Positions 1 through 64,000 of a stretch of 64,000 bases of DNA are shown here, piece after piece (within the stretch, counting starts at the first letter, position 1; each line of letters opens with the position of its first letter). Under the pieces are notes generated by a model. It was not told where the DNA came from. It was given only the letters and a program-made list of their open reading frames with translations, and searched no databases. Location of the stretch: positions 62,001 through 126,000 of the forward strand of contig JAJZQX010000009.1 in NCBI GenBank assembly GCA_021806645.1, given 5' to 3'. The stretch comes from Myxococcales bacterium. Lineage in GTDB: Bacteria > Myxococcota > Myxococcia > Myxococcales > Anaeromyxobacteraceae. A program made the translations under genes and the position numbers.

Positions 1-335
1 GGTCCGCCCGCCGAGCGCAGGTAGTAGGCGTCAACGCCCGGCGGCGCGAAGGCCCGGTACTCCGCCTCGGTCCGGAAGGCCACCACCTCGACGCCGCTCC
101 GCGAGGCCGGGACCTCGTCGAAGAGCGCGGAGACGACGGCGGTGCGGAGCCGCTCGAGTCGCGCCAGCAGCTTCGAGGCGTCCCGGACCTCGAGATCGGT
201 CCGGAGCACGAAGTGGTCGCTGCCGACGTCGCGCCAGGCAGGGCCCCCGCGGGCCGGGCAGAGGAAGGCGGTGCCGGTGGCGCACCCGGTCGCCGCCACC
301 AGGACGGCCATCACCGCCGCGTTCGGGAGCCGCAT
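1..335 (-). CDS. Lipoprotein, N-terminal part (cut by window edge)
   Basis: The frame is open to the left edge, so only the first 111 codons are visible. The protein starts with a short hydrophobic signal and a lipobox ending ATGC, with the acylated cysteine at residue 18, so export and outer- or inner-membrane anchoring are expected. The following stretch (W-R-D-V-G-S-D-H-F then a leucine/arginine-rich helix and a V-V-A-F strand) resembles the start of myxobacterial lipoproteins that carry a TPR/peptidase-like body, but the decisive part lies outside the window. Nearly every codon ends in G or C, as in real genes here. It is divergent from the coiled-coil gene at 535. Function unknown. Confidence 0.7.
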   Translation of the reverse strand, partial: MRLPNAAVMAVLVAATGCATGTAFLCPARGGPAWRDVGSDHFVLRTDLEVRDASKLLARLERLRTAVVSALFDEVPASRSGVEVVAFRTEAEYRAFAPPGVDAYYLRSAGG

Positions 336-534
336 CTGGCCGATGCTAGCCTCGTGGCGGTGGCCGTGCCAGCGGGGCCGCCCTGGCCTCGCCGCACGGC
401 GCTCTGCCCTTGCCTCGGGCGGCACCGCCGTGCGAGTCTCCGCGCCCTCGCGCCCCGGCCAGCGGCTTCAAGGGGCCTCCACTCCGACGGGCGTCCTCCA
501 CGAGGGCGCCGTCCTTGCCGAAGAGGGTCACACC

Positions 535-723
535 ATGACGGATCTCAAGGACCTGACCGGGCTCGCCGCCCAGGTGCAGGGGCTGATGAACGGGTACCTC
601 AAGCTGCGTGACGAGAAGGTCCAGCTGGAGGCCGAGCTCTCCACCCGCCGCGAGGACCTTCGCCGGCTGGAGAAGCTGGTGGCCTCCCAGAACGCCGAGA
701 TCGACAAGCTCAAGGCCAAGTAG
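535..723 (+). CDS. Small coiled-coil protein (62 aa)
   Basis: A 62-residue, highly charged helical protein with heptad-like leucines (LRDEKVQLEAEL... LRRLEKLVASQ) ending in Lys. It has no signal peptide and no cysteine, so it is probably a cytoplasmic dimeric coiled coil, comparable in size to SlyX or ZapB proteins but without a motif that assigns it. The ATG is preceded by a GAAGAGG-type ribosome site. The longer reading frame upstream of the ATG has poor wobble-GC content and is not used. It lies 8 bp before the transporter gene and is probably cotranscribed with it. Confidence 0.6.
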   Translation: MTDLKDLTGLAAQVQGLMNGYLKLRDEKVQLEAELSTRREDLRRLEKLVASQNAEIDKLKAK

Positions 724-731
724 CGACCTGC

Positions 732-2015
732 GTGGCCAACGCCCGCCACACCCCGCCGCTGGTCTTCGCCTTCACCATCCTCCCGTTCGGCGCCGCGGTC
801 GGCTACGTCTCGATCGCCGCTCCGTTCTGGCTGGACGCGCAGGGGGTGTCACTGGCCGCCATCGGGACCATCTCCGGCATCGCCAACGCGCCGCACGCCT
901 TCAAGTTCCTCTGGGCGCCGCTGGTCGACCTGGGTGGGCACCGCAAGCGCTGGTTCTTCGCCACCACCGCGCTCACCGCCGTGGCCCTGGCTGTGCTGGC
1001 CTTCCTCCCCGATCCGGGCCACCACCTGGTCACCTACACGGTGCTGGCGGCCATCGCCCAGGTGGCCGGGACCACCTCGGCCGCGGCGGCCGACGGGCTG
1101 ATGGCGCTGACGACGCGCGACCAGGACAAGGGGAAGGCCGGCGGCTTCCGCATGGCCGGAAACGTCGGCTTCACCGGCGTGCTCGGGGCGCTGGCGCTCT
1201 GGGTCGCCAAGGTGAGCGGCTCGGTGCCGGTGGCTGGCATGGCGCTGGCCGGTGTGACGCTGCTGGCGCTGTTGCCGGCGCTCCGGATCCAGGAGATGGC
1301 CGCCGCGGCGGTGACCAGCGGCCAGGGCTGGCTTCACGACGTTGGGCTGAAGCTGGGCCACGTGCTGCTCGACGTCTGGCGCACCATCACCAGCCGCGAC
1401 GGCTGGACGGGCCTCGTCATCTGCGCCGTGCCGGTCGGGGCGGGCGCGCTCACGAACCTCTTCACCGCGATGGCGAGCGACTACCACGCGTCCGCGAACG
1501 TGGTGGCCATGGTCAACGGGCTGGGCGGCGGCGTGGTCGGCGCGCTCGGTGCGCTGGTGGGCGGCGTGCTGGCCGACCGGATGAACCGGCGGTTGGCCTA
1601 CGCCTTCTCCGGCGCGCTCACCGCCGGGACGGCGCTGGCCATGTACTTCGCGCCGCTCGATGCCACCACCTACACCTGGGGCGTGCTGGCCTACTCCTTC
1701 GCCAATGGCATCGCCTTCGCGACCCTGGCCGCCTTCATCCTTGAGATCTGCGGCCACGGCGCCGGCGCCGCCACCAAGTACACGACCTTCATCGCCGTCG
1801 CCAACCTCGCCTCGGGCTACGTCACCACGCTGGACGGCTGGGGCTCCCGGATGCCTGGCCTCGGCGTGCGCGGCAGCATCCTCGCCGACATCGCGCTGAC
1901 GTCCGTCGGGGTCGTCGTGTTGCTCGCCATGGTGGCGGTGACGCGGCGGCGGGTCGCCTCCTCCTCCGGACCACCTCCCGCGTCCGGCGCCACGGGCCCG
2001 GCCCTGGAGCCCTGA
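732..2015 (+). CDS. Major facilitator superfamily transporter (AmpG-like)
   Basis: 427 residues with about twelve hydrophobic segments; integral inner-membrane protein. The order of segments and the N-terminal run (FAFTILPFGAAVGY, then P-H-A-F-K-F-L-W-A-P-L-V-D after the second segment) match the AmpG/acetyl-CoA-transporter branch of the MFS, in which members import anhydro-muropeptides. The PLVD loop followed by basic residues (GGHRKRW) corresponds to the MFS loop 2-3 motif. The start is a GTG 8 bp after the preceding stop. Substrate cannot be read from sequence; muropeptide uptake is only the family precedent. The C-terminal 20 residues are Pro/Ser-rich and cytoplasmic. Confidence 0.8.
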   Translation: MANARHTPPLVFAFTILPFGAAVGYVSIAAPFWLDAQGVSLAAIGTISGIANAPHAFKFLWAPLVDLGGHRKRWFFATTALTAVALAVLAFLPDPGHHLVTYTVLAAIAQVAGTTSAAAADGLMALTTRDQDKGKAGGFRMAGNVGFTGVLGALALWVAKVSGSVPVAGMALAGVTLLALLPALRIQEMAAAAVTSGQGWLHDVGLKLGHVLLDVWRTITSRDGWTGLVICAVPVGAGALTNLFTAMASDYHASANVVAMVNGLGGGVVGALGALVGGVLADRMNRRLAYAFSGALTAGTALAMYFAPLDATTYTWGVLAYSFANGIAFATLAAFILEICGHGAGAATKYTTFIAVANLASGYVTTLDGWGSRMPGLGVRGSILADIALTSVGVVVLLAMVAVTRRRVASSSGPPPASGATGPALEP

Positions 2016-2063
2016 CGCGCGGTGCCAGAAACCTTTGTTGATACCCAAGATTGAGCGAGCAGC

Positions 2064-2077
2064 TTGAGCCAGATCAA
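2064..2077. promoter_or_regulatory. FNR/CRP-family operator upstream of cytochrome operon
   Basis: TTGAGCCAGATCAA matches the FNR consensus TTGAT-N4-ATCAA at nine of ten positions and is extended by flanking C and G into a CTTGA/TCAAG inverted repeat. Its centre is about 56 bp before the cytochrome ATG. A TAGCGT hexamer at 2100-2105 could serve as the -10 element, which would place the site near -41.5, the normal class II activator position, and leave a short leader with the GGAGG ribosome site at 2118-2122. Promoter geometry is inferred. Confidence 0.55.
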
Positions 2078-2126
2078 GGGGTGCCCCCATCCCGGGAGGT
2101 AGCGTTCTTCTCCGACTGGAGGACGC

Positions 2127-2765
2127 ATGCGCCCGAGGTGGTTCCCGAACGGATCGAGCCGCACCCCGCTGGCGCCGCTGCTGGCGCTGGCCCTGCTGAC
2201 CGGTGGCCTGGCCGGCGCCTCTGACCCCAAGCCCACGGCGGCCGGTGGCTCGACGGAGCAGAAGGACCCCGCCGCCGAGGGACCGCTCATCCAGGCCACC
2301 GCGCCCCCGTTCACCGAGGGGATCTTCCCGTGCAGCAACTGCCACGACGGGAAGGAGAAGGTGGACACCACGCGCCGGGTGCTCGGCTTCCACGAGGAGC
2401 AGCAGTCGATCTTCGCGCACGACGCCAAGCACCGCTGGTGCCTCGACTGCCACGACGCCCAGCACCGCGACGAGCTCCACCTCACCAGCGGGGAACTCGT
2501 CCCGTTCACCCAGTCCTACCGGCTCTGCGGCCAGTGCCACGGCGACAAGCTGCGTGACTGGCGCGCTGGCGTGCACGGCAAGCGCATCGGCAGATGGGAC
2601 GGCCTCAAGACCTACTTCCTCTGCGTGAACTGCCACAACCCGCACGCACCGCTCTTCAAGGGGGAGAAGGAGGTGGTGGTGGACGGGAAGACGGTGATCA
2701 TGCCGACGCTGGAGAAGATGAAGCCCGAGCCCCGGCCCCGGCGGCCGGAGGAGATGCGCCCGTGA
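2127..2765 (+). CDS. Periplasmic tetraheme cytochrome c
   Basis: 212 residues. An N-terminal hydrophobic stretch (about 13-30) acts as a signal peptide, followed by four CXXCH heme-binding motifs: CSNCH 69-73, CLDCH 105-109, CGQCH 134-138 and CVNCH 166-170, with extra histidines for distal ligation (for example HAHD near 97 and HNPHAP just after the fourth heme). The order tetraheme cytochrome, FeS protein, NrfD resembles the Cbc4 (CbcSTU) quinol oxidoreductase of Geobacter. It probably takes electrons from the FeS/NrfD partners into the periplasmic pool. The stop overlaps the next gene's GTG. A GGAGG ribosome site sits 4 bp before the ATG. Confidence 0.9.
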   Translation: MRPRWFPNGSSRTPLAPLLALALLTGGLAGASDPKPTAAGGSTEQKDPAAEGPLIQATAPPFTEGIFPCSNCHDGKEKVDTTRRVLGFHEEQQSIFAHDAKHRWCLDCHDAQHRDELHLTSGELVPFTQSYRLCGQCHGDKLRDWRAGVHGKRIGRWDGLKTYFLCVNCHNPHAPLFKGEKEVVVDGKTVIMPTLEKMKPEPRPRRPEEMRP

Positions 2766-3721
2766 GCCCCCGCAACCCGCTCCCCGTCGTGCCGGACGCC
2801 CCGATCGATCTGGCCCCCGACCTGCGCGAGCACGACGTCGACCCGGAGCGCCGGGCCTTCCTGCGCACCGCCGCGGCCGGCGCGGCGCTGGCCTCGCTGG
2901 CCGGCTGTGGCGGCCTCACCATGGAGGAGTTCTTCCGCAGGCACTTCAAGGAACTGACACCCGGCCAGGTGAAGCGGGTGCTGGCCCGGGTGGAGGCGAG
3001 CAACAAGGAGCGGTTCGGGCGGGACACGAAGGTGACGGCCGAGGGGCCGATGGAGGGTGTGGAGTTCGGCTACGGTCTCGACCTCTCCCGCTGCATCGGC
3101 TGCCGGCGCTGCGTCTACGCCTGCGTCAAGGAGAACAACCAGTCACGCGAGTACCCGCAGATCCAGTGGATCAGGGTGCTGGAGATGGACAAGGAGGGAG
3201 GCGTCGACGTCTCCCATGCCGAGCAGTACTACGAGCCGGCCACCGTGCCCCGGCCCGGCAAGTTCTACTTCCCGGTGCAGTGCCAGCAGTGCCGCAACCC
3301 GCCCTGCGTGAAGGCCTGCCCGACGCAGGCCACCTGGAAGGAGAAGGACGGCATCGTGGTCGTCGACTACGACTGGTGCATCGGCTGCCGCTGCTGCATG
3401 GCGGCCTGCCCCTACGGCGCCCGCCACTTCAACCTGGCCGAGCCCACGCTGCCGGCCGCCGAGCTCAACCCCAGGCAGCACTACCTGGGCAACCGGCCGC
3501 GCCCCAAGGGCGTGGTGGAGAAGTGCACCTTCTGCATCCAGCGGTCGCGCAACGGGAGGTACCCCGCCTGCGTCGAGGCCTGCCCGGTCGGGGCGCGGAA
3601 GTTCGGCAACCTCCTCGACCCGCAGAGCGAGATCCGGCAGGTGATGGAGACCAAGCGGGTCTTCGTCTTCAAGGAGGAGCTCGCCACCCACCCACAGTTC
3701 TACTACTTCTACGCCACCTGA
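2762..3721 (+). CDS. Tat-exported four-cluster FeS lipoprotein (NrfC/PsrB/CbcT-like)
   Basis: 319 residues from a GTG overlapping the upstream stop (GTGA). The N-terminus has a twin-arginine motif (RRAFLR, arginines 30-31) followed by a hydrophobic run and lipobox LAGC (Cys 49), so a folded, lipid-anchored periplasmic protein is expected. The body carries the cysteine pattern of DMSO-reductase-type B subunits: CIGCRRCVYAC, CQQCRNPPCVKACP, CIGCRCCMAACP and CTFCIQ...CVEACP, enough for four [4Fe-4S] clusters. There is no molybdopterin subunit in the operon, so it most likely links the NrfD quinone site to the tetraheme cytochrome. Confidence 0.9.
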   Translation: MSPRNPLPVVPDAPIDLAPDLREHDVDPERRAFLRTAAAGAALASLAGCGGLTMEEFFRRHFKELTPGQVKRVLARVEASNKERFGRDTKVTAEGPMEGVEFGYGLDLSRCIGCRRCVYACVKENNQSREYPQIQWIRVLEMDKEGGVDVSHAEQYYEPATVPRPGKFYFPVQCQQCRNPPCVKACPTQATWKEKDGIVVVDYDWCIGCRCCMAACPYGARHFNLAEPTLPAAELNPRQHYLGNRPRPKGVVEKCTFCIQRSRNGRYPACVEACPVGARKFGNLLDPQSEIRQVMETKRVFVFKEELATHPQFYYFYAT

Positions 3722-3733
3722 CGGGGCCACCAC

Positions 3734-4960
3734 ATGACCGGCATCCTCCAGTTCCTCAAGGGTTGTGGCCGCCAGATCAAGACGGGGAACCGCGCCTACT
3801 TCGCGTGGCTGGCCGCGCTGAGCGTGGCCATCGTCATCGGCGTCATCGCCTATGTCCACCAGGCGCAGGTCGGCCTGATCGCCACCAACATCCGTGACCA
3901 GGTCAGCTGGGCCTTCTACATCGGCAACTTCACCTTCCTGGTCGGCGTGGCGGCCGCGGCGGTGCTGCTGGTCATTCCCGCGTACGTCTACCACTGGGGG
4001 CCGCTCAAGGAGGTGGTGCTCCTCGGCGAGCTGCTGGCCATCTCGGCGCTGGCCATGTGCCTGCTCTTCATCATGGTGGACATGGGGCGGCCCGACCGGC
4101 TGCTCCACATGTTTCCCCTCATCGGCACGCCCAACTGGCCTCGCTCGTTGCTGGCGTGGGACGCGCTGGTGCTCAACCTCTACCTCATCCTCAACGTGGT
4201 GGTGGTGGTCTACATCCTGTTCCAGTCCTACGCCGGCAAGGAGACGAACAAGAAGATCCTGCTGCCGCTGGTGCTGATCTCCATCCCGGTCTCCATCAGC
4301 ACCCACACCGTGACGGCGTTCCTCTACAACGGCATGGCGGCCCGCCCGTACTGGAACGCCTCGATCCTGGCGCCTCGCTTCCTGGCCTCGGCCTTCTGCT
4401 CCGGGCCGGCGGTCATGATCATCCTCTTCCAGATCCTTCGGAAGACCACCCGGATCCCCATCAAGGACGAGGCCATCTGGAAGCTCGCCGAGCTCATGGC
4501 CTACGCCATGTTCATCAACCTCTTCCTGCTGGGGGCCGAGCTCTTCAAGGAGTTCTACTCGCAGACGCAGGAGCTCCGGTACACCCAGTACTTCTGGTTC
4601 GGCCTCGGGAAGCACCGGGCGCTGGTGCCGTACGCCTGGTCGTCGCTCTTGGCCAGCGTCGCGGCCTTCTTCATCTTCCTGGTGCCGAAGCTGCGCCAGA
4701 ACTGGGTCACCCTCAACCTGGGTTGCCTGCTCATCTGGTCGGGTGTCTACATCGAGAAGGGGCTCGGGCTGGTGATCCCCGGGATGACCCCGGACACCCT
4801 GGGCGAGATCTACGAGTACCGGCCGACCCTGGTCGAGTGGTCGATCGCGCTAGGCATCTTCGGTGTCGGCTTCCTGGTCTTCACCATCCTGGTGAAGATC
4901 TCGGTTCCGATCCTGGCCGGCACGTTCAAGACGAGCGGCGCCACGCCGGCCAGTCACTGA
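3734..4960 (+). CDS. NrfD/PsrC-family membrane quinol-binding subunit
   Basis: 408 residues, strongly hydrophobic, with roughly ten membrane segments; matches the NrfD/PsrC/CbcU family that anchors periplasmic FeS proteins and exchanges electrons with menaquinone or ubiquinone. Typical features are the W-A-F-Y-I-G-N-F segment, the short P-D-R-L-L loop after M-V-D-M-G-R, and S-I-P-V-S-I-S-T-H-T in the middle helices. It follows the FeS gene by 12 bp and ends the three-gene operon. Direction of electron flow (quinol oxidation or reduction) cannot be decided from sequence; the FNR-like operator suggests expression under low oxygen. Confidence 0.9.
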   Translation: MTGILQFLKGCGRQIKTGNRAYFAWLAALSVAIVIGVIAYVHQAQVGLIATNIRDQVSWAFYIGNFTFLVGVAAAAVLLVIPAYVYHWGPLKEVVLLGELLAISALAMCLLFIMVDMGRPDRLLHMFPLIGTPNWPRSLLAWDALVLNLYLILNVVVVVYILFQSYAGKETNKKILLPLVLISIPVSISTHTVTAFLYNGMAARPYWNASILAPRFLASAFCSGPAVMIILFQILRKTTRIPIKDEAIWKLAELMAYAMFINLFLLGAELFKEFYSQTQELRYTQYFWFGLGKHRALVPYAWSSLLASVAAFFIFLVPKLRQNWVTLNLGCLLIWSGVYIEKGLGLVIPGMTPDTLGEIYEYRPTLVEWSIALGIFGVGFLVFTILVKISVPILAGTFKTSGATPASH

Positions 4961-4989
4961 CCGCCAGCGCCGCACCGCCAGCCAGGTAG

Positions 4990-6021
4990 TCACCCATGAA
5001 GCGCCTCTTCGTCCGTCAGGGGGGGGGCTGAAGTAGCCGTCCGGCCGCCCGTCGCGGCCGCAGCCAGGAAGTCGGCCACGGTCCGCTCGGCCCAGAACCC
5101 GGGCCTCCAGGGCGTCCCGTCGACGAAGGCGGTGTGCCCTCCGTGGGGGCTGACGACCAGGCGGACCATCGGGTTGGCCGCGGCCGCGTCCACCGGGAGT
5201 GACTCGGCCGGCACCATGGGGTCGTCGGCCGCCGAGACGGCCAGGAATGGCCGGCGGATCCCGCCGACGAACTGCCCCGCCGAGGAGCGCGCGTAGTAGT
5301 CGTCGCGCGAGGCGAAGCCATGGACCGGCGCCGTGAAGAGTTGATCGTACTCGCCGAAGGTGGTGGCGCGAGCCACCGCCGCGGCGTCGAACAGCCCCGG
5401 GAACCGCAGCGCCTTGGCGGCCGCCTTGCGCCGCAGCCGGCGCATGAACCGCTCGCGGTAGATCCACATGAACCGCCCGGGACCGTCGAGCCGCCGCTGG
5501 CAGGCGGCCAGGTCGAAGGGCACCGAGATGGCCGCGCCACCCATCACCTCGGTCGGGAGGCCGTCGCCATGCTCTCCCATCCACTTGGTCACCACGTTTC
5601 CCCCCAGCGAGAAGCCGGCCACCAACACCGGCCGCTTCGGCTGCTCGACCACCAGCCGTCGGACCATCTCATCGAGGTCGGTGGTCTCGCCCGAGTGATA
5701 GGAGCGGGCCAGCCGGTTGGGCTCACCGCCGCAGGTGCGGAAGTTGAGCGCCACCACCGCCAGGCCGCGGCTCACCAGGGCTCGGGACAGGCCGCGGACG
5801 TAGGGGGCGGTCGAGGAGCCCTCCAGCCCGTGGCAGAGCACCGCCACCGGGGCCTCCGGGCTCGGGCCGGCCACCCGGTCGACGTCGAGGAAGTCGCCGT
5901 CGTCCAGCTCCCAGCGAGCGCGGACCGCCGGCGGGCCGGGTCGCGGTCGCCACAGGTTGGCGAAGATGGTCTGGGCGTCGGCGTCGCGGAGGAGGCGATG
6001 GGGATCGAATGCGCTGGTCAT
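4990..6021 (-). CDS. YheT-type alpha/beta hydrolase
   Basis: 343 residues of the UPF0017/YheT family. The nucleophile elbow GFSLGG (Ser 138) lies after the conserved PVLVA strand; a later A-A-D-D-P-M-V-P supplies the acid and S-P-H-G-G-H the catalytic histidine. The oxyanion segment L-C-H-G-L-E-G-S and N-F-R-T-C-G-G-E are also family signatures. Esterase activity on short acyl esters is the family precedent; physiological substrate unknown. The ATG at 6021 overlaps the stop of the DTW gene (ATGA), which favours it over a Met 13 codons upstream. Last gene of the six-gene minus-strand operon. Confidence 0.85.
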   Translation of the reverse strand: MTSAFDPHRLLRDADAQTIFANLWRPRPGPPAVRARWELDDGDFLDVDRVAGPSPEAPVAVLCHGLEGSSTAPYVRGLSRALVSRGLAVVALNFRTCGGEPNRLARSYHSGETTDLDEMVRRLVVEQPKRPVLVAGFSLGGNVVTKWMGEHGDGLPTEVMGGAAISVPFDLAACQRRLDGPGRFMWIYRERFMRRLRRKAAAKALRFPGLFDAAAVARATTFGEYDQLFTAPVHGFASRDDYYARSSAGQFVGGIRRPFLAVSAADDPMVPAESLPVDAAAANPMVRLVVSPHGGHTAFVDGTPWRPGFWAERTVADFLAAAATGGRTATSAPPLTDEEALHG

Positions 6022-6653
6022 CTGGATCCGGATTGGTGGTGGGTCCTGGTCGGGGGCCACATCCCCTTGAGCCGGAGCGTCTTCTCCACGGCGGTCCGGT
6101 GCAGCTCCCGCAAGGCGCCGGCCGTGGCGGCGTCACCGAGCAGGTCCATGGCGCCGGCGATGGCCTCAAGCGTGGACATGCCGTTGCCCTTAGGAGGCTG
6201 GCGAAGCCGCGTGGCGGGTGGTGGCGGGGGCAGCGCCAGCCTTGGCAGGGCGCGGAGCGGGGCGAGCCGCTGCACCATGCGACGCGCCTGGGCCCATGTG
6301 GCGTCGGGGACGACCAGGGTCCCGGGCGGTGGGGCGGCCGGCGCCCCGGCGTGGGCCGACGGATAGAGGAGCCAGGCCGGCGCGTCGCCAAGCAGCGCGG
6401 CGAGCAAGTCGTCGGACCGCGCGTCACCGAGGGCGTGGTCGAAGATGGTCGCGCCCTCCAGGGCGGCCGCGGCCCAGCGGCCGGAGTTGGTGAGCCGAGG
6501 GATCTCGCTGGCGTGCCGGACCACCACGACGCGCCAGGGGACCGAGAGGCGTGGAATGGACTGGCAGAGGCAGCCACCTTCGGCCGGGAAGGCGCAGCGG
6601 GGGCAGCGGCCCGGCGGGAGCTGGCCGCGGGGCGGTGGGGGCGACCGGAGCAT
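6018..6653 (-). CDS. DTW-domain tRNA-uridine aminocarboxypropyltransferase (TapT-like)
   Basis: 211 residues. Four cysteines in the pattern CPRC...CLC (17, 20, 28, 30) form the zinc-binding head of this family, and the hallmark D-A-T-W is at 117-120 with S-T-L-E-A at 160-164. Family members transfer the aminocarboxypropyl group of SAM to uridine in tRNA (acp3U). The region between 100 and 160 is unusually proline-rich. The start ATG shares its last base with the stop of the upstream chemoreceptor gene, and the stop overlaps the hydrolase start, so it is translationally coupled at both ends. Confidence 0.85.
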   Translation of the reverse strand: MLRSPPPPRGQLPPGRCPRCAFPAEGGCLCQSIPRLSVPWRVVVVRHASEIPRLTNSGRWAAAALEGATIFDHALGDARSDDLLAALLGDAPAWLLYPSAHAGAPAAPPPGTLVVPDATWAQARRMVQRLAPLRALPRLALPPPPPATRLRQPPKGNGMSTLEAIAGAMDLLGDAATAGALRELHRTAVEKTLRLKGMWPPTRTHHQSGSR

Positions 6654-7876
6654 CAGGCGCGAAACCGCCCGGAGAGCGCCGAGAGGCGGCCGGCCAGCTC
6701 GGTGATCTCGGCGACGTGGACCTCGAGCGCGGCCGCGTCCTCGGCGCGGCGCTGGGTGGCCGTGGAGAGGGTGGCGATGGCCGCCACCAGCTCGGCGGCG
6801 CCCGCCGCTTGCTGGCTGGTCCGATCCGCGATGGCGCGGGCCGAGCCGGCCGAGCCTCGGATCACGTGCACCAGCCCCGCGATCGCCTCGCCGGCGCTGC
6901 GCGAGCGGCCGGTGGCCAGCTCGGCGCGGGTGGAGCCTTCCTCGGTGGCCAGCGCCGCCTCGCGCGCGTGCTTCTGGATCTCGCCGAGGATGGAGCGCAC
7001 CTGGACCGCCGCCTGCCGAGACTGCTCGGCGAGGTTGCGCATCTCCATGGCGACGGCGGCGAAGCCGCGGCCATGCTCGCCCGCCTTGGCGGCCTCGATC
7101 GAGGCGTTGAGCGCGAGCAGGTTGGACTGCTCGGCCAGGTCCTTCACCGAGGCGACGATCTCGCCGACCTGCTGCGTTCGCTCGGAGAGGTCGCCCATGG
7201 TCGCGGCGATGCGGCGGACCTGCTCACCCAGCGCACCGGCCGAGCGGGCCGCCTGCTCGACGGCGCTCGACCCCTGGGCCGACAGGGCCTCGGCGCGCTG
7301 GGTCATCTCGATGACCGACTCGGCCGTCCGCGCCGTCTCGCTGGTGAAGTCGGCGATGGAGGTGGCGCTGGCCGTGGCCCGGCGCAGGGCCTCGGCCTGG
7401 CCGGCGGAGGCGCCGCCATGGCGGGCCAGTCCGCCCAGGAGGCCTCGGCACGCCTCGGTCAGCAGGGACGCCGAGCCGCGCAGGTCGATCAGCAAGCGCC
7501 GGATGGCCGTGCCGACACCGTTCAGCTCACCGGCCAGCGTCCCCATCTCACCGTCGGGCCCGGCCAGGTCGAGCGGCGGTGGGATCCGGCCGCTGGCCAG
7601 CGCCGCGATGACCTGTCGGACTCCGGAGAGCGGGCGGAGCAGCGTGCCCGCCAGCCAGAAGGCCAGCGCGCCGCCCACCAGGGCCGTCAGGAGCGACACG
7701 GCCGCAAGCCCCATCAGGTGGCGGCTGGCGTCCTCGGGGTGGAGCAGGAGCAGGGCGATCCCCTGTGCGGCGCCGGCGGCGAGGAGCAGCGCGCCGGCCA
7801 GCCCGGCGAACCTCCACCGCATCCCCGACCAGGGGCGGGATCGGTCACCGTGAGCGAGTCCGGAACCGGCTGGCAT
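6653..7876 (-). CDS. Methyl-accepting chemotaxis protein without periplasmic domain
   Basis: About 407 residues. Two membrane segments are separated by only a short loop, so there is no extracytoplasmic sensor; a HAMP segment (L-R-P-L-S-G-V onward) follows, then a long cytoplasmic signalling helix pair. The hairpin tip ([20 protein letters not shown]) is the near-invariant CheA/CheW contact of chemoreceptors. ATG 7876 is chosen; a Met at 7822 immediately before the first membrane segment is an alternative. No che genes lie nearby, so it must signal to an array encoded elsewhere. It sits 8 bp after the EamA gene in the same operon. Confidence 0.85.
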
Positions 7877-7884
7877 GGACCCTT

Positions 7885-8727
7885 CTACCAAGCCCTGGCG
7901 CGGCTGGCGCGCCGTTCCTGGAGCCAGGGCTGCAGCGTGCGCCAGGTCGTCGCCAGCAAGATGACGGCGCCGCCCGCCAGCGCCCACGGGCCGGGGCGCT
8001 CGCCGGCGAAGACGAAGGTCCAGACCGGGTTGAGGACCGGCTCGAGCAGGACCAGCAGCGAGGCCTCGACCGCCGGCGTGCCACGCAGGCCGAGGGAGAA
8101 GCAGAGGTAGGCGAGCCCGAGCTGGAAGACGCCGAGGAAGGCCACCGCGCCAAGGTCGGCGACGCCGGCGGAGGGGCCGAGCGGCCAGAGGGGCAGGGTG
8201 ACCGCGGCGGCGATCAGGTTGCCCCAGACCAGCGCGGCGGGGCCGTCGGGGCCTAGCCTTCGAAGGCCGAGGATGGACGCGGCGAAGGAGACGCCGGCGA
8301 CGAGCGCCACCAGGTTGCCGGCGAGCTGCCCTGGGGAGAGCTTGTCGAGGAAGAAGAGCGCGAGCCCGGCGCCGAAGACCGGGATTGAGAGCCACTCGCC
8401 GCGGGTGGGGCGCTCGCCGAGCACCCACGGCGAGAGGAGCAGCACCCAGAGCGGGGCGGTGTCCTGCAGGAAGATGGCGTTGGCCGCGGTGGTGAGCTTG
8501 TTGGCCAGCACGAAGAGGACCGTGGTGCAGGCATAGGCCACCGCCACGGCCAGCAGGCGGAGCGACGGCGGGCGCCGCGAGGCTCGGACCGCGACGGCGA
8601 GGAAGAGCCCGGCCACCAGCGCCCGGCCGCCAGCCAGCTGCCACGCGTCGAGCGCGCTCAGCTTGATGACGGCGCCAGCCGTGGACCAGAGGGCCGCGGC
8701 GGCGAGGAGCAGGAGGCGGTGGCGCAT
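7885..8727 (-). CDS. EamA-family (DMT) exporter
   Basis: 280 residues, ten predicted membrane segments arranged as two EamA repeats, each near 140 residues; L-W-S-T-A-G-A-V at the start of repeat one and A-S-I-L-G-L-R-R at the start of repeat two. Drug/metabolite transporters of this type usually export amino acids or related small metabolites. Its place 13 bp after the homocitrate synthase gene and in one operon with the ligase fusion suggests export of that pathway's product, which is inference. Confidence 0.85.
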
Positions 8728-8740
8728 GGGGCCGGGACGG

Positions 8741-9886
<1,146 letters not shown>

Positions 9887-12800
9887 TCACCACTCGAAGG
9901 ATTCGTCGGCGTCGATGTCCCGGACCAGGCCGCCGGAGGACGGGTCGGTGCGGAAGCCGAAGCGCTTCAGGTACTCGGGCTGGAAGTAGCCGGTCTCGAC
10001 CGCGGAGACCCCGCGGGAGCGCAGCCGCCGGAAGAAGTCGCGCATCAGCCCGTCGGCTATCCCCTTGCTGCGGTTCTTGCGGGCGACCACCAGCTTCTCC
10101 ATGTGGACGCGCCAGGCGGACACCGGGCGGTAGAAGAGGCCGGCGATGACCGACTCCCTGGAGTCGAGCGCCAGCAGGAACTCGTGCTCGGTGGAGAAGG
10201 CCACCTGCAGGTTGGACTCGTGGAAGAGGCTGAGCAGGCGCGCCACCTCTCGCGGTGAGACCGGCCCGCGCAGCGAGTAGCGGCTGCCGTCGCTGGCGTC
10301 CTGCGCCACCACCACCTCGGCGGTGAAGTGGTCGCCGTGCGGCATGGAGATGAGGGCCACCTGCTCGGCGGGGCCGAGGTAGCGATAGGTCATGCGGGCG
10401 AGACCGTGGTCCTCGGCCTCGGTCGGCTTGACGGCGGACCTCAAGGCCGCCACCTGCTCGGCCAGGTCGAGCGCGCCGGCCGGCAGCGCCCGCGCCCGGT
10501 GCATGAGCCGGTCGAGCGCGGCACCCAGCTCGGGCCTGGCGCCGGCGAAGACGGTCTGCCGGAAGAACCGGACGCGCGTGTCGGGCCACTGCGCCTCGAG
10601 CTCGCCGAGCCGGTAGGTGCCCCACTGCTCGCCGAGGTGCTTCGACTGCGCTTCCGGCGTGGCGTGCGGGTTGACCTCCAGCCAGCGCTTGAAGCGGCGG
10701 ACGGCGAAGAAGAGCCGGAGCGGCGTCGGCCCTTCGGTCCGCAGCCGGTCGAGGAAGGAGGAGACGGCGATGGCCCTCTTGCCGCCGGCGGCCTCCTCCA
10801 GCACCCGGATGGCCCGCTCCGCGCCGAGCGCCTCCACCACGGCCGCCAGCAGCAGCTGCTCGGTGACCTTGCCGCGCAGCTCGGGGAGCGGCTCCTCGAC
10901 CCGGTCGAGGAAGCTGGCCTGGAAGCGATCGAGCAGCTCGTCGAGCGAGTCGCAGGCCGAGCGGTCGGCGATCGAAACCAGCCGCGCCCCGGTCTGGTAG
11001 TCGTGCGACGGCACTATGAAGGCGGACGGGGAGGGCAGGCGCAGGGCCAGGCGGCGGCCGGCCCGGTCCCAGAAGCGGACGTGCAGCTCAAGCGCCGTGG
11101 AGGCCACGAAGGGCCAGAGCAGCTCGAGCCGCTTACCCTCGCCCTGGCGGAGCAGGCGCGCCACCTGGCGCTCCACGTCGTTCCCTGGGATGAACTCCTC
11201 GGTGAAGACTCCCCACTCGCCGAAGTAGCCGGCGAACTGCTCCACCAGCGGCGGCGGGGCCCCGGCGGCCAGCAGCCAGTTCACCTCGTCGCGCAGCTGC
11301 CCGAAGGAGAGCTCCTCGGCCACGTTGATGGCCATGTCGAAGGTCTCGCGAGAGCGGGTGCGGATGGAGAGGCGGTAGACCGCCTTGCCGTGCTGTCGCC
11401 CGAGCAGGCTCACGGTGGCGCCGCCGGGCGGGATGTCGGCCAGCGAGAGGAGCACGCCGCGCCCGAGCAGGAAGACCGAGGCGCGCACCACGGTGGTGTC
11501 GGAGAGCGCCTGCAGCAGCATCTGGCTGGCCTCCTGCGTGACCGAGGGCTCGAAGACCAGCACGTCGCTCCAGCCGTACTCGTGGCCGGTCTGGGGATCG
11601 ATGGCGAGCCGGAGGTTGGGGCCGATCCAGTTGGAGAAGCCGCGGCGCAGCCGGTCGAGCTCCTCGCCGGCGCGGGCGCAGATGCCGGCGTCCTCGTGGA
11701 GCGTCAGGCGCGCCAGCGGCACACGCACACGAGCGAAGTATGCGGGGTGGGCGATGGCGGTGGCGGTGAGGAGCCGCATCACGCCGACGAGCAACTTCCG
11801 GCTGGACGGGTCGTGGAGCGGCTCGTTGGCGCGGTCGGAGGCGAGGTACTCCAGGAGCCGCAGCACCTGCGCGTCGGAGAGGCCGCGCTCGCCGAGGTCG
11901 GCCAGATCCTCGTCGCGCAGCGCCATGGCCTCCATCCGGTCGAGGAAGCTGCCCAGCGTCTCCAGCGTCAGGGCCGGATCCTCGTTGGGCAGCAGGACGC
12001 GGAAGGCGCGGCGCCGGACATCCGCGTCGGGCGCGTCGGCGGCGCGCCGGAGCAGGGCTCGGCTCAAGCGGGCCTGCTCCGGAGAGGCAGCGGTCATGCC
12101 GCGCTGCAGGTGGGCGATGGCGCGCCTCGCCTCCGGACGTTCGGCCCGGAGCAGCTCGGCGGCCGCGTGGATGGAGAGGAAGCTGACCTCGGGCCGGTCC
12201 ACGAGATCGAGCAGGGCCGGCAACCGCTCCGGCGGCGGGCCGTGCCAGTTCCGCGGGTCGATCCGGTACTCGCCGCCGCCCTTGCGCCGCTTGGCGGCCA
12301 GGGCCAGGAAGGCCTCGTCGCCGAGGAACCGGCGCAGCGCCTCGTTGCCCAGCCAGAGAGCTGGACGCGAGAGCAGGATGCCGAGGTCGATGACCGTCCC
12401 CTCCGAGGCGTAGGCGAGGTCGCCCAGGCGGAACGAGCCGGGCGCCGCCACGTCGGGGCCGACCGCCAGCGCGCGGTCACCGGCACGGAGCACCCCTTCC
12501 TGGAGGGAGACCTCGTGCTGCAGAGCCCCGATCTCGCGCAGCACCCAGTTGGGAACGCGCAGGAACCACCCGTCGACGGCCAGCGCCAGGTGCTTCTGCT
12601 CGTACATCTTGTCGATCAGCTCCTTCCACGACTGCCCCACGGCCTCGCGCTTGAAGGTGTGCTTCTGGGTCAGCTCGCCGTGCTCGGCGTCGAGCGCCCG
12701 CGGCAGCACCTGGAAGGTCACCACGCGCTCGAAGGGGGCCAGGAACCGGTTGGCGCTGGCCACCAGCGAGGAGATGAGGTCGCGCAGCCGCTCCGGCGGC

Positions 12801-14542
12801 AGCTCGCGCAGGTGCGGCTGCTGCTGGTAGTTCGGCCAGACCAGCAGGGTGTTGTAGTCGCGGTGATCTCCGACCAGGAAGGCCTGTCCGATGGCCTCGA
12901 AGTCGCGGAAGAGGTTCTCGACGCGGGCCGGGGCGATGGTCTGCCCGGAGCGGTTCTTGTAGATCTCCTTCTTCCGTCCGACGATCCGGTAATGGCCGTC
13001 GTCCACGCTCACCAGGTCGCCGGTGTGGAACCAGCCGTCCGGTTGGTGCGCGCCGGCCACCTCGGGCCCCCCGTCGAGGTAGCCGGGCGAGACGTAGATG
13101 CCACGGATCAGCAGCTCGCCGTCCTCCGCCCGTCGGCACTCGATGCCCGGGAGCGGGACCCCGATGGACCCGTCCACGTAACCGCCAGGCGGGGTCATGG
13201 TGACGCCGCCGGTGGCCTCGGTCATCCCGTAGCCGGAGCAGAGCTCGACGCCGGCCTCGTGGAAGTTCTTGAAGATGGTGGGGTCGAGGTAGCCGGCCGC
13301 CGAGAGGCCATGGCGCAACCGCGTGCCGGTGATGACGCGCAGGTGGCCGGCGGTCTCCTCCTCGTCCTCACCAGCGGCCTCCCACGCCGCCGCGTCCTGC
13401 AGCTCGATCCACTTCTTGGGGACGGAGATGAAGACGGTCGGCTTCACGCTGCGGAAGTCCTCCAGGAGCGAACTCTGCGCGGTGGAGCGCGCGAAGGTGT
13501 AGGTGGCGCCCCACCAGAGGGTGCCCACCAGCTCCAGCCACCGGCCGAAGGTGTGGTAGAGCGGCAGGTAGCAGAGGAAGACGTCGCCCTCGCCCACCCG
13601 GGGCAGCGCGAAGCCGCGGCAGAGCCGCTTCGAGACCAGGTTCTCGTGCGTGAAGACGATGGCCTTGGGCTTGCCGGTGGTGCCCGAGGTGTACATCGCC
13701 GTGGCCACGTCGGTGACCTTGACCCGGGCCGCGCGCGCCGCGCGCAGCGGCTCGTCGAAGCCCGCGCCCTGCCCGATCATCTGGTCGAGCGACAGCAGCC
13801 CGTTGCGCTCGGCGCAGGAGGAGTCGAAGACCACCAGGGCCTTGAGGTCCGGCAGCCCCGCCAGCGAAGGAAGCACCTTGGCGACCTGCTCCTCGTCCGA
13901 GACCAGCAGCACCTGCGCCCTGGAGTGCCTCAGCATGTAGACCACCTGCTCGGCCACGGCGTTGGCCGGGAGCGGGAAGTCCACGAAGCCGTTGGTGAGG
14001 CAGGAGAGATCGCAGAGCGCCGCCTCCAGGCCGTTCTCCGAGAGGATGGCCACGCGCGTCTCCGGCTCGTCGCCGACGACGGCCAGCAGGCCGCGGGCGA
14101 TGGCGCGGGTGCGGCGCGCCACCTCGGCCACGGTCAGGTCGGTGGCGTCCGGGCCGATGGTCCGGATGGCCACCACCTTCGGGTCGGTCTCCTCGCGCGA
14201 GCGGAGCAGTTCCCCAAGCGTGAAGTTGGCGTGGCGGAGGAGCGGGAGCAGGAGCCGCAACCACGGGTCGATGCGTGGCTCGGACAGGGTCTCGGTGAAG
14301 CCGCGGCGCCGGACGCCGTCCAGCAGCGCGATCAGGGCGTGGCGCGCCCCCGGCCGGGTCGGCTCCGGCCCGAGGCGCTGGACCAGCGCGCCGACCAGGG
14401 GTTCGACCTCGGCGAGGTCGCCAGGGGTGACGGAGCGGAGCGCTTCGCAGGTCGCCTCTTCGAGGGGGCGGTCGACCGCTGTGGCGGCCGACCAGCGCTC
14501 CGCCAGGCGCGTGAATGGGGACAGGATGGTGGCCTCGACCAT
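9887..14542 (-). CDS. Acyl-CoA synthetase / helical / kinase-like / GNAT fusion protein (1551 aa)
   Basis: Residues about 100-650 are a complete AMP-forming long-chain acyl-CoA ligase: P-loop TSGTTGKPK 285-293, GYGMTEATG 437-445, WFHTGDL 504-510, GRKKEIYKNRSGQ 522-534 and a C-terminal lysine segment near 627. Residues about 755-970 are Arg/Leu-rich helices of HEAT-repeat appearance. Residues about 970-1330 show strands resembling a kinase or aminoglycoside-phosphotransferase fold (FTEEFIPG hinge at 1113-1120) without an HxD catalytic motif. Residues about 1380-1551 form a GNAT acetyltransferase with acyl-CoA loop RSKGIAD and YLKRFGF. It heads the operon with homocitrate synthase and an exporter. 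Middle domains are my inference; substrate unknown. Confidence 0.85.
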   Translation of the reverse strand: MVEATILSPFTRLAERWSAATAVDRPLEEATCEALRSVTPGDLAEVEPLVGALVQRLGPEPTRPGARHALIALLDGVRRRGFTETLSEPRIDPWLRLLLPLLRHANFTLGELLRSREETDPKVVAIRTIGPDATDLTVAEVARRTRAIARGLLAVVGDEPETRVAILSENGLEAALCDLSCLTNGFVDFPLPANAVAEQVVYMLRHSRAQVLLVSDEEQVAKVLPSLAGLPDLKALVVFDSSCAERNGLLSLDQMIGQGAGFDEPLRAARAARVKVTDVATAMYTSGTTGKPKAIVFTHENLVSKRLCRGFALPRVGEGDVFLCYLPLYHTFGRWLELVGTLWWGATYTFARSTAQSSLLEDFRSVKPTVFISVPKKWIELQDAAAWEAAGEDEEETAGHLRVITGTRLRHGLSAAGYLDPTIFKNFHEAGVELCSGYGMTEATGGVTMTPPGGYVDGSIGVPLPGIECRRAEDGELLIRGIYVSPGYLDGGPEVAGAHQPDGWFHTGDLVSVDDGHYRIVGRKKEIYKNRSGQTIAPARVENLFRDFEAIGQAFLVGDHRDYNTLLVWPNYQQQPHLRELPPERLRDLISSLVASANRFLAPFERVVTFQVLPRALDAEHGELTQKHTFKREAVGQSWKELIDKMYEQKHLALAVDGWFLRVPNWVLREIGALQHEVSLQEGVLRAGDRALAVGPDVAAPGSFRLGDLAYASEGTVIDLGILLSRPALWLGNEALRRFLGDEAFLALAAKRRKGGGEYRIDPRNWHGPPPERLPALLDLVDRPEVSFLSIHAAAELLRAERPEARRAIAHLQRGMTAASPEQARLSRALLRRAADAPDADVRRRAFRVLLPNEDPALTLETLGSFLDRMEAMALRDEDLADLGERGLSDAQVLRLLEYLASDRANEPLHDPSSRKLLVGVMRLLTATAIAHPAYFARVRVPLARLTLHEDAGICARAGEELDRLRRGFSNWIGPNLRLAIDPQTGHEYGWSDVLVFEPSVTQEASQMLLQALSDTTVVRASVFLLGRGVLLSLADIPPGGATVSLLGRQHGKAVYRLSIRTRSRETFDMAINVAEELSFGQLRDEVNWLLAAGAPPPLVEQFAGYFGEWGVFTEEFIPGNDVERQVARLLRQGEGKRLELLWPFVASTALELHVRFWDRAGRRLALRLPSPSAFIVPSHDYQTGARLVSIADRSACDSLDELLDRFQASFLDRVEEPLPELRGKVTEQLLLAAVVEALGAERAIRVLEEAAGGKRAIAVSSFLDRLRTEGPTPLRLFFAVRRFKRWLEVNPHATPEAQSKHLGEQWGTYRLGELEAQWPDTRVRFFRQTVFAGARPELGAALDRLMHRARALPAGALDLAEQVAALRSAVKPTEAEDHGLARMTYRYLGPAEQVALISMPHGDHFTAEVVVAQDASDGSRYSLRGPVSPREVARLLSLFHESNLQVAFSTEHEFLLALDSRESVIAGLFYRPVSAWRVHMEKLVVARKNRSKGIADGLMRDFFRRLRSRGVSAVETGYFQPEYLKRFGFRTDPSSGGLVRDIDADESFEW

Positions 14543-14743
14543 TCGCAGGACCTCGCCGACCGATGCCGAAGCATCGAGATAACCACGGGCGCCGGGCGTT
14601 GTCGACGCGCGACGAACTCCCGTCTCGCGCCGGAATCGCGGGCCCCGTCGGTGCTCGACGGTTCCTGGAAGCCGCTGGCCATGACCAGGTCGCCTTCCTG
14701 GTCGATCCCGCAGCGCCGGGGATCTCGACCAGGGCGGGGGTCC

Positions 14744-15379
14744 TCAACGCTGGTCGACGGCGCGGAACCCGAGACGCACGGCGCCCCAGTGCATGCCGCG
14801 GACGAAGACGGGGACCGAGAGGTCCACCATGGTCTCGCCGGTGTCCCGCTGGTACCGCTGGACGAGGAAGGGGGCCGCGCTCCTGGCCGCCGCGAGCCCG
14901 GTCTTGTCGTTGAAGATGCGCTTGGTCCGGTTGTTGACCAGGTCGTTGGCCAGGTTGCCGGTCAGCGGCTGGGAGTAGCGGAGGTTGTGGGTGGGGAGAT
15001 AGCCGTTCCGGTCGACCAGGACGGCGAAGACCAGGTTCCCCGAGCGGGTCAGCACGGCCTCCTCGATTCCCTGGATGTCCCGGTCCGAAAGCCGATCCCA
15101 GTCGGTGGTGAACTTGGGCGGGTCGGTGTTGGCGGTGGGATAGTAGAGGAAGGAGAAGAGCCGCTCCTCGCTCACCTCCTTGGCGGCTAGCCACCCCTCC
15201 ATGGTCTCGGAGACCCGGCGGGCGAAGTCCTGGGCGACGCCGAACATCTCCCTCTCCTGCGCGTTGAGCGCGTCGAGCTGCGCCGTGGTGGGCTTGGGCT
15301 GGGCCACGCCCGGGGTGGGCGCCAGCACGGCGACGGCGAGAAGGAACGACGCGAACAACGTGGTGGTGGTCCTGGTCAT
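14744..15379 (-). CDS. Secreted sensor-domain protein (single Cache-like domain, no membrane anchor)
   Basis: 211 residues. A signal peptide (about 1-26, ending V-A-Q) is followed by one extracytoplasmic ligand-binding domain and nothing else. The segments GYLPTHNLRYSQPLTG, NRTKRIFND and TGETMVDLSVPV are shared with the next upstream protein and with the periplasmic part of many deltaproteobacterial chemoreceptors. There is no second membrane segment, HAMP or kinase. It could be a soluble periplasmic ligand-binding partner of the membrane-bound paralogue encoded 13 bp upstream. Ligand unknown. Confidence 0.75.
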   Translation of the reverse strand: MTRTTTTLFASFLLAVAVLAPTPGVAQPKPTTAQLDALNAQEREMFGVAQDFARRVSETMEGWLAAKEVSEERLFSFLYYPTANTDPPKFTTDWDRLSDRDIQGIEEAVLTRSGNLVFAVLVDRNGYLPTHNLRYSQPLTGNLANDLVNNRTKRIFNDKTGLAAARSAAPFLVQRYQRDTGETMVDLSVPVFVRGMHWGAVRLGFRAVDQR

Positions 15380-15392
15380 GGTCGTGTCTCCT

Positions 15393-16310
15393 CTAGCCGC
15401 CGAGCCGGCTCATGGCCGCCTTCATGCTGACGCGTAGCCGCTCCACCGTCCTGGTGAGCTGCCCGATCTCGTCGGTGGACTGGGACTTGATGGGCGTGTC
15501 GAGCCCTTCGCCCATGCTGATGGCGCTGGCGGCGGCGGTCAGGTCCGCCACCGGTCGCATCGCCCGCTCCACCACCACGTAGATGGTGAGGATGGTGATG
15601 AGCGCGAAGGCGGCGAAGATGACGGTCAGCGTCAGGATGAGGGTCCGCTGCTTGGCGGCGATCCGCTCCATCGAGACGCCGACCCGGAAGGCGCCCCAGT
15701 GCTTGCCCTTCACGAAGATGGGGCTCGAGACGTCCCACATCCGCTCGCCCGTGTCGCGCGGGTAGTCCTGCAGGAAGCCCGGCTGAGTGTTCTTGGCGGC
15801 GGCCAGGCCGACCGGATCGTTGAAGACCCGCTTGGTCCGGTTGCCGGCCAGGTCCTTCTCGGGGATGCCGGTGAGCGGTTGCTGGTACCTGGTGTTGTGG
15901 GTGGGCAGGTAGCCGTTGACGTCGACGCCCACCGCGAAGAGGAAGTCCCCGCTATCGAGGAACTTGTCCTGGAAGACCAGCACCGCCCGGTCGCAGAAGG
16001 CGTCGAAGCGGGTGTGGAACTTGGGCTTGTCGCCCCAGGCCCAGCCCTTGATCTCGACGTAGGAGCGGTCGAAGACGTCGTTGACCGTCAGCAGGCCGTC
16101 GTCGATGGCGTTGTCGAAGGTGTCCCCGAATTGCCGCGAGCCGAGCGCCGCCGCGAGCCGCGCCTTCTCGAGAGTCGAAGCCTCCATCTGCTGGGTCCGC
16201 GTGACGGTGATGATGGCCGCCGCGCCGGTGGTGAGCACCAGCAGCAGGATGGCGAGCGTCACCGAGATCTTGAGGCTGAGCCGGCTCCGAATCGTGGTGA
16301 TGAGTGACAT
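15393..16310 (-). CDS. Membrane sensor with Cache-like domain and HAMP, no output domain
   Basis: 305 residues: membrane segment 1 (about 15-36), extracytoplasmic domain 37-220 containing GYLPTHNTRY (133-142) and TGERMWDVSSPI (187-198), membrane segment 2 (about 223-247), then a HAMP domain (248-300) and stop. It looks like a chemoreceptor or histidine kinase that ends just after HAMP. Since no transmitter follows, it probably acts through a partner, most obviously the roadblock proteins or kinase encoded upstream in the same direction. It is paralogous to the secreted protein downstream. Start ATG chosen 21 bp after the preceding gene. Confidence 0.8.
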   Translation of the reverse strand: MSLITTIRSRLSLKISVTLAILLLVLTTGAAAIITVTRTQQMEASTLEKARLAAALGSRQFGDTFDNAIDDGLLTVNDVFDRSYVEIKGWAWGDKPKFHTRFDAFCDRAVLVFQDKFLDSGDFLFAVGVDVNGYLPTHNTRYQQPLTGIPEKDLAGNRTKRVFNDPVGLAAAKNTQPGFLQDYPRDTGERMWDVSSPIFVKGKHWGAFRVGVSMERIAAKQRTLILTLTVIFAAFALITILTIYVVVERAMRPVADLTAAASAISMGEGLDTPIKSQSTDEIGQLTRTVERLRVSMKAAMSRLGG

Positions 16311-16331
16311 GGGGGTCTCCGCTCCGTGGGG

Positions 16332-17099
16332 CTACTTGCCGCCGGTCTTCTTCAGCGAGGCGAGGAAGGCCTGGCGGTCCGCGTCGTCTTCGATGCGCAT
16401 GGCCAGCTCGTCGGCCAGCGCCCGGCTGGCGGCCAGCGAGAAGGGGAGATCCGGACAGACCTTCCGGACCGCCTCCTCGACGAAGATCTTGGCCATGGGG
16501 CCGACGTGGCGCGCCAGCTCGTGGGCGCAGGTGTTGAGGAAACCGGCCGAGGCCTGATCGGCCGCCATCACGCCGCCGGATCCGGTGCGCGACCAGGTCA
16601 GGCCGGAGTTGGCCAGCGCCGGCCGGGACCCGCTCGCCGCCGGGGGACCAGCCTGGGAACCGCCGGGACCCGGGGACGGTGGGTAGGTCGGGAGCGAGCC
16701 GACCGACGAGCCCTGCCCGGTCCCGACCGCCGATGACGAGGCGCCGCCGTCGAGCGCCCGCTTCAGCTTGTTGGAGGAGACGCGGATGGCCACGGTGGCG
16801 AAGGCCGGGTTGAGCGTGGCGTCGGCGACGAGCGCCAGCACGCAGGGCCCGGCGGAGGTGGTGTCGAGCCGGCGGAGCAGCAACGTGCCGTCCGTGAACT
16901 GGGCCGAGGCCGACTCCCAGTCCTCGTGCTGGAGCTGCATCGAGTCGATGGCGCGGGCCAGCGGACCGCCGACCTGCTCGCAGAGCGCCCGGTCGTAGAC
17001 CGAGCGACCTCGGTGGGCCAGCAGCCGCCCGGCCCCGTCGAAGAGCACGGCGGCGTTGACGCCAGCCATGTCGAGCAAGCCTTGAAGGATGGTCTCCAT
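16332..17099 (-). CDS. Roadblock/LC7-domain protein with C-terminal helical domain
   Basis: 255 residues. The first about 120 residues follow the roadblock/LC7 pattern (a helix, then V-N-A-A-V-L-F-D-G-A-G-R-L-L-A strands, and T-L-L-L-R-R-L then C-V-L-A-L-V-A). A Gly/Ser/Pro-rich linker (about 135-180) leads to a helical domain (GPMAKIFVEEAVRKVCPD) of a kind seen in myxobacterial kinase-linked proteins. Roadblock proteins usually dimerise and regulate Ras-like GTPases such as MglA; no GTPase gene is in the window. The gene starts one base after the preceding roadblock gene, so the two are coupled. Confidence 0.75.
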   Translation of the reverse strand: METILQGLLDMAGVNAAVLFDGAGRLLAHRGRSVYDRALCEQVGGPLARAIDSMQLQHEDWESASAQFTDGTLLLRRLDTTSAGPCVLALVADATLNPAFATVAIRVSSNKLKRALDGGASSSAVGTGQGSSVGSLPTYPPSPGPGGSQAGPPAASGSRPALANSGLTWSRTGSGGVMAADQASAGFLNTCAHELARHVGPMAKIFVEEAVRKVCPDLPFSLAASRALADELAMRIEDDADRQAFLASLKKTGGK

Positions 17100-17100
17100 G

Positions 17101-17424
17101 TCAGGTCCACTCCTGGAACGCGGTGTCCACGGCGCGCTCGACCGGGCCGAGTGACTGCGGTGGGGTGACCAGCGCGGTGATGAGGGCGCGTGGGCGCACC
17201 ACCAGCAAGCAGGCGCCGGCCGGTCCGGAGAGCGAGAAGGAGGTGAGTGCTCCGAGGCCGAGGACCTCGCCGATCTCCAGCAGCGTGCTGCCCACGAAAC
17301 CCATCTCGGCGGCGATGGTCTCGCCGTCGGCGGTGCGGTGCGCCCCGAGGAAGGTCCCTTCGAGGTCGCCGAGCACGGCGGCGCTGACGCCAGGCAGGCC
17401 CGCCACGGTTTCCAGCTCAGTCAT
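17101..17424 (-). CDS. Roadblock/LC7-domain protein (107 aa)
   Basis: 107 residues, about the size of a single roadblock/LC7 domain: V-S-A-A-V-L-G-D-L-E-G, a central helix, then T-S-F-S-L-S-G-P and A-C-L-L-V-V-R strands, followed by a C-terminal helix. The ATG at 17424 is preceded by a clean GGAGG with seven-base spacing, which decides against a Met 30 codons upstream. With the longer roadblock protein immediately downstream it may form a heterodimer. Cytoplasmic. The ends of the Ser/Thr kinase gene and this gene are separated by 105 bp, which may contain a separate promoter. Confidence 0.75.
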   Translation of the reverse strand: MTELETVAGLPGVSAAVLGDLEGTFLGAHRTADGETIAAEMGFVGSTLLEIGEVLGLGALTSFSLSGPAGACLLVVRPRALITALVTPPQSLGPVERAVDTAFQEWT

Positions 17425-17529
17425 GTGATGGCCTCCGTTCCAGGGGTGGTCCCTCCGATGGGTGCGACGTTGCGGCTGCCGCGGTGAGACCGATGTCCAG
17501 GCCGACTCAAGCATACCCTTTCGGAGCGC

Positions 17530-19440
17530 TCAAGGGTTCCGCTCCTCTGGCCAGGGCGGAAGACCAGCGTTCCGGCGGCAGGTGTCGATGACCACACGCG
17601 CTTCTGGCGTCGGCCAGCCCGGCGGCGCGGCGACCTGCTCGGCCGGCGGTCGGGCCTCCGGCCATGTGGTTTCGGCGCTCGCGGCCCAGGCCTGCCAGGA
17701 GGTGATGGTGGGGCGACCGATCGCGGCGGCCAGCGCCAGCATGTTCGAGCCGATCACGTCGATGACCCCAGGGCGGCCGCCGGAGCGGTGGGCGAGGAGC
17801 AACAGGGCATCGGCGGACAGGTGTATGGGTGGCGCCCCGGAGGCCCGGCTGGCGAGGAGCCAGGCGCGGAGGTAGTGGGCCACCTGATCGGCGTCAAGAG
17901 GCGGAACCGGGAGTTCGACGCAGCTGTCCGGCGTCGCCGGGGTGGTCTCGGAGGAGAGCCGGCGACCCAGCCCCGGAGCCCCGGCCACGACCAGCTTGAA
18001 GGTGCGTGACCAGTGCGCCGCCGACGCCAGCGTCGCGAGGTCGGGCGCGAGCCCCGGTCCACCGTCCAGCCCGTCCAGGATCAGGAGTGGAACTGGCCGG
18101 CCGCGCTCCTCGCCGAGCCGGTGAAGCAGGCCGTCGAGCCGGGTCGCCCCCTCGTCGGGGACACCGGCGGCGCGGCAGATCCGCTGCACCGCGGTCCGGC
18201 CGTCATCGCGGCTGGAGCCGTCCGCGAGCAGCACCAGCCTCGCGGCGGACGCGGAGACGTCGCCGGCCAGTTGCCGGAGCAGCGTCGACCGGCCGCTGCC
18301 CGCCGGGCCCGTGAGCGCGACCAGCGCGGCGCCGGGTCCTTCGACCAGCGACCGGAGCTGGCGGCGGACGCCGTCGAGCGGGGCGGCCTGGAAGGGCGCC
18401 GCGGCCGGATCGAAGGGGCCGAAGGGTGCCTGCGTGAACTTGAGGCGTCCAGCCAGCGCCGGCGGTGCGGGGCGGGCCGCAGGCGGTCTGGGGGGCGGCG
18501 GTCGGGCGGGCGGAGCCGCCATGCTCGCCGGTGGGTTCGCGGCGTGTTCGGCGGTGGCCAGCTCCTGCAGAACGCGGCGCCCTTCCCACATCAGCACCTG
18601 GGCGGACGGCTGGCGGTCAGTCGGGTTCTTGGCCAGCGCGCGCATCACCATCGAAGCGCTGGAGTCGGGGAGCCCGTGGACCAGCTCGCGAGGATCCGGA
18701 ATCGCCGCGGTGAGATGGGCGCGTTCGACCTCGGCCAGGTCGGCGCCGACGAAGGGCGGCCGCCCGGTGAGCAGGTGGAAGTAGGTGGCGCCGAGCGAGT
18801 AGATGTCGGAGGCCTGGTTGGCCACGGCGCCGCGCCAGATCTCCGGCGCCGTGTAGAACGGCGTGCCGGCGCGCACGCTGGCGTTGCCGACGGGGACGCC
18901 GGCCGAACCGTGGGCCATGCCGAAGTCGCCCAGCTTGGTCATGCCACCCGGGCCGATCAGCAGGTTGCCCGGCTTCACGTCGCGGTGGACCACGCCGGCG
19001 ACGTGTGCGGCGTGGAGCGCCGAGGCCGCCTGGACCAGGATGTCGGTCGCCGTCTCGGGCGGCAGCCGCCCTTCCCTGGCGATGAGCGCCTCGGTCGACT
19101 GGCCCGCCACGTACTCCATGGCGATGTAGCAGTAGTCCCCCTGCTTGGCCGCACCGTAGATCTGGATCACCCGCGGGTCGTTGATGCGGGCCACCAGCCT
19201 CGCCTCGCCCAGGAACCACTGGACCGGGTCCTGCCCGCGAGTCTCGGCGCTGGCCCAGGCCAGCACCTTGATGGCGGTGGGGCGGAGCAGCGCTTCGTCT
19301 TGCGCCAGGTAGACGACCCCCATCCGGCCCCGCCCGAGGACCCTCTCGAGCCGGTAATTGCCCAGCTTGACGCCGGCCAGCCTGGAGAGATCCAGGGGCC
19401 CTTGGCCTTTGGGGTCGAGGGTGACGGGCGCGTTCGGCAT
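17530..19440 (-). CDS. Serine/threonine protein kinase fused to an AAA/ExeA-like ATPase
   Basis: 636 residues. Residues 28-290 are a Hanks-type kinase with all key motifs: glycine loop GRGRMG 36-41, Lys 58, HRDVKPGN 152-159, DFG 172-174 and APE 198-200. A Pro/Ala-rich linker (300-330) leads to a P-loop ATPase: Walker A GPAGSGRST 378-386 and Walker B LLILDGLD 452-459, resembling ExeA/GspA or STAND-like modules. No membrane segment, so the kinase is soluble, unlike PASTA kinases. The gene is 10 bp downstream of the DUF4388 gene. The ATPase could switch or localise the kinase; that is inference. Confidence 0.88.
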   Translation of the reverse strand: MPNAPVTLDPKGQGPLDLSRLAGVKLGNYRLERVLGRGRMGVVYLAQDEALLRPTAIKVLAWASAETRGQDPVQWFLGEARLVARINDPRVIQIYGAAKQGDYCYIAMEYVAGQSTEALIAREGRLPPETATDILVQAASALHAAHVAGVVHRDVKPGNLLIGPGGMTKLGDFGMAHGSAGVPVGNASVRAGTPFYTAPEIWRGAVANQASDIYSLGATYFHLLTGRPPFVGADLAEVERAHLTAAIPDPRELVHGLPDSSASMVMRALAKNPTDRQPSAQVLMWEGRRVLQELATAEHAANPPASMAAPPARPPPPRPPAARPAPPALAGRLKFTQAPFGPFDPAAAPFQAAPLDGVRRQLRSLVEGPGAALVALTGPAGSGRSTLLRQLAGDVSASAARLVLLADGSSRDDGRTAVQRICRAAGVPDEGATRLDGLLHRLGEERGRPVPLLILDGLDGGPGLAPDLATLASAAHWSRTFKLVVAGAPGLGRRLSSETTPATPDSCVELPVPPLDADQVAHYLRAWLLASRASGAPPIHLSADALLLLAHRSGGRPGVIDVIGSNMLALAAAIGRPTITSWQAWAASAETTWPEARPPAEQVAAPPGWPTPEARVVIDTCRRNAGLPPWPEERNP

Positions 19441-19449
19441 CTTCGCGGG

Positions 19450-21534
19450 TCAGGTTCCGGGGCTGGGTACGGGACCGCGGGAGGACTCGTCACGCTCCCT
19501 GAACAGCTCCAGCAGCAGGTGCTGGGCGTCAACCTCGATGCTGGCGTCGCCACCGGGCGGCGTCTCCTCCTCCCGGGTGAAGGCGAACTCGCCGTCGCTC
19601 CAGTCGATCAGCTCACGCAGCACCTGCTCGATCTGCTGCCGGCCGGCCTCGCGCACCGCGGCGGCATCGGCCGCCCCGTGCTGGACCAGCCGGTCGGCCA
19701 GGCCGGCATCGACCAGCGTGCCCTCGCGGGCCGGGCCGACCGAGGCCAGGGCCTCGGCGGTGAGCTTGCCGTTGCGGACCAGCAACTCCCCGAGGCTGGG
19801 CGTCGAGGGGGCGGCGGCGCCGGTGATCTTCCCCTTGCGGAAGCGGAACGCCCCCATGCCGCCATGCGAGCTGCAGACGAGCAGGCCGCTTCGCCCCGCG
19901 GTGCGCAGGAACTCGACCAGGTCGGCGAGAGAGAAGACGCTGAGCCGCCCGGAGAACATCGAGTCGAGCCCGGAGAAGGCGGCGCGGGCACCCTGCGGGA
20001 GCAGGGCCGAGTCGCCCACCTCCGGCGCCGTGGCCGTGCCGGAGGTGGTTCTCGCGGCGGGCCCGGGTGCCGGCAAGCCGCCGGCGGCCTTCAGCGCGGT
20101 CGTGGTGCAGCTCAGCCCGAGGGTCACGAGCGCCTTGTCGGAAGGCCCGAGCGGCTGCTTGAGCAGCCACTCGAAGACCTCACGGGCGGGGGCGTAGCGC
20201 CCCAGCTTGACCAGCAGCCAGGCCAGGGCTTCCCGCGCCTGGAAGAAGCGCGGCGAGGCATTGGCGATCTTCTCCAGGGCCTTCAGGTTCTGGCCGGAGG
20301 GGGGGGCGAGGTGGATGCGCAGGAACTCGCCGGCGTCGGCCAGCGAGACCCGCCGCTGGGCCACGGCCTCCAGGAGCATGCGGAGCCGATCGGCGGCGGG
20401 GGAGCGGATGTCCCCCAGCGCCGCCGTGGCCGTGGCCGGGTCCCCCGCCATCACCGCCCGGCTGGCGAGAAAGACCTGCGGCTCGTCCCACGTCGGATCG
20501 GCCTCGCGGGCCTTAACGGCCGCGGCGACGCAGGCGGCTTCATCCCGGGTGGAGAGGATGCGCGCCTCGGCGAGCCAGGACTGGCCGAGGCCCCACTGGT
20601 CGGCCACGCGCTCGAAGCGGCCGCGGGCCTCCGCCAGCCAGCTCAGGGCCTTGTTCTGGTCGCCGCCGCGGGCCAGCAACTCGGCCGCCAGCAACTGGCT
20701 GACGCCCCGCGCCTCGACGTCGAGCTGGCGTGAGAGCGCCAGCGTGTCGCGGACGTGGTCCCTCGCCGCCTCGGCGCCGCCGCTCTGCAGGGCGGCCCGG
20801 GCCGACCAGTAGTGGGCCAGCCACCGGATCGAGCTGTTGGGCTGCGCCTGGCTGGCCAGCTCGGACAAGGTGCGGGCGCCGCCCATCGGGTCACCGGCCA
20901 TGATGCTGCCGATCCCCTCGAGCAGACGCTGCATGGCCGCCTGCAGGGCCGGAGCGGGGAGCGGCTCGCTGCCAGGCACCGGGTCCAGGTCGGCGCCCGC
21001 GTCCACGATGGCCTGCTGGAAGGCGGCGGCGTGGGTCAGGTGGCTGCGGACCAGCGCCCGGCGCAGCGAGCCCCACGGGTCGTCGATGGCCATCAGGCTG
21101 GCGGCGGGAGCGGGTCGAGCCGGGTCAGGGCGAGTGGGTGACGGGGGCTCCACGGCCGGGAGCGAGCCGGTGAGGCCCGACCGCGCCGGGGTCGCCCCGG
21201 TGGCCGGCCGCACCTCGCCTAGCTGCCACGCGTCCAGCGTCTCGATGGTGCGGGCGAGCCGCTTGACCGGGTCCACGTCCACGAAGAGGAAGAGGTCGGC
21301 GCGGACCGCGGTGAGCGTGGTCCGGTGCGGCCCCTTCATCTCGAGCCGGAGCAGCGCTTCGAAGCCGAGGGCCGCACCGGCGGCGCCCAGCTCGGTTACG
21401 GCGACGGCCACCGCGGCCGCCTCGTCGGCGGCAGCGGGGAGTTCCTTGACCGTGGCATGGACCTGGCCGCGCCGATCGGCCAGCAGGGCGCCGCGGACCT
21501 CCACCAGTTCGCCCAGCCGGGGAGGAAGGCTCAT
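19450..21534 (-). CDS. TPR protein with C-terminal DUF4388 (PATAN) domain
   Basis: 694 residues. The first about 100 residues have alternating strands and helices of roadblock-like character; a Pro-rich spacer follows; about 180-500 are helical pairs with TPR-like spacing (for example W-L-A-E-A-R-G-R-F-E-R and R-Y-A-P-A-R-E-V-F-E-W-L-L). Residues 527-694 are a DUF4388/PATAN domain (FSGRLSVFSLADLVEFLRTA, then G-A-F-R-F-R-K-G-K-I). DUF4388 is common in myxobacterial and geobacterial signalling proteins as an interaction module. It is the first gene of the minus-strand signalling locus, opposite the tRNA-Arg. Confidence 0.8.
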   Translation of the reverse strand: MSLPPRLGELVEVRGALLADRRGQVHATVKELPAAADEAAAVAVAVTELGAAGAALGFEALLRLEMKGPHRTTLTAVRADLFLFVDVDPVKRLARTIETLDAWQLGEVRPATGATPARSGLTGSLPAVEPPSPTRPDPARPAPAASLMAIDDPWGSLRRALVRSHLTHAAAFQQAIVDAGADLDPVPGSEPLPAPALQAAMQRLLEGIGSIMAGDPMGGARTLSELASQAQPNSSIRWLAHYWSARAALQSGGAEAARDHVRDTLALSRQLDVEARGVSQLLAAELLARGGDQNKALSWLAEARGRFERVADQWGLGQSWLAEARILSTRDEAACVAAAVKAREADPTWDEPQVFLASRAVMAGDPATATAALGDIRSPAADRLRMLLEAVAQRRVSLADAGEFLRIHLAPPSGQNLKALEKIANASPRFFQAREALAWLLVKLGRYAPAREVFEWLLKQPLGPSDKALVTLGLSCTTTALKAAGGLPAPGPAARTTSGTATAPEVGDSALLPQGARAAFSGLDSMFSGRLSVFSLADLVEFLRTAGRSGLLVCSSHGGMGAFRFRKGKITGAAAPSTPSLGELLVRNGKLTAEALASVGPAREGTLVDAGLADRLVQHGAADAAAVREAGRQQIEQVLRELIDWSDGEFAFTREEETPPGGDASIEVDAQHLLLELFRERDESSRGPVPSPGT

Positions 21535-21761
21535 CGGCGACCTGGCCCGGGGACGGGCCGCTCCGCGGTGGGACGACGCATCGGGGACCCCTGCCTACGA
21601 CGGTGAGGGTGTGCGAACGAAACCGGCGGTGAGGCGACGGTTCGATGGTAACGGATCGGTGCGGCACGTTGTCAACGGGGGCCTGCCGAAACTAAGGTTT
21701 CGGCGAGGCTGGAGGTCGGTGGTATACCGCCGCGGTCCCGCGCGAGCGGGTCGGCTGCACC

Positions 21762-21835
21762 GGTTCCGTAGCTCAGCTGGATAGAGCAACTGTTTCCTAA
21801 ACAGTAGGCCGTGGGTTCGAGTCCCGCCGGGACCA
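21762..21835 (+). tRNA. tRNA-Arg (anticodon CCT)
   Basis: A full cloverleaf can be folded: acceptor GGTTCCG with CGGGACC (one G-T pair), D-stem GCTC/GAGC, anticodon stem ACTGT/ACAGT around loop TTCCTAA, and T-arm GTGGG-TTCGAGT-CCCGC. The anticodon CCT reads AGG arginine codons. The discriminator is A and the 3' CCA is not encoded. Confidence 0.95.
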
Positions 21836-21870
21836 ATCGTGAAGGCAGGGCGTGGCGTGGGAGCCGGAGT

Positions 21871-22896
21871 TCACCACTCCAGCACCACCTTGCCCGACTG
21901 GCCGCTTCGCATGACGTCGAAGCCCTGCTGGAACCGGTCGATGGGGAAGCGGTGGGTGACCACCGCCGAGATGTCCAGCCCGCTCTGCAGCATGGCGACC
22001 ATCTTGTACCAGGTCTCGAACATCTCCCGGCCGTAGATGCCCTTCAGGAAGAGCCCCTTGAAGACCACCTGGCTCCAGTCGATGGCCTCCTGGCCGGGCA
22101 TGATGCCGAGCAGTGCCACCTTGCCGCCGTGGTTCATCACCTCGAGCAGCTGCCGGAAGGCGCGGCCGTTGCCGCTCATCTCCAGCCCGACGTCGAAGCC
22201 CTCCTTCATGCCGAGCTGGCGCATCACCTCGGTCAGCTCCTCGCGGGCCACGTTGACGGTCCGGGTCGCGCCCAGCTTCCCGGCCAGCGCCAGCCGGTAG
22301 TCGTTGACGTCGGTGACCACCACGTGGCGCGCGCCGACGTGGCGGGCGATGGCGGCGGCCATCACGCCGATGGGGCCGGCCCCGGTGATGAGCACGTCCT
22401 CGCCGACCAGGTCGAAGGAGAGGGCGGTGTGGGCGGCGTTGCCGTACGGGTCGAAGATGGAGGCCAGCTCGTCGGAGACGTCGTCGGGGATCCGGTAGAC
22501 GTTGACGGCCGGCAGGCTGAGCAACTCGGCGAAGGAACCGGCCCGGTTGACGCCGACGCCCACGGTGTGGCGGCAGAGGTGGCGCCGGCCGGCGCGGCAG
22601 TTGCGGCAGAAGCCGCAGGTCAGGTGCCCCTCGCCGCTGACCCGGTCGCCCGGCTTGAAGGCCTCCACCTCGGCGCCGACCCGCTCCACCACGCCGACGT
22701 ACTCGTGGCCGACGATCATCGGCACCGGGATGGTCTTGCGGCTCCACTCGTCCCAGTTGTAGATGTGGACGTCGGTGCCGCAGATGGCGCTCTGGCGCAC
22801 CCGGATGAGGACGTCGTGGACGCCCACCGCCGGCTCCGGCGCGTCGCGGACCATCCAGAGGCCTTCCTTCGGCTGCGACTTCACCAGCGCCTTCAT
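21871..22896 (-). CDS. tdh: L-threonine 3-dehydrogenase
   Basis: 341 residues of the zinc-dependent medium-chain dehydrogenase family. Visible: catalytic zinc site with C-G-T-D (about 39-42) and G-H-E, structural zinc cysteines [15 protein letters not shown], and a Rossmann motif G-A-G-P-I-G-V. The Y-N-W-D-E-W segment after C-G-T-D-V-H-I is typical of threonine dehydrogenase. It oxidises threonine to 2-amino-3-ketobutyrate with NAD. It lies 13 bp downstream of kbl, whose product cleaves that intermediate, so the pair forms the threonine-to-glycine route. Confidence 0.95.
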
Positions 22897-22909
22897 GTGG
22901 GCTCCTCGG

Positions 22910-24103
22910 TCAGCGGATGACGCCGAGCGCCCGCCCGACCCGGGCGAACGCGGCGACGGCGAGGTCGAGATCCTCGCGGGTGTGGGCGGCGCTCATCTGG
23001 GTGCGGATGCGGGCCTGCCCCCTGGGGACCACCGGGAAGAAGAAGCCGACCGCGTAGACGCCCTCCTCGAGGAGGCGGCGGGCGAACTCCTGCGCCAGCG
23101 GCGCCTCGCGCAGCATCACCGGGATGATGGGGTGCTGGCCCGGCAGCAGCTCGAAGCCGAGGGCCGTCATCCCGGCGCGGAAGTGGGCGGCGTTGGCGCG
23201 CAGCTGCCGGCGCAGCCCGTCGCCCCGCTCCAGCAGGTCGAGCACGTGCAGGCTGACGCCGGCGATGACCGGCGGCAGCGTGTTGGAGAAGAGGTAGGGG
23301 CGGGCCTTCTGGCGCAGCCAGTCCACCATGGCCTGGGAGCCGGCCACGTAGCCGCCGGCGGCCCCGCCCAGCGCCTTGCCGAGCGTGCCGGTGACCAGGT
23401 CCACCCGCCCCATGACGCCGTGGTGCTCATGGGTGCCGCGCCCCTTCTCGCCCATGAAGCCGACCGCGTGGCTGTCGTCCACCATCACCAGCGCGCCGTG
23501 CCGCTCGGCCAGGTCGCAGATGGCCGGCAACTTGGCCAGGTAGCCGTCCATGCTGAAGACGCCGTCGGTGACCACCAGCTTGAAGCGGGCGCCGCCGGCG
23601 TCGGCGGCGACCAGCTGCGCCGCCAGGTCGGCGAGATCACCGTTGGCGTAGCGGAACCGCCTGGCCTTGCAGAGCCGGATCCCGTCGATGATGGAGGCGT
23701 GGTTGAGGGCGTCGCTGATGACGGCGTCCTCCTCGCCCAGCAGCGCCTCGAAGACCCCGCCGTTGGCGTCGAAGCAGGAGGAGAAGAGGATGGCGTCCTC
23801 GAAGCCGAGGAAGGCGGCCAGCCGCGCCTCCAGCGCCTTGTGGACGTCCTGCGTGCCGCAGATGAACCGGACCGAGGAGAGGCCGAAGCCGTGGCGTTGC
23901 AGCGCCGCCTTGCCGGCCTCCACCAGCTCGGGCTGGCCGGCCAGGCCGAGGTAGTTGTTGGCGCAGAGGTTGATGACGCGCCGGCCGCCCGTCTCCACCC
24001 AGGCGCCCTGGGGGCTGGTCAGGATCCGCTCCCGCTTGTAGATGCCGTCGGCTTCCAGCTGGGCCAGCTGCGCGGTGAGGTGGGCGTCGAAGCGAGCGTT
24101 CAA
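22910..24103 (-). CDS. kbl: 2-amino-3-ketobutyrate CoA ligase (glycine C-acetyltransferase)
   Basis: 397 residues, a fold-type I PLP enzyme of the alpha-oxoamine synthase family. The PLP lysine is in the [11 protein letters not shown] segment, with C-A-N-N-Y-L-G-L near residue 50 and [15 protein letters not shown] as cofactor-binding segments. The wording is that of Kbl rather than BioF or HemA. It splits 2-amino-3-ketobutyrate with CoA into glycine and acetyl-CoA. Cotranscribed with tdh and divergent from speA across 115 bp. Confidence 0.95.
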
Positions 24104-24218
24104 GGTGGCCTCCCGAGAGAGCGTCCATCTTCTACCGCGTCGCGCCGCGGCGCGCCGGGGCCGAAGAGCGCGCGGCGCCCTTCATTTTTCCGTCGCTCTC
24201 CTGTAATCAGCACGAGAG

Positions 24219-26207
24219 ATGATCCTGCCCGAACCGAGAAGCGACGCGACCACAGCGATGGCCCCGTCGGATTGGTCCATCGAACGCGCCACGCAGTACT
24301 ACAACATCGCCGGCTGGGGAGCCGGGTACTTCTCGGTGAACGAGAAGGGGCACGTGGTGGTCCACCCCCACGGGCAGCCCGGCCCGGTCATCGACCTGAT
24401 GGACGTGGTCGAGGACATCCGGGAGCGGAACATCGGCTTCCCGTGCGTGGTCCGCTTCCAGGACGTGCTGCGCGCCCGGGTGAGGCAGATCAACGAGTCC
24501 TTCGCCCGCTCGGTGGCCGAGCAGAACTACGCTGGCCGCTACTTCGGCGTCTACCCCATCAAGGTGAACCAGATGCGCGAGGTGGTCGACGAGATCGTCG
24601 ACTCCGGCGCGCCCTACCACTACGGGCTGGAGGCCGGCTCCAAGGGCGAGCTGCTCATCGTGCTGGCGATGAACACCGACCCCGAGGCGCTCACCATCTG
24701 CAACGGCTACAAGGACGAGGAGTACCTGCGGCTGGCGCTGCTGGGGCGCAAGCTGGGGCGCAAGGTGATCGTGGTCATCGAGAAGCTCTCCGAGCTGCCG
24801 GCCCTCCTGAAGATCGCCGACGAGATGCAGGTCGAACCGATGATCGGGCTGCGGTCCAAGCTGACCACCCGCGGCACCGGGAAGTGGGAGGGCTCCTCGG
24901 GCGACTTCGCCAAGTTCGGGCTCACCATCCCGGAGCTGATCCACGCCGTGCGCATCCTCAAGGAGGCCGGCAAGGAGCAGTGCGCCAAGCTGCTCCACTT
25001 CCACGTCGGCTCGCAGCTCACCGAGATCCGCGTGGTCAAGGACGCCGTCAACGAGGGAGCCCGCGTCTACGCCAAGCTGCGCAAGATGGGGCTGCCCATC
25101 GAGTACTTCGACGTGGGCGGCGGCCTCGGGGTCGACTACGTCGGCACCCGCATGAGCGACCACTCCTCCTCCATCAACTACTCGATGGACGAGTACGTGG
25201 ACGACGTCGTCTACAGCCTGCAGCGCATCTGCGGCAACGAGGGGGTGCCCGAGCCGCACCTGGTCTCGGAGTCGGGGCGGGCCATCGCCGCCCACCACAG
25301 CTGCGTCATCATGAACGTCTTCGGCCACATCGAGATCGGCTCGGCCGAGGAGATCGCCGCCGCCTCGGTGCCGCAGCCGGGCGAGGCCAAGATCGTCCGC
25401 GAGATGCGCGAGATCGTGGCCGCGCTCACGGCGCGCAACCGCGCCGAGGCCTACCACGACGCCGCCGCCAAGAAGGAGGAGGCGCTCCAGATGTTCAAGC
25501 TGGGGCTGCTCGGGCTGGAGGAGCGCGCCGTGGTCGAGTCGCTCTTCTGGAAGCTGGCCCGCGGCATCGCCGAGATGAACCGCGGCAAGAAGCGGCTGCC
25601 CCGCGAGACCAGGGATCTGGGCGACAAGATCGCCGACCAGTACCTCGCCAACTTCTCGCTCTTCCAGAGCGCGCCCGACCACTGGGCCTTCGACCAGCTC
25701 TTCCCCATCATCCCGCTGCACCGGATGGGCGAGGCGCCGACGCGCGACTGCACCATCGTGGACGTGACCTGCGACTCGGACGGCAAGATCGACCGGTTCA
25801 TCGAGGGCGACGGCGTGGACGAGACGCTCTCGCTCCACGCGCTCCGGCCCGGGGAGCCGTACTTCCTCGGGATGTTCCTGACCGGGGCCTACCAGGACAT
25901 CCTGGCCGACATGCACAACCTCTTCGGCCGGGTCAACGAGATCCACGTCTTCGCGGACGACGAGGACCCCGAGGACTTCTACATCGAGGAGTACATCCCG
26001 GGAGAGACCATCGCCAAGGTGCTCTCCCGCGTGCAGTACGAGCCCTCCGACCTCTCCCGCCGCGTCAAGAACGAGCTCGACCAGCGCATCAAGGACGGCA
26101 CCATCCGGCCCAAGGACGGCGTCTCGCTCTCCGACTTCTACGAGACGGTGATGAAGGGGTACACCTACCTGCTCGGTTTCGAGACGGAGCGAGGGGACCC
26201 CGAATGA
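24219..26207 (+). CDS. speA: Biosynthetic arginine decarboxylase
   Basis: 662 residues, the usual length of bacterial SpeA. The barrel begins with Y-Y-N-I-A-G-W-G-A-G-Y-F and V-N-E-K-G-H-V; the PLP lysine lies in Y-F-G-V-Y-P-I-K-V-N-Q; H-F-H-V-G-S-Q and G-G-G-L-G-V-D-Y are phosphate-binding loops, and V-D-V-T-C-D-S-D-G carries the conserved active-site cysteine of the second domain. The product is agmatine, the first step of the arginine route to putrescine. A second ATG at 24258 is an alternative start. No agmatinase gene is adjacent. Confidence 0.95.
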   Translation: MILPEPRSDATTAMAPSDWSIERATQYYNIAGWGAGYFSVNEKGHVVVHPHGQPGPVIDLMDVVEDIRERNIGFPCVVRFQDVLRARVRQINESFARSVAEQNYAGRYFGVYPIKVNQMREVVDEIVDSGAPYHYGLEAGSKGELLIVLAMNTDPEALTICNGYKDEEYLRLALLGRKLGRKVIVVIEKLSELPALLKIADEMQVEPMIGLRSKLTTRGTGKWEGSSGDFAKFGLTIPELIHAVRILKEAGKEQCAKLLHFHVGSQLTEIRVVKDAVNEGARVYAKLRKMGLPIEYFDVGGGLGVDYVGTRMSDHSSSINYSMDEYVDDVVYSLQRICGNEGVPEPHLVSESGRAIAAHHSCVIMNVFGHIEIGSAEEIAAASVPQPGEAKIVREMREIVAALTARNRAEAYHDAAAKKEEALQMFKLGLLGLEERAVVESLFWKLARGIAEMNRGKKRLPRETRDLGDKIADQYLANFSLFQSAPDHWAFDQLFPIIPLHRMGEAPTRDCTIVDVTCDSDGKIDRFIEGDGVDETLSLHALRPGEPYFLGMFLTGAYQDILADMHNLFGRVNEIHVFADDEDPEDFYIEEYIPGETIAKVLSRVQYEPSDLSRRVKNELDQRIKDGTIRPKDGVSLSDFYETVMKGYTYLLGFETERGDPE

Positions 26208-26307
26208 GCGGAACCGCGACCTCCCGTCCGAGCTATACCCAATCGGTCACCGCCCCCGGGCCCGCCGCTCCGGCGAGGCTCAGGGGCCGCAACCTAGGAG
26301 CGCCACC

Positions 26308-26508
26308 GTGGCCGTCTACAAGAAGATCGAGATCGTCGGGACGTCGAAGGTCAGCTTCGCCGAGGCCGTCAAGGTGGCGGTCGCCGAGGCCGGCAAGTCG
26401 CTGCGCCACATGAGCTGGTTCGAGGTCGTGGAGCAGCGCGGCAGCATCAAGGACGGCAAGGTGGACGACTTCCAGGTCACCGTGCGGGTCGGCTTCAAGG
26501 TGGAGTAG
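26308..26508 (+). CDS. Dodecin-family flavin-binding protein
   Basis: 66 residues with the full dodecin pattern: V-Y-K-K-I-E-I-V-G-T-S at the first strand, a helix A-V-K-V-A-V-A-E-A-G-K-S-L, then W-F-E-V-V-E-Q-R-G and a last strand D-F-Q-V-T-V-R-V-G-F-K-V-E. Dodecins form hollow dodecamers that bind and buffer riboflavin or FMN in the cytoplasm. The GTG start has an AGGAG site seven bases upstream. Monocistronic between speA and a convergent hemerythrin-like gene. Confidence 0.92.
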   Translation: MAVYKKIEIVGTSKVSFAEAVKVAVAEAGKSLRHMSWFEVVEQRGSIKDGKVDDFQVTVRVGFKVE

Positions 26509-26526
26509 GGGCCCCGGCGCCGCGCC

Positions 26527-26949
26527 TCACCCGAGCCGGCCGGCGAGCGGATAGAGCTCGATGTCCTCGGCCGCGATCCGCTCAGCGAGCGCGCGCAGCA
26601 GGGCGCGGGCGTCGACGCGGAAGCCGTCCGGGTCGGCGGCGATGGCGTCGGGCCGCAGCCAGGCGCGGAAGAAGGCGTCGGCGCTGGCCTTGAGCCCGCC
26701 CATCGAGTCCCTGAAGCGCGTCGCCACGGATCGCACCCTGGGGTCGGCGCTGGCGAGAAACGCCGGATAGAGGCCGCGGTCCTCCATTTGCAGGTGGACG
26801 GTGAGCTTGCCCGAGATCTGGACCAGATGGTTCCGGGCGGCCTCGGCGGAGTGGGCGAACCGCGGTCCGGCCAGCTCGGACTCGAGCTCCGCCGCCGCGC
26901 GAAGCAGATCGGCGTGCTGTCGCCAGTAGAGCTCGAGGCCGAAGTTCAC
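26527..26949 (-). CDS. Hemerythrin HHE-like helical protein
   Basis: 140 residues from a GTG start; four long helices with the HHE pattern: Y-W-R-Q-H-A-D-L-L near the N-terminus, N-H-L-V-Q-I-S-G-K-L-T-V-H-L-Q-M-E-D in the second helix, and A-E-R-I-A-A-E-D-I-E-L-Y-P near the end. The histidine and acidic ligand spacing supports a di-iron or related site, though the last helix has fewer histidines than classic hemerythrins. Possible oxygen, NO or iron sensing; not assignable. A run of codons upstream of the GTG overlaps the promoter side of tRNA-Sec and is not counted as coding. Confidence 0.7.
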   Translation of the reverse strand: MNFGLELYWRQHADLLRAAAELESELAGPRFAHSAEAARNHLVQISGKLTVHLQMEDRGLYPAFLASADPRVRSVATRFRDSMGGLKASADAFFRAWLRPDAIAADPDGFRVDARALLRALAERIAAEDIELYPLAGRLG

Positions 26950-26997
26950 GGCCGCAGCATAGGCCCATGTGGGTCGGACCGGAACACCACGCGGTGA

Positions 26998-27099
26998 TGG
27001 CGGCAGGACAAGGGAATCGAACCCTCCAGCAGCGCCTCTCAGCACCACTCACCGGTTTTGAAGACCGGGCCCGGCACCAGCCCAGGACGCCCTGCCGCC
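26998..27099 (-). tRNA. selC: tRNA-Sec (anticodon TCA)
   Basis: The minus strand folds into a selenocysteine tRNA: extended acceptor GGCGGCAGG pairing with CCTGCCGCC, anticodon stem CCGGT/ACCGG around loop CTTCAAA (anticodon TCA), a long variable arm, and T-arm GAGGG-TTCGATT-CCCTT. The total of about 102 nt fits the oversized Sec class and no other isoacceptor. The 3' CCA is not encoded. Its presence means the genome can decode UGA as selenocysteine; selA, selB and selD are not in this window. Confidence 0.93.
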
Positions 27100-27156
27100 G
27101 TCCGGTGTACGGGAGGGGCCGCGGCGGGTCAAGCGAGCAGTCAACTCGCGCCGCGG

Positions 27157-28752
27157 TCAGGTCGGCGCCTTCGAAGGGCGCGCGGCGGCGGCGGCCTGGC
27201 CGTGCTCCTCGCCCCAGATGGAGAGCACCACCGTGGCCCGCTCGTGCGGCATGGCGGCGCGCGGCGAGCGGAAGCGCTCGACGGGCGAGTAGTAGCCGAA
27301 GTTGGAGGCGCGGCTGGTGTAGAGGCAGGCGTAGTCCTCCACCTGCTCGCCGAAGCGCGAGTTCTCGTTCCCCTCCTTGAAGATGAACCCCCAGGTCGGG
27401 TTGACGCCCGTCTCGATGGCGCGGGCCAGCGCCTCGATGCGCTCTCCGGCCGCGCGCAGCGCGCCTCGCAGCTGGTCCAGCTCCTGCCGGATGCGCTGGA
27501 CCCGCTCCTCGAGCCCGGACGCGTCGCCGTTCCCGCGCCGCTCGCGCCGCCGCTCCGCCTGGTTGAGCGCCGTCCGGTGTGAGGCCACGGCGTCCTCGAG
27601 CTGGGTGCGGATCCCCTCCACCCGGGCCAGCTCGCCGAGCTCCTCGCGGTGGCCGTCGAGCCAGTCGAGCTCTCGCTCCAGCTCCTCGACGACGAGCGCG
27701 GTTCTCCAGAGCGAGCTCTTCCGCGAGCGGAGGATGTCGCCGTAGATGTGGTCGCCAACGTAGAGCACCCGATCGCCGCCGATTCCGAGCAGCTCCTCCA
27801 GCCGGGTGAGATCGCCGCCCTGGTAGAGCTTGCCCCGGTCCAGCGAAGCGGCCTCACCCGCCGGCGTGCCGTCGGGGCGGAGCAGCAGCAGCGGCCGCCG
27901 CTCGCCGAAGAAGCCGGGCTTGCCGGCCCCGGTGACGATGGCGTCGAAGTAGCTGCGCCACGAGGCGTACTCGGGCAGCACGCCGTCGAGGACGTGGCGC
28001 ATGACCGCGTCGGTGTAGTCGGCGAAGGAGTTGGTGAGCAGGAAGAGCCGCTTGCCGCCGGAGCGGAGCTTGTGGAGGGCCGGCCCCAGCTCCGGGTCCC
28101 GCACCAGGTAGCGGGGCAGGTCGGCCAGCACCAGCCGCTTCAGCGACCCGTCGCGGTGGACGGTGTCGATCGACTCGCGGATCTGGTCGTAGAGCCGCGC
28201 GTAGTCCACCTCGTCGCCGGTCCGTTCCAGCAGCTCGATGGTCTCGGCGAAGAGGCAGCCCTCCGGGAGGGCGAAGAGCGTGTCGAGCCAGGCGAAGCGC
28301 GGGGAGCCGAGGTGGATCTTCTCCTCGCGGTAGAGCTTGTGCAGCGCCGCGTGGGGAATGGGGCGGCGGCCATGCACCCCGCGTCCGACGTGGTTGTGCC
28401 GGTCCATCTTGAAGAGGTTGCCGTGCAGCTTGTCTACCACCACCCCGCGGATGACGAAGTCGGGATCATAGGGGACGTCGCGGAGTCCGGCCGGATAGCC
28501 GAAGCGGTTCACCATCAGCTCCGCGGTCATCCGGAAGGCCAGCGCCTCCATCTGGCGGAGCTGGTAGATGGCCAGCGTGTAGTCCATGTCGAAGCCGACG
28601 GCCTCGATCTTGTCCATGCGCAGCGTGCGGTTGACGAAGACCTGCCGCGCCGCCGGCACCTCGCGCCGGCCGGTGACCGGCTCGGCCAGCAGCCGCACGA
28701 TCTCGGGGGACTCCCACGCGGGCGGCGCCGGTGGCGGATGCTCGGTCGTCAT
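27157..28752 (-). CDS. HAD-family purine 5'-nucleotidase (IMP-GMP type)
   Basis: 531 residues. HAD motif I is F-D-M-D-Y-T-L-A-I-Y, as in cytosolic 5'-nucleotidase II (NT5C2) relatives; L-F-L-L-T-N-S is motif II and Y-V-G-D-H-I-Y-G-D-I the metal-binding motif IV. A 110-residue charged coiled coil (about 360-450) interrupts before a conserved C-terminal strand region with N-E-N-S-R-F and Y-T-S-R-A-S-N-F. Expected activity is dephosphorylation of purine nucleoside monophosphates in the cytoplasm. It is convergent toward the tRNA-Sec gene and divergent from the zinc-ribbon gene. Confidence 0.88.
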   Translation of the reverse strand: MTTEHPPPAPPAWESPEIVRLLAEPVTGRREVPAARQVFVNRTLRMDKIEAVGFDMDYTLAIYQLRQMEALAFRMTAELMVNRFGYPAGLRDVPYDPDFVIRGVVVDKLHGNLFKMDRHNHVGRGVHGRRPIPHAALHKLYREEKIHLGSPRFAWLDTLFALPEGCLFAETIELLERTGDEVDYARLYDQIRESIDTVHRDGSLKRLVLADLPRYLVRDPELGPALHKLRSGGKRLFLLTNSFADYTDAVMRHVLDGVLPEYASWRSYFDAIVTGAGKPGFFGERRPLLLLRPDGTPAGEAASLDRGKLYQGGDLTRLEELLGIGGDRVLYVGDHIYGDILRSRKSSLWRTALVVEELERELDWLDGHREELGELARVEGIRTQLEDAVASHRTALNQAERRRERRGNGDASGLEERVQRIRQELDQLRGALRAAGERIEALARAIETGVNPTWGFIFKEGNENSRFGEQVEDYACLYTSRASNFGYYSPVERFRSPRAAMPHERATVVLSIWGEEHGQAAAAARPSKAPT

Positions 28753-28845
28753 CGGTGGTCGAGCCTACACGCGGACGGGCCGGTCCGCGCGTATTCGTGC
28801 CCCCCGGAAAGTTGCGCCGCGCCCGGCCGGGTCTACGCTCGCCAG

Positions 28846-29076
28846 ATGGCTCGCCGCACCGCCGCGCCCCCCTCCGTCGCCGCACTGATCACCCGCCTCG
28901 AAGGGTTGGAACAGCGGGTCCTGCAGCTGGAGACGGGCCGGGTCGGGCCGGGGGATGGCCGGGCCGCGGTGGCGAAGCGCACCCGCACGGTGCGCCGGTG
29001 CCCCGGCTGTGGCCTGCCGCTGCGCCGCCGGAACGGGCGCTGCGCCGCCTGCAAGCGGCCGCTCGACTCGATCTGA
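28846..29076 (+). CDS. Small zinc-ribbon protein
   Basis: 76 residues. A predicted helix (ITRLEGLEQRVLQLE) precedes a basic segment and a C-terminal zinc ribbon CPGC...CAAC with only about fifteen residues between the two cysteine pairs. Cytoplasmic; may oligomerise through the helix and bind nucleic acid or protein through the ribbon. The ATG is chosen because wobble GC becomes consistently high from there. No recognised family. Confidence 0.65.
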   Translation: MARRTAAPPSVAALITRLEGLEQRVLQLETGRVGPGDGRAAVAKRTRTVRRCPGCGLPLRRRNGRCAACKRPLDSI

Positions 29077-29131
29077 AGGCTGGCGCCGGCCGGTTGGACC
29101 GCCGCCCGGCCCGCGGCTATGGTCCTCGGAA

Positions 29132-30418
29132 ATGCCCAGCCCCACCGCGTCCACCGGTCTCATCGAACTCGACGCCGTCCGGACCCAGGTCCTGCCCAAC
29201 GGGCTGCGACTGCGGGTTCTCCGCGAGACCGGCTCGCCGACGCTGAGCTACGCCACCTTCTTCCAGGTCGGGTCGCGCAACGAGCGGCCCGGGGTGACCG
29301 GCATCAGCCACCTCTTCGAGCACATGATGTTCAACGGGGCGGCCAAGTACGGTCCCAAGCAGTTCGACCGCGTGCTCGAGGCCCGGGGCGGTGCCTCCAA
29401 CGCCTACACCTCGAACGACCTGACCGTGTATTACGAGGACTTCGCCGCCGACGCCCTCGAGACGGTCATCGACCTGGAGTCGGACCGGATGCGGTCGCTC
29501 CGGATCGACGACGAGGCCCTGGAGCAGGAGCGCGAGGTGGTGAAGGAGGAGCGCCGCCTGCGCACCGACAACTCGGTCTACGGGCTCATGGAGGAGGCCC
29601 TGGAGTCGCTGGTCCACCAGGCCCACCCGTACCGCTGGCCGGTGATCGGCTGGATGTCGGACATCGAGCGGATCAGCCGCGCCGACTGCGAGGCCTACTT
29701 CCGCACCTTCTACGCCCCGGGCAACGCCGCCGTCTACGTGGTGGGCGACCTCGATCCAGATGCGACCCTGGCCCAGCTGGCGGGCGCCTACGGCGACATA
29801 CCGGCCGGCCCGGCGCCGGCGCCGGTGGCCACCGGCGAGCCCGACCAGCGCGGCGAGCGGCGGGCCGAGATCCGCTACCCGGCCCAGGGACCGGCGCTGC
29901 TCTGCGGCTGGCGCGCCGCCGCGGCCAGGAGCCCGGATGCGGCCGCCCTAGACATGCTGCAGGCCTGCCTCGGCGTCGGCGAGTCCTCGCGGCTGCGCCG
30001 GCGGCTGATCCACAAGGACGCGCTGGTGACCTCGCTGGGGCTCTCCTTCGGCTGGCGCATCGACCCGGGCGTCTTCTCGATCTTCGCCGAGCTGTCACCT
30101 GGCGTGAAGGTGGAGCGGGTCGAGAAGATCCTCGCCGAGGAGCTGGCGCGCGTGGCGGAGCGCGGGGTGGCCGTCACCGAGCTGAAGCGGGCCCGGGCCC
30201 TGCTCCGCAGCTCGGTGCTCCACGAGCTGGGCACGCATCACGGGCTGGCCCAGGCGCTCGGCGAGGGCGAGGCGTTGCTGGGCGACTGGCGCCAGGCGGG
30301 GCGGGTGCTGGAGCTCTACGCCCGCGTCAAGCCGGCCGAGGTTCGGCGGGTGGCTCGCGACTACCTCTCGCCGGATCGACGCAACACCGTGGTCGTGGTG
30401 CCGGAGACGCGGCCATGA
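29132..30418 (+). CDS. M16 zinc protease, catalytic subunit
   Basis: 428 residues of the insulinase/processing-peptidase family. The inverted zinc motif HXXEH is present as H-L-F-E-H (60-64), followed by M-M-F-N-G, and a glutamate about 75 residues on (E-T-V-I-D-L-E-S-D-R-M) supplies the third ligand. Two homologous halves fill the length. No signal peptide is seen at this start, so cytoplasmic location is likely unless the start lies elsewhere. The downstream gene overlaps (ATGA) and encodes a second M16 protein lacking the zinc motif, so the pair probably forms a heterodimer. Confidence 0.9.
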   Translation: MPSPTASTGLIELDAVRTQVLPNGLRLRVLRETGSPTLSYATFFQVGSRNERPGVTGISHLFEHMMFNGAAKYGPKQFDRVLEARGGASNAYTSNDLTVYYEDFAADALETVIDLESDRMRSLRIDDEALEQEREVVKEERRLRTDNSVYGLMEEALESLVHQAHPYRWPVIGWMSDIERISRADCEAYFRTFYAPGNAAVYVVGDLDPDATLAQLAGAYGDIPAGPAPAPVATGEPDQRGERRAEIRYPAQGPALLCGWRAAAARSPDAAALDMLQACLGVGESSRLRRRLIHKDALVTSLGLSFGWRIDPGVFSIFAELSPGVKVERVEKILAEELARVAERGVAVTELKRARALLRSSVLHELGTHHGLAQALGEGEALLGDWRQAGRVLELYARVKPAEVRRVARDYLSPDRRNTVVVVPETRP

Positions 30419-31734
30419 GCCAGCTCCAGGCACCGCCGGTGGAACGGACCCGGCTCGCGAACGGGCTGCAGGTGGTGGTGGCGCCGCGGCGCGGCGTGCC
30501 GCTGGTGGCGGTCCGGCTCATGGTCCGCGCCGGCTCGGCGCTCGACCCGGCCAGGCGCTTCGGGCTGGCGCACCTGGTGGCCGCGGCGGTCCGGCGAGGC
30601 ACCCGGCGGCGCAGCGGGGCGCGGCTCGACGCCGAGGTCGAGGCGCTGGGGGCGGAGCTGGGCGGCGGCGTCGACGAGGACGCCGCGGCGATCGGCCTCT
30701 CGGCGCCGCTCGAGGCGCTGCCGCGGCTGCTGGACGTGGTGGCCGACGTGGCCATGCGCCCCAGCTTCCCGGCCGGGGAGGTCGAGCGGCTGCGGCGGCG
30801 CGAGGTGGCGGCGCTCGCCCACGACGCCGACGAGCCCGGAGTGCTGGCCGATCGGGCCACGCTGATGGCCGCCTATGGCGATCACGCCTACGGCCACCCC
30901 TCGGAAGGTCGCGGCCGCGACGTGGCCGCGATGCGGCGCGCCGACCTGGCCGCGTTTCACGCCCGCCACTGGCGCCCGTCGCGAGCCACGCTGCTGGTGG
31001 TCGGGCCGGTGGAGGTGGAGCGGACCCTGGCGCTGGCGGTGAAGCGGTTCGGCGGCTGGAAGGGGGTTCCGGGCGCGGAGCTGGAGATCGCGCCGCCGGC
31101 GCCGCCGGTCGGGCCGGCGGTGGTGATCGTCGATCGCCCCGAGCTGACGCAGGCGCAGGTCCGCTTCGCCTCGGCCGGCTACGCGCGCTCCAGCCCGGAC
31201 TTCGCGGCCGGGCTGGTGGCCGGCGCGGTGCTGGGCGGAGGGTTCACCTCGCGCCTCATGGAGGCGGTCCGCGTCAACCGTGGCCTCAGCTACGGCGTCC
31301 GCAGCCGCTTCGCCACCGGCCGTGCCGGCGGGCTCTTCTTCTTCTCCTCGTTCACCAAGGTCGAGACGGCCGGCGAGCTGGTGCAGGTGGCGCTCGACGA
31401 GGTGGCCCGGTACCGCGAGGGAGGGCCCACCGAGGAGGAGCTGGAGCGGACCCGCGGCTACCTCTGCGGTCTCTACCCGCTCGGGCTCGAGACCCACGAG
31501 CAGTGGGCCGAGAAGCTGGCCGAGGTGGAGCTGTACGGCCTCGCCGCCGACGAGGTGACCGGGTTCCGCGATCGGATCCGGGCGGTGGACGCGGCGGCCT
31601 GCCTCGAGGTGGGGAGGCGCTGGCTCCCGGTGGACCGGCGGGTGGTGGTGGTGGTCGGCCCGGCCGGACGGCTCCGGCCCCAGCTGGCCCGGTTTGGCCC
31701 GGTCAAGGTGGTGACGGCCCGGGCGGTGACGTGA
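30415..31734 (+). CDS. M16 protease-like protein, zinc motif lost
   Basis: 439 residues. The overall M16 pattern is clear (T-R-L-A-N-G-L-Q-V-V-V, then later G-G-G-F-T-S-R-L-M-E-A-V-R and L-S-Y-G-V-R-S), but the position of HXXEH reads H-L-V-A-A, lacking the catalytic glutamate and second histidine. Such partners bind substrate in heterodimeric processing peptidases while the other subunit cuts. Coupled to the catalytic subunit upstream by a 4-bp overlap and to the pseudouridine synthase downstream by the same arrangement. Confidence 0.9.
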   Translation: MSQLQAPPVERTRLANGLQVVVAPRRGVPLVAVRLMVRAGSALDPARRFGLAHLVAAAVRRGTRRRSGARLDAEVEALGAELGGGVDEDAAAIGLSAPLEALPRLLDVVADVAMRPSFPAGEVERLRRREVAALAHDADEPGVLADRATLMAAYGDHAYGHPSEGRGRDVAAMRRADLAAFHARHWRPSRATLLVVGPVEVERTLALAVKRFGGWKGVPGAELEIAPPAPPVGPAVVIVDRPELTQAQVRFASAGYARSSPDFAAGLVAGAVLGGGFTSRLMEAVRVNRGLSYGVRSRFATGRAGGLFFFSSFTKVETAGELVQVALDEVARYREGGPTEEELERTRGYLCGLYPLGLETHEQWAEKLAEVELYGLAADEVTGFRDRIRAVDAAACLEVGRRWLPVDRRVVVVVGPAGRLRPQLARFGPVKVVTARAVT

Positions 31735-32450
31735 TCGTGGGTGTCGAAGGGGCCGGGCCCGAGCCGCGCCTCCTCCACGAGGACGGGGCGCTGCTGGCGA
31801 TCGACAAGCCGGCCGGACGGCTGGTCATCCCCGGTCGGTCGGGCGGGGAGCTCTCGCTCCGGGAGCAGTTGACGGTCAGTCACGGCCCCCTCTGGGTGGT
31901 CCACCGGCTCGACCGCGGGACCAGCGGCGTGCTGATCTTCGCCCGCACCGCCGAGGCCCACCGCGACCTCAACATGCAGTTCGAGCGGGGCGAGCCGCGC
32001 AAGACCTACCTGGCGCTGGTGGCCGGCCGGCCCCCCGACCGGTTCGAGTGTGACGCCGGGATCGCCCCGGCGCGGAGGGGCAAGATGAAGCCGGTCCCCG
32101 CCGGCGATCCGCGCGGCAAGCGGTCACGCACCGCCTTCCGGGTGCTGGAGCGGTTCGAGCCGGCCGGGGGGAACGGCCCGCTGGCGCTGGTGGAGGCGGT
32201 GCCGGAGACGGGGCGGACCCACCAGATCCGGATCCACCTGCGGGCGGCCGGTTTCCCGCTGGCCTTCGATCCCGACTACGGAGAGGCGGAGCCGCGGCGC
32301 GCCGCCAGCGGCGCGGTGTTGCTGGCACGAACGCCGCTCCACGCGGCGACCCTGACCCTGCGCCACCCGGACGGCCACCAGTTCACCATCGAGGCGCCGC
32401 TCACGGGCGATCTAGGAGCGGCGCTGGCGGCGCTGCGGAGCCCAGTCTGA
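31731..32450 (+). CDS. RluA-family pseudouridine synthase
   Basis: 239 residues from a GTG overlapping the upstream stop. The catalytic segment H-R-L-D-R-G-T-S-G contains the essential aspartate, and K-T-Y-L-A-L-V and G-R-T-H-Q-I-R-I-H-L are the two other RluA signatures. No S4 domain, so it resembles RluA/RluC-short or TruC-type enzymes. It converts uridine to pseudouridine in rRNA or tRNA; exact target not determinable. End of the three-gene run beginning with the M16 proteases. Confidence 0.92.
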   Translation: MIVGVEGAGPEPRLLHEDGALLAIDKPAGRLVIPGRSGGELSLREQLTVSHGPLWVVHRLDRGTSGVLIFARTAEAHRDLNMQFERGEPRKTYLALVAGRPPDRFECDAGIAPARRGKMKPVPAGDPRGKRSRTAFRVLERFEPAGGNGPLALVEAVPETGRTHQIRIHLRAAGFPLAFDPDYGEAEPRRAASGAVLLARTPLHAATLTLRHPDGHQFTIEAPLTGDLGAALAALRSPV

Positions 32451-32473
32451 GGCGGTGGAACGCCCGGCGAGCC

Positions 32474-32884
32474 TCAGGCCCGGCCGTGGACCAGGACCCG
32501 CGGCTCGGCGCTGAAGGTCACGTCGATCTTGTCGATTCGCACGGCGCTCACGAAGCCGCGGCCGAAGGTCGGGTGGTCTACCACGTCGTCGACCACGAAG
32601 CGGCGCTTCAGGGAGTAGGGGACCGGCGGGCGCTTGTGGGCCGCCAGCGCGTCCTCGAAGGAGACCACGACCTTCTTCTCCCGCGGCGGGCGGGTGGCCT
32701 TCTTCTTCACCACCGAGCCGGTCGAGGCGACCGCGCCCGGCGCCGGGCGAAACTTGTGCTCACCCTTGCAGGTGTTGCACTTCACCTTCGCCGGCTTGCC
32801 GCCCACCATGGCGATCACCGTGTGTGCGAGCGTCAACTCGCACTTGCTGCAGAGCGCATCCACCTCGCCGCCGACCTTGATCAT
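32474..32884 (-). CDS. Zinc-ribbon protein with C-terminal beta domain
   Basis: 136 residues. An N-terminal ribbon has C-S-K-C and C-N-T-C separated by about 27 residues. A lysine-rich linker (KKKATRPPREKK) follows, then a C-terminal domain D-D-V-V-D-H-P-T-F-G-R-G-F-V and K-I-D-V-T-F that resembles small SH3-like beta folds seen in myxobacterial proteins. Cytoplasmic; a nucleic-acid or RNA-polymerase-associated role is conceivable but unsupported. Divergent from the MlaE gene across 91 bp. Confidence 0.7.
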   Translation of the reverse strand: MIKVGGEVDALCSKCELTLAHTVIAMVGGKPAKVKCNTCKGEHKFRPAPGAVASTGSVVKKKATRPPREKKVVVSFEDALAAHKRPPVPYSLKRRFVVDDVVDHPTFGRGFVSAVRIDKIDVTFSAEPRVLVHGRA

Positions 32885-32975
32885 ATTGGCGCCAGCATAC
32901 AGCAAAGCCGGTGCGGGAAAAGACCACTTGGAGGGAAACGCGACCATCCCGGTGAAGCGTGCCATATTCCGGGCC

Positions 32976-33728
32976 ATGAATCGGCTCAAGGCCGCCCTGG
33001 AGGACTTCGGGAGCATGATCTTCTTTGCCCTGGAAGCCCTGGCCTGGGCTTTCCGCCCGCCCTTCCGGCTGGGGCTGATCTTGAGCCAGATGGCCTTCAT
33101 CGGGGTCGGCTCGGTATTCATCGTCGGCGTGACCGGGACCTTCAGCGGCATGGTGCTGGCGTTGCAGGGGAATTACGCCATGAAGCAGTTCGCCGCCGAG
33201 GGCTACGTCGGCGGCTCGGTGGCGCTGGCGCTGGCCCGCGAGCTGGCGCCGGTGCTGACCGCCCTCATGGTCACCGGCCGGGCCGGCAGCGCCATCGCCA
33301 CCGAGCTGGGGACCATGCGGGTCACCGAGCAGATCGACGCCATGGATTCCATGGCGGTCAACCCGATCCAGTACCTGGTGGTTCCCAGGGTGATCGCCTC
33401 GATCCTGATGTTCCCGGCGCTGACCATGCTCTTCAACGTCCTCGGCTACATGGGGGCCTACGTGATGGGGGTCTACGTCGCCAAGATCCCGGTCGGCCCC
33501 TTCATCGAGCACACCCGGACCTTCCTGGTGCCTGCCGACGTGGTCCACGGGCTGTGGAAGGCGGTCCTCTTCGGCGCGGTGGTGTCGGTGATCACCTGCT
33601 GGCGGGGGTACTCGGCCAGCGGCGGCTCGCGTGGCGTCGGGGAGGGGACCACCCGCGCCGTGGTGAGCAGCTCCATCGGCATCCTGGTGGTGGACTACGC
33701 GCTCACGCTCTTCTCGGTGGGGAGCTAG
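32976..33728 (+). CDS. MlaE-type ABC transporter permease
   Basis: 250 residues, five to six membrane segments, with the MlaE signatures T-F-S-G-M-V-L-A-L-Q-G, E-L-A-P-V-L-T-A-L-M-V-T-G-R-A-G-S-A-I-A-T-E and M-R-V-T-E-Q-I-D-A-M. It forms the inner-membrane channel of an MCE-type lipid transporter together with the ATPase and MCE genes that follow by 4 and 10 bp. These systems move phospholipids between inner and outer membranes. No mlaB or mlaC homologue is adjacent. Confidence 0.92.
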   Translation: MNRLKAALEDFGSMIFFALEALAWAFRPPFRLGLILSQMAFIGVGSVFIVGVTGTFSGMVLALQGNYAMKQFAAEGYVGGSVALALARELAPVLTALMVTGRAGSAIATELGTMRVTEQIDAMDSMAVNPIQYLVVPRVIASILMFPALTMLFNVLGYMGAYVMGVYVAKIPVGPFIEHTRTFLVPADVVHGLWKAVLFGAVVSVITCWRGYSASGGSRGVGEGTTRAVVSSSIGILVVDYALTLFSVGS

Positions 33729-33732
33729 CGCC

Positions 33733-34473
33733 GTGATCCAGGTCCGCGACCTCTGGAAGTCGTTCGGCGAGAACCAGGTGCTCAAGGGGATCACGCTCAC
33801 CATCTCGCGCGGCGAGACCTACGTCGTGCTGGGTGGCTCCGGTTCGGGCAAGACCGTGCTGATGAAGCACGTCATCGGCCTCTTCAAGCCCGACCGGGGC
33901 TCGGTCCACATCGACGGGGTCGAGATCTCGTCGCTCACCGGTAAGGCGCTCACCGAGGCGCGTGGCGTCTTCGGCATGGTCTTCCAGGGGGCGGCGCTCT
34001 TCGACTCCATGACCGTCCAGGAGAACGTGGCGTTCCCGCTGGTGGAGCGCGGCCACGCCCCCGCGGCGGAGGAGGTGCGCGAGCGGTGCCTCGCCAAGCT
34101 GAAGGTGGTCGACCTGGGCGAGGAGGTCCTGGAGCGATACCCCGCCGAGCTCTCCGGCGGCATGCGCAAGCGCGTGGCCCTGGCGAGGGCGCTGGTCTCC
34201 GACCCGCAGGTGGTGCTCTACGACGAGCCGACCACCGGCCTCGACCCCATCACCACCGCCTACGTCGACGGGATGATCCTGGCGGCCAAGGAGAAGCTGG
34301 GCATCACCTCGATGGTCATCAGCCATGACGTGGCTTCGGCATTCAAGGTGGCCGACCGGCTGGCCGTGCTTTACGATGGGCACCTAGTCGCCGAGGGCAC
34401 GCCGGCCGAGGTCAAGGCGAGCCGCGACCCGTACGTGCAGCGATATCTCTCCACCTGGTTCGAGAAACAGTGA
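33733..34473 (+). CDS. MlaF-type ABC transporter ATPase
   Basis: 246 residues, GTG start. Walker A G-G-S-G-S-G-K-T-V-L, signature L-S-G-G-M-R-K-R-V-A-L-A-R and Walker B V-V-L-Y-D-E-P-T-T-G-L-D-P are intact; R-K-R within the signature segment is typical of MlaF. Powers lipid transport with the MlaE permease encoded directly upstream. Confidence 0.93.
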   Translation: MIQVRDLWKSFGENQVLKGITLTISRGETYVVLGGSGSGKTVLMKHVIGLFKPDRGSVHIDGVEISSLTGKALTEARGVFGMVFQGAALFDSMTVQENVAFPLVERGHAPAAEEVRERCLAKLKVVDLGEEVLERYPAELSGGMRKRVALARALVSDPQVVLYDEPTTGLDPITTAYVDGMILAAKEKLGITSMVISHDVASAFKVADRLAVLYDGHLVAEGTPAEVKASRDPYVQRYLSTWFEKQ

Positions 34474-34483
34474 GCCCACGCCC

Positions 34484-36175
34484 GTGAAGATGCCGCAGCT
34501 CAACAAGGCCCTCCTGGTGGGCGCGCTGGTGGCGGTGGCGGGGAGCGCCTTCCTGGTGGCGTTCACCTTCTTCAAGAAGGGTGGCTACTCCGAGAAGGAG
34601 AGCTACGTCGTCCACGCCTTCTTCACCGACGCCACCGGCCTCACCTGGAAGAGCCGGGTCCAGATCGCCGGCATCCAGGTCGGCGAGGTGGACAAGATCA
34701 CGCTGGAGGGTCAACGCGCCCGGCTCGACCTGCGCGTCAAGAACGGGATCGACCTCAAGGCCGACGCCTGTCTCACCAAGGTCTTCCCGTCGGCGCTGCT
34801 CCCCGACGCGCTCCTGGAGGTCTCGCTGGGTGCCGAGGGCTCGCCGTCGCTCGCCTCGCTCCCGCGGGAGCAGCGCGAGGTGAAGTGCGTCCGCGAGGGC
34901 GCCAGCACGCAGAAGTTGATCGCGTCCATGTCCAAGATCGCCGCCGACGTACAGGTGGTTACCGCGGAACTCACCAGGATGGTCGGAGACCAGCGCGGCT
35001 CGATGCGCGAGATCATCGAGAACATAGCCAACCTGACCAGGCGGCTCGACGAGACGGTCTCGGCGAACTCAGGGAAGCTCTCTCGCCTGCTCTCCAACGC
35101 CGAGGCCATCTCCGCCGACGTGCGCGACCTGACCGGATCGGAGAAGGAGCGGATCCGCGAGATCGTCCGCAACACCGAGGCCGTCTCCAGGGAGCTGCGC
35201 CAGGTGCTGGCCAGTGCCCAGGCCGTCATGGACGGCGGGAGTGGCGGCGCCGGCGTCACGGCGCCGGACACCGGGGCGGGCACGGTGGCGGGCGTCGGGG
35301 GCGGGACGGGCAGCCAGCCAGGTCCGTCCGGTGGTGCGGGCCCGGCTGGCGCGCCGACCGGCGGCGACGCCCGCGGGGTCAAGCAGGCCGTCGAGAGGGC
35401 CAACGACAGCCTGGCCCGGCTCGACACGCTGCTGGCCAAGCTGCAGGAAGGCGACAGCGTCGCGGGCAAGCTGCTCAGCGACAAGCGGCTCGGGAACAAG
35501 GTCGGCGAAGCCATCGAGACCTACGCGAACTACGCCGACAGCGTGAACCGCATGCAGGTCGAGGTGCGGCTCCGGTCCGAGTGGCTCCTCAACCAGACCG
35601 CGGCCAAGACCTACTTCGGCATCCGCCTGGTGCCGCGCCCGGACAAGTACTACATCTTCGAGGTGGTCTCGGACCCGCGCGGCGTGGACACGGTCACCAC
35701 CAACACCACCACCACGCATGATCCCACCCAGCCACCCCCGGACACCACCACCGTCGCCACCACCTCCACCCATGAGCAGAAGCTCACCTACTCGCTGCAG
35801 ATGGCCAAGCGCTACGGCCCGGTCGCCTTCCGCGTCGGCGTCATCGAGAGTTCGGGCGGCGTCGGCTCCGACCTGCACCTCTTCGACGACCGGTTGCAGG
35901 TGTCGGTCTCGGTCTACCAGTTCAGCCGGCCGTTCCAGGGGGTCTTCCCGCGCGCCAAGGTCTGGGTCAACTGGTCCTTCCTGCAGCACTTCCACGTGAC
36001 GGCCGGCTCCGACGACTTCCTCAACCAGTGGCGGTCGGGCCGATACCCCGGCGGCCCGAAGTTCTCGCTGGGGGCCGACGTCTTCTTCGGTGGCGGGATC
36101 TTCTTCACCGACGACGACCTGAAGACGCTGATCGGCATGGGGGCCGCCTCCATGGTCACCCCGGCCGTGAAGTGA
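34484..36175 (+). CDS. MCE-domain lipid transport protein with long beta-rich C-terminal domain
   Basis: 563 residues. Membrane anchor 9-29; MCE domain about 38-118 (DATGLTWKSRVQIAGIQVGEVDK is its core, shown here by positions 49-71); helical region 140-250; a Gly-rich linker 251-297; second helical region 298-350; then about 355-550 amphipathic strands with conserved-looking YFGIRLVPRPDKYY, LHLFDDRLQVSVSVY and FFTDDDLKTLIG. The family's canonical MlaD is about 180 residues, so two thirds of this protein is additional. The tail could be a beta-barrel or barrel-like module reaching the outer membrane. A T/P-rich loop (403-428) sits within it. GTG start. Confidence 0.87.
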   Translation: MKMPQLNKALLVGALVAVAGSAFLVAFTFFKKGGYSEKESYVVHAFFTDATGLTWKSRVQIAGIQVGEVDKITLEGQRARLDLRVKNGIDLKADACLTKVFPSALLPDALLEVSLGAEGSPSLASLPREQREVKCVREGASTQKLIASMSKIAADVQVVTAELTRMVGDQRGSMREIIENIANLTRRLDETVSANSGKLSRLLSNAEAISADVRDLTGSEKERIREIVRNTEAVSRELRQVLASAQAVMDGGSGGAGVTAPDTGAGTVAGVGGGTGSQPGPSGGAGPAGAPTGGDARGVKQAVERANDSLARLDTLLAKLQEGDSVAGKLLSDKRLGNKVGEAIETYANYADSVNRMQVEVRLRSEWLLNQTAAKTYFGIRLVPRPDKYYIFEVVSDPRGVDTVTTNTTTTHDPTQPPPDTTTVATTSTHEQKLTYSLQMAKRYGPVAFRVGVIESSGGVGSDLHLFDDRLQVSVSVYQFSRPFQGVFPRAKVWVNWSFLQHFHVTAGSDDFLNQWRSGRYPGGPKFSLGADVFFGGGIFFTDDDLKTLIGMGAASMVTPAVK

Positions 36176-36181
36176 GGCTTC

Positions 36182-36360
36182 AGTGCCCCGGCCCAGGCAA
36201 GATGCCTACTGCGAGCGCCGATCCTCTCGCTGCGGCAGGCGGCCTCGTCGGTCCGCTGCTCAGCGTAGATCCACTACGCTTCCGCTGCTCCCTCCTCGGG
36301 CGCCAGCCTCGCTTCGGTCTCGACGCTCTCGTCACGGCATCTCGCCTGGGTCGGGGCACT
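36182..36360. repeat. 179-bp element with 25-bp terminal inverted repeats (MITE/REP-like)
   Basis: The left end, AGTGCCCCGGCCCAGG followed by CAAGATGCC (36182-36206), is the reverse complement of the right end 36336-36360 with two mismatches. A central hairpin AGCGTAG-ATCCA-CTACGCT lies near 36262-36280. No reading frame inside looks coding. It fills the whole space between the MCE gene and the thioredoxin gene and ends two bases before the latter's GTG. No clean target-site duplication is visible. Confidence 0.65.
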
Positions 36361-36362
36361 AA

Positions 36363-36884
36363 GTGAAGGCCTGGCTCAAGCTGGCGCTGGCCGGCGTCGC
36401 GGCGGTGGTGGTCGCCCAGGTGATGGTGCGGCGCTCGGGGAGGGTGCCGGCGACGGGATCGACCCCACCCTCCTTCACGCTTCGTGCGGCTGATGGTGCC
36501 GAGGTCAAGCTGGCCGGGCTGCGCGGCAAGGTCGTGCTGGTGAACTTCTGGGCCACCTGGTGCCCGCCCTGCCTGCGCGAGCTGCCCGAGCTGTCGGCGG
36601 CGCGCGAGGTGGACGGTGGGCGCTGCCTGGAGGTGCTCGGTGTGGTCGAGGAGTCGGCCGGCGACGACGTGGCGGCGGCCGCCAGGCGGCTGCCGTACCC
36701 GGTCGTGCTCGACCCCCACGCCGAGGTGGCGACCGCCTGGGGTGTCACCGCCTATCCGCGCTCCTTCCTGCTCGACCGCGAGGGGCGGCTGGCGCAGGTC
36801 TTCGAAGGAGCGCTGGACCGGGGCCAGATCGAGGCCGCCACCGCGCCGCTGCTGGCGCCGTCCTGTTCTGGGGCCCGGCCATGA
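36363..36884 (+). CDS. TlpA/ResA-like thiol-disulfide protein
   Basis: 173 residues. An N-terminal membrane anchor (about 2-22) precedes a thioredoxin fold with the redox motif W-C-P-P-C in N-F-W-A-T-W-C-P-P-C, and the cis-proline segment T-A-Y-P-R-S-F. Periplasm-facing; members reduce apocytochrome or other disulfides. Multiheme cytochromes are encoded in this genome (see 2127), so a role in cytochrome c maturation is plausible. The GTG start lies just after the palindromic repeat, which leaves no obvious ribosome site. Overlaps yacG by 4 bp. Confidence 0.88.
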   Translation: MKAWLKLALAGVAAVVVAQVMVRRSGRVPATGSTPPSFTLRAADGAEVKLAGLRGKVVLVNFWATWCPPCLRELPELSAAREVDGGRCLEVLGVVEESAGDDVAAAARRLPYPVVLDPHAEVATAWGVTAYPRSFLLDREGRLAQVFEGALDRGQIEAATAPLLAPSCSGARP

Positions 36885-37117
36885 CGCGCCGCTGCCCGAG
36901 TTGCCGGCAGCCGGCCGGCGAGCGAGGCGTGAATCGTTTCTTCCCGTTCTGCTCCGACCGGTGCCGCCTGCTCGACCTGGGGAAGTGGTTCGACGGCCGG
37001 TACCGGGTAGCGGGTGAACCGGCCGGCGGTGACGAGGCCGCTCCCGGCACGGGTGAGGGCGAGCCCACCGAGGGCCCGGACCCAGGCCAGGAGCCTGGGT
37101 CGGGCCACTTGCGGTAG
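36881..37117 (+). CDS. yacG: YacG-type zinc-binding DNA gyrase inhibitor
   Basis: 78 residues. The four zinc cysteines C5, C8, C24 and C28 and the segment F-C-S-D-R-C-R-L-L-D-L-G-K-W are diagnostic of YacG. The acidic Gly/Pro-rich tail (about 48-78) is longer than in enteric homologues. YacG binds GyrB and blocks DNA binding by gyrase. Its ATG overlaps the stop of the thioredoxin gene. Confidence 0.92.
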   Translation: MTRRCPSCRQPAGERGVNRFFPFCSDRCRLLDLGKWFDGRYRVAGEPAGGDEAAPGTGEGEPTEGPDPGQEPGSGHLR

Positions 37118-37155
37118 CCCCCCCCCTGATTCGGCGCCCTGGTCGCGTTCATGGT

Positions 37156-37896
37156 ATGAGGCGCGGCGCGATGGGCTTCGTCGATCTTCACTGCCACCTC
37201 CTGTGGGCCCTCGATGACGGCGTCGAGACGGCCGAGGAGGCCGTCGCCGCCGCGCGGTTGCTGACCTCGCTCGGCTTCAGCGACGCCGCGCCGAGCCCGC
37301 ACGCCATCGCGGAGATGCCCTCCCACGACGTGGCCGTCTGCGCCGCCCGGCGAGCCGAGCTGGCCGCGCTGCTGGCGGCCGAGCAGATCCCGCTGCAGCT
37401 CCACCAGAACGCCGAGAACAAGCTCGACGACGCCTTCCTGGCGCGGCTCGACGTCCCGGCTCGACGGGGCATCGGCGAGAGCCAGCGCTGGGCGCTGGTG
37501 GAGCTCCCGTTCCGCGGCGCGGTGCCGGCGCTCCCCGACCTGGTCTTCCGGCTGCGGCGGCGCGACCTGCTCCCGCTCTTCGCCCATCCCGAGCGCTGCC
37601 AGGAGTTCGAACGGCCGGGGCGGGCCGCCGAGGTGGTGCGGCTGGGAGGGGCGCTGCAGCTCAACGCCGGCGCCCTGACCGGGCTCTACGGCCAGACGGC
37701 GCGGAGGCTGGCCGAGCAGTTCCTGTCCGAGGGGCTCTACGCCGTGGCCGCCACCGACCTGCACCGGCCCGACGGCGCCGAGGAGTGGATGCCGGAGGCG
37801 ATGGAACTCCTGGAGAAGCGCGGCGGGAATGGGACGCTGGAGCGGCTCTTCGCGTCCAACCCACGGCTCGTGCTCGCGGGCCAGGAGCTCGGGTGA
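37156..37896 (+). CDS. PHP-domain protein, CpsB/CapC-like tyrosine phosphatase
   Basis: 246 residues. The metal-binding start V-D-L-H-C-H-L-L-W-A-L-D-D-G is the CpsB/YwqE signature; further ligands appear in P-H-A, Q-N-A-E and F-A-H-P-E-R and the final A-T-D-L-H. CpsB-type enzymes are manganese-dependent protein-tyrosine phosphatases acting on BY-kinases of polysaccharide assembly. ATG 37156 or the Met five codons later could start the protein. No BY-kinase or polysaccharide genes are adjacent, although the next gene is a membrane flippase-like protein. Confidence 0.82.
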   Translation: MRRGAMGFVDLHCHLLWALDDGVETAEEAVAAARLLTSLGFSDAAPSPHAIAEMPSHDVAVCAARRAELAALLAAEQIPLQLHQNAENKLDDAFLARLDVPARRGIGESQRWALVELPFRGAVPALPDLVFRLRRRDLLPLFAHPERCQEFERPGRAAEVVRLGGALQLNAGALTGLYGQTARRLAEQFLSEGLYAVAATDLHRPDGAEEWMPEAMELLEKRGGNGTLERLFASNPRLVLAGQELG

Positions 37897-38987
37897 AACG
37901 GCTGGTCCAGTCGGTGCTGGGGATCGGGATCTCGGCCCTCGCCGTCTACCTCACCTTCCGCGGCAAGGATCTGGGGGCCATCTGGCTGGCGGTCCAGGCG
38001 GGTGACTACCGGTACCTGCCCGTCTACCTCGTGTCGCTCGTGGTCATCCACCTGCTGCGGACCGTCCGCTGGGGGATCCTGCTGGAGCCGATCGCCAGGA
38101 TCCCGTTCGCCCGGCTCAACGCCGTCTCGGCGGTCGGCTTCACCGCGCTGCTGGTCCTCCCGTTCCGGCTCGGCGAGTTCGCCCGGCCCTACCTGATCGC
38201 CGACCGGCCGCGGCTGCGCGTCTCGGCGGCCCTCTCCTCGGTCGTGGTGGAGCGGGTGGCCGACGGCATCTTCACGGCGCTGCTCCTGCTGCTGACGCTC
38301 TTCGCAGTGCCGGAGGGGACGCGGCACCTCGAGGAGATCCGCAAGGCCGGCTACGTGATGGCGGCCCTCTTCGGTGGCCTGCTCGCCTTCCTGGTGGTGG
38401 CCTATCGGAATCGCGAGCTGGCGGTCCGGATGGTGGGCGGGCTGCTCAGGCCGCTCTCGGCGCGCCTGGCCGGGCGGGCCGGCGGGATGCTCGACGCCTT
38501 CATCCGCGGCCTGCGGCTGGTCCCGAGCAGGCGCAAGATGGCGCTCTTCGTCGCCCTGACCGCCGCCTACTGGGCGGTGAACGGCTGGGGGATGCAGCTG
38601 ATGGCGCGCGCCTTCGGCATCGACCTCCAGCTCGTTGACGCCTTCACCATCCTCGGCGTGCTGGTGGCCGGCATCATGATCCCGGCCGGGCCCGGCATGG
38701 TCGGAACCTTCCAGCTGGCGGCCGCCTTCGGCCTCTCGCTCTTCGTGCCCGAGAGCGTGGCCCACACGCGCGGCGTGGCCTGGGCCAACGTGCTCTGGGC
38801 GTCGCAGGTAGGCTTCCAACTGCTGCTCGGAGCCGTCTTCCTCTTCTCGTCCCACATCAAGGTCTCACGCATCTTCAGGTCGCCGGAGGGGACGGCCGAG
38901 GCGCTCGGCGACGAGGAGGAGGAGGCGCTAGAGGCCGAGCGGCATGGCCAGCCGGCCGGCTCCGGGGTGCCGCCGGCGGGCGCTTGA
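37893..38987 (+). CDS. UPF0104/YbhN-type integral membrane protein (flippase-like)
   Basis: 364 residues, about eight membrane segments; matches the lysylphosphatidylglycerol-synthase transmembrane-region family: T-V-R-W-G-I-L-L after the second segment, F-R-L-G-E-F-A-R-P-Y, V-V-V-E-R-V-A-D-G, and I-P-A-G-P-G-M-V-G-T-F near the end. The catalytic MprF domain is absent. Relatives are suspected lipid or glycolipid translocases. The GTG start overlaps the upstream stop (GTGA). The last about 35 residues are acidic and cytoplasmic. Confidence 0.85.
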   Translation: MKRLVQSVLGIGISALAVYLTFRGKDLGAIWLAVQAGDYRYLPVYLVSLVVIHLLRTVRWGILLEPIARIPFARLNAVSAVGFTALLVLPFRLGEFARPYLIADRPRLRVSAALSSVVVERVADGIFTALLLLLTLFAVPEGTRHLEEIRKAGYVMAALFGGLLAFLVVAYRNRELAVRMVGGLLRPLSARLAGRAGGMLDAFIRGLRLVPSRRKMALFVALTAAYWAVNGWGMQLMARAFGIDLQLVDAFTILGVLVAGIMIPAGPGMVGTFQLAAAFGLSLFVPESVAHTRGVAWANVLWASQVGFQLLLGAVFLFSSHIKVSRIFRSPEGTAEALGDEEEEALEAERHGQPAGSGVPPAGA

Positions 38988-39050
38988 CGGCTTGGGCGCG
39001 GGGCCCTATAACCCCGCGTCCTTGCGGCTGTTCGGCCGCGAGATGGCTTC

Positions 39051-39127
39051 GGTGAGGTAGCTCAGTCGGCTAGAGCGGGGGTCTCATAATCCCCAGGTCG
39101 GGAGTTCGATTCTCCCCCTCACCACCA
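39051..39127 (+). tRNA. tRNA-Met (anticodon CAT), attachment site of an element
   Basis: Acceptor GGTGAGG/CCTCACC, D-stem GCTC/GAGC, T-arm GGGAG-TTCGATT-CTCCC and an encoded 3' CCA are all intact. Anticodon loop CTCATAA sits on stem GGGGT/TCCCC, which has one U-U mismatch at its closing position. The 1:72 pair is normal, so it is an elongator Met tRNA, or an Ile tRNA decoded through lysidine; sequence alone does not separate these. Its 3' half is duplicated at 40992. Confidence 0.93.
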
Positions 39128-39183
39128 GAACGGCAACAACAGCGCGCAGTTTCGCGGCCCGCCGGGATCGCCCGGCGGGCCGC
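39080..39183. repeat. Left direct repeat of integrated element (attL side)
   Basis: 104 bp running from the anticodon stem of tRNA-Met through its 3' end and a downstream hairpin. It matches 40992-41095 at 99 positions; differences are at 39087 (T here, C there), 39151 and 39170-39172. The exact 1912-bp spacing and tRNA location are those of a tyrosine-recombinase insertion. Confidence 0.85.
39154..39183 (+). terminator. Hairpin after tRNA-Met
   Basis: GCGGCCCGCCGGG, loop ATCG, then the exact complement: a perfect 13-bp GC stem 27 bp after the tRNA CCA. There is no T-run, so termination without one is assumed. The copy at 41066-41095 keeps an 11-bp stem. Confidence 0.55.
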
Positions 39184-39390
39184 AGTGCGGTTTCTCGTCC
39201 GCTTGAGGTCGCGGAAGGCTGGCGCCATCCTCGTCTCGATGACGTTGGTCCAAGTCAGGTTGGAATGATCTGCCCTCGGAGGCGGCCATGAGCCGCCCAG
39301 TGGTTGGCCGCCCCTCAGGCCACAAATTGCCGGGCTGGATGTCGGACCTACGGTCCATGGTGCCTTCAGCACTTGAGGGGGCGCCACATC
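39184..39390. other. Element interior, left end: no gene seen
   Basis: About 200 bp between the attL repeat and the Cas3 fragment. Wobble-position GC is not biased in any frame and no known motif, RNA fold or recombinase site is visible. Confidence 0.5.
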
Positions 39391-39654
39391 GTGGAGAGCT
39401 ACTTCGACTACTGGGGCAAGGCGCAGGTCGAAGGAGAACCCGACGCGTGCCATCTGCTGGCCTTTCACTCGCTGGACGTGGCGGCCGTCGGTGCAGCGCT
39501 ATTGGCACACGACCCCGCCCTGCTCGATCGGGCTGCGGCGCTCTCGGGTTTCAGCCGCGACAGCCTTGAGAGGGTGCTGCCGTACCACCTCGCCCTTCAC
39601 GACCTCGGGAAGTTCGCGGAGACGTTCCAGGATCTTCGGCCAGGCACGACGCCT
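39391..39654 (+). pseudogene. cas3 fragment: HD-nuclease N-terminus of type I-E Cas3
   Basis: From a GTG the first about 88 codons read as the start of Cas3: Y-F-D-Y-W-G-K, then C-H-L-L-A-F-H-S-L-D-V-A-A-V-G and L-H-D-L-G-K-F-A-E-T-F-Q. These correspond to the N-terminus of E. coli Cas3, including the conserved histidine of the first HD motif and the HD pair. After F-Q-D-L-R-P the frame becomes unrelated Gly/Pro/Arg text; the rest of the HD domain, the helicase motifs and about 800 residues are missing. No other cas gene or CRISPR repeat is nearby. An incomplete remnant, not a functional nuclease. Confidence 0.72.
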
Positions 39655-39997
39655 CCGCCCTCCGTGGCCGGGGGCGTTGTCGTATCGGCAGGCGCATGGT
39701 CGAGGGCTCCGACGCCTGGCAGAGAAGCAGGCCAGGGCCAAGGCGGAAAGCAAACGGAACCGGGCCGCCAGTCAGCGCGGTGTGCCAAGAGCGCAGAAGG
39801 CAGAGGAACGTGTCGCCTCACAAGAGGCGGGACGTTCCCGCAACCTCGCGGCCGAGGACGCCCGCGAGGCCAAGCCCGCCGTTGTTGAGGCGGTGCGGGA
39901 ACTCCTGGTGGCGTGGCAGAGGGAGCCAGGTAGGGCGTCCGGGGACTTCCGTTCCCCCGGGGGGTGGTGCTACCTTCCGCGAAGGAGGCACAATCCC
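39655..39997 (+). other. Possible coding remnant of unknown origin
   Basis: The plus-strand frame two shows a charged, alanine-rich helical stretch (about 39700-39945, for example RGLRRLAEKQARAK and AVVEAVRELLVAWQ) that could be the tail of a lost protein, but it has no start and runs into the antitoxin region. No family recognised. A GAAGGAGG ribosome site at 39981-39988 serves the next gene. Confidence 0.3.
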
Positions 39998-40279
39998 GTG
40001 CGCCGATCCCTTCGCCTTTCCGAGTTCAGCCGCCTCACCCCCGGCCAGCAGCGCGAGAGCGTTGCCGAGCTGGCGCGGGCCGCCCATGGCCCTGCCAACG
40101 GTGAGCTGCTGTCCCTCCAGGACGAGATCAGCGCCTTCGAGCGCCGGTACGAGTTCTCCTCTGCGGAGATGGTCGTGCGCCTCAGCGACGGCCGGCTGCA
40201 GGAGTCGCTGGAGATCTGCCGGTGGCTCATGTCCCTCGAGGCCCTGAGGCTGGTCTCCGGTGTCGAAGCACGGGCCTAA
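39998..40279 (+). CDS. Antitoxin-like protein of a TumA/TumE-type pair
   Basis: 93 residues starting at a GTG nine bases after a strong GAAGGAGG site, which fixes the start. Mainly helical: F-S-R-L-T-P-G-Q-Q-R-E, then L-L-S-L-Q-D-E-I-S-A-F-E-R-R-Y and a C-terminal E-S-L-E-I-C-R-W-L-M-S-L-E-A-L. No DNA-binding fold is obvious. Its end overlaps the toxin gene by 20 bp, the usual antitoxin-first arrangement. Wobble bases include more A and T than neighbouring chromosomal genes. Assigned mainly from the partner; independent evidence is weak. Confidence 0.6.
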   Translation: MRRSLRLSEFSRLTPGQQRESVAELARAAHGPANGELLSLQDEISAFERRYEFSSAEMVVRLSDGRLQESLEICRWLMSLEALRLVSGVEARA

Positions 40280-40727
40280 CCGCCTCCTCGCCTACATCGA
40301 GATCCACGAAACCGTACTCGCCAAGCTGAGGCGCGGTGGCTTCGTGGAGAGCGACAACCTGGAACTGCTCCCTCTCCCAGGCGACGTCCTCCACATGGAG
40401 GGGGAGGTCCGCTGCGCCGGCGGGCTCGTGATCACCGTCGACAAGTACCTGCGGATCGTCGACGGCGCCGGGACCGCCGACCCCACCGTCCAGACCTACT
40501 CCTACGCGTACAACGTCAGTCTCGCTGGGCGCGGCAACGTCTTCCGGTACGACAACGCCCACGACCACGCCGGGCACCGCGACCGACACCACCGGCACCA
40601 GTACGATCACCGCACTGGCGCCGCCCTGGAGGTGACGTGGGTGGGGCCGGACTGGCCCACCTTGGGCAAGGTCATCGAAGAGGCCCGGGCGTGGTACTGG
40701 GCTCACCACGACGAGCTGACCGGGTAG
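40260..40727 (+). CDS. TumE/DUF6516-family toxin
   Basis: 155 residues from a GTG inside the antitoxin gene. The family's features are an N-terminal helix, a beta segment V-D-K-Y-L-R-I, then the run T-Y-S-Y-A-Y-N-V-S-L-A-G, F-R-Y-D-N-A-H and a histidine-rich H-R-D-R-H-H-R-H-Q-Y-D-H that is the presumed active or metal-binding region. This pattern is that of proteins annotated as TumE-family toxins; molecular target is not established. Codons such as CCT, GAA, GTA and GGT are more frequent than in flanking genes, consistent with transfer on the element. Confidence 0.75.
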   Translation: MSKHGPNRLLAYIEIHETVLAKLRRGGFVESDNLELLPLPGDVLHMEGEVRCAGGLVITVDKYLRIVDGAGTADPTVQTYSYAYNVSLAGRGNVFRYDNAHDHAGHRDRHHRHQYDHRTGAALEVTWVGPDWPTLGKVIEEARAWYWAHHDELTG

Positions 40728-40991
40728 CTCAGCTCCGGCCGCGAGCAAGTAGCCGACGCCGCCAGCGCCTCACTGGAGGGCGATCGGCGGGCGGGTGAGG
40801 CGAGGGGAGGGTGAGCGGGCGATCGTCGCACTCGGGCCACGCCAGCCGCGTTGACATGGGCGTCGCGGGAAAAGGGCGCGCGAGCATCCGTACCCCACCT
40901 GTACCCCACACCCCACAGCCAACGACGGCCACGGGCAGCCACAAGACCCCTGGAATCATTGAAATCCGCAAAGTTAACGGAGAGTGGATCC
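40728..40991. other. Element interior, right end: no gene; integrase missing
   Basis: About 260 bp between the toxin stop and the right repeat, where a tyrosine integrase would usually sit. No frame has coding bias. The only structure seen is the set of repeats at 40890-40916. Confidence 0.5.
40890..40916. repeat. Short direct repeats, possible integrase arm-type sites
   Basis: GTACCCCAC at 40890-40898 and 40901-40909, and ACCCCAC at 40910-40916, about 100 bp inside the right attachment repeat. On the minus strand they read GTGGGGTAC. Similar GTGGGGGTA repeats are familiar near the ends of P4-like genomic islands. Confidence 0.4.
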
Positions 40992-41095
40992 GGTCTCACA
41001 ATCCCCAGGTCGGGAGTTCGATTCTCCCCCTCACCACCAGAACGGCAACAACAGCGCGCAGTATCGCGGCCCGCCGGGATCAGTCGGCGGGCCGC
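40992..41095. repeat. Right direct repeat of integrated element (attR side)
   Basis: Displaced copy of the tRNA-Met 3' half and downstream hairpin. It lacks the 5' half of the tRNA, so cannot give a functional tRNA, and has CTCACAA in place of CTCATAA in the anticodon loop. Confidence 0.85.
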
Positions 41096-41127
41096 GTCCT
41101 ATTTGACCGACCGGCTCGGCCGCGGGC

Positions 41128-41550
41128 CTACTGGACGACGATGACACCCGAGATCATGTCCATGCCGCAGGCGTAGCGGAGCTGGCCGCTCTTGACGGGC
41201 GTGAACTGGACGACGACCGGCTTGTTGAGCGGCAGCGGCTGGTTGATCCCCATCTCCTTGATGACGATCTCGGTGGCGCAGGTCCGGTCGGTCTTGCGCG
41301 TGACCACCAGCGTCACCGGCTGGCCCTTCTTCACCTGGATGTTGGCGGGGACGAAGCCGTCACGGGTTACCGAGAGCTCGATGGCCTGGCCGGCCTGCTG
41401 GACCGTGGCTGCGGCGGTGGTCGCGTGGCCGGCGCCGTGCATTCCGCTACCGCAGCCGCCGGAGCCGTGGTCGCCCAGCGCGAGCGCGACGGCGGGAACG
41501 CCGGCGAGGGCGAGGAGCGAGGCGGCGGAGATGATGGTGGTGAAGCGCAT
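41128..41550 (-). CDS. Secreted cupredoxin-domain protein
   Basis: 140 residues. Signal peptide about 1-23, a Gly/His-rich spacer (G-D-H-G-S-G-G-C-G-S-G-M-H), then a single cupredoxin domain: D-G-F-V-P-A-N-I-Q-V-K-K-G-Q-P-V-T-L, T-D-R-T-C-A-T-E-I-V and R-Y-A-C-G-M-D-M near the end. The histidine of classic type I copper sites is replaced by Cys in both ligand segments; this Cys/Cys/Met variant occurs in cupredoxins next to copper or redox proteins. Periplasmic. The ATG at 41550 has a GGAG site nine bases upstream; a Met ten codons earlier is rejected. Confidence 0.8.
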   Translation of the reverse strand: MRFTTIISAASLLALAGVPAVALALGDHGSGGCGSGMHGAGHATTAAATVQQAGQAIELSVTRDGFVPANIQVKKGQPVTLVVTRKTDRTCATEIVIKEMGINQPLPLNKPVVVQFTPVKSGQLRYACGMDMISGVIVVQ

Positions 41551-41838
41551 GGTCGTGTACTCCAGGGTGGGTGGCGCCACGTCGGCGAGGCGCGACCGTC
41601 GAGGGAAGACGAAGCACGGAGCGTGCCGCGGACGTCGCCACCTCCAAGCCGGGAATCCGGGCGGTTTCCCGGGTGTGGACTCCTCGCCACGCCGCGCGAC
41701 GTGACCGAAGAGGTCACACTATGATGCCCCTGGTCACGCTACCGGGTCTGGCCGGGACCCCCGCCGGCGGGCCTCGCCCGCGGAGCGGGGCTTGCGTACC
41801 GTTACCTCGTTGCGCCACCGTCCCGTCCTGGAGCCCAC
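41551..41838. other. Divergent intergenic region, cupredoxin / modA
   Basis: 288 bp with no supported gene. It contains the perfect inverted repeat at 41701-41717 and must hold the promoters of both flanking genes. Confidence 0.6.
41701..41717. promoter_or_regulatory. Perfect palindrome GTGACC-N5-GGTCAC
   Basis: A 6-bp perfect inverted repeat with a five-base spacer, 122 bp before modA; another GGTCAC half-site occurs at 41731-41736. Possible dimeric repressor site for modABC or the cupredoxin gene. It does not obviously match the ModE consensus. Confidence 0.35.
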
Positions 41839-42612
41839 ATGTCCTGCCTCCCCGCACTCGCTCTTGCCGTCCTCGTCGCCGGGCCGTCGCCGGCTCCGGC
41901 CGAGTCGCCGAAGCGGACCCTGGCGGTCGCCGCGGCGGCCAACCTCAAGATCGCGGCCGAGGAGCTGAAGCTTGCCTTCGAGGCGGAGCGGCCCGGCGTC
42001 GAGGTGGCGCTGGCCTTCGGGGCCTCGGGCACCTTCTTCTCCCAGCTCCAGAACGGCGCCCCCTTCGACCTCTTCCTCTCCGCCGACCGCGAGTACCCTG
42101 CCAAGGTGGTGGCGGCGGGGCTCGCCGCGGCGGCCGACGAGCGGACCTACGCCTTCGGCAAGCTGGTGGCCTGGCTGCCGCCCGGCTCCACGATCGATCT
42201 CGAGAGGCGCGGGCTCTCTGCGCTGGCGGAGGCCGGCGTGAAGCGCATCGCCATCGCCAACCCGGCGGTCGCCCCGTTCGGTCGCGCCACCATGGCGGCG
42301 CTCGAGGCGGCCGGCGTCCTCGAGGCGGTGAAGGAGAAGCTGGTGCTCGGCACCAGCGTCGCGCAGGCCGCCCAGTTCGCCACCACCGGCGCCGCCGACG
42401 TGGCCTTCCTGCCATGCTCGCTCACCTTCACCCCGGCGCTCTCGGCGGGGCGGGTGGTCCCGGTGCCCGAGGCGCTCTACCCGAGGATCGAGCAGTCCGG
42501 GATCGTGCTCGGCGGCGCCAGGGAGCCGGAGCTGGCCCGCGCCTTCCTCGCCTTCGTCACCGGAGAGAAGGGGCGGGCCATCCTGGCCAGATCCGGGTAC
42601 GGTTTGCCCTAG
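41839..42612 (+). CDS. modA: Molybdate-binding periplasmic protein
   Basis: 257 residues: signal peptide about 1-21, then A-A-A-A-N-L-K-I-A-A-E-E-L at the mature start, F-G-A-S-G-T-F-F-S-Q-L-Q-N-G-A-P-F-D-L-F-L-S-A-D and I-A-N-P-A-V-A-P-F-G-R, all ModA signatures with the oxyanion-binding serines. Delivers molybdate or tungstate to the ModBC transporter encoded just downstream. Confidence 0.93.
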   Translation: MSCLPALALAVLVAGPSPAPAESPKRTLAVAAAANLKIAAEELKLAFEAERPGVEVALAFGASGTFFSQLQNGAPFDLFLSADREYPAKVVAAGLAAAADERTYAFGKLVAWLPPGSTIDLERRGLSALAEAGVKRIAIANPAVAPFGRATMAALEAAGVLEAVKEKLVLGTSVAQAAQFATTGAADVAFLPCSLTFTPALSAGRVVPVPEALYPRIEQSGIVLGGAREPELARAFLAFVTGEKGRAILARSGYGLP

Positions 42613-42624
42613 TCACCCCGCCCC

Positions 42625-43299
42625 ATGGACGTCGCCGCCCTCATCCTCTCGGTCGAGTTGGCCGCGCTCACCACCGCCATCCTGCTGGCGCTGGGGCTGC
42701 CGCTGGCGTGGTGGCTGGTGACCAGCCGCTGGCGGGCGAAGTTCCTGGTGGAGGCGGTGGTGGCGCTCCCGCTGGTCCTGCCGCCGACGGTGCTCGGCTT
42801 CTACCTGCTGGTCGGGCTCGGGCCGCACAGCCCGGCCGGCCGGCTCTTCGCGGCGGCGGCCGGTCATCCCTTCCCGTTCTCCTTCACCGGCCTGCTGGTG
42901 GCCTCGGTCCTCTACAGCCTGCCCTTCGCCGTGCAGCCGTTCGCCGGGGCGCTGGCGGGCGTCGATCGCCGCCTCGTCGAGGCGTCCCACACCCTCGGCG
43001 TCTCCCGGCTCGCCACCTTCTTCCGCGTCACGCTTCCGCTCGCCTGGCCGGGCGTGGTGGCCGGTGCGGTCCTGGCCTTCGCCCACACGCTAGGCGAGTT
43101 CGGCGTGGTGCTGATGGTGGGCGGCAACATCCCGGGGCGGACGCGGACCCTCTCGGTGGCCATCTTCGACCACGTGGAGGCGCTCGAGTACGCCGCCGCG
43201 CACCGGACCGCGGGGCTGCTGCTCGCCATCTCCTTCGCGGTGCTGGCGCTGGTCTACGCGCTGCAGCGCCGGACGGTCCTCCAGTGGAACGGACGCTGA
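42625..43299 (+). CDS. modB: Molybdate ABC transporter permease
   Basis: 224 residues with five to six membrane segments. L-P-L-V-L-P-P-T-V-L-G-F-Y-L-L and the EAA loop E-A-S-H-T-L-G-V-S-R-L-A-T-F-F-R-V-T-L-P-L are the ModB signatures. The gene follows modA by 12 bp and overlaps modC. Confidence 0.93.
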   Translation: MDVAALILSVELAALTTAILLALGLPLAWWLVTSRWRAKFLVEAVVALPLVLPPTVLGFYLLVGLGPHSPAGRLFAAAAGHPFPFSFTGLLVASVLYSLPFAVQPFAGALAGVDRRLVEASHTLGVSRLATFFRVTLPLAWPGVVAGAVLAFAHTLGEFGVVLMVGGNIPGRTRTLSVAIFDHVEALEYAAAHRTAGLLLAISFAVLALVYALQRRTVLQWNGR

Positions 43300-44384
43300 A
43301 CTTCGACGTGGTCCGTCGCTTCGTCCGCGGGCCGGTCATCTCGGCCCAGGCCGGGTGGCCCATCGAGGGCGCCCCGGTCACGGTCCTCTTCGGACCGTCG
43401 GGCTCGGGCAAGACCACGGTGCTGCGCGCGCTGGCCGGGCTCGACCGGCCCGACTCCGGGACCATCACCTTCGACGGCGAGACCTGGTTCGACTCGGCCC
43501 GGGCCATCGACGTTCCGCCCCAGGCGCGCCGGGTCGGCCTGCTCTTCCAGGACTACGCGCTCTTCCCGCACCTCTCGGTCGCGGCCAACATCGGCTACGG
43601 GCTGCACCGGCTGGGGCGGGCCGCGCGCGAGGCGAGGGTGGCCGAGCTGGCGGACCGGCTGGGCGTCTCCGAGCTGCTGCCCCGTCATCCAGCCGAGCTC
43701 TCCGGCGGCCAGCGACAGCGGGTGGCGCTGGCCCGCGCCCTGGCGCCGCGGCCCCGGCTGCTCCTGCTCGACGAGCCGCTCTCGGCGCTTGACGCTCCCA
43801 CCCGCGAGCTGCTGCGCGGCGAGCTGAGGCAGCTGCTGGAGCAGGCCCTGGTCCCGGCCATCGTCGTCACCCACGACCGGCTCGAGGCGCTCGCGCTCGG
43901 GGACCGGCTGGCGGTCCTGGTGGACGGAGCCATCCGGCAGGTGGGTCCTGTTCACGAGGTCTTCTCGTCGCCCATGGACGTGGAGGTGGCGCGCGTGGTC
44001 GGCACCGAGAACGTCCTTCCTGCCCGGCTGGTGCGGCGCGAGGGCGGCCTGGTGGTGGTGCGGACCGGTGGTCCCAGCGGCGCCGAGCTGGTGGCGGTCG
44101 ATCCCGGCGGCGTCGAGGACGAGACCTACGCCTGCATCCGGGCCGAGGAGGTGGTGCTCGAGACCGACGACCGGCACGCCTCCTCCGCCCAGAACCGGCT
44201 GCCCGGCGTGGTCGCGGCGCGCCGGGACGAAGGGCCGCTCTCCAGGATCACCGTGGCGTGCGGGGTCCGGCTGGTGGCGCTGGTCACGCGCGCCAGCGCC
44301 GACCGGCTCGAGCTGCAGCTGGGGAGTCCCGTGTCCGCGGCCATCAAGGCGCCGGCGGTTCGCATCGTGGCCCGAAGAACTTGA
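43284..44384 (+). CDS. modC: Molybdate ABC transporter ATPase
   Basis: 366 residues from a GTG inside the end of modB. Walker [10 protein letters not shown] (37-45), Q-loop [11 protein letters not shown], signature [13 protein letters not shown] and Walker [13 protein letters not shown]. Residues about 250-366 form a C-terminal Mop/TOBE-type oxyanion-sensing region. The long reading frame upstream of this GTG is a shadow of modAB. The molybdate it imports would supply the cofactor pathway that includes MoaA (47476). Confidence 0.92.
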
Positions 44385-44491
44385 CGCTTCACGTCATTCC
44401 CCGGCCAGCCCCTGGACGGCGGAGACCAGCGGCCCCGGTCGGGCCTCCATCCCCCTTCCGTTTTCGCAGCCGAGAGGCTACTGAGATCGCC

Positions 44492-46174
<1,683 letters not shown>

Positions 46175-46187
46175 GCGGCGGGCACTA

Positions 46188-46927
46188 GTGGGCGACTGGA
46201 CCGACGGCTACTACGGTGGCGAGCTCTACCGCTCGACGGCCGCCGACCTGCTGACGGCGCGCCTCACCGCCATCGAGGCCGACCGGATCGCCGAGCTGCT
46301 CGCGCTCGGGCCACGCGACCGGGCGCTCGACCTCGGCTGCGGCCACGGCCGGCACGCGCGGGCCCTGGCGGGGCGGGTGGGATGGTGCTGCGGGCTGGAG
46401 CGCTGGCCCGAACCGCTGCGCCGCGCCGGGGCGCCGCCACCGGGCGTGAGCTGGCTGCGCGCCGACCTGAGGGCGCCGCCGTTCCGCGACGGCGCCTTCG
46501 ACGCGGCCTGGAGTTGGTACGCCTCCCTCTTCATGTGGGACGAGGCGGCCAACGAGCAGGCGCTGGCCCGGGTGGCCCGGCTGATGGGGCGCGGCGGGCG
46601 GCTGCTGGTCCAGCATGGAAACCCGCTGGCGCTGGCCCGGGAGCCACGGGCCACCGCGCGGCGCCGCCTGCCCGACGGCGGCATGGTGGAGGAGCAGTCG
46701 GAGTTCGACGCGGCCACGGGAGTGGACCGGTGCGCTCGACGACTGGTCCGCGCCGACGGGAGCGTGCTGGAAGGGACGGCTCGTTTGCGGTACTACAGTC
46801 CAGGCGAGTGGGAGCCTCTCGCGCGACGCGCCGGGCTCCGACTCCGCGCCGTGACGAGCACCACCCCGCCCCCCGGCGGCCGGCCAGGACCCGAAGCGCC
46901 GGACCTCATCGCCTTGCTGGAGAAGCC

Positions 46928-46940
<13 letters not shown>
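46188..46940 (+). CDS. Class I SAM-dependent methyltransferase
   Basis: 250 residues from a GTG 13 bp after the mutase stop. Motif I is [16 protein letters not shown], followed by [10 protein letters not shown] and A-F-D-A-A-W-S-W-Y. The architecture is that of small cytoplasmic Rossmann-type methyltransferases; substrate not recognisable. It lies between the two mutase subunit genes and overlaps the second by 13 bp, so the three are cotranscribed and translation of the B12 subunit may depend on it. Confidence 0.82.
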
Positions 46941-47347
<407 letters not shown>

Positions 47348-47349
47348 CT

Positions 47350-47370
47350 GGCGCGCCCTCTGGGCGCGCC
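47350..47370. terminator. Hairpin between convergent mutase and moaA genes
   Basis: GGCGCGCCC-TCT-GGGCGCGCC, a perfect 9-bp stem three bases after the mutase operon's stop codon. No T-run follows on either strand. Confidence 0.5.
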
Positions 47371-47475
47371 GCTTGTGGCGTTCAGAGGGTCTGCATACCG
47401 TCTGCATGCCCGGCACCTGGGGCCGGGGCCGGGCGAGCGGATTCGCGCCCTGTCGAAGGTCACGGTCGCCGGTCG

Positions 47476-48468
<993 letters not shown>

Positions 48469-48471
48469 GGG

Positions 48472-49557
48472 CTAGATCGGAGGCACGGTGGTGGGCCGGG
48501 CCAGCGCCTCCAGCTCGGCGACGGGGATGGAGAGGAAGGCCTCGACGCACATCGGATCGAACTGCGTTCCCGAGCAGCGCGAGATCTCGGCGCACGCCGC
48601 CTCGGGCGATTGCCGCTTCCGGTAGGGCCGGTCGGAGGTGATGGCGTCGTAGGTGTCGGCCACGGCGAAGACGCGGGCGCCCAGCGGCAGGGCATCGCCC
48701 TTCAGGCCGCGCGGATAGCCCTTGCCGTCGAACCGCTCCTGGTGGGCCAGGACGATCTCGGCCGGGGCTCCCAGGAACGGGATGGCCTTCAGGATGTCGA
48801 ACCCGATCTGAGGGTGGGTCCGCATCACCACCCACTCCTCCTCGGTCAGCTTGCCCGGCTTGAGCAGGATGGAGTCGGTGATGCCGATCTTGCCGATGTC
48901 GTGGAGCAGGGCGCCCCGGCCGAGGTCGGGCAGTTCCTTCTCGGCGACGCCGAGCCGTCCCGCGATGGCCAGGGTGAAGCGCACCACCCGCTGCGAGTGG
49001 TTGCTCACCTCCTGCTCCCGGGCGTCGAGCGCGGCCACCAGGGCCCAGAGGGTGGTGGAGTAGGTGGTCTCGAGATCCTGCAAGGCCTGCTGCAGCTCGG
49101 CGGTCCGGTCGCGGACCCGCCGCTCCAGGCTGGTCCGGTAGCGCTGTCGGGCCTGCTCCAGCCGCCGCTTGGAGAGCGCCTGCTCGATGGCGCGGATCAG
49201 GTCGGTCACCCTGGGCGGCTTGAGCAGGTAGTCGGTGGCGCCCTTGTGGAGCGCCTCGACCGCCGCCTCGGTGTCGCCGAAGGCGGTGAGCATGATGATG
49301 GCGGTGTCCGGGCGCGCCTCGTGGAGCCGATCGCGCAGCCAGGCGCCGTCCTTGCCCGGCATCCTCATGTCGCTGATGACCAGCGGGTACTCCTCGGCGC
49401 GCGCCATCTCCAGCGCCGCCTCGGCGTTGTCCACCAGCGTGGTGTCGTAACCCTCCTCACGGAGGAGCATGCCGATGGCGTTGCGCACCGCGGCGTCGTC
49501 GTCCACGATGAGGATCCGGACCTGTTCGCGTTTCGAATCGGTGTCGGGATGGACCAT
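48472..49557 (-). CDS. Response regulator with HD-GYP phosphodiesterase domain
   Basis: 361 residues. A receiver domain (about 12-130) with phospho-acceptor D63 in V-I-S-D-M-R-M-P-G and lysine in L-L-K-P-P; a coiled coil (130-170); and an HD-GYP domain with HDIGK at 219-223 and HQERFDGKGYP at 272-282. Expected to hydrolyse cyclic di-GMP when phosphorylated. The ATG at 49557 has a GGAG site and is preferred to a start 16 codons upstream. Divergent from lipA; no histidine kinase adjacent. Confidence 0.92.
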   Translation of the reverse strand: MVHPDTDSKREQVRILIVDDDAAVRNAIGMLLREEGYDTTLVDNAEAALEMARAEEYPLVISDMRMPGKDGAWLRDRLHEARPDTAIIMLTAFGDTEAAVEALHKGATDYLLKPPRVTDLIRAIEQALSKRRLEQARQRYRTSLERRVRDRTAELQQALQDLETTYSTTLWALVAALDAREQEVSNHSQRVVRFTLAIAGRLGVAEKELPDLGRGALLHDIGKIGITDSILLKPGKLTEEEWVVMRTHPQIGFDILKAIPFLGAPAEIVLAHQERFDGKGYPRGLKGDALPLGARVFAVADTYDAITSDRPYRKRQSPEAACAEISRCSGTQFDPMCVEAFLSIPVAELEALARPTTVPPI

Positions 49558-49677
49558 TCGACTCCGTTGGATACGCGCCCCGCCGGGGGGGCCGCCAGTG
49601 GGCAATCAAGACATCGCAGCGCAGCACCTTGACCCGGGAGCCGGTCGCGGATAAGTCGCCGCCAACGATACAACGAC

Positions 49678-50685
49678 ATGTCCGGCACCACGCGCGAAAG
49701 ATTGCCCATCTTGGGTCCCACTCCAGAGCCCTCCTCCCGTCGGGACCTGGTCGCGTCCATCCGGGCGCAAGGACTGCCGATCCAGGCGCGGAAGCCCCGC
49801 TGGCTGAGGGTGCCGGTGCCGGGCGGCGAGCGGTACCAGAAGGTCAAGGCGACCCTCTCGACGCTGAAGCTCCACACCGTCTGCGCCGAGGCGCACTGTC
49901 CCAACGTCGGCGAGTGCTGGGGCGGCGGCACCGCCACGGTCATGCTGATGGGCGCCACCTGCACCCGCGGCTGCCGCTTCTGCCAGGTGAAGACGGCCGC
50001 CCGGCCGCCCGCGCTCGATCCCGACGAGCCGCGCCACCTCGCCGAGGCGGTGGCCGAGCTCGGGCTCGACTACATCGTGGTGACCAGCGTCGATCGCGAC
50101 GACCTGCCCGACGGCGGCGCCGGCCACTTCGCCGACGCCATCCGCCGGCTCAAGGCGATCCCGGGGCTGCTGGTCGAGGTGCTGACGCCCGACTTCCAGG
50201 GCGACGCCGAGGCCATCCGAACGGTGGGGCGCGCCGCGCCCGACGTGTTCGCCAACAACATCGAGACGGTGCGGCGCTTGACCCCGGCGGTGCGCGACGC
50301 CCGGGCCGGCTACCAGCAGACGCTCGAGGTGCTGGCGCGGATGAAGGCCGAGTTCCCTGGCGTGGTCACCAAGTCGTCCATCATGGTGGGGCTGGGCGAG
50401 ACCGAGGCCGAGGTGATCGAGACCATGCGCGACCTGCGGGGCCACGGCGTGGAGATCCTGACCCTGGGCCAGTACCTGCGCCCGAGCGCATGGCACCTGC
50501 CGGTGGCCGAGTTCGTCTCGCCCGAGCGGTTCGAGGCGCTGCGGCGGCAGGGGCTGGGGCTCGGGTTCCGTCACGTCGCCAGCGGGCCGCTGGTCCGGTC
50601 CTCGTATCGCGCCGCGGAACTCTTCCTCCGGGGGGAGCTGCCGGCACGGACCGAGCCCGCCGCGCGGAGCGGCCATGAAGCGTGA
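49678..50685 (+). CDS. lipA: Lipoyl synthase
   Basis: 335 residues. Auxiliary cluster cysteines C69, C74 and C80 in [12 protein letters not shown], radical-SAM C95-x3-C99-x2-C102, and the terminal R-S-S-Y-R-A that ligates the auxiliary cluster with serine are all present. Inserts two sulfurs into octanoyl groups on the E2 subunit encoded in the same operon. Its stop overlaps the start of the E1 alpha gene by 11 bp. Confidence 0.96.
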
Positions 50686-51871
50686 GCGGGCCGCGAAGGC
50701 CCCGGTCCGCGCCGACCACGGCACCGCGCGAGAGTGGGCGGCCGGCCGGTTCCTCGAGGAGTTTCCCCTCTACCGCGTGGTGGACGAGGAGGGCCGGCTG
50801 GTCGGCGGTGCCCAGCTGGAGCTCCCCGGGAGCGAGCTGCTCGGTCTCTACCGCTGGATGTTGCTGGGGCGGTCCCTCGACGAGCGGATGATCACGCTCC
50901 AGCGGCAGGGGCGCATCGGCTTCTACATCGGCGCCATCGGCGAGGAGGCCACCGTCTTCGGCACGGTGGCCGCGCTGGAGCCGCAGGACTGGATCTTCCC
51001 CTCGTACCGGGAGCATGGCGCCGCCTTCATGCGCGGTCTGCCGCTGGTCACCTTCATGGCCAACCTGTTCGGCAACGCCGGCGACCTGGTGAAGGGGCGG
51101 CAGATGCCCTGCCACGAGAGCTGGGCCCCGGGCCACTTCGTCTCGATCAGCTCTCCCGTCGCCACGCAGGTGACGCAGGCGGTGGGCGCGGCCTGGGCGG
51201 CGAGGATCCAGGGGGACGACATGGTGCCCATCGCCTTCTTCGGCGACGGCTCCACCAGCGCCCACGACTTCCACACCGGCCTCAACTTCGCGGCGGTGAT
51301 GAAGCTGCCGGTGGTCTTCGCCTGCCGCAACAACGGATGGGCCATCAGCACGCCCTCGGCCAGCCAGACCGTCTCGGAGACCATGGCCCAGAAGGCCATC
51401 GGCTACGGCATGCGCGGCGAGCGGGTGGACGGCAACGACCTGATCGCGGTCTGGGCCGCGACGCGCCGCGCCCGGCAACGGGCCGCGGCCGGGCAGGGGC
51501 CCACGCTGCTGGAGCTGGTCACCTACCGGATGGAGGGCCACTCCACCTCCGACGATCCGCGCGCCTACCGTCCCGCCGAGGTGGTCGAGCCGTGGAAGCG
51601 CAAGGACCCCATCAAGCGCGTCCAGAAGCTGCTCGAAGCGCGCGGCCTGCTCGACGAGGCGGGCGATGCGGTGCTGCGCGAGGAGGTCCGGCTGGAGATC
51701 CAGGCGGCCCTGCGCGAGGCCGAGGCCTTCCCGCCCAAGCCTCCCGTGGAGAGCCTGTTCGAGGACGTCTACGCCGAGCCGGGCTGGGCGCAGCGGGAGC
51801 AGCTGGCCGAGCTGCGCCGCGCCATGGACGCCGACCCGCGGGTCGCCAACCCGCGCCACGTCGAGGGCTGA
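50675..51871 (+). CDS. 2-oxoacid dehydrogenase E1 alpha (branched-chain type)
   Basis: 398 residues. Thiamine-diphosphate motif G-D-G-S-T-S ... N-N and substrate-loop segments: [39 protein letters not shown] and G-H-S-T-S-D-D-P. These follow branched-chain 2-oxoacid dehydrogenase more closely than pyruvate dehydrogenase. Works with the E1 beta encoded next to decarboxylate valine, leucine and isoleucine oxoacids. Substrate choice is inferred from motif wording. Confidence 0.9.
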
Positions 51872-51872
51872 C

Positions 51873-52847
51873 ATGCCCGTGATGAACGTCATCCAGGCGG
51901 TCAACGACGCGCTCCGGCTGGAGCTGCGCCGCGATCAGCGGGTGGTGGTGCTGGGCGAGGACGTCGGCGCCTTCGGCGGCGTGTTCCGGGCCACCGCCGG
52001 CCTGCAGCAGGAGTTCGGGGCGGCGCGCGTGGTGGACACGCCGCTCGCGGAGGGCGGCATCATCGGCGCGGCCGCCGGCATGGCGCTATACGGGCTGCGG
52101 CCGGTGGCCGAGATCCAGTTCGCCGACTTCATCTTCCCGGCCTTCGACCAGATCGTGAACGAGGTGGCCAAGTTCCGCTACCGGAGCGGCGGCCAGTACC
52201 CGTGCCCGCTCACCATCCGCGCGCCTTACGGGGGCGGGATCAAGGGCGGCCACTACCACTCGCAGTCGCCCGAGGCGCTCTTCCTGCACACCCCGGGGTT
52301 GAAGGTGGTGGTGCCGTCGGGCCCGTACGACGCCAAGGGGTTGCTGCTCAGCGCCATCCGCGATCCCGACCCGGTCCTCTTCTTCGAGCCGAAGCGGGTC
52401 TACCGGGCCGCCAAGGGCGAGGTGCCCGAGGGCGAGTACCTGATCCCGCTCGGCCAGGCCGCGGTGACGCGCCCCGGCACACAGGTGACGCTCATCGCCT
52501 GGGGCGCCATGTGGCACGAGGCCGATCAGGCGGCGCGCGAGGCCGAGGCCGAGGGGATCGACTGCGAGCTGCTGGACCTGCGGTCGCTCCAGCCGCTCGA
52601 CATCGAGACCATCACCGCCTCGGTGAGGAAGACCGGGCGCGCCGTGGTGGTCCACGAGGCCCCACGCACCTGCGGCTTCGGCGCCGAGCTCGCGGCGCTG
52701 ATCCAGGAGCGCTGCTTCCTCTCGCTGGAGGCGCCGGTGGCCCGGGTCACCGGCTTCGACACGCCGTTCCCATACACGCTGGAGAGCGAGTACCTCCCGC
52801 GCGCGCCGCGCATCCTCCAGGCGATCCGCGCCACCGTGACGTACTAG
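51873..52847 (+). CDS. 2-oxoacid dehydrogenase E1 beta (branched-chain type)
   Basis: 324 residues. [14 protein letters not shown] near residue 30, [27 protein letters not shown] and H-Y-H-S-Q-S-P-E-A match E1 beta of branched-chain enzymes. The ATG lies one base after the E1 alpha stop, so the subunits are coupled. Confidence 0.92.
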
Positions 52848-52864
52848 CCGCCGCGAGGCCAACC

Positions 52865-54118
52865 ATGCCCTACACCCTGGAGCTGCCCGACATCGGCGAG
52901 GGGGTCGTCGAGGCCGAGATCATGAAGTGGTTCGTCACCGAAGGTGACGAGGTGGCCGAGGACCAGCCGCTGGTCGAGGTGATGACCGACAAGGCGACGG
53001 TGACCATCCCGTCGCCGCGGCGGGGGCGCGTGCTGCGCCGCTGCTGGAAGGAAGGGGAGCTGGCCAAGGTCCACTCGGCGCTCATCGAGCTGGAGCTGGA
53101 GGCGGCCGGCGCGCCGGCCAAGGGGGGCGCCCCGGCGCGAGCCCCGGCCGAGGCCGCGCTGCCACCCGCCAGGCCGCCCGCGGGGCCTCCGCTCCCGGTC
53201 TCCCGCCCCACCGTCGAAGCGCCGGCACGCCCCACCGGGACCCGCGCCCTGGCCACCCCAGCGGTCCGGGCGCTGGCCCGCGAGCTGGGGCTCGACCTGC
53301 AGCGGGTCCCCGGGAGCGGCGACGGCGGCCGGATCAGCAAGCAGGACCTGCGGGCCTTCCAGGATGGAGGCGGCCCGGCGCAGGAACGCCGCGCCGTGGC
53401 GCGGGTCTCGCGCGGAACGGACGAGCGGATCCCGCTGCGCGGCATCCGCAAGAAGATCGCCGAGAAGATGGCGCTCTCCAAGCGGACCGCCGCCCACTTC
53501 ACCTTCGTCGAGCAGTGCGACGTGACCGAGCTGGTCCGCCTCAAGGACCGGCTGGCGGCCGGGGCCAAGGCCGAGGGAGTGAAGCTCACCTTCCTGCCGT
53601 TCGTGGTGAAGGCGGTGGTGGCGGCGCTGCAGGCCCACCCGAAGCTCAACGCCGCCCTCGACGAGGAGGCCGGCGAGATCGTGCTCAAGAAGCACTGGGA
53701 CATCGGCGTGGCCGCGGCCACCGAGCAGGGGTTGCTGGTGCCGGTGGTCCGCGACGCCGACGGCCTCTCGCTCCTCGACCTGGCTCGGGAGATCGAGCGG
53801 CTCTCGACCGACGCCAGGGCCGGCCGAGCCCGCGCCGAGGACCAGGGCCACTCCACCTTCACCATCACCAGCCTGGGGGCGCTGGGCGGGATGTTCGCCA
53901 CGCCGGTGCTCAACCACCCCGAGGTGGGCATCCTGGGCATCCACCGGGCCCGGCCCACGCCGGTGGTGCGGGACGGGCAGATCGTGATCCGCGACGTCAT
54001 GCACGTCTCGGTCACCAGCGACCACCGGGTGGTGGACGGCCACGAGGCGGCCGCCTTCTGCTACGAGGTGATCAGGTACCTCGAGGAACCGGGGCTGCTC
54101 TTCATGCGGCTGGTCTAG
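52865..54118 (+). CDS. 2-oxoacid dehydrogenase E2 (lipoyl acyltransferase)
   Basis: 417 residues: one lipoyl domain (1-78, lipoylated K43 in T-D-K-A-T), a Pro/Ala-rich linker (85-125), a peripheral-subunit-binding domain (about 128-165, T-P-A-V-R-A-L-A-R-E-L-G) and the catalytic acyltransferase domain with H-R-V-V-D-G near the C-terminus. It is the substrate of the LipA and LipB enzymes flanking the operon. The start ATG is 17 bp after the E1 beta stop. Confidence 0.95.
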   Translation: MPYTLELPDIGEGVVEAEIMKWFVTEGDEVAEDQPLVEVMTDKATVTIPSPRRGRVLRRCWKEGELAKVHSALIELELEAAGAPAKGGAPARAPAEAALPPARPPAGPPLPVSRPTVEAPARPTGTRALATPAVRALARELGLDLQRVPGSGDGGRISKQDLRAFQDGGGPAQERRAVARVSRGTDERIPLRGIRKKIAEKMALSKRTAAHFTFVEQCDVTELVRLKDRLAAGAKAEGVKLTFLPFVVKAVVAALQAHPKLNAALDEEAGEIVLKKHWDIGVAAATEQGLLVPVVRDADGLSLLDLAREIERLSTDARAGRARAEDQGHSTFTITSLGALGGMFATPVLNHPEVGILGIHRARPTPVVRDGQIVIRDVMHVSVTSDHRVVDGHEAAAFCYEVIRYLEEPGLLFMRLV

Positions 54119-54157
54119 CAGCAAGCACAGGTTCACCGGGCACGAAAGAAGGAGCAC

Positions 54158-55606
54158 ATGGTCACCAGGAACTTCGAGGCGGTCGTCATCGGCGCCGGGC
54201 CCGGCGGGTACGTGGCCGCCATCCGGCTGGCGCAGCTGGGCAAGAAGGTGGCGCTGGTCGAAAAGGAGTCGCTGGGCGGCGTCTGCCTCAACTGGGGCTG
54301 CATCCCCTCCAAGGCGCTCATCGCCGCGGCCAACCTGGTCGAGGACGTCCGGGGCGCGGCCGAGCGCGGCATCCTCGCCGACGCGCCGCGCGTCGACGTG
54401 GCCAGGCTGCGCGAGTTCAAGAACGGCGTGGTGAAGAAGCTGGTCGGCGGCGTCGGCCAGCTGGAGAAGGGGAACGGGGTCGAGGTCATCAAGGGGACGG
54501 CCAGGTTCGTCTCGCCCACCGCCATCGAGGTGACCGGGGCGGAGGCCGGCGGCGGCGAGCCGCTGCGCGTCGAGGCCCCGGCCTTCGTCCTGGCCACCGG
54601 CGCCCGCTCCATCGAGATCCCCGGCTTCGCCTTCGACGGCAAGGAGGTCTGGAGCGCTCGCGAGGCGGTCGACCTGCCCGAGCTGCCGAAGCGGCTGGTG
54701 GTGGTGGGCGGCGGGGTCATCGGCCTCGAGCTCGGCACCGTCTACGCCAAGCTCGGCAGCGAGGTGACCTTCCTGGAGGCGCTGCCGCAGATCCTGACCG
54801 GCATCGACGCCGAGGCGGTCCGGCTGGTGCAGAAGGGGCTGCGCCAGCGCAAGGCCACCGTCCACGTCAACGCCAAGGCCAGGGGGTTCGAGAAGAAGGG
54901 GAAGGAGCTGGTGGTGAAGTTCGAGGTGGACGGCGCCGCCCAGTCGGTCGCCTGCGACAGGATCCTGGTCGCGGTGGGGATGAAGCCGGTCACCGACGGG
55001 CTCGGCCTGGAGGCGGCCGGCGTGAAGGTCGGCCCCAAGGGCTTCGTCGAGGTGGACGCGCAGTACCGGACCAGCGCGCCGAGCGTCTTCGCCATCGGCG
55101 ACCTCTCCGGGCCGCCGCTGCTGGCCCACAAGGCCTCCAAGGAGGGCGAGATCGCCGCCGAGGCGATCGCCGGCAAGAAGAGCGCCCGCGACTGGGTGGC
55201 GATGCCGGCGGCCATCTTCAGCGATCCCGAGGTGGCGGCGGTCGGGCTCTCGGAGGAGCAGGCCCGCGCCGCCGGCCACGAGCCGATGGTGGGCAAGTTC
55301 GCCTTCGCCGCGCTCGGCCGCGCCATCGCCAGGGACCAGACCGAGGGGTTCGTGAAGGTGGTCGGCGACAAGAAGACCGGCCTGCTGCTGGGCGTCACCA
55401 TCTGCGGCCCGGAGGCCTCCGACCTGATCGCCGAGGCGGCGCTGGCGCTGGAGATGGGCGCCTACGTCGAGGACGTGGCGCTCACCGTCCACGCCCACCC
55501 GACGCTGCCGGAGGCCTTCATGGAGGCCTGCAAGGCGGCGCTGGGCGAGGCCATCCACGCCCTCAACCGGCCGGAGCGGCCGGCCCGGGCCGACAGGAAG
55601 ACGTGA
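54158..55606 (+). CDS. lpdA: Dihydrolipoamide dehydrogenase (E3)
   Basis: 482 residues. FAD motif G-A-G-P-G-G-Y-V-A near residue 12, redox cysteines C43 and C48 in G-G-V-C-L-N-W-G-C-I-P, NAD motif G-G-G-V-I-G-L-E and C-terminal H-A-H-P-T-L-P-E providing the catalytic histidine of the partner subunit. Re-oxidises the E2 lipoyl group. The ATG has an AAGGAG site. The stop overlaps the GTG of lipB. Confidence 0.96.
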   Translation: MVTRNFEAVVIGAGPGGYVAAIRLAQLGKKVALVEKESLGGVCLNWGCIPSKALIAAANLVEDVRGAAERGILADAPRVDVARLREFKNGVVKKLVGGVGQLEKGNGVEVIKGTARFVSPTAIEVTGAEAGGGEPLRVEAPAFVLATGARSIEIPGFAFDGKEVWSAREAVDLPELPKRLVVVGGGVIGLELGTVYAKLGSEVTFLEALPQILTGIDAEAVRLVQKGLRQRKATVHVNAKARGFEKKGKELVVKFEVDGAAQSVACDRILVAVGMKPVTDGLGLEAAGVKVGPKGFVEVDAQYRTSAPSVFAIGDLSGPPLLAHKASKEGEIAAEAIAGKKSARDWVAMPAAIFSDPEVAAVGLSEEQARAAGHEPMVGKFAFAALGRAIARDQTEGFVKVVGDKKTGLLLGVTICGPEASDLIAEAALALEMGAYVEDVALTVHAHPTLPEAFMEACKAALGEAIHALNRPERPARADRKT

Positions 55607-56766
55607 GGTCGCTGCAGGTCCACCGGCTCGGGCGCGTCGAGTACGAGGACGGGCTGGCGCTGATGCGCCTGGCCGCCGAGGCCGTACGCGCCGACTCGCC
55701 GCCTCGGACCGACCACCTCTTCCTGCTGGAGCACCCGCCGGTCATCACCTTCGGACGGGCCGCCGACCGGGCCAACCTCGTCGCCGCCCCGGCCTGGCTC
55801 GAGTCGCAGGGGTTCGAGCTGCACGAGACCGATCGCGGCGGCGACGTCACCTACCATGGCCCGGGCCAGGTGGTCGGCTACCCGGTGGTGGACCTGTCCG
55901 GGCGGCCCGACGTGCGCCGCTACGTGGCCGCGCTGGAAGAGGCGATGATCCGGACCTGCGCCGACCACGGCGTGGAGGCGGGCCGCCACCAGGAGCACCA
56001 CGGGGCCTGGGTGGGGTCGAGGAAGATCGGCGCGGTGGGCGTCCACCTGGCGCGCTGGATCACCAGCCACGGCTTCGCCTTCAACCTCGCCCCGGACCTC
56101 GGCCACTTCCAGGCCATCGTCCCGTGCGGCATCGCCGACCCGCGACTCGGCGTCACCAGCCTGGCCGCCGAGCTGGAGCGGCGGGGGAGGTCCTCGCCGC
56201 CCGCCGGGGAGGTGGAGCGGCAGCTGGCCGGTCACGTGGCGGAGGCGCTGGAGCGTCGGCTGGAGCCGGGGCCGGAGCCGCTGCGGACCGTGTCGGTGGT
56301 GCCGGTGGCGGCCGACGGCCGCGTGCTGCTCCTCAAGCGGGCGCCGGAGCGAGGTGGCTTCTGGCAGCCGGTGACCGGCCGGATGGAGCCCGGTGAGTCG
56401 CCCGCCGAAGCGGCGCGCCGCGAGCTGCGCGAGGAGACCGGGGCTGACGTGGCGGTGGCGCCGCTCGGCTACCGCCACGGCTTCGGCCACGATCCGGTGG
56501 CGCTGGGGCGCCCGCCGGGACCGGTGCGAGGCTGCGTCGAGGAGGCCTTCGTGGCGCGGTTGCCCGCCGGCTTCGAGCCTCGCCTCTCGGACGAGCACGT
56601 CGAGGCGGCGTTCCACCCGGCGGCGGAGGCGGCGCGAATCCCGCGCTTCGCCGGGCTGCGCAAGGCGATCCGGCTGGCGACGGCTCCCCGGCCTGATCTC
56701 CGGCCGGACCTCACCGCCCCGTCAGCGCTCGACCGAGCGCCGAGAGGAAGCGCCACGGGTAGGTGA
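55603..56766 (+). CDS. lipB: LipB octanoyltransferase fused to a Nudix hydrolase domain
   Basis: 387 residues. Residues 1-215 are a complete LipB: R-G-G-D-V-T-Y-H-G-P-G-Q (78-89), catalytic K141 in S-R-K-I-G-A and C175 in I-V-P-C-G-I. Residues about 228-360 are a Nudix domain whose box is exact (259-281: G, then E265, R273-E274, E277-E278 and G280). LipB alone is normally about 210-240 residues. The Nudix half probably hydrolyses a nucleotide-linked substrate; link with octanoyl transfer unknown. The GTG start overlaps the lpdA stop. Confidence 0.93.
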   Translation: MRSLQVHRLGRVEYEDGLALMRLAAEAVRADSPPRTDHLFLLEHPPVITFGRAADRANLVAAPAWLESQGFELHETDRGGDVTYHGPGQVVGYPVVDLSGRPDVRRYVAALEEAMIRTCADHGVEAGRHQEHHGAWVGSRKIGAVGVHLARWITSHGFAFNLAPDLGHFQAIVPCGIADPRLGVTSLAAELERRGRSSPPAGEVERQLAGHVAEALERRLEPGPEPLRTVSVVPVAADGRVLLLKRAPERGGFWQPVTGRMEPGESPAEAARRELREETGADVAVAPLGYRHGFGHDPVALGRPPGPVRGCVEEAFVARLPAGFEPRLSDEHVEAAFHPAAEAARIPRFAGLRKAIRLATAPRPDLRPDLTAPSALDRAPRGSATGR

Positions 56767-56932
56767 GCGGCAGCAGGGGCGAGCCGGCCCTAATCCCGGG
56801 CCGCTGGGCCATGAACCGGGGCGACGGGAAGAGCGCGCGGAGCCCGCCGCCGAGGACCATCCTCCAGCGGACGCCGAAGGCGACGCGCCAGGCGGCGACC
56901 GGGTGGCGCATGCGCCACGGGGTGCCCGCCAT
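56711..56932 (-). CDS. Small hypothetical protein (73 aa), possibly a truncated gene
   Basis: Almost every codon of this 73-residue frame ends in G or C (only three exceptions), which is strong evidence of coding. The protein is basic with tryptophans and arginines (for example W-R-V-A-F-G-V-R-W-R-M-V-L-G-G-G). No signal peptide or family recognised. The bias extends about 15 codons upstream of the chosen ATG and then stops, so either the start is earlier or the 5' end was lost. It overlaps the end of lipB by 56 bp on the opposite strand. Confidence 0.5.
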   Translation of the reverse strand: MAGTPWRMRHPVAAWRVAFGVRWRMVLGGGLRALFPSPRFMAQRPGIRAGSPLLPLTYPWRFLSALGRALTGR

Positions 56933-57195
56933 GGCCGCTTCCGCCAGGCCGGCCGCCCGCCGCCCGGGATCGGTGAGGGAGCGGCGAGCCTCCTCTGGAG
57001 GTTCTCCTGGAGCGAAGCTCCGCCAGGGCGGGCTTTTCAACTGCCACTCCGGGTAGCACGGTAATCGCACGGCAACAACCTCAATGGGGGCTTTCGGTCA
57101 CAAATGCCGTCGTCGAACGTCACCTCGTGCTCCGCAGGGTCCGTGATGGGCCATGGTCAGGTGACACGCGGTAGCACGGTAGAGGGCGGTCCAGC
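56933..57195. other. Intergenic region with a 12-bp direct repeat
   Basis: About 260 bp, lower in GC than its surroundings. GGTAGCACGGTA occurs at 57052-57063 and again at 57170-57181, bracketing 106 bp with no coding bias. No transposase trace. Confidence 0.4.
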
Positions 57196-58587
57196 TCAGG
57201 CGGCCCTGATCGGCTCCAGGCAGAGCGCCCTGTTGAGCGCCGTGATGGCCTGCCTGTAGGCGCCGCGGTCGATCACGAACTGCATGTTGATCTGCCGCAG
57301 CGACTGCGACACGCAGTTGACGTTGATGCGGTTCTCGGCCAGCACGTTGGCGGCCCGGGCCAGCACGCCGGGGATGGCGATGTTGGAGCCGATGACGCAG
57401 ACCATCGCGGCCGGCACCACCGAGACCAGCTCGTAGGTGTTCTCCAGCTCCTCGATGAAGCTCGGTGCCACCGACTTCTCCCAGATGACGTGGGTGATCG
57501 AGTTCGCGTTGGTGGCCTTCAGGATGTACGAGATGCCGTGTCGCTGGAAGATCTGCATCAGGCCGAGGTCGAAGCCGACGGTGCCGACCATGCTCGGATC
57601 GTGGATCTCGACGATGGTCACCTTGGGCGTGCCGGCGATCACCTCGATGCGGGCCTCCTTGCCCACGTATTCCTTGGTGATGAGCGTCCCCGGGTGATCG
57701 GGCTCGAAGGTGTTCTTGAGCCGGATGGCGATTCCGGCCAGCTCCATGGGCTTGGCGGCCTTGGGGTGGATGGCCTCCATGCCGACGTCGGCCAGCTGGT
57801 CGGCCACGTCGTAGTTGGTGTTGCCGACCACCACGGTGTTGCCGGCGCCGACGATCTCGGGGTCGGCCGAGGAGAGGTGGAACTCCTTGTGGATGACCGC
57901 CTCGCCCGCCTTCAGCTCCACCGCCACCTTGCTGAAGGTCACCTCGGAGTAGCCGCGGTCGAACTCCCGCATGATGCCCTCGACCCCCTTGGTGTAGCCG
58001 GTGACCACCACCACCTGCCGGGCCGGGTCCACGCCCTTGAACGACTCGTGGATCCGCTCGTCGATGGTGAGCGGCTCGTCGTCGTCGAATCCGGAGAGGT
58101 CGAGGAGCAACGACGGGATCCCCTTGGCCTTCAGGATCTCCACGCTGTTGAAGGCGGAGTGGGACTCGCCGACGGCGGCCAGCATCTCGCGGCCGGCCAG
58201 CAGCACGCTCTCGCGCTTCAGGTAGCCCGAGGCGAGGACGTGGCGCATCGAGTCCAGGTACTCCTTGAGCACCGACATCCGCTGCACGATGAAGCCGTCG
58301 GCGACCGCCAGCGGCAGGCCGATCGGCACCATGCCCCTGTTGATCTCCCTGAGCTTGCCGGTGAGGGCGTCGAGCGCGCCGGAGTAGTCGCCGCCGGCGG
58401 CGAACGTGGCGTAGACCCCCTGCTCGCCGGTCTTCTTGTGCTCGAGCAGCTGGTTGGTCACGCCGGCGTAGGCGGAGACCACGTAGACCCGGCCGAAGAC
58501 GTGCTTCGGGTCACGCAGCATGATGTTCGCGATGACATCCTCGAAGTGCGACATCGAGGTGCCGCCGATCTTCTCGACGGTGATCAT
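57196..58587 (-). CDS. Aspartate kinase, ectoine-type-like
   Basis: 463 residues. The nucleotide-binding start V-E-K-I-G-G-T-S-M differs from the usual K-F-G-G-T-S of LysC and, with V-S-A-Y-A-G-V-T-N and L-L-E-H-K-K-T-G-E-Q-G-V-Y-A, resembles the aspartokinases (Ask_Ect) found in ectoine gene clusters. Two C-terminal ACT domains are present (about 315-463). Produces aspartyl phosphate for lysine, threonine, methionine or ectoine. No ectABC genes are in the window. The ATG has a perfect GGAGG seven bases upstream, so a 62-residue extension is rejected. Confidence 0.9.
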   Translation of the reverse strand: MITVEKIGGTSMSHFEDVIANIMLRDPKHVFGRVYVVSAYAGVTNQLLEHKKTGEQGVYATFAAGGDYSGALDALTGKLREINRGMVPIGLPLAVADGFIVQRMSVLKEYLDSMRHVLASGYLKRESVLLAGREMLAAVGESHSAFNSVEILKAKGIPSLLLDLSGFDDDEPLTIDERIHESFKGVDPARQVVVVTGYTKGVEGIMREFDRGYSEVTFSKVAVELKAGEAVIHKEFHLSSADPEIVGAGNTVVVGNTNYDVADQLADVGMEAIHPKAAKPMELAGIAIRLKNTFEPDHPGTLITKEYVGKEARIEVIAGTPKVTIVEIHDPSMVGTVGFDLGLMQIFQRHGISYILKATNANSITHVIWEKSVAPSFIEELENTYELVSVVPAAMVCVIGSNIAIPGVLARAANVLAENRINVNCVSQSLRQINMQFVIDRGAYRQAITALNRALCLEPIRAA

Positions 58588-58771
58588 GGTCGGGCCTCCG
58601 ATCCGGGCGGGGGATGGTCGGTTGGGGGGGCAAGAAATAACCACGTTTCGGGTGGCGTGGCCACCGATCCCGCGTCGCACCAGGGCGTTCGCGGCGGTTG
58701 GTTCCGTGGAGCCCTCCGCGGGGCGCTCGACCCGGCCGGGCACGTGCCCGGTTCTTGCTTCGAGGCCGGTC

Positions 58772-59176
58772 ATGGCCCACCGGCTCGCCCTGGTCGTCGT
58801 CCTGGTCCCGTTGCTCCTCGCCGCCCCGCTCCGGACCTGGCTCCGCCCCGCCCCGCGCCCGCCCGGCTGCGACTCCGTGCCGCTGGGGGTGCTGCCCCGT
58901 CACTGGCTGGCCTGCGTTTCCGAGCCGCGGCCGCCGGACCGCCCGCTGGCCGACGAGGAGCGATTGCTGCTCGGACTCCAGCTCGACCTCAACTCGGCCC
59001 GGCCCGGTACGCTGGCCTTCGTCCCCGGCTTGAGCCGCCGGCTGGCGGCCGCCGTGGCGACCGACCGGGCGTCGCGCGGACGGTTCGAGCGGGTCGAGGA
59101 CCTGCGCCGGGTGCGCGGTATAGGCGAGAAGCGGCTGGCCCAGGCCCGGCGAGCGCTCGTCGTCGTCCCTCCGTAG
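58772..59176 (+). CDS. ComEA-like helix-hairpin-helix protein
   Basis: 134 residues. A membrane anchor or signal (about 3-22) is followed by a short Pro/Arg-rich stretch and a C-terminal helix-hairpin-helix domain: L-D-L-N-S-A-R-P-G-T-L-A-F-V-P-G-L and L-R-R-V-R-G-I-G-E-K-R-L. This is the layout of ComEA, the periplasmic DNA receptor of natural transformation. The cysteine pair (about 34 and 49) may form a disulfide. DNA uptake is a family inference. Confidence 0.75.
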   Translation: MAHRLALVVVLVPLLLAAPLRTWLRPAPRPPGCDSVPLGVLPRHWLACVSEPRPPDRPLADEERLLLGLQLDLNSARPGTLAFVPGLSRRLAAAVATDRASRGRFERVEDLRRVRGIGEKRLAQARRALVVVPP

Positions 59177-59232
59177 CCGCCGAGGCCCCGCCGGGGTAAA
59201 TAGGATGTCCCTGGGGGCTGGGAGGCCTTTCC

Positions 59233-60663
59233 GTGATCATCCGTTGCGAGCGCTGTTCGACGCTCTACGATCTGGACGAGACGCTCCTCGCCCCCGAAGG
59301 CTCCTCGGTCCAGTGCGTCAAGTGCCAGGCGGTCTTCAGCGCCTCGCCGCCGAAGCCCGGTGCCGCGGCCGCCAGCCAGGTCGTGCCGCCGGCCCCGCCA
59401 CCACCGCGGCCGGCCTCGCCGTCCGGCGTCCCGTCTGGCTCCGCCCGGTCAGCCGATGCGCCGCGTCCCGCGCGCGCCGGCCCCAACATCTATCGTCGGC
59501 CCCAACCGCCACCCACCGGCGCACCACCGCCCCGCCACCGTGGACGGGCGGGCGCGCCGCCCCGTGATGCCGTCTCGGCCATGGACGCCCGGCTCCGGAA
59601 CCTCGCCAGGTGGAAGCTGGCGGCGGCGCCCCTGGGGGCGGTCCTGCTCCTGCTGCTGGTCTATGGCGCCTGGTCGTCCTGGAAGCGGCAGCCCGATCCC
59701 GAGTCGCAGCGCCAGCGGACCGAGGCGATGGCGCTCATCACGCAGGACGATGGCGCCAGCCTGGCGCGCGCGGTGGAGTTGCTCGACGCCGTCCAGCAGG
59801 GCGACCATGCCTCCAACGGCAGCGTCGGGGAACGTGGACTGGCGATGGCGCTGCTCGCCGCCGCGCTCGCCGACGAGGCCGAGCCGCTCGACGAGCGGCT
59901 GGCCGCGGCGTCGGCGGAGAAGGCGCGGCTGGAGCGGGAGCGGCCGCCAGGATTCGAGGATGCACAGCGGGCGCTCGCCATGGAGGTGACCCGCCTCGAG
60001 GTGGAGCTGGCGCCGATGCGGCGGCAGTTCGAGGTGGCCACGTCCCGGGCGTCGGAGGAGCTGAAGGCGCTGGCGGCCAGGCCGAAGGGGGCGGTCGACG
60101 CCGCCCGCGGTCAAGCGGTCCTGGCCGTGCTCCACTCGGATGCGGAGGAACTGCGGCGAGCCACGGAGGTGCTGCGCGCCACGGGGAACGAGGGCTGGGC
60201 CGACCTGATGGAGCTCTGGCTAGCGGCTCGGCGGGACGGGGCGGCGCGGGACCTGGCCATCCCGAAGCTGGTGGCGCTGGTCGGCGCGCACCCCGAGCTG
60301 ATCCGCGCCCGCTTCGTACTGGCGCGGGCCCTGATGTCGGCTGGCCGGCGCGAAGAGGCCATCTCGACCCTCGTCAGCCTGCTGGCCGCCAACCCGCGCC
60401 ACGAGCGGGCCCAGCGCCTGCGTTCGCAGCTGGCCGTTCCACGCCTGATCCAGCCGCCGCCGCCCCCGCCCACGCCGCCACGCCCGGCCTGGATCCCGCG
60501 CCCGGCTCCACAGTCCGTGCCCGCGGCGCCCCCCGCGCCGGTTCTCCCGCCGCCGGCGCTTTCACCGGAGCCACCGCTTCCACCGGAGCCGAAGCCGCTG
60601 GAGACGAAACTGCCGGAGCCGAAGCCGCTGGAGACGAAACTGCCGGACCCGACCGCGGGGTGA
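59233..60663 (+). CDS. MJ0042-type zinc-ribbon protein with membrane segment and Pro-rich tail
   Basis: 476 residues. N-terminal zinc ribbon C5-x2-C8 ... C28-x2-C31 (R-C-E-R-C-S-T-L-Y-D-L-D) common in deltaproteobacterial proteins; Pro/Ala-rich linker 37-115; a membrane segment about 131-150; a helical region 155-400 with coiled-coil and TPR-like parts; then a Pro-rich tail with a 10-residue tandem repeat (E-P-K-P-L-E-T-K-L-P twice). The ribbon is cytoplasmic and the tail periplasmic if the segment spans once. Function unknown. Confidence 0.78.
   Translation: MIIRCERCSTLYDLDETLLAPEGSSVQCVKCQAVFSASPPKPGAAAASQVVPPAPPPPRPASPSGVPSGSARSADAPRPARAGPNIYRRPQPPPTGAPPPRHRGRAGAPPRDAVSAMDARLRNLARWKLAAAPLGAVLLLLLVYGAWSSWKRQPDPESQRQRTEAMALITQDDGASLARAVELLDAVQQGDHASNGSVGERGLAMALLAAALADEAEPLDERLAAASAEKARLERERPPGFEDAQRALAMEVTRLEVELAPMRRQFEVATSRASEELKALAARPKGAVDAARGQAVLAVLHSDAEELRRATEVLRATGNEGWADLMELWLAARRDGAARDLAIPKLVALVGAHPELIRARFVLARALMSAGRREEAISTLVSLLAANPRHERAQRLRSQLAVPRLIQPPPPPPTPPRPAWIPRPAPQSVPAAPPAPVLPPPALSPEPPLPPEPKPLETKLPEPKPLETKLPDPTAG
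60586..60645 (+). repeat. 30-bp tandem repeat, two exact copies, in the Pro-rich tail
   Basis: 60586-60615 and 60616-60645 are identical and in frame, adding ten residues each to the periplasmic tail of the zinc-ribbon protein. Likely to vary in copy number between strains. Confidence 0.8.
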
Positions 60664-60676
60664 GCGGCCCAGCACC

Positions 60677-61273
60677 TCAGAGGAGGGTGGCGTAAGCGAC
60701 CAGCAGCCGGCCCGCCGAGACGCGGCCGCCGCCTACCAGCAGCACGTCGTTGAGGATCTGGCCGTCGTCGCCCCGGGCCTTCCAGGGCTGGCCGGGGTTG
60801 ACGCGCAGCCGGGCCACGCCGCGCCCGGTCCGGTGCAGCACGGTGACCGTCCCGCCGTGGGCGATCCGCTCGACCAGCCCGACGTGCTCGGCTCGGCCGC
60901 CGGGCGTGTCGGAGAGGAAGATCAGGTCGCCGGGGACCGGGCGCGTGCGGCGCAGGGAACCCTCCGCCCTGGCCAGCGACTGGAGCGACCTCACGTCGGT
61001 GGCGCCGGCCGGCAGCTTCCGGCCCGCCTGCCGGTAGGCGGCCAGGACCAGCGAGGCGCAGCCGTCGCCGTAATTGACACCGCCCACCACGATCTCCTTC
61101 TGGCCGGCCAGCGATCGGGCCGTCTCCAGGGCGCGCCTGGCCGCGCCCTGGTCCGGATGTCGGGGTGCGGCTGCGGCGCGCGCTCCGGCGGGTGGCGCCG
61201 GCTTCGGCGGCACGCCGGCGCAGCCGGCGGCGAGCGCGGCGGCGACCAGCAGGAACGTCCGGGACGAGGCCAT
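60677..61273 (-). CDS. NlpC/P60-like lipoprotein peptidase
   Basis: 198 residues. Lipobox L-A-A-G-C (Cys 18) for membrane anchoring. The catalytic pattern of NlpC/P60 enzymes is visible: cysteine in G-D-G-C-A-S-L-V-L-A-A-Y-R, P-G-D-L-I-F-L-S strand, and histidine in R-A-E-H-V-G-L-V-E-R. Serine-glycine after the cysteine is replaced by Ala-Ser, so the subfamily is atypical. Expected to cut peptidoglycan stem peptides. A start 18 codons upstream is rejected because the lipobox would be buried. Confidence 0.78.
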   Translation of the reverse strand: MASSRTFLLVAAALAAGCAGVPPKPAPPAGARAAAAPRHPDQGAARRALETARSLAGQKEIVVGGVNYGDGCASLVLAAYRQAGRKLPAGATDVRSLQSLARAEGSLRRTRPVPGDLIFLSDTPGGRAEHVGLVERIAHGGTVTVLHRTGRGVARLRVNPGQPWKARGDDGQILNDVLLVGGGRVSAGRLLVAYATLL

Positions 61274-61372
61274 CGCCGCGATGCTACCGGCGGGGCGGGG
61301 ACCGTCCAATTTTCCTCGCCCCGCCATGCCGATCGCGGCGCTCGGCCCTTGCAGCCCCGGGCGTCAGCCGGT

Positions 61373-63190
61373 ATGACCGGGCGCCTCATGGTTCGTGATC
61401 GCATCATCGAATTGGTCCGCGTAGCGCTGGCCCGCGGGGCCGCCGATGGGAAGTGGCCCGACGGGGAGGTCGCCTTCTCCTTGGACAGCCCGCGGGACCA
61501 GAAACACGGCGACTTCGCCCTCAACGCCGCCATGGTGCTGGCCAAGCGGGCCGGCCGGCCGCCGCGCGAGCTGGCCGGCGCCATCGTCGAGGCGCTGCGC
61601 GCCGTGGACAGCGCCGGCGACCTCACCTCGCTCGAGGTGGCCGGGCCCGGCTTCATCAACTTGAGGCTCAACCCCGACCTCTGGCTGCGCGCGCTGGAGC
61701 GGGCGGTCGTGGCCGGCACCCGGTACGGCCGCACCGCCGTCGGGCAAGGGAAGAAGGTCATCGTCGAGTACGTCTCGGCCAACCCCACCGGCCCCATGCA
61801 CGTGGGTCACGGCCGCAACGCCGTGACCGGCGACGGCGTCCAGAACCTGCTGCGCTGGGCCGGCTACGACGTGACCCGCGAGTACTACGTCAACGACCAC
61901 GGCGCGCAGGTCCAGACCCTGGCCCGCTCCGTCCACCTCCGATACCAGGAGGCGCTCGGGCGCGCCGTGGTCTTCCCGGCCCAGGCCTATCCGGGCGAGT
62001 ACGTGAAGGAGATCGGCGCGGCGCTGGCGAAGGAATTCGGCGGGAGGTACCTGGACGCGCCGGAGGCCGCCTGGCTGGCGCTCTTCCGCGACCGGGCCGT
62101 GGAGCACGTGCTCGCCATGATCCGCGGAGACCTCGGGGCCATCCGGATCCAGTTCGACCGCTGGTCCTCGGAGAAGGCGCTCTACGAGTCCGGGACGGTG
62201 GAGCGGTTCGTCAAGGATCTCGAGGCGCGCGATCTGGTCTACGTCGGCCAGCTGCCGCCCCCCAAGTCGAAGAAGGGCGCGGGAGCGGCCCCGCCGCCGG
62301 CGGAACCGGACGAGGAGGGCATCGCCGCCGCCGATCAGCTCACGCTCTTCCGCTCGTCGGCCTACGGCGACGAGGTGGATCGCCCGGTCAAGAAGGCCGA
62401 CGGCACGCCCACCTACTTCTGTGCCGACATCGCCTACCACTGGGAGAAGAGGCAGCGGGCCGACCTGCTCGTGGACGTGCTGGGGGCCGACCACGGCGGC
62501 TACGTGCCCCGGCTCAAGGCGGCCATGGAGGCCCTCGGCCACTCCCGCGACGACCTGCACGTGGTCCTCATCCAGATGGTCAACCTGACCCGCGGCGGCG
62601 AGGCCGTGAAGATGGGCAAGCGGGCCGGCAACGTGGTCTGGCTCCGCGAGGTGGTCGACGAGGTGGGCTGCGACGCCACTCGCTACCTCTTCCTGACCCG
62701 CCGCTCCGACGCGCCGCTCGACTTCGACCTCGAGCTGGCGAAGAAGCAGACGCTCGACAACCCGGTCTTCTACGTCCAGTACGGCCACGCCCGGCTCCAC
62801 GCCATCTTCCGGAAGGCGGCGGAGAGCGGGGTGCCGGTCCCGGCCTTCGACCTCGCCGACGCCCGCACTCTCACCGCGCCCGAGGAGCTCGACCTGATCC
62901 GGCGCATCGCCGCCTTCCCCGACATGCTGGCCGGCGCGGCGCAGGCCTTCGAGCCGCACCGGGTGGTCTTCTACCTGCAGGAGATCATCGCCGCCTTCCA
63001 CTCCTGGTACACGCAGGGGAAGCGGTCGGGCGGGCGGGTGCTGGGGACCGATCCGGCCACCACCCGGGCGCGCCTCTTCCTCTGCCGGGCGCTGGCGCAG
63101 GTGCTGGCCAACGGCCTCTCGGTGCTCGGGGTCTCGGCGCCCGAGCGAATGGCCCTGCCGGAAACTGGCGATATCGGCGCCGAGGCCTAG
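61373..63190 (+). CDS. argS: Arginyl-tRNA synthetase
   Basis: 605 residues. Class I signature H-V-G-H-G after S-A-N-P-T-G-P-M, K-M-G-K-R-A-G as the KMSKS equivalent, and the N-terminal Add-1 domain (about 1-100) and C-terminal DALR anticodon-binding helices. An insertion of about 45 residues rich in Lys/Ala/Pro (about 300-325) is lineage-specific. The Met five codons later is an alternative start. Followed 57 bp later by the SPOR gene. Confidence 0.96.
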   Translation: MTGRLMVRDRIIELVRVALARGAADGKWPDGEVAFSLDSPRDQKHGDFALNAAMVLAKRAGRPPRELAGAIVEALRAVDSAGDLTSLEVAGPGFINLRLNPDLWLRALERAVVAGTRYGRTAVGQGKKVIVEYVSANPTGPMHVGHGRNAVTGDGVQNLLRWAGYDVTREYYVNDHGAQVQTLARSVHLRYQEALGRAVVFPAQAYPGEYVKEIGAALAKEFGGRYLDAPEAAWLALFRDRAVEHVLAMIRGDLGAIRIQFDRWSSEKALYESGTVERFVKDLEARDLVYVGQLPPPKSKKGAGAAPPPAEPDEEGIAAADQLTLFRSSAYGDEVDRPVKKADGTPTYFCADIAYHWEKRQRADLLVDVLGADHGGYVPRLKAAMEALGHSRDDLHVVLIQMVNLTRGGEAVKMGKRAGNVVWLREVVDEVGCDATRYLFLTRRSDAPLDFDLELAKKQTLDNPVFYVQYGHARLHAIFRKAAESGVPVPAFDLADARTLTAPEELDLIRRIAAFPDMLAGAAQAFEPHRVVFYLQEIIAAFHSWYTQGKRSGGRVLGTDPATTRARLFLCRALAQVLANGLSVLGVSAPERMALPETGDIGAEA

Positions 63191-63247
63191 ACTCGCCGCC
63201 GCCGGTACCGTGGGAGAGAGGGCTCGCGATCGGCAGGCAGGTGGGTC

Positions 63248-63874
63248 ATGGACTACGAGAACGTGAAGGTGAAGGAGCGGGTCGAGCTGTCGCTCGACGG
63301 CCGCCAGATCGCGTCGATCGTGGTCGGGGCGCTGGTGCTGCTCGGCGTGGTCTTCGTGCTCGGGCTCAACCTGGGCCGGCAACTGGCGACCAGGGGGCTC
63401 GACGTGACGCGCGGCGACGCGCTGGCCGCGCTCGACCGGCCGCCGCCCATGCCGGCCGGCCCGATCTCCGACGACGCGCTCACCTTCCACGATCGGCTCA
63501 CCAAGGATCGCCCCCCGGTTCCCGAGGTCCCGCCGGCCAGGGCCGCTCCCACGCCCGCCGCACCGGTGGCCGCAGCGCCTCCGGCCTCCCCCGGCGCGCC
63601 CACGCCGGCGCGTGGCGCCGCGCCCTCGGCCCCCGCCACCACCTTCGCGGTGCAGCTGATCTCCACGACCAGCCGCGCCGAGGCCGACAGGCTGGCCGGC
63701 AAGCTGCAAGAGTTCGATCCTCGCGTCGAGGCGGCGGAGGTGACCGGCAAGGGGCGCGTCTACCGCGTCCGCGTCGGCGTCTTCGAGACCCGCGCCGAGG
63801 CCGACAGGATGCTCAAGACCCTCGCCCCCAGGACCAGGGCGAAGGGGATGGTCGTGTCCATCCGGGCCAGGTAG
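63248..63874 (+). CDS. SPOR-domain membrane protein
   Basis: 208 residues: short cytoplasmic part, one membrane segment (about 21-42), a Pro/Ala-rich periplasmic linker (70-130), and a C-terminal SPOR domain (about 134-208: F-A-V-Q-L-I-S-T-T-S-R-A-E-A ... Y-R-V-R-V-G-V-F-E-T-R-A-E-A). SPOR domains bind denuded glycan strands at division sites, so a cell-division or cell-wall role is expected. Confidence 0.9.
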   Translation: MDYENVKVKERVELSLDGRQIASIVVGALVLLGVVFVLGLNLGRQLATRGLDVTRGDALAALDRPPPMPAGPISDDALTFHDRLTKDRPPVPEVPPARAAPTPAAPVAAAPPASPGAPTPARGAAPSAPATTFAVQLISTTSRAEADRLAGKLQEFDPRVEAAEVTGKGRVYRVRVGVFETRAEADRMLKTLAPRTRAKGMVVSIRAR

Positions 63875-63885
63875 AGTCCGGCCAG

Positions 63886-64000
63886 ATGAGCCTCTTCGAA
63901 CAGCCGAAGCGCGTGGAAAAGCCCTGGGGCCACGAGCTCTGGTGGGCGGTGAGCGAGAAGTACGTCGGGAAGCTGCTCCACGTGAAGGCCGGCTTCCAGC
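63886..64000 (+). CDS. Cupin / mannose-6-phosphate isomerase-like, N-terminal part (cut by window edge)
   Basis: Only 38 codons are visible. The text E-K-P-W-G-H-E-L-W-W-A and G-K-L-L-H-V-K-A-G matches the start of the cupin domain of type II phosphomannose isomerase or small cupins of that family. It starts 11 bp after the SPOR gene. Confidence 0.7.
   Translation, partial: MSLFEQPKRVEKPWGHELWWAVSEKYVGKLLHVKAGFQ

Follow-up and report, generated by a model that had tools for sequence, protein, structure and literature searches.

The window, a stretch of 64,000 nucleotides, comes from a 4.1 Mb genome whose named relatives are Anaeromyxobacter species and MAGs. Its minus strand carries, at 9887-14542, a gene for a protein of 1551 residues that we refer to as FUS (all FUS features given below lie on the minus strand). 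The frame is free of stops from 14542 to 9887, and most orthologues retain the ATG start. On the plus strand, the frame across 9887-14542 is broken by an internal stop, and the longest open reading frame (ORF) there that overlaps FUS, at 10328-15190, is of the antisense kind usual in high-GC DNA. GC content by codon position in the minus-strand frame is 0.73/0.47/0.957, as expected in a high-GC genome, and thus the frame is strongly coding. A scan of the FUS operon for sigma-70 promoters and terminators returned nothing and is uninformative at such a GC content. FUS consists of an AMP-forming ligase, a small beta domain, a helical repeat, a degenerate kinase fold, a helical linker and a GNAT domain, with approximately 105 residues lacking a Pfam match ahead of the ligase fold (14228-14542). 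A sequence-only reading had proposed a single 1551-residue protein of the order ligase, helical region, kinase-like stretch and GNAT. The open frame, the codon GC pattern and the orthologues confirm the former, and Pfam, AlphaFold2 and Foldseek agree on the latter. More than 45 genomes from three phyla carry this same architecture, which rules out a chance fusion or an assembly artefact. The same reading knew of no characterised protein of this order, and the open-access literature we searched describes none.

The ANL (AMP-forming) acyl-CoA ligase domain spans residues 106-655 (12578-14227). Pfam assigns AMP-binding (PF00501) to residues 120-489 (E = 2.6e-61) and AMP-binding_C_3 (PF23562) to residues 532-650 (E = 5.7e-12), and the ANL motifs A3 (TSGTTGxPKG), A5 (GxxTE), A7 (TGD) and A8 (GRKK/DRKK) are all intact. 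Within the motif columns compared (283-533), residues T285, S286, G287, T289, K293, T441, E442, T507, D509 and R523 are present in 51/51 family members. The domain resembles the long-chain ligases FadD11 and PRK06187, with which it has both its N- and C-domain families in common, rather than Acs. It falls far under every listed NCBIfam cut-off, and its relatives in its own genome are 33-39% identical.

In contrast to the other motifs, A10 departs from the ANL pattern. The position of the canonical A10 lysine (residue 629) is occupied by threonine in 36 and serine in 15 of the 51 members. FUS reads GELTPKGTxxR in this region, whereas in ordinary long-chain ligases, which also lack the 900 further residues of FUS, the sequence is GELTPTLKxKR or something close to it, with lysine. 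Three long-chain ligases of the window's genome likewise carry lysine at the canonical place. Two residues upstream of position 629, Lys627 (12662-12664) is invariant in the 51-member alignment and may substitute for the canonical lysine. The variant may be shared with the feruloyl-CoA synthetase family NF009232; no strong homologue was found in the genomes searched for this comparison. Thus, the "complete" acyl-CoA ligase of the sequence-only reading stands for A3, A5, A7 and A8 and falls short at A10, where the variant makes it less certain that this is an ordinary ligase with nothing missing. Mutation of the canonical A10 lysine is reported to impair adenylation in several ANL enzymes (PMC11255334).

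An AlphaFold2 model of residues 645-1551, built with 39 sequences, reached a mean pLDDT of 88.8 and a pTM of 0.76. By this model and by a separate one of residues 980-1235, residues 660-1380 are folded and not disordered. The model comprises a small beta-rich domain with an invariant P..W..RE pattern in the alignment (residues 652-720; 12383-12589), an all-helical repeat region of approximately 12 helices (residues 721-974; 11621-12382), a degenerate protein-kinase fold (residues 980-1216; 10895-11605) and a helical linker (residues 1217-1390; 10373-10894). One member of the family (L073:2293-7176) has an insertion of approximately 65 residues in the helical region.

Foldseek with the whole 645-1551 model returned GNAT proteins and kinases. 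Residues 980-1235 predicted alone gave a pLDDT of 91.4 and a pTM of 0.83, and the best 50 PDB matches of this model are all kinases, as befits a bilobal kinase fold. The Rio2 match has an E-value of 3.5e-7, PRPK/Bud32 is matched with a TM of approximately 0.5, and E-values for the Bud32/PRPK and RIO2 kinases run from 3.5e-7 to 2e-5 with a probability of 1.00. This part of approximately 250 residues lacks a Pfam match in any of 38 members. Unlike those kinases, FUS has no VAIK lysine: the column is N/T/H/I/A, and the lysine is absent in 39/39 sequences. At the remaining catalytic positions, placed like the VAIK column by motif alignment of the 39 sequences, the HRD Asp column holds D in 14 and E in 9, the loop Asn column holds A or N, and D occupies the DFG-like place in 21. 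On this alignment the VAIK Lys is lost and the other three residues (HRD Asp, loop Asn and DFG Asp) lack conservation, which bears out the earlier suggestion of a kinase-type fold devoid of catalytic residues. A further difference from Bud32/PRPK and RIO2 is an extra PxHDYxxG loop (residues 1178-1185; 10988-11011), located between the catalytic-loop and DFG-like positions. Its P, H, D, Y and G are invariant in 39/39 sequences, and our search for a known counterpart of the motif found none.

The C-terminal residues 1391-1543 (9914-10372) form the GNAT domain that the sequence-only reading had predicted, identified here by profile, Foldseek and Pfam. Whole FUS scores 18.4 bits against Pfam GNAT, just under the cut-off of 20.7, while the isolated domain passes at 21.9 bits; PF00583 is matched in 20/20 FUS orthologues (best 1.9e-10). 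With a profile of 39 sequences, the best PDB match of the GNAT domain is the catalytic domain of the histone acetyltransferase GCN5 (KAT2) from Tetrahymena (E = 5e-9). By Foldseek the domain has a GNAT fold, with YhbS as the top match, GCN5 and SACOL1063 further down and small GNATs making up most of the others. The matches listed include the protein acetyltransferases PatZ, Ard1 and NatD; likeness of GNAT folds is without power to tell protein from small-molecule acceptors. The acyl-CoA pyrophosphate loop, RSKGIA (residues 1491-1496; 10055-10072), follows the pattern Q/R-x-x-G-x-G/A, with R in 38/39 and G in 33/39 sequences and the last position often Ser. Glu1482 on strand beta4 (10097-10099) is present in 39/39 aligned sequences and is a candidate general base; four further Ignavibacteria beyond that alignment have Asp at this position. 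FUS differs from GCN5 in being bacterial, in lacking a bromodomain and in the register of the catalytic Glu, since it is His1480, not Glu1482 two residues on, that faces the GCN5 catalytic Glu in the HMMER alignment. In the Marinimicrobia proteins (L088-L093) the pyrophosphate loop is degraded, with G replaced by A or S (RGIALS, QKIALS), and Glu1482 is kept.

The degraded Marinimicrobia loop, the lost kinase residues and the absence of the canonical A10 lysine from 51/51 members could indicate that the ligase is adenylation-deficient and binds ligands as a scaffold. FUS would then serve citrate synthase as metabolite sensor or assembly platform, with acyl transfer non-essential. The reported adenylation defect of A10 lysine mutants (PMC11255334) fits this explanation, and type I and II bacterial acetyltransferases are described as also bearing an inactive ligase-like domain (PMC11254643). 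However, the residues of the ATP loop, A5, A7 and A8 are essentially invariant, the invariant Lys627 could take over from the missing lysine, and the GNAT Glu1482 is retained throughout the 39-sequence alignment. We consider a non-catalytic scaffold quite unlikely.

Full-length FUS architecture, at approximately 1540-1630 residues, occurs in Anaeromyxobacteraceae, Ignavibacteria and Marinimicrobia, so the window's protein is not unique in its architecture. Among 99 relatives, the C-terminal 900 residues turn up in each of the 23 remaining members of the family and, elsewhere in the order, in a single genome; the upstream ligase is also present wherever the contig permits. Plasmid homologues of these 900 residues were not found. 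A scan of 84,980 species with two peptide patterns, a design of limited sensitivity, added Melioribacteraceae/Ignavibacteria and Marinimicrobia proteins of 26-31% identity over the full query (Ignavibacteria also ~33%). A profile search of 197 genomes of the class containing Ignavibacteria identified 23 FUS carriers, 8 of them very divergent. On sequence grounds FUS is a conserved, undescribed cross-phylum family and not a Myxococcota oddity. The very divergent full-length members L177-L184 (class of G195), at ~1510-1560 residues, differ in their GNAT active-site residues and have no citrate synthase neighbour; cytochrome c or LpxC genes adjoin some of them.

Fifteen bases past the FUS stop codon lies a homocitrate synthase gene (8741-9871, minus strand). 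Its product scores 454.2 bits against TIGR02146 (cut-off 413.55) and matches the Thermus homocitrate synthase 3a9i with an E-value of 6.7e-150. The gene is directly downstream of FUS on the same strand in 21/22 Myxococcota loci (the window and 20 others), with gaps of 6-74 nt. At L066:12754-13884 the homocitrate synthase match comes in two pieces with query residues 230-293 unmatched, and this copy is possibly disrupted or divergent. We rejected, as a simple explanation, the idea that the enzyme is a Re-citrate synthase replacing a missing citrate synthase, given a classical citrate synthase in the window genome and 15 family relatives; its Thermus-type sequence also counters that idea. A place in LysW-type lysine synthesis is unsupported, with no LysX above cut-off and dapA present in 5/5 family genomes. 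The open-access literature held nothing on an Anaeromyxobacter homocitrate synthase or Re-citrate synthase.

Citrate synthase is the recurring neighbour in Ignavibacteria, where the gene immediately upstream of FUS encodes a eukaryote-type form of this enzyme (PF00285, E = 4e-96). Of 20 Ignavibacteria loci with 5 kb or more of sequence ahead of FUS, 16 have it upstream on the FUS strand; in 13 of those 16 it is the immediate neighbour of FUS, at a gap of 76-406 nt. Because the Ignavibacteria loci have in common a larger syntenic block, hpnCDE-CS-FUS-pyrG-purN-purH-mreB, they are not mutually independent. The differing gene orders in Myxococcota are stronger evidence of linkage: four Anaeromyxobacteraceae-type loci have the order citrate synthase-FUS-homocitrate synthase, with citrate synthase upstream at 176-454 nt. 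Citrate synthase is divergent from FUS in one further genome (L086) and downstream of it in another (L073). Around the Marinimicrobia genes (L088-L093) citrate synthase is not nearby, and genes for HD-GYP proteins and for cytochrome oxidase assembly adjoin FUS. Among the divergent L177-L184 and the loci without citrate synthase, no other neighbour recurs beyond close pairs. The reactions of citrate synthase and homocitrate synthase are alike in joining acetyl-CoA to a 2-oxo acid with release of CoA, and the two enzymes have no sequence similarity to each other. FUS is thus linked to a reaction type and not to one paralogue.

Wherever a citrate synthase was detected in a FUS genome, it is the eukaryote-type enzyme. 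In the survey of 197 genomes this holds for 23/23 FUS carriers, while ~75 of the 188 genomes with a match have the other type; we calculate a probability of ~1e-6 for such a co-occurrence by chance, before correction for relatedness. Additionally, Anaeromyxobacteraceae citrate synthases share 67-71% identity with the enzyme linked to FUS in Ignavibacteria (L083:6463-7779 against L063, L064, L070 and L071), and for most other eukaryote-type citrate synthases of that Ignavibacteria class the figure is 46-55%, a difference that suggests transfer of citrate synthase between phyla.

We tentatively propose, at somewhat less than even confidence, that FUS is an acyl-CoA-dependent protein (lysine) acyltransferase controlling the enzymes that condense acetyl-CoA with 2-oxo acids. 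Citrate synthase would be its target, joined in Anaeromyxobacteraceae by homocitrate synthase. The ANL domain would bind ATP and an organic acid and either make acyl-CoA for the GNAT domain or serve as an acyl- or nucleotide-sensing input. The helical region and pseudokinase would dock the target and report a nucleotide or metabolite state, and the C-terminal Gcn5-like GNAT would transfer the acyl group. The architecture, the folds, the largely conserved active-site motifs and the linkage to the synthase genes are observations, whereas a protein acceptor, the choice of targets, the sensing role and any direction of control are inferred. FUS fits a controller acting by acylation because a GNAT with the protein acetyltransferase GCN5 as its best profile match is fused to an ATP- and acid-binding ligase and a nucleotide-type fold, and because its gene keeps company with those of the two synthases. 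Counting against the proposal are the offset register relative to the GCN5 Glu, the inability of GNAT fold likeness to identify the acceptor, the Marinimicrobia proteins with their degraded loop and distant citrate synthase genes, and the non-independence of the Ignavibacteria loci. There are parallels for such control, as lysine acetylation is reported to alter the activity of E. coli citrate synthase (PMC11254643) and AcuA, a GNAT, to control the AMP-forming ligase AcsA (PMC11255334). In broader terms, FUS probably senses or controls acetyl-CoA entry into central metabolism.

The sequence-only reading had suggested channelling from ligase to GNAT, with an amine, protein or small molecule as the acceptor. 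In a small-molecule form of that model, the ligase would activate an acid and the GNAT would pass the acyl group to an amine to give an N-acyl amino acid or amide. An acyl-CoA-forming and an acyl-CoA-using fold on one chain, with A3, A5, A7 and A8 intact, agree with such a route. Separate FadD-type ligase and GNAT pairs that acylate amines exist: in mycobactin synthesis the fatty-acid-activating ligase MbtM (FadD33) and the GNAT MbtK are separate proteins encoded in a siderophore cluster. FUS, in contrast, is one chain with no siderophore cluster nearby. No biosynthetic cluster of any kind surrounds FUS in any lineage examined, and the variant A10 also counts against this route, which we regard as unlikely. 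Given that genes for citrate and homocitrate synthase are what recurs beside FUS, we favour protein acylation and metabolic control over a natural-product amide.

A third possibility is that FUS controls itself in cis, the GNAT acylating its own ligase at Lys627 of A10 and thereby switching its activity while the pseudokinase reports the energy state. FUS would then amount to AcsA, AcuA and AcuB of Bacillus on one chain, supplying acyl-CoA to citrate and homocitrate synthase. In that system an AMP-forming ligase and a GNAT cooperate as in FUS: AcuA is reported to acetylate the A10 lysine of AcsA and to form a stable complex with it (PMC11255334), and AcuB is described as the energy-charge sensor (PMC13121692). 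Lys627 is invariant, and every FUS unites ligase and GNAT in a single polypeptide. However, AcsA and AcuA are separate proteins, the ligase is of acetyl-CoA synthetase type with the canonical A10 lysine, the system has no pseudokinase, and no citrate synthase linkage is described for it in the portions of these sources on which we draw. In FUS the canonical position is Thr/Ser, the ligase is nearer FadD11 and PRK06187 than Acs and is not an obvious acetyl-CoA source, and adjacency to the synthase genes is explained less directly. We judge self-control in cis, too, to be improbable.

Protein acylation by FUS invites comparison with Pat and PatZ/YfiQ, which are also large multidomain proteins with a GNAT fused to an acyl-CoA synthetase-like domain and regulate metabolism by acetylating proteins; the Foldseek matches of FUS include PatZ. 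The type I and II enzymes are described as having an inactive NDP-forming synthetase domain, and this is the only ligase-like layout among bacterial lysine acetyltransferases in the part of the classification available to us (PMC11254643). FUS, in contrast, has an AMP-forming ANL domain (PF00501/PF23562) and not an NDP-forming one, and adds the beta domain, helical repeat and pseudokinase. By analogy, FUS may work like Pat despite standing outside the NDP-forming group.

In its most specific form, the proposal is that the AMP-forming ligase and pseudokinase gate a Gcn5-like GNAT that acylates citrate and homocitrate synthase, and that PxHDYxxG might be a nucleotide-binding site or have some unusual activity other than that of a kinase. 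We hold this full version to be rather unlikely. If true, it would define an undescribed class of bacterial acyltransferase and mean that Myxococcota, Ignavibacteria and Marinimicrobia have in common a point at which acetyl-CoA entry is controlled post-translationally. Action of FUS on the adjoining synthases would be a direct case of enzymatic control of TCA-cycle entry; the open-access literature searched describes no enzymatic acyltransferase dedicated to citrate synthase. FUS is also a bacterial pseudokinase fused to acyl-transfer machinery, and its carriers include culturable Anaeromyxobacter strains.

Elsewhere in the window, adjacent genes at 14744-15379 and 15393-16310 share a periplasmic sensor-like domain (NGYLPTHN...FNDxxGLAAA), one of them with HAMP, and are adjoined by a gene of 255 amino acids without Pfam matches. 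The arrangement recurs in a single close relative (L035) and is absent from the other family loci tested. Further along, a Ser/Thr kinase fused to an AAA/STAND-like ATPase (17530-19440) is followed by a DUF4388 protein (19450-21534).

Follow-up and report, generated by a model that had tools for sequence, protein, structure and literature searches.

A HAMP-ended receptor encoded with roadblock proteins, a Ser/Thr kinase and a DUF4388 protein: a candidate signalling module in Anaeromyxobacteraceae

Introduction

How does a membrane receptor whose cytosolic part ends at its HAMP domain pass a signal into the cell? HAMP-only receptors (Af1503 and its kin) have been used as structural models and, to our knowledge, the effector of Af1503-type receptors is unclear. 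The question is raised anew by a locus from a genome of the Anaeromyxobacteraceae, in which a receptor of this kind is encoded with roadblock proteins, a Ser/Thr kinase and a DUF4388 protein. An earlier note on the window (the whole stretch of 64,000 nucleotides that was analysed) saw there a self-contained route from an external ligand through HAMP to roadblock proteins and a soluble kinase. We put at about even the chance that the locus is a module for transmembrane signalling via an output-less HAMP receptor, read by a roadblock-STAC protein that in turn controls the kinase and a Roadblock-DUF4388 protein.

Organization and conservation of the locus

The locus comprises six genes, all on the minus strand within 14744-21534, as the earlier note had it, and arranged P1-P2-P3-P4-P5-P6 along that strand. 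With a revised start for P3, the intergenic gaps from P1 to P6 are 9, 105, 1, 21 and 13 bp. A scan of the locus for a sigma70-like promoter and for terminators yielded no hit above chance. In all six genes codon position 3 is less conserved than positions 1 and 2, a sign of purifying selection. Pfam finds neither a histidine kinase domain nor an MCP or GTPase domain in the six genes, and che genes and transporter genes are likewise missing from them. The claim that the locus lacks a histidine kinase, a chemotaxis output and a GTPase thus holds for the six genes; it overlooked an MglA GTPase elsewhere in the genome. The search for such a GTPase, proposed in the same note, found a standard mglB-mglA pair on contig C9, separate from the locus.

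A single-sequence search of contigs returned one locus, JAJYAW010000193.1 (a Myxococcales bacterium MAG), and the survey covered the Myxococcota. Both P4 and P6 occur in the same 12 of 24 genomes of the family, and the other 12 have neither. Full-length orthologues of P1 occur in 8 of the 24, and were detected only in genomes that carry the operon. Gene order is the same on every contig long enough to display it; P1 to P6 are complete in five genomes, the remainder being cut by contig ends. The order is kept across four genera and in a distant genome of ~50% GC. Judged by gene content and order, the six genes are inherited together as a unit, and the neighbourhood survey that had been suggested as a check came out in favour of genes conserved together.

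The receptor and the secreted sensor

P5 (15393..16310, 305 aa) consists of a first transmembrane segment, an extracytoplasmic single-Cache-like sensor, a second transmembrane segment and a HAMP domain (residues 249-295, 15426..15566; Pfam E 2.9e-8), whose best PDB match by sequence is the HAMP of Af1503 (E 6.3e-8). Its stop codon lies 10 residues past HAMP, and the distance is about 10 in 13/13 homologues. Since all of these end after HAMP, P5 is a receptor without an output domain and not the product of a frameshift, and its description as a receptor ending at HAMP stands. When 195 genomes were searched with a profile of the HAMP tail (E <= 1e-9), 25 matches were obtained. The ORF stops 0-4 residues later in 18 of them and runs on for 182-274 residues in the other seven; the best 18 matches by domain E-value are all of the ending kind. 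One of the 18, possibly a broken gene, is matched over only half of a HAMP. Roadblock genes adjoin 15 of the 18 HAMP-ended receptors; the three that have none beside them are found in G011 (two) and G010 (one).

P6 (14744..15379) has a signal-peptide-like N terminus and shares 43% identity with the sensor of P5, its paralogue, in keeping with the secreted sensor described earlier. The model of P6 (mean pLDDT 66.8) matches the WalK sensor with Z 12.8 and rmsd 2.9 over 130, and sCache_3_2 is weakly matched in 4/13 homologues. Both sensors are thus predicted to have a single-Cache/PAS-like extracytoplasmic fold. One scanned protein, L042, joins a P5-type sensor domain to an MCP signalling domain, and the sensor domain recurs in the similar longer ORFs L041, L115, L116 and L120.

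Roadblock domains in P1, P3 and P4

The earlier note counted two roadblock proteins, P3 and P4. Both are retained, and P1 makes three. Searched alone, neither P3 nor P6 has a credible Pfam or NCBIfam match, and their assignments are therefore drawn from sets of homologues and from models. P3 is a small protein (17101..17424, 107 aa), whose start was moved from 17514 to 17424, from where homologues align. At E <= 1, Robl_LC7 is weakly matched in 7/12 P3 homologues (best E 4e-4) and matched in 11/12 P4 homologues (best E 1.7e-6); in the P3-like protein of G161 it is over the cut-off. Structure leads for P3 by sequence are 7f8m and 9jue (E 0.014 and 0.57). Profile-profile comparison detected no similarity of the P3 family to either the P4 family or the MglB of the same genome. 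The roadblock assignment of P3 thus draws on Robl_LC7 in its homologues, the two structure leads and the N terminus of P1, the comparisons with MglB and P4 being blank.

P1 (19450..21534, 694 aa) was described earlier as a DUF4388-TPR protein. Its DUF4388 (residues 528-684, 19483..19953), a domain that we take to be the same as PATAN, is clear (Pfam E 1.8e-22) and present in 5/5 homologues, and the TPR-like part has a weak Pfam match. What had been missed is an N-terminal roadblock domain (residues 1-105, 21220..21534), which is followed by a linker. It matches the P3 family in profile-profile comparison (98.3%, E 2.5e-14 over 103 columns), and Robl_LC7 is matched in 2/5 P1 homologues. P1, P3 and P4 all bear roadblock domains, and the locus accordingly encodes three such proteins.

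P4 (16332..17099) has a roadblock domain (residues 1-118), a linker and a C-terminal domain (residues ~182-252). On its own, P4 gives a weak Pfam roadblock match, and its family matches the MglB of the same genome only weakly (4.5%, E 0.009). The N-terminal fold of the model resembles MglB and LAMTOR roadblocks (Z about 12; Foldseek E 5e-6), the model as a whole being of low confidence (mean pLDDT 45). Structural matches by VIA-align span residues 1-121 only, and Af1502 is not among them. Weak matches of the P4 profile in G055 and G118 were dropped; these ORFs are presumably dihydrodipicolinate-reductase-like.

The C-terminal domain of P4 (16344..16556), which the earlier note did not report, is STAC-like. 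It carries the LGPx(x)A motif as VGPMA at residues 199-203, with GP invariant and A present in most of the 13 domains aligned. Four helices are predicted in the same low-confidence model, and G200-P201 lies between the first two (182-199 and 201-214). In the definition of STAC, as given in an excerpt of PMC4834066, LGPx(x)A joins helices 1 and 2. Compared with PDB sequences, the P4 profile has Af1502 (5a1q) as its best lead, at a weak E of 0.14. For the profile of the STAC-like domain it comes second (E 0.073), behind an apparently unrelated UTP-glucose uridylyltransferase (E 0.026), and its match covers only ~28 residues. In G003 and G024, Ser/Thr kinases end in the same STAC-like domain.

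The kinase and divergent loci

P2 (17530..19440) had been read as a Ser/Thr kinase fused to an ATPase. The kinase (residues 29-282) is well supported (Pfam Pkinase E 2e-43), and its catalytic motifs are intact in the 8/8 kinases that were examined. The C-terminal region (17533..18423) is STAND/AAA-like (Pfam AAA_22 E 2e-7). In its motif, GPAGSGRST, the Walker A Lys is replaced by Arg, as it is in G023, and in other homologues the motif is further eroded or absent. By its sequence the ATPase-like region is degenerate, without the Walker A Lys by which an active P-loop ATPase is recognized. In G010 this region is missing, and the kinase and the P3 roadblock form one in-frame fusion.

In the divergent Myxococcota loci G161:C53, G091, G161:C14 and G162, a HAMP-ended receptor is kept together with P3-like and P4-like roadblock proteins. 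The sensor varies among single Cache, Tll0287 c-heme and PilJ, and the output gene may be a kinase, DUF4388 or both. A full-length P2 homologue adjoins the receptor in G091; no kinase lies beside the receptors of G161:C53 and G162, and DUF4388 was not found beside those of G091 and G161:C14. Neither output is therefore universal. The self-contained route proposed earlier gains from the co-inherited unit in 12/24 genomes and from the G010 fusion, but the kinase is not its obligate end point. Inspection of the divergent loci brought no GTPase to light. A cluster in G192, MglB-MglA-DUF4388-kinase-roadblock, has the same soluble parts with a GTPase. Small loci in G010:C3 and G018:C3 (DUF4388-roadblock, roadblock and a dCache_3 receptor) look like simpler relatives; they were left uncounted because they show only a weak HAMP match (E 0.017) or none and their roadblock has no STAC-like part.

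Comparison with known systems

STAC proteins, Af1502 among them, are described as frequent partners of Af1503-like HAMP-only receptors (PMC4834066, in excerpt). HAMP is the sole cytosolic part of both P5 and Af1503, and in both cases a gene near the receptor codes for a helical domain with LGPx(x)A; for the P4 profile Af1502 is the top, though weak, structural lead. The STAC-like domain of P4 is fused to a roadblock domain, whereas the partner in the Af1503 type is a stand-alone STAC protein of 60-90 residues. Unlike the archaeal pair, the locus is bacterial, with a Cache sensor and with roadblock, kinase and DUF4388 partners, and its six genes include none for a transporter. Actinobacterial conservons (CvnA-B-C-D, AGPS) likewise place a HAMP membrane receptor and a roadblock protein in one operon (excerpts of PMC13343842 and PMC4316618). 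The locus differs from them in having no CvnA-type histidine-kinase module, no recognisable CvnC-type protein and no small Ras-like GTPase; it has a Ser/Thr kinase, a STAC-like domain and DUF4388 instead.

The Myxococcus MglA-MglB polarity module shares the MglB-like roadblock fold, but the unit contains no GTPase, mglBA being a separate locus of the same genome. If DUF4388 is indeed PATAN, P1 shares this domain with cyanobacterial PATAN response regulators (PixG and others), from which it differs in having no receiver domain and in joining DUF4388 to roadblock and TPR. For some of these regulators, binding to the type IV pilus proteins PilB/PilC is described (PMC12288463, in excerpt). Methyl-accepting chemotaxis receptors differ from P5, which has no MCP signalling domain.

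Alternative explanations

The locus might instead be an input branch of MglA/MglB polarity, its receptor and roadblock proteins acting in trans on MglA (GAP-like or recruiting) with the kinase as an accessory. The mglB-mglA pair on contig C9, the closeness of the P4 fold to MglB structures and the G192 cluster agree with this. So do the coupling of receptor, roadblock and GTPase in conservons (PMC13343842, in excerpt) and the PATAN genes reported near some mglA genes (PMC4316618, in excerpt). We consider it unlikely nonetheless, as a GTPase is missing from the six genes and was not seen in the divergent loci, and as the P3 and P4 profiles give no clear match to MglB. Somewhat more doubtful is a kinase-centred cascade in which the receptor complex only switches P2, whose substrates would lie elsewhere, DUF4388 and the TPR of P1 serving as substrate adaptor. 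It would account for the intact catalytic motifs, the kinase-roadblock fusion, the P2 homologue in G091 and the STAC-like domain on other kinases, but not for the receptors of G161:C53 and G162, which have no adjoining kinase.

The existence of L042 and its similar longer ORFs raises the idea that the HAMP-ended receptor modulates chemoreceptor arrays, either through mixed dimers or by competing for ligand with MCPs that have the same sensor domain. This seems very improbable, because the six genes include no MCP domain or che gene, most HAMP-ended receptors adjoin roadblock genes, and P1 to P4 would be left unexplained. That the genes are chance neighbours with no common function is scarcely credible. 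Their absence from half of the family and the result of the promoter and terminator scan would fit, but the order conserved across genera, the kinase-roadblock gene fusion and purifying selection in all six genes speak against it; on these genomic comparisons, co-inheritance, conserved order and the divergent loci largely refute this reading.

Proposed mechanism and significance

In the module that we favour, transmembrane signalling via the output-less receptor, a ligand would bind the Cache domain of P5, helped or titrated by the secreted paralogue P6, and move the second transmembrane segment and HAMP. P4, the roadblock-STAC protein, would read out the HAMP dimer, much as Af1502 may do for Af1503; we infer this direct transfer from HAMP to roadblock. 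P4, P3 and the roadblock domain of P1 could assemble into a roadblock platform that governs the activity of the kinase and places the Roadblock-TPR-DUF4388 protein. The output would most likely come from this last protein, whether it acts as a scaffold, an effector or a target of phosphorylation. By analogy with cyanobacterial PATAN regulators and MglB, the signal might plausibly, if speculatively, end at polar or surface machinery, for example type IV pili.

More tentatively, and with a little less than even confidence, we suggest that the loci represent an undescribed class of bacterial signalling system. Swappable sensors (Cache, c-heme Tll0287, PilJ) would be mounted on HAMP-ended receptors, and a roadblock-STAC adaptor would read these receptors in trans and drive a roadblock-DUF4388 effector, a Ser/Thr kinase or both, without phosphorelay, chemosensory array or dedicated GTPase. 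Among the listings searched in the PMC open subset, we found no paper naming a HAMP-roadblock-STAC unit in Myxococcota. If true, the class would identify the signalling target of HAMP-only receptors of the Af1503 kind. The loci supply named proteins with which readout of HAMP in trans can be tested, and also let roadblock signalling without an encoded GTPase be tested.

Organization and distribution of the six-gene set

The six genes that the earlier note placed on one strand (P1-P6, window 14744-21534, P1 upstream-most) were all found, closely packed on the minus strand of the window (G000:C29:62001-126000; host genome 4.14 Mb, 99% complete), and their domain content was checked against Pfam and NCBIfam. 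The start of P3 should be 17424, because homologue alignments begin at that codon. Against the related genome G023, codon positions 1 and 2 are kept better than position 3 in all six genes. Downstream lies a 1551-aa protein (window 9887-14542) whose first ~650 residues are an AMP-binding acyl-CoA ligase and whose remaining ~900 have no Pfam match at E <= 0.001.

The expectation that the genes are conserved together was borne out by a gene-neighbourhood survey of the Anaeromyxobacteraceae, in which P1-P2-P3-P4-P5-P6 was the one order seen. Five genomes show it in full: the window's own, G023, G003, G005 and G010. A contig end cuts P1 in G009 and G019, and the contig starts inside P2 in G020, G021, G022 and G008. 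The G011 contig opens a short way ahead of P3; here P4 and P5 are separated by a DUF6976 gene, and P5-P6 stands as two tandem copies. P6 occurs in 12 of 24 same-family genomes (four of six genera) and P4 in exactly these 12. P1, full-length or long partial, is found in eight genomes, all among the 12 carriers; family genomes outside those eight match P1 at the level of DUF4388 only. Carriers and non-carriers stand side by side in one genus (g2), and the set was therefore gained or lost more than once. A tRNA-Arg gene at window 21762-21835, 0.2 kb upstream of P1, could, with this patchy distribution, mark a putative insertion site.

Domain architecture

P1 has an N-terminal roadblock domain, TPR-like repeats and a C-terminal DUF4388 (PATAN) domain. 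The kinase motifs of P2 are intact in all eight homologues examined; its ATPase-like region, with Arg in place of the Walker A Lys, evolves faster than the kinase (70% vs 89% identity to G023); G003 and G009 retain it in eroded form, and G010 has lost it. A 443-aa ORF in G010:C3 (L037:8565-9896) is a natural in-frame fusion that joins a P2-type kinase domain, minus the ATPase-like region, to the P3 roadblock. The first 120 residues of P4 are predicted to fold as a roadblock near MglB, with a helical domain at the C-terminal end of the protein. Two hydrophobic segments occur in P5, whose reading frame stops directly after HAMP. P6 is 43% identical to the P5 sensor and is its soluble paralogue, with a signal-peptide-like start; it is modelled as a single Cache that matches the WalK sensor (Z 12.8). 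The P5/P6 sensor domain is also C-terminal in longer soluble proteins (L041, L042, L115, L116, L120), preceded in L042 by an MCP signalling domain.

A profile of P4 searched against PDB sequences gave AF1502 (5a1q) as its top entry, at a weak E of 0.14, with roadblock proteins next; with the C-terminal domain alone an apparently unrelated protein ranked first (E 0.026) and AF1502 second (weak, E 0.073). The 5a1q authors describe Af1503-type receptors, in which HAMP is the sole cytosolic part, as often coupled to small STAC proteins in which an LGPx(x)A motif joins the first two helices (PMC4834066). The weak matches gain weight from context: (V/L)GPxA sits between predicted helices 1 and 2 of the P4 C-terminal domain, and the neighbouring HAMP-ended P5 has Af1503 as its best PDB match by sequence. 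One or more copies of the STAC-like domain also form the C-terminal end of Ser/Thr kinases from G003 and G024, an independent link to kinase signalling, and of another protein from G086. In loci L064, L058 and L059, Ser/Thr kinases and a cyclase-like protein end in two or three copies of the STAC-like LGPxA domain, for which no Pfam name was seen.

HAMP-ended receptors and divergent loci

A census of 195 Myxococcota genomes with a profile of HAMP and tail gave 25 matches at E <= 1e-9. The frame stops 0-4 residues past the match in 18 and continues for 182-274 residues in seven, and score divides the two kinds (domain E 1e-12 or better, and 3e-11 or worse, respectively). The P5 family accounts for 14 of the 18: G161:C53 has one, and the 12 family genomes together have 13. 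Of the remaining four, G091 has a c-heme Tll0287 receptor, G011 has two receptors, one of them with dCache, and G010 has a half-HAMP, possibly from a broken gene. Roadblock genes adjoin 15 of the 18, and none lies beside the G010 half-HAMP or the two non-P5-family G011 receptors.

The locus G161:C53, from another class (~50% GC), encodes a DUF4388 protein followed by P3, P4, P5 and P6, with no kinase. G091 has a kinase, P3-like and P4-like genes, a second kinase colinear with P2 along its whole length (E 6e-47) and the Tll0287-HAMP receptor. Overlapping genes in G161:C14 encode a kinase, a PilJ-sensor receptor ending after HAMP, and P3-like and P4-like proteins; G162:C110 has a PilJ-sensor receptor that ends ~30 residues past HAMP, a fusion of DUF4388 with a P3-like roadblock, and a P4-like gene. 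These last two receptors fall under the census cut-off (E 3e-5 and 2e-4) and were found via P4, whose profile has matches in 25 of the 195 genomes, several weak or C-terminal only. From the gene content of these four loci and the family set, receptor, P3-like and P4-like proteins are constant, and sensor and output vary.

Two further loci, L193 (G010:C3, 6528-9241) and L196 (G018:C3, 6459-9353), combine a DUF4388-roadblock fusion and a small roadblock with a dCache_3 membrane protein that ends soon after TM2; HAMP is weak or undetected in these loci, which are possibly simpler relatives. In G011:C78, genes read from their ORFs as iron-sulfur/FAD oxidoreductase-like directly precede a P4-like roadblock gene with an extended C-terminus (L040:6345-7376).

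Proposed mechanism

P1-P6 are co-inherited with the architecture described, and we infer every contact and activity of the mechanism that is most likely. The Cache domain of P5 would sense, with P6 as co-sensor; HAMP motion would be read by the roadblock-STAC protein P4, which with P3 and the N-terminal roadblock of P1 would form a platform that controls both the kinase and the DUF4388 effector. Type IV pili as the output are a guess by analogy, since some cyanobacterial PATAN regulators bind PilB/PilC (PMC12288463).

The main rival is that the module acts through MglA. The earlier note proposed a search for an MglA-like GTPase partner, and the host genome does encode MglA with MglB, away from the six-gene locus. 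Moreover, a cluster in G192:C39 (L168, 2097-5707) of MglB, MglA, DUF4388, Ser/Thr kinase and roadblock genes places the same soluble parts beside mglBA; no adjacent HAMP-ended receptor was noticed there.

The unit would work like a cross of Af1503/STAC pairs with conservon or Mgl roadblock systems, although it lacks a defining feature of each. No such HAMP-roadblock-STAC unit was found in literature searches of the open PMC subset, and there is a real chance that P1-P6 represent a new class.

Follow-up and report, generated by a model that had tools for sequence, protein, structure and literature searches.

Here we report that a short open reading frame in a Myxococcales bacterium from the Anaeromyxobacteraceae family codes for the N-terminal 85 residues of a type I-E Cas3 protein. 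It lies at positions 39391-39645 of the window, that is, of the whole 64,000-nucleotide stretch of DNA that was analysed, and its identity, its subtype, and its truncation point are established. With a probability of about 0.85, we consider it to be an inert, fairly young 5' remnant of cas3 from a type I-E lineage of the Anaeromyxobacteraceae type. A deletion or rearrangement would have cut cas3 after codon 85, removing the helicase part together with the remainder of the operon. The break may have followed a published pattern, in which a deletion begins at the end of the operon where the array lies and extends into cas3, and the resulting scrap, now most likely inert, would have come to lie in a 1.8-kb mosaic between a tRNA-Met gene and its partial copy. 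The features of this region are as follows.

39051-39127, plus strand: tRNA-Met gene with anticodon CAT, which resembles an attachment site and lies on the left (ARAGORN, Rfam)
39080-39183, plus strand: left copy of a 104-nt direct repeat, made of the tRNA 3' part and the stem-loop behind it
39184-39390, no strand assigned: 207 bases ahead of the Cas3 start, without a match in the DNA of relatives or in plasmids
39391-39645, plus strand: 85-codon remnant of the 5' part of a type I-E cas3 gene; it starts with GTG, and GAGGGGG precedes this codon by 9 nt (profile matches, end of homology, codon composition)
39646-39888, plus strand: open continuation of the remnant frame, without Cas3 homology or coding signature
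39657-39694, minus strand: 38-nt piece, 82% complementary to 40538-40575 in the toxin gene
39998-40279, plus strand: 93-codon ORF ahead of the toxin gene, probable antitoxin (same place in genome G016, 45% over 98 residues)
40260-40727, plus strand: TumE-type toxin ORF, 155 codons (Pfam PF20126, E 6.2e-08; relatives found)
40992-41095, plus strand: right copy of the 104-nt repeat, a partial tRNA-Met with the stem-loop, 95% identical

Identity and truncation point of the cas3 fragment

The reading frame that begins with GTG at 39391 encodes an N-terminal HD-domain start homologous to type I-E Cas3 (Cas3e). It matched the Pfam family Cas3_HD (PF18019) at E 1.1e-17 with 65.2 bits against a cut-off of 23.1, the match spanning positions 1-78 of the 207 in the profile, and the PADLOC model Cas3e at E 8.5e-14. 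The NCBIfam Cas3 model NF007248 was matched at E 6.7e-17 over positions 5-87 of 878 only, with a score far under the full-length cut-off, as the match is partial. A profile of five intact relatives, built without the fragment, gave it 125 bits; no other frame of the window scored above 5.9 bits, and the best score on 20 trinucleotide-shuffled windows was 7.0 bits. A chance match or a non-Cas HD protein, in favour of which we found no point, is refuted by these scores and by the three libraries (Pfam, NCBIfam, and PADLOC), where solely Cas3 families matched and no non-Cas HD family appeared at E up to 1. The first-pass annotation of this DNA had recognised a type I-E Cas3 HD-domain start here and had named a profile search against Cas3 HD families as its check; the call held, with no non-Cas family scoring higher.

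Homology to intact Cas3 stops at 39642-39645, at codon 85, and near 39645 the G+C content of the three codon positions shifts from 0.76/0.42/0.80 to 0.70/0.79/0.60. The annotation had the start right and placed the end at 39654, about three codons too far, while its statement that everything after the start is gone agrees with the end of both homology and coding signature at codon 85. The frame runs on from there for 81 codons that lack a coding signature.

We take the residues H, HD, HH, and D to be the metal-binding set of the HD site. In an alignment between the solved Cas3 4q2c and an intact relative, the HH stretch and the D stretch fell well past residue 85, and the helicase likewise lies past the cut. 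The fragment does not carry the complete residue set: half of the HD site is missing, as is the whole helicase part, and the window contains no other cas3 piece. No other cas sequence or array was found within the 64-kb window as tested, no Cascade genes and array adjoin the fragment, and no CRISPR repeat was found at the break.

Related cas3 genes and preservation of the fragment

Matches to the fragment were found in 10 of 60 relatives at E up to 0.001 (the window's own genome being one of the ten). Among 145 genomes from the order, 14 matched it at E up to 0.01, and the profile was matched in 15 of 195 genomes of the phylum. Three other searched genomes of the same genus gave no match, and neither did viral contigs. 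A search of genome contigs with the fragment sequence alone found no relative; an alignment-based search of genome contigs returned 534 related stretches, 80 of which were retained. Each of the best five matches outside the window's genome begins an open frame that is 904-980 codons long. In a tree of 83 rows and 97 columns, in which many forks are unresolved and from which three duplicate rows had been removed beforehand, the fragment groups with four Anaeromyxobacteraceae Cas3 rows (support 98/81). The intact type I-E cas3 genes of Anaeromyxobacter (G021, G017, G005, and G008) resemble it at 57-62% identity over the first 85 residues. They differ from it in exceeding 900 codons and, where the contig allows, in being followed by Cas8e or other I-E genes (Cas8e/I-E genes in G021), whereas the fragment stands alone.

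The length of the fragment has no parallel among these genes. A usable match to the cas3 start was obtained for 89 of the 90 loci examined, and the frames run for more than 700 codons in 68 of them, are cut by the locus end before that in 11, and stop earlier inside the locus in 10. None of the 89 stops where the window's fragment ends, so that conservation at this exact length in many genomes, which the annotation had listed as an observation against its reading, was not seen.

Another family of the order provides a lone 5' cas3 piece of about 26 matching residues (G031, contig C86, L174 3272-3349, minus strand), which looks like an independent remnant, shorter than that of the window. A second match in the same genome (L084, E 9.5e-4) was dropped as cas3, since tblastn gave it no match to cas3.

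No damage is visible in the 85 codons. All 24 of the columns that are at least 90% conserved among the other 85 rows are retained, and 47 of these 85 comparison rows, among which three genes are present twice, likewise retain all of their own conserved columns. Pairwise dN and dS between the fragment and intact relatives are similar to the values among the intact ones. The retained columns and the normal-looking dN and dS suggest a working gene for most of its history and a fairly recent cut, and the remainder of cas3 was probably lost fairly recently; the same measures do not separate recent loss from continued selection.

The resident type I-E system and published precedents

The genome has a type I-E locus of its own on contig C22 (153616-162358; L175, L013), with Cas3, Cas8e, and an array of 118 repeat copies, up to 3 substitutions being allowed. 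The annotation's statement that there is no other cas gene or array is thus right for the window as tested and wrong for the genome. In the best-aligned stretch (E 0.27), the resident Cas3 and the fragment are 29.5% identical; therefore, the fragment is not a copy of the resident cas3, and the resident system is, by sequence comparison, a lineage distant from it. The 115 spacers of this array matched the window over at most 16 nt among the best 15 matches listed, and among these the matches to the window were no better than those to unrelated loci.

Remnants of this kind are already known from other bacteria, and the case in the window is an ordinary one. In Salmonella, the portions of the published account considered here describe deletions that begin at the last CRISPR1 repeat and reach varying points within cas3, leaving 5' cas3 remnants of 303 to 2622 bp among the rows of Table 3 considered (PMC3356390). 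In both settings, what survives is a type I-E cas3 gene reduced to its 5' part and cut at a varying position, and the remainder of the operon is gone. The Salmonella remnants stay at the CRISPR locus beside the array and have a CRISPR repeat at the break, whereas the fragment of the window, at 255 bp, is tRNA-adjacent and off-array and has no repeat at its break. A cas3 pseudogene as the sole leftover after a cas deletion has also been published (PMC2886076). For myxobacteria, where CRISPR-Cas loss has been reported as frequent and probably random in the part of PMC11237760 considered here, the window adds one more example of piecemeal type I-E loss, with the scrap lying off-array.

In related I-E operons cas3 is the first gene, and in four related loci (L014, L015, L016, and L018) the array, read from repeated peptides in translation, lies opposite the cas3 end, so that a deletion of the Salmonella type would produce a scrap like this one. 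Because no repeat lies at the break, the array-side deletion is a step that we infer. Besides this difference from Salmonella, two points count against the remnant reading: no parent locus carrying the matching remainder of cas3 was found, the deletion itself being unseen, and the undamaged codons with a plausible ribosome site make a translated product possible.

The tRNA-Met element

The stretch bracketed by the two repeat copies is a mosaic of 207 bases, the Cas3 remnant, the 38-nt piece complementary to the toxin gene, and the TumE-type ORF with the ORF that precedes it. A second copy of the tRNA 3' part, by which tRNA-integrated elements are recognised, is present at the far end. The direct repeat extends 57 nt beyond the tRNA into the stem-loop, which is unusual and exceeds what an integrase core needs, and a similar short duplication of the tRNA end and stem-loop, about 0.2 kb apart, was seen in G022 (L059 1585-1833). 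No integrase gene was found between the repeats (five ORFs scanned with Pfam, four with PHROGs), and the element DNA had no match in plasmids. G002, of the same genus, has no second tRNA copy in the 5 kb fetched and carries a 224-codon gene directly after the tRNA; the window counterpart of this gene (42625-43299), presumably a ModB-like permease, lies behind the right repeat copy. Among relatives, 3 of the 16 fetched tRNA-Met loci contain a 10-11 kb island in which an integrase and a second tRNA copy are present. In these islands (L056, L057, and L058), tyrosine-type integrases lie directly behind tRNA-Met and are accompanied by phage-like ORFs, marking an integration site in the family. Elsewhere in the window, a selenocysteine tRNA gene was identified at 26998-27096 on the minus strand (ARAGORN, Rfam).

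The annotation held that a CRISPR-Cas system once travelled in this element or was captured by it. A complete I-E CRISPR-Cas island at tRNA-Met that decayed in place, leaving the start of its first gene, is a possible but less probable history. The integrase islands that tRNA-Met hosts in relatives, the 104-nt repeat that brackets the region, and the position of cas3 at the head of related operons, with arrays at the opposite end, are all consistent with it. However, none of the 16 fetched tRNA-Met loci had a cas match when compared with the ORFs of four I-E loci, so the intact locus that the annotation proposed to look for at the same tRNA did not appear. Furthermore, the five intact related cas3 loci have no tRNA-Met within the stretches fetched, and no further cas piece or repeat is left in the window. 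Travel of a system in the element is accordingly not supported, while capture is possible, and a lone Cas3 start is by itself no proof of a CRISPR-Cas system having travelled in the surrounding element. Arrival of the fragment already broken is somewhat more likely than decay of a whole system on site.

Possible function of the encoded peptide

Translation of a peptide from the fragment frame is possible, as the annotation had allowed, given the GTG codon and the upstream GAGGGGG; no sign of a function was found for this peptide, and the fragment probably does nothing. It is very improbable that a translated product has a function of its own, for example as a decoy against incoming I-E systems, even though its codons are undamaged, its conserved columns are complete, and the small element around it also carries a toxin-antitoxin pair. 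Such a peptide would be without half of the HD site and without the helicase, its length is conserved in none of the related loci, no counterpart was found in viral contigs, and its frame continues into the 81 codons that lack a coding signature. The resident I-E Cas3 is, moreover, just 29.5% identical over the stretch. No sigma-70-type promoter was found in 39000-41200, which is weak evidence in such a GC-rich genome. A more specific proposal is more improbable still: the 85-residue Cas3 start, perhaps with the 81-codon tail, would be translated and under selection as a peptide of the toxin-antitoxin element, and would block type I-E systems from its own clade on their entry into the cell.

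Neighbouring toxin-antitoxin genes

The overlapping ORFs at 39998-40727 are probably a TumE-type toxin-antitoxin pair, as predicted from sequence, and they are the sole gene-like cargo recognised between the repeats. Compared with the TumE-TumA system, as described in the part of PMC10584680 considered here, the likeness is that the ORF at 40260-40727 matches the TumE family PF20126; the differences are that its partner is without a family match in Pfam at E up to 0.4 and that the pair adjoins the Cas3 remnant and lies outside it. Plasmids gave no match to the TumE-type toxin. The stretch 39698-39997 was rejected as part of the conserved ORF before the toxin gene, the alignment with G016 beginning only at about 39950. 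The order of the pair is also found on contig C25 of G016, together with a second copy of the upstream ORF, and in the window the 38-nt piece at 39657-39694 may be a reversed fragment of a second toxin gene.
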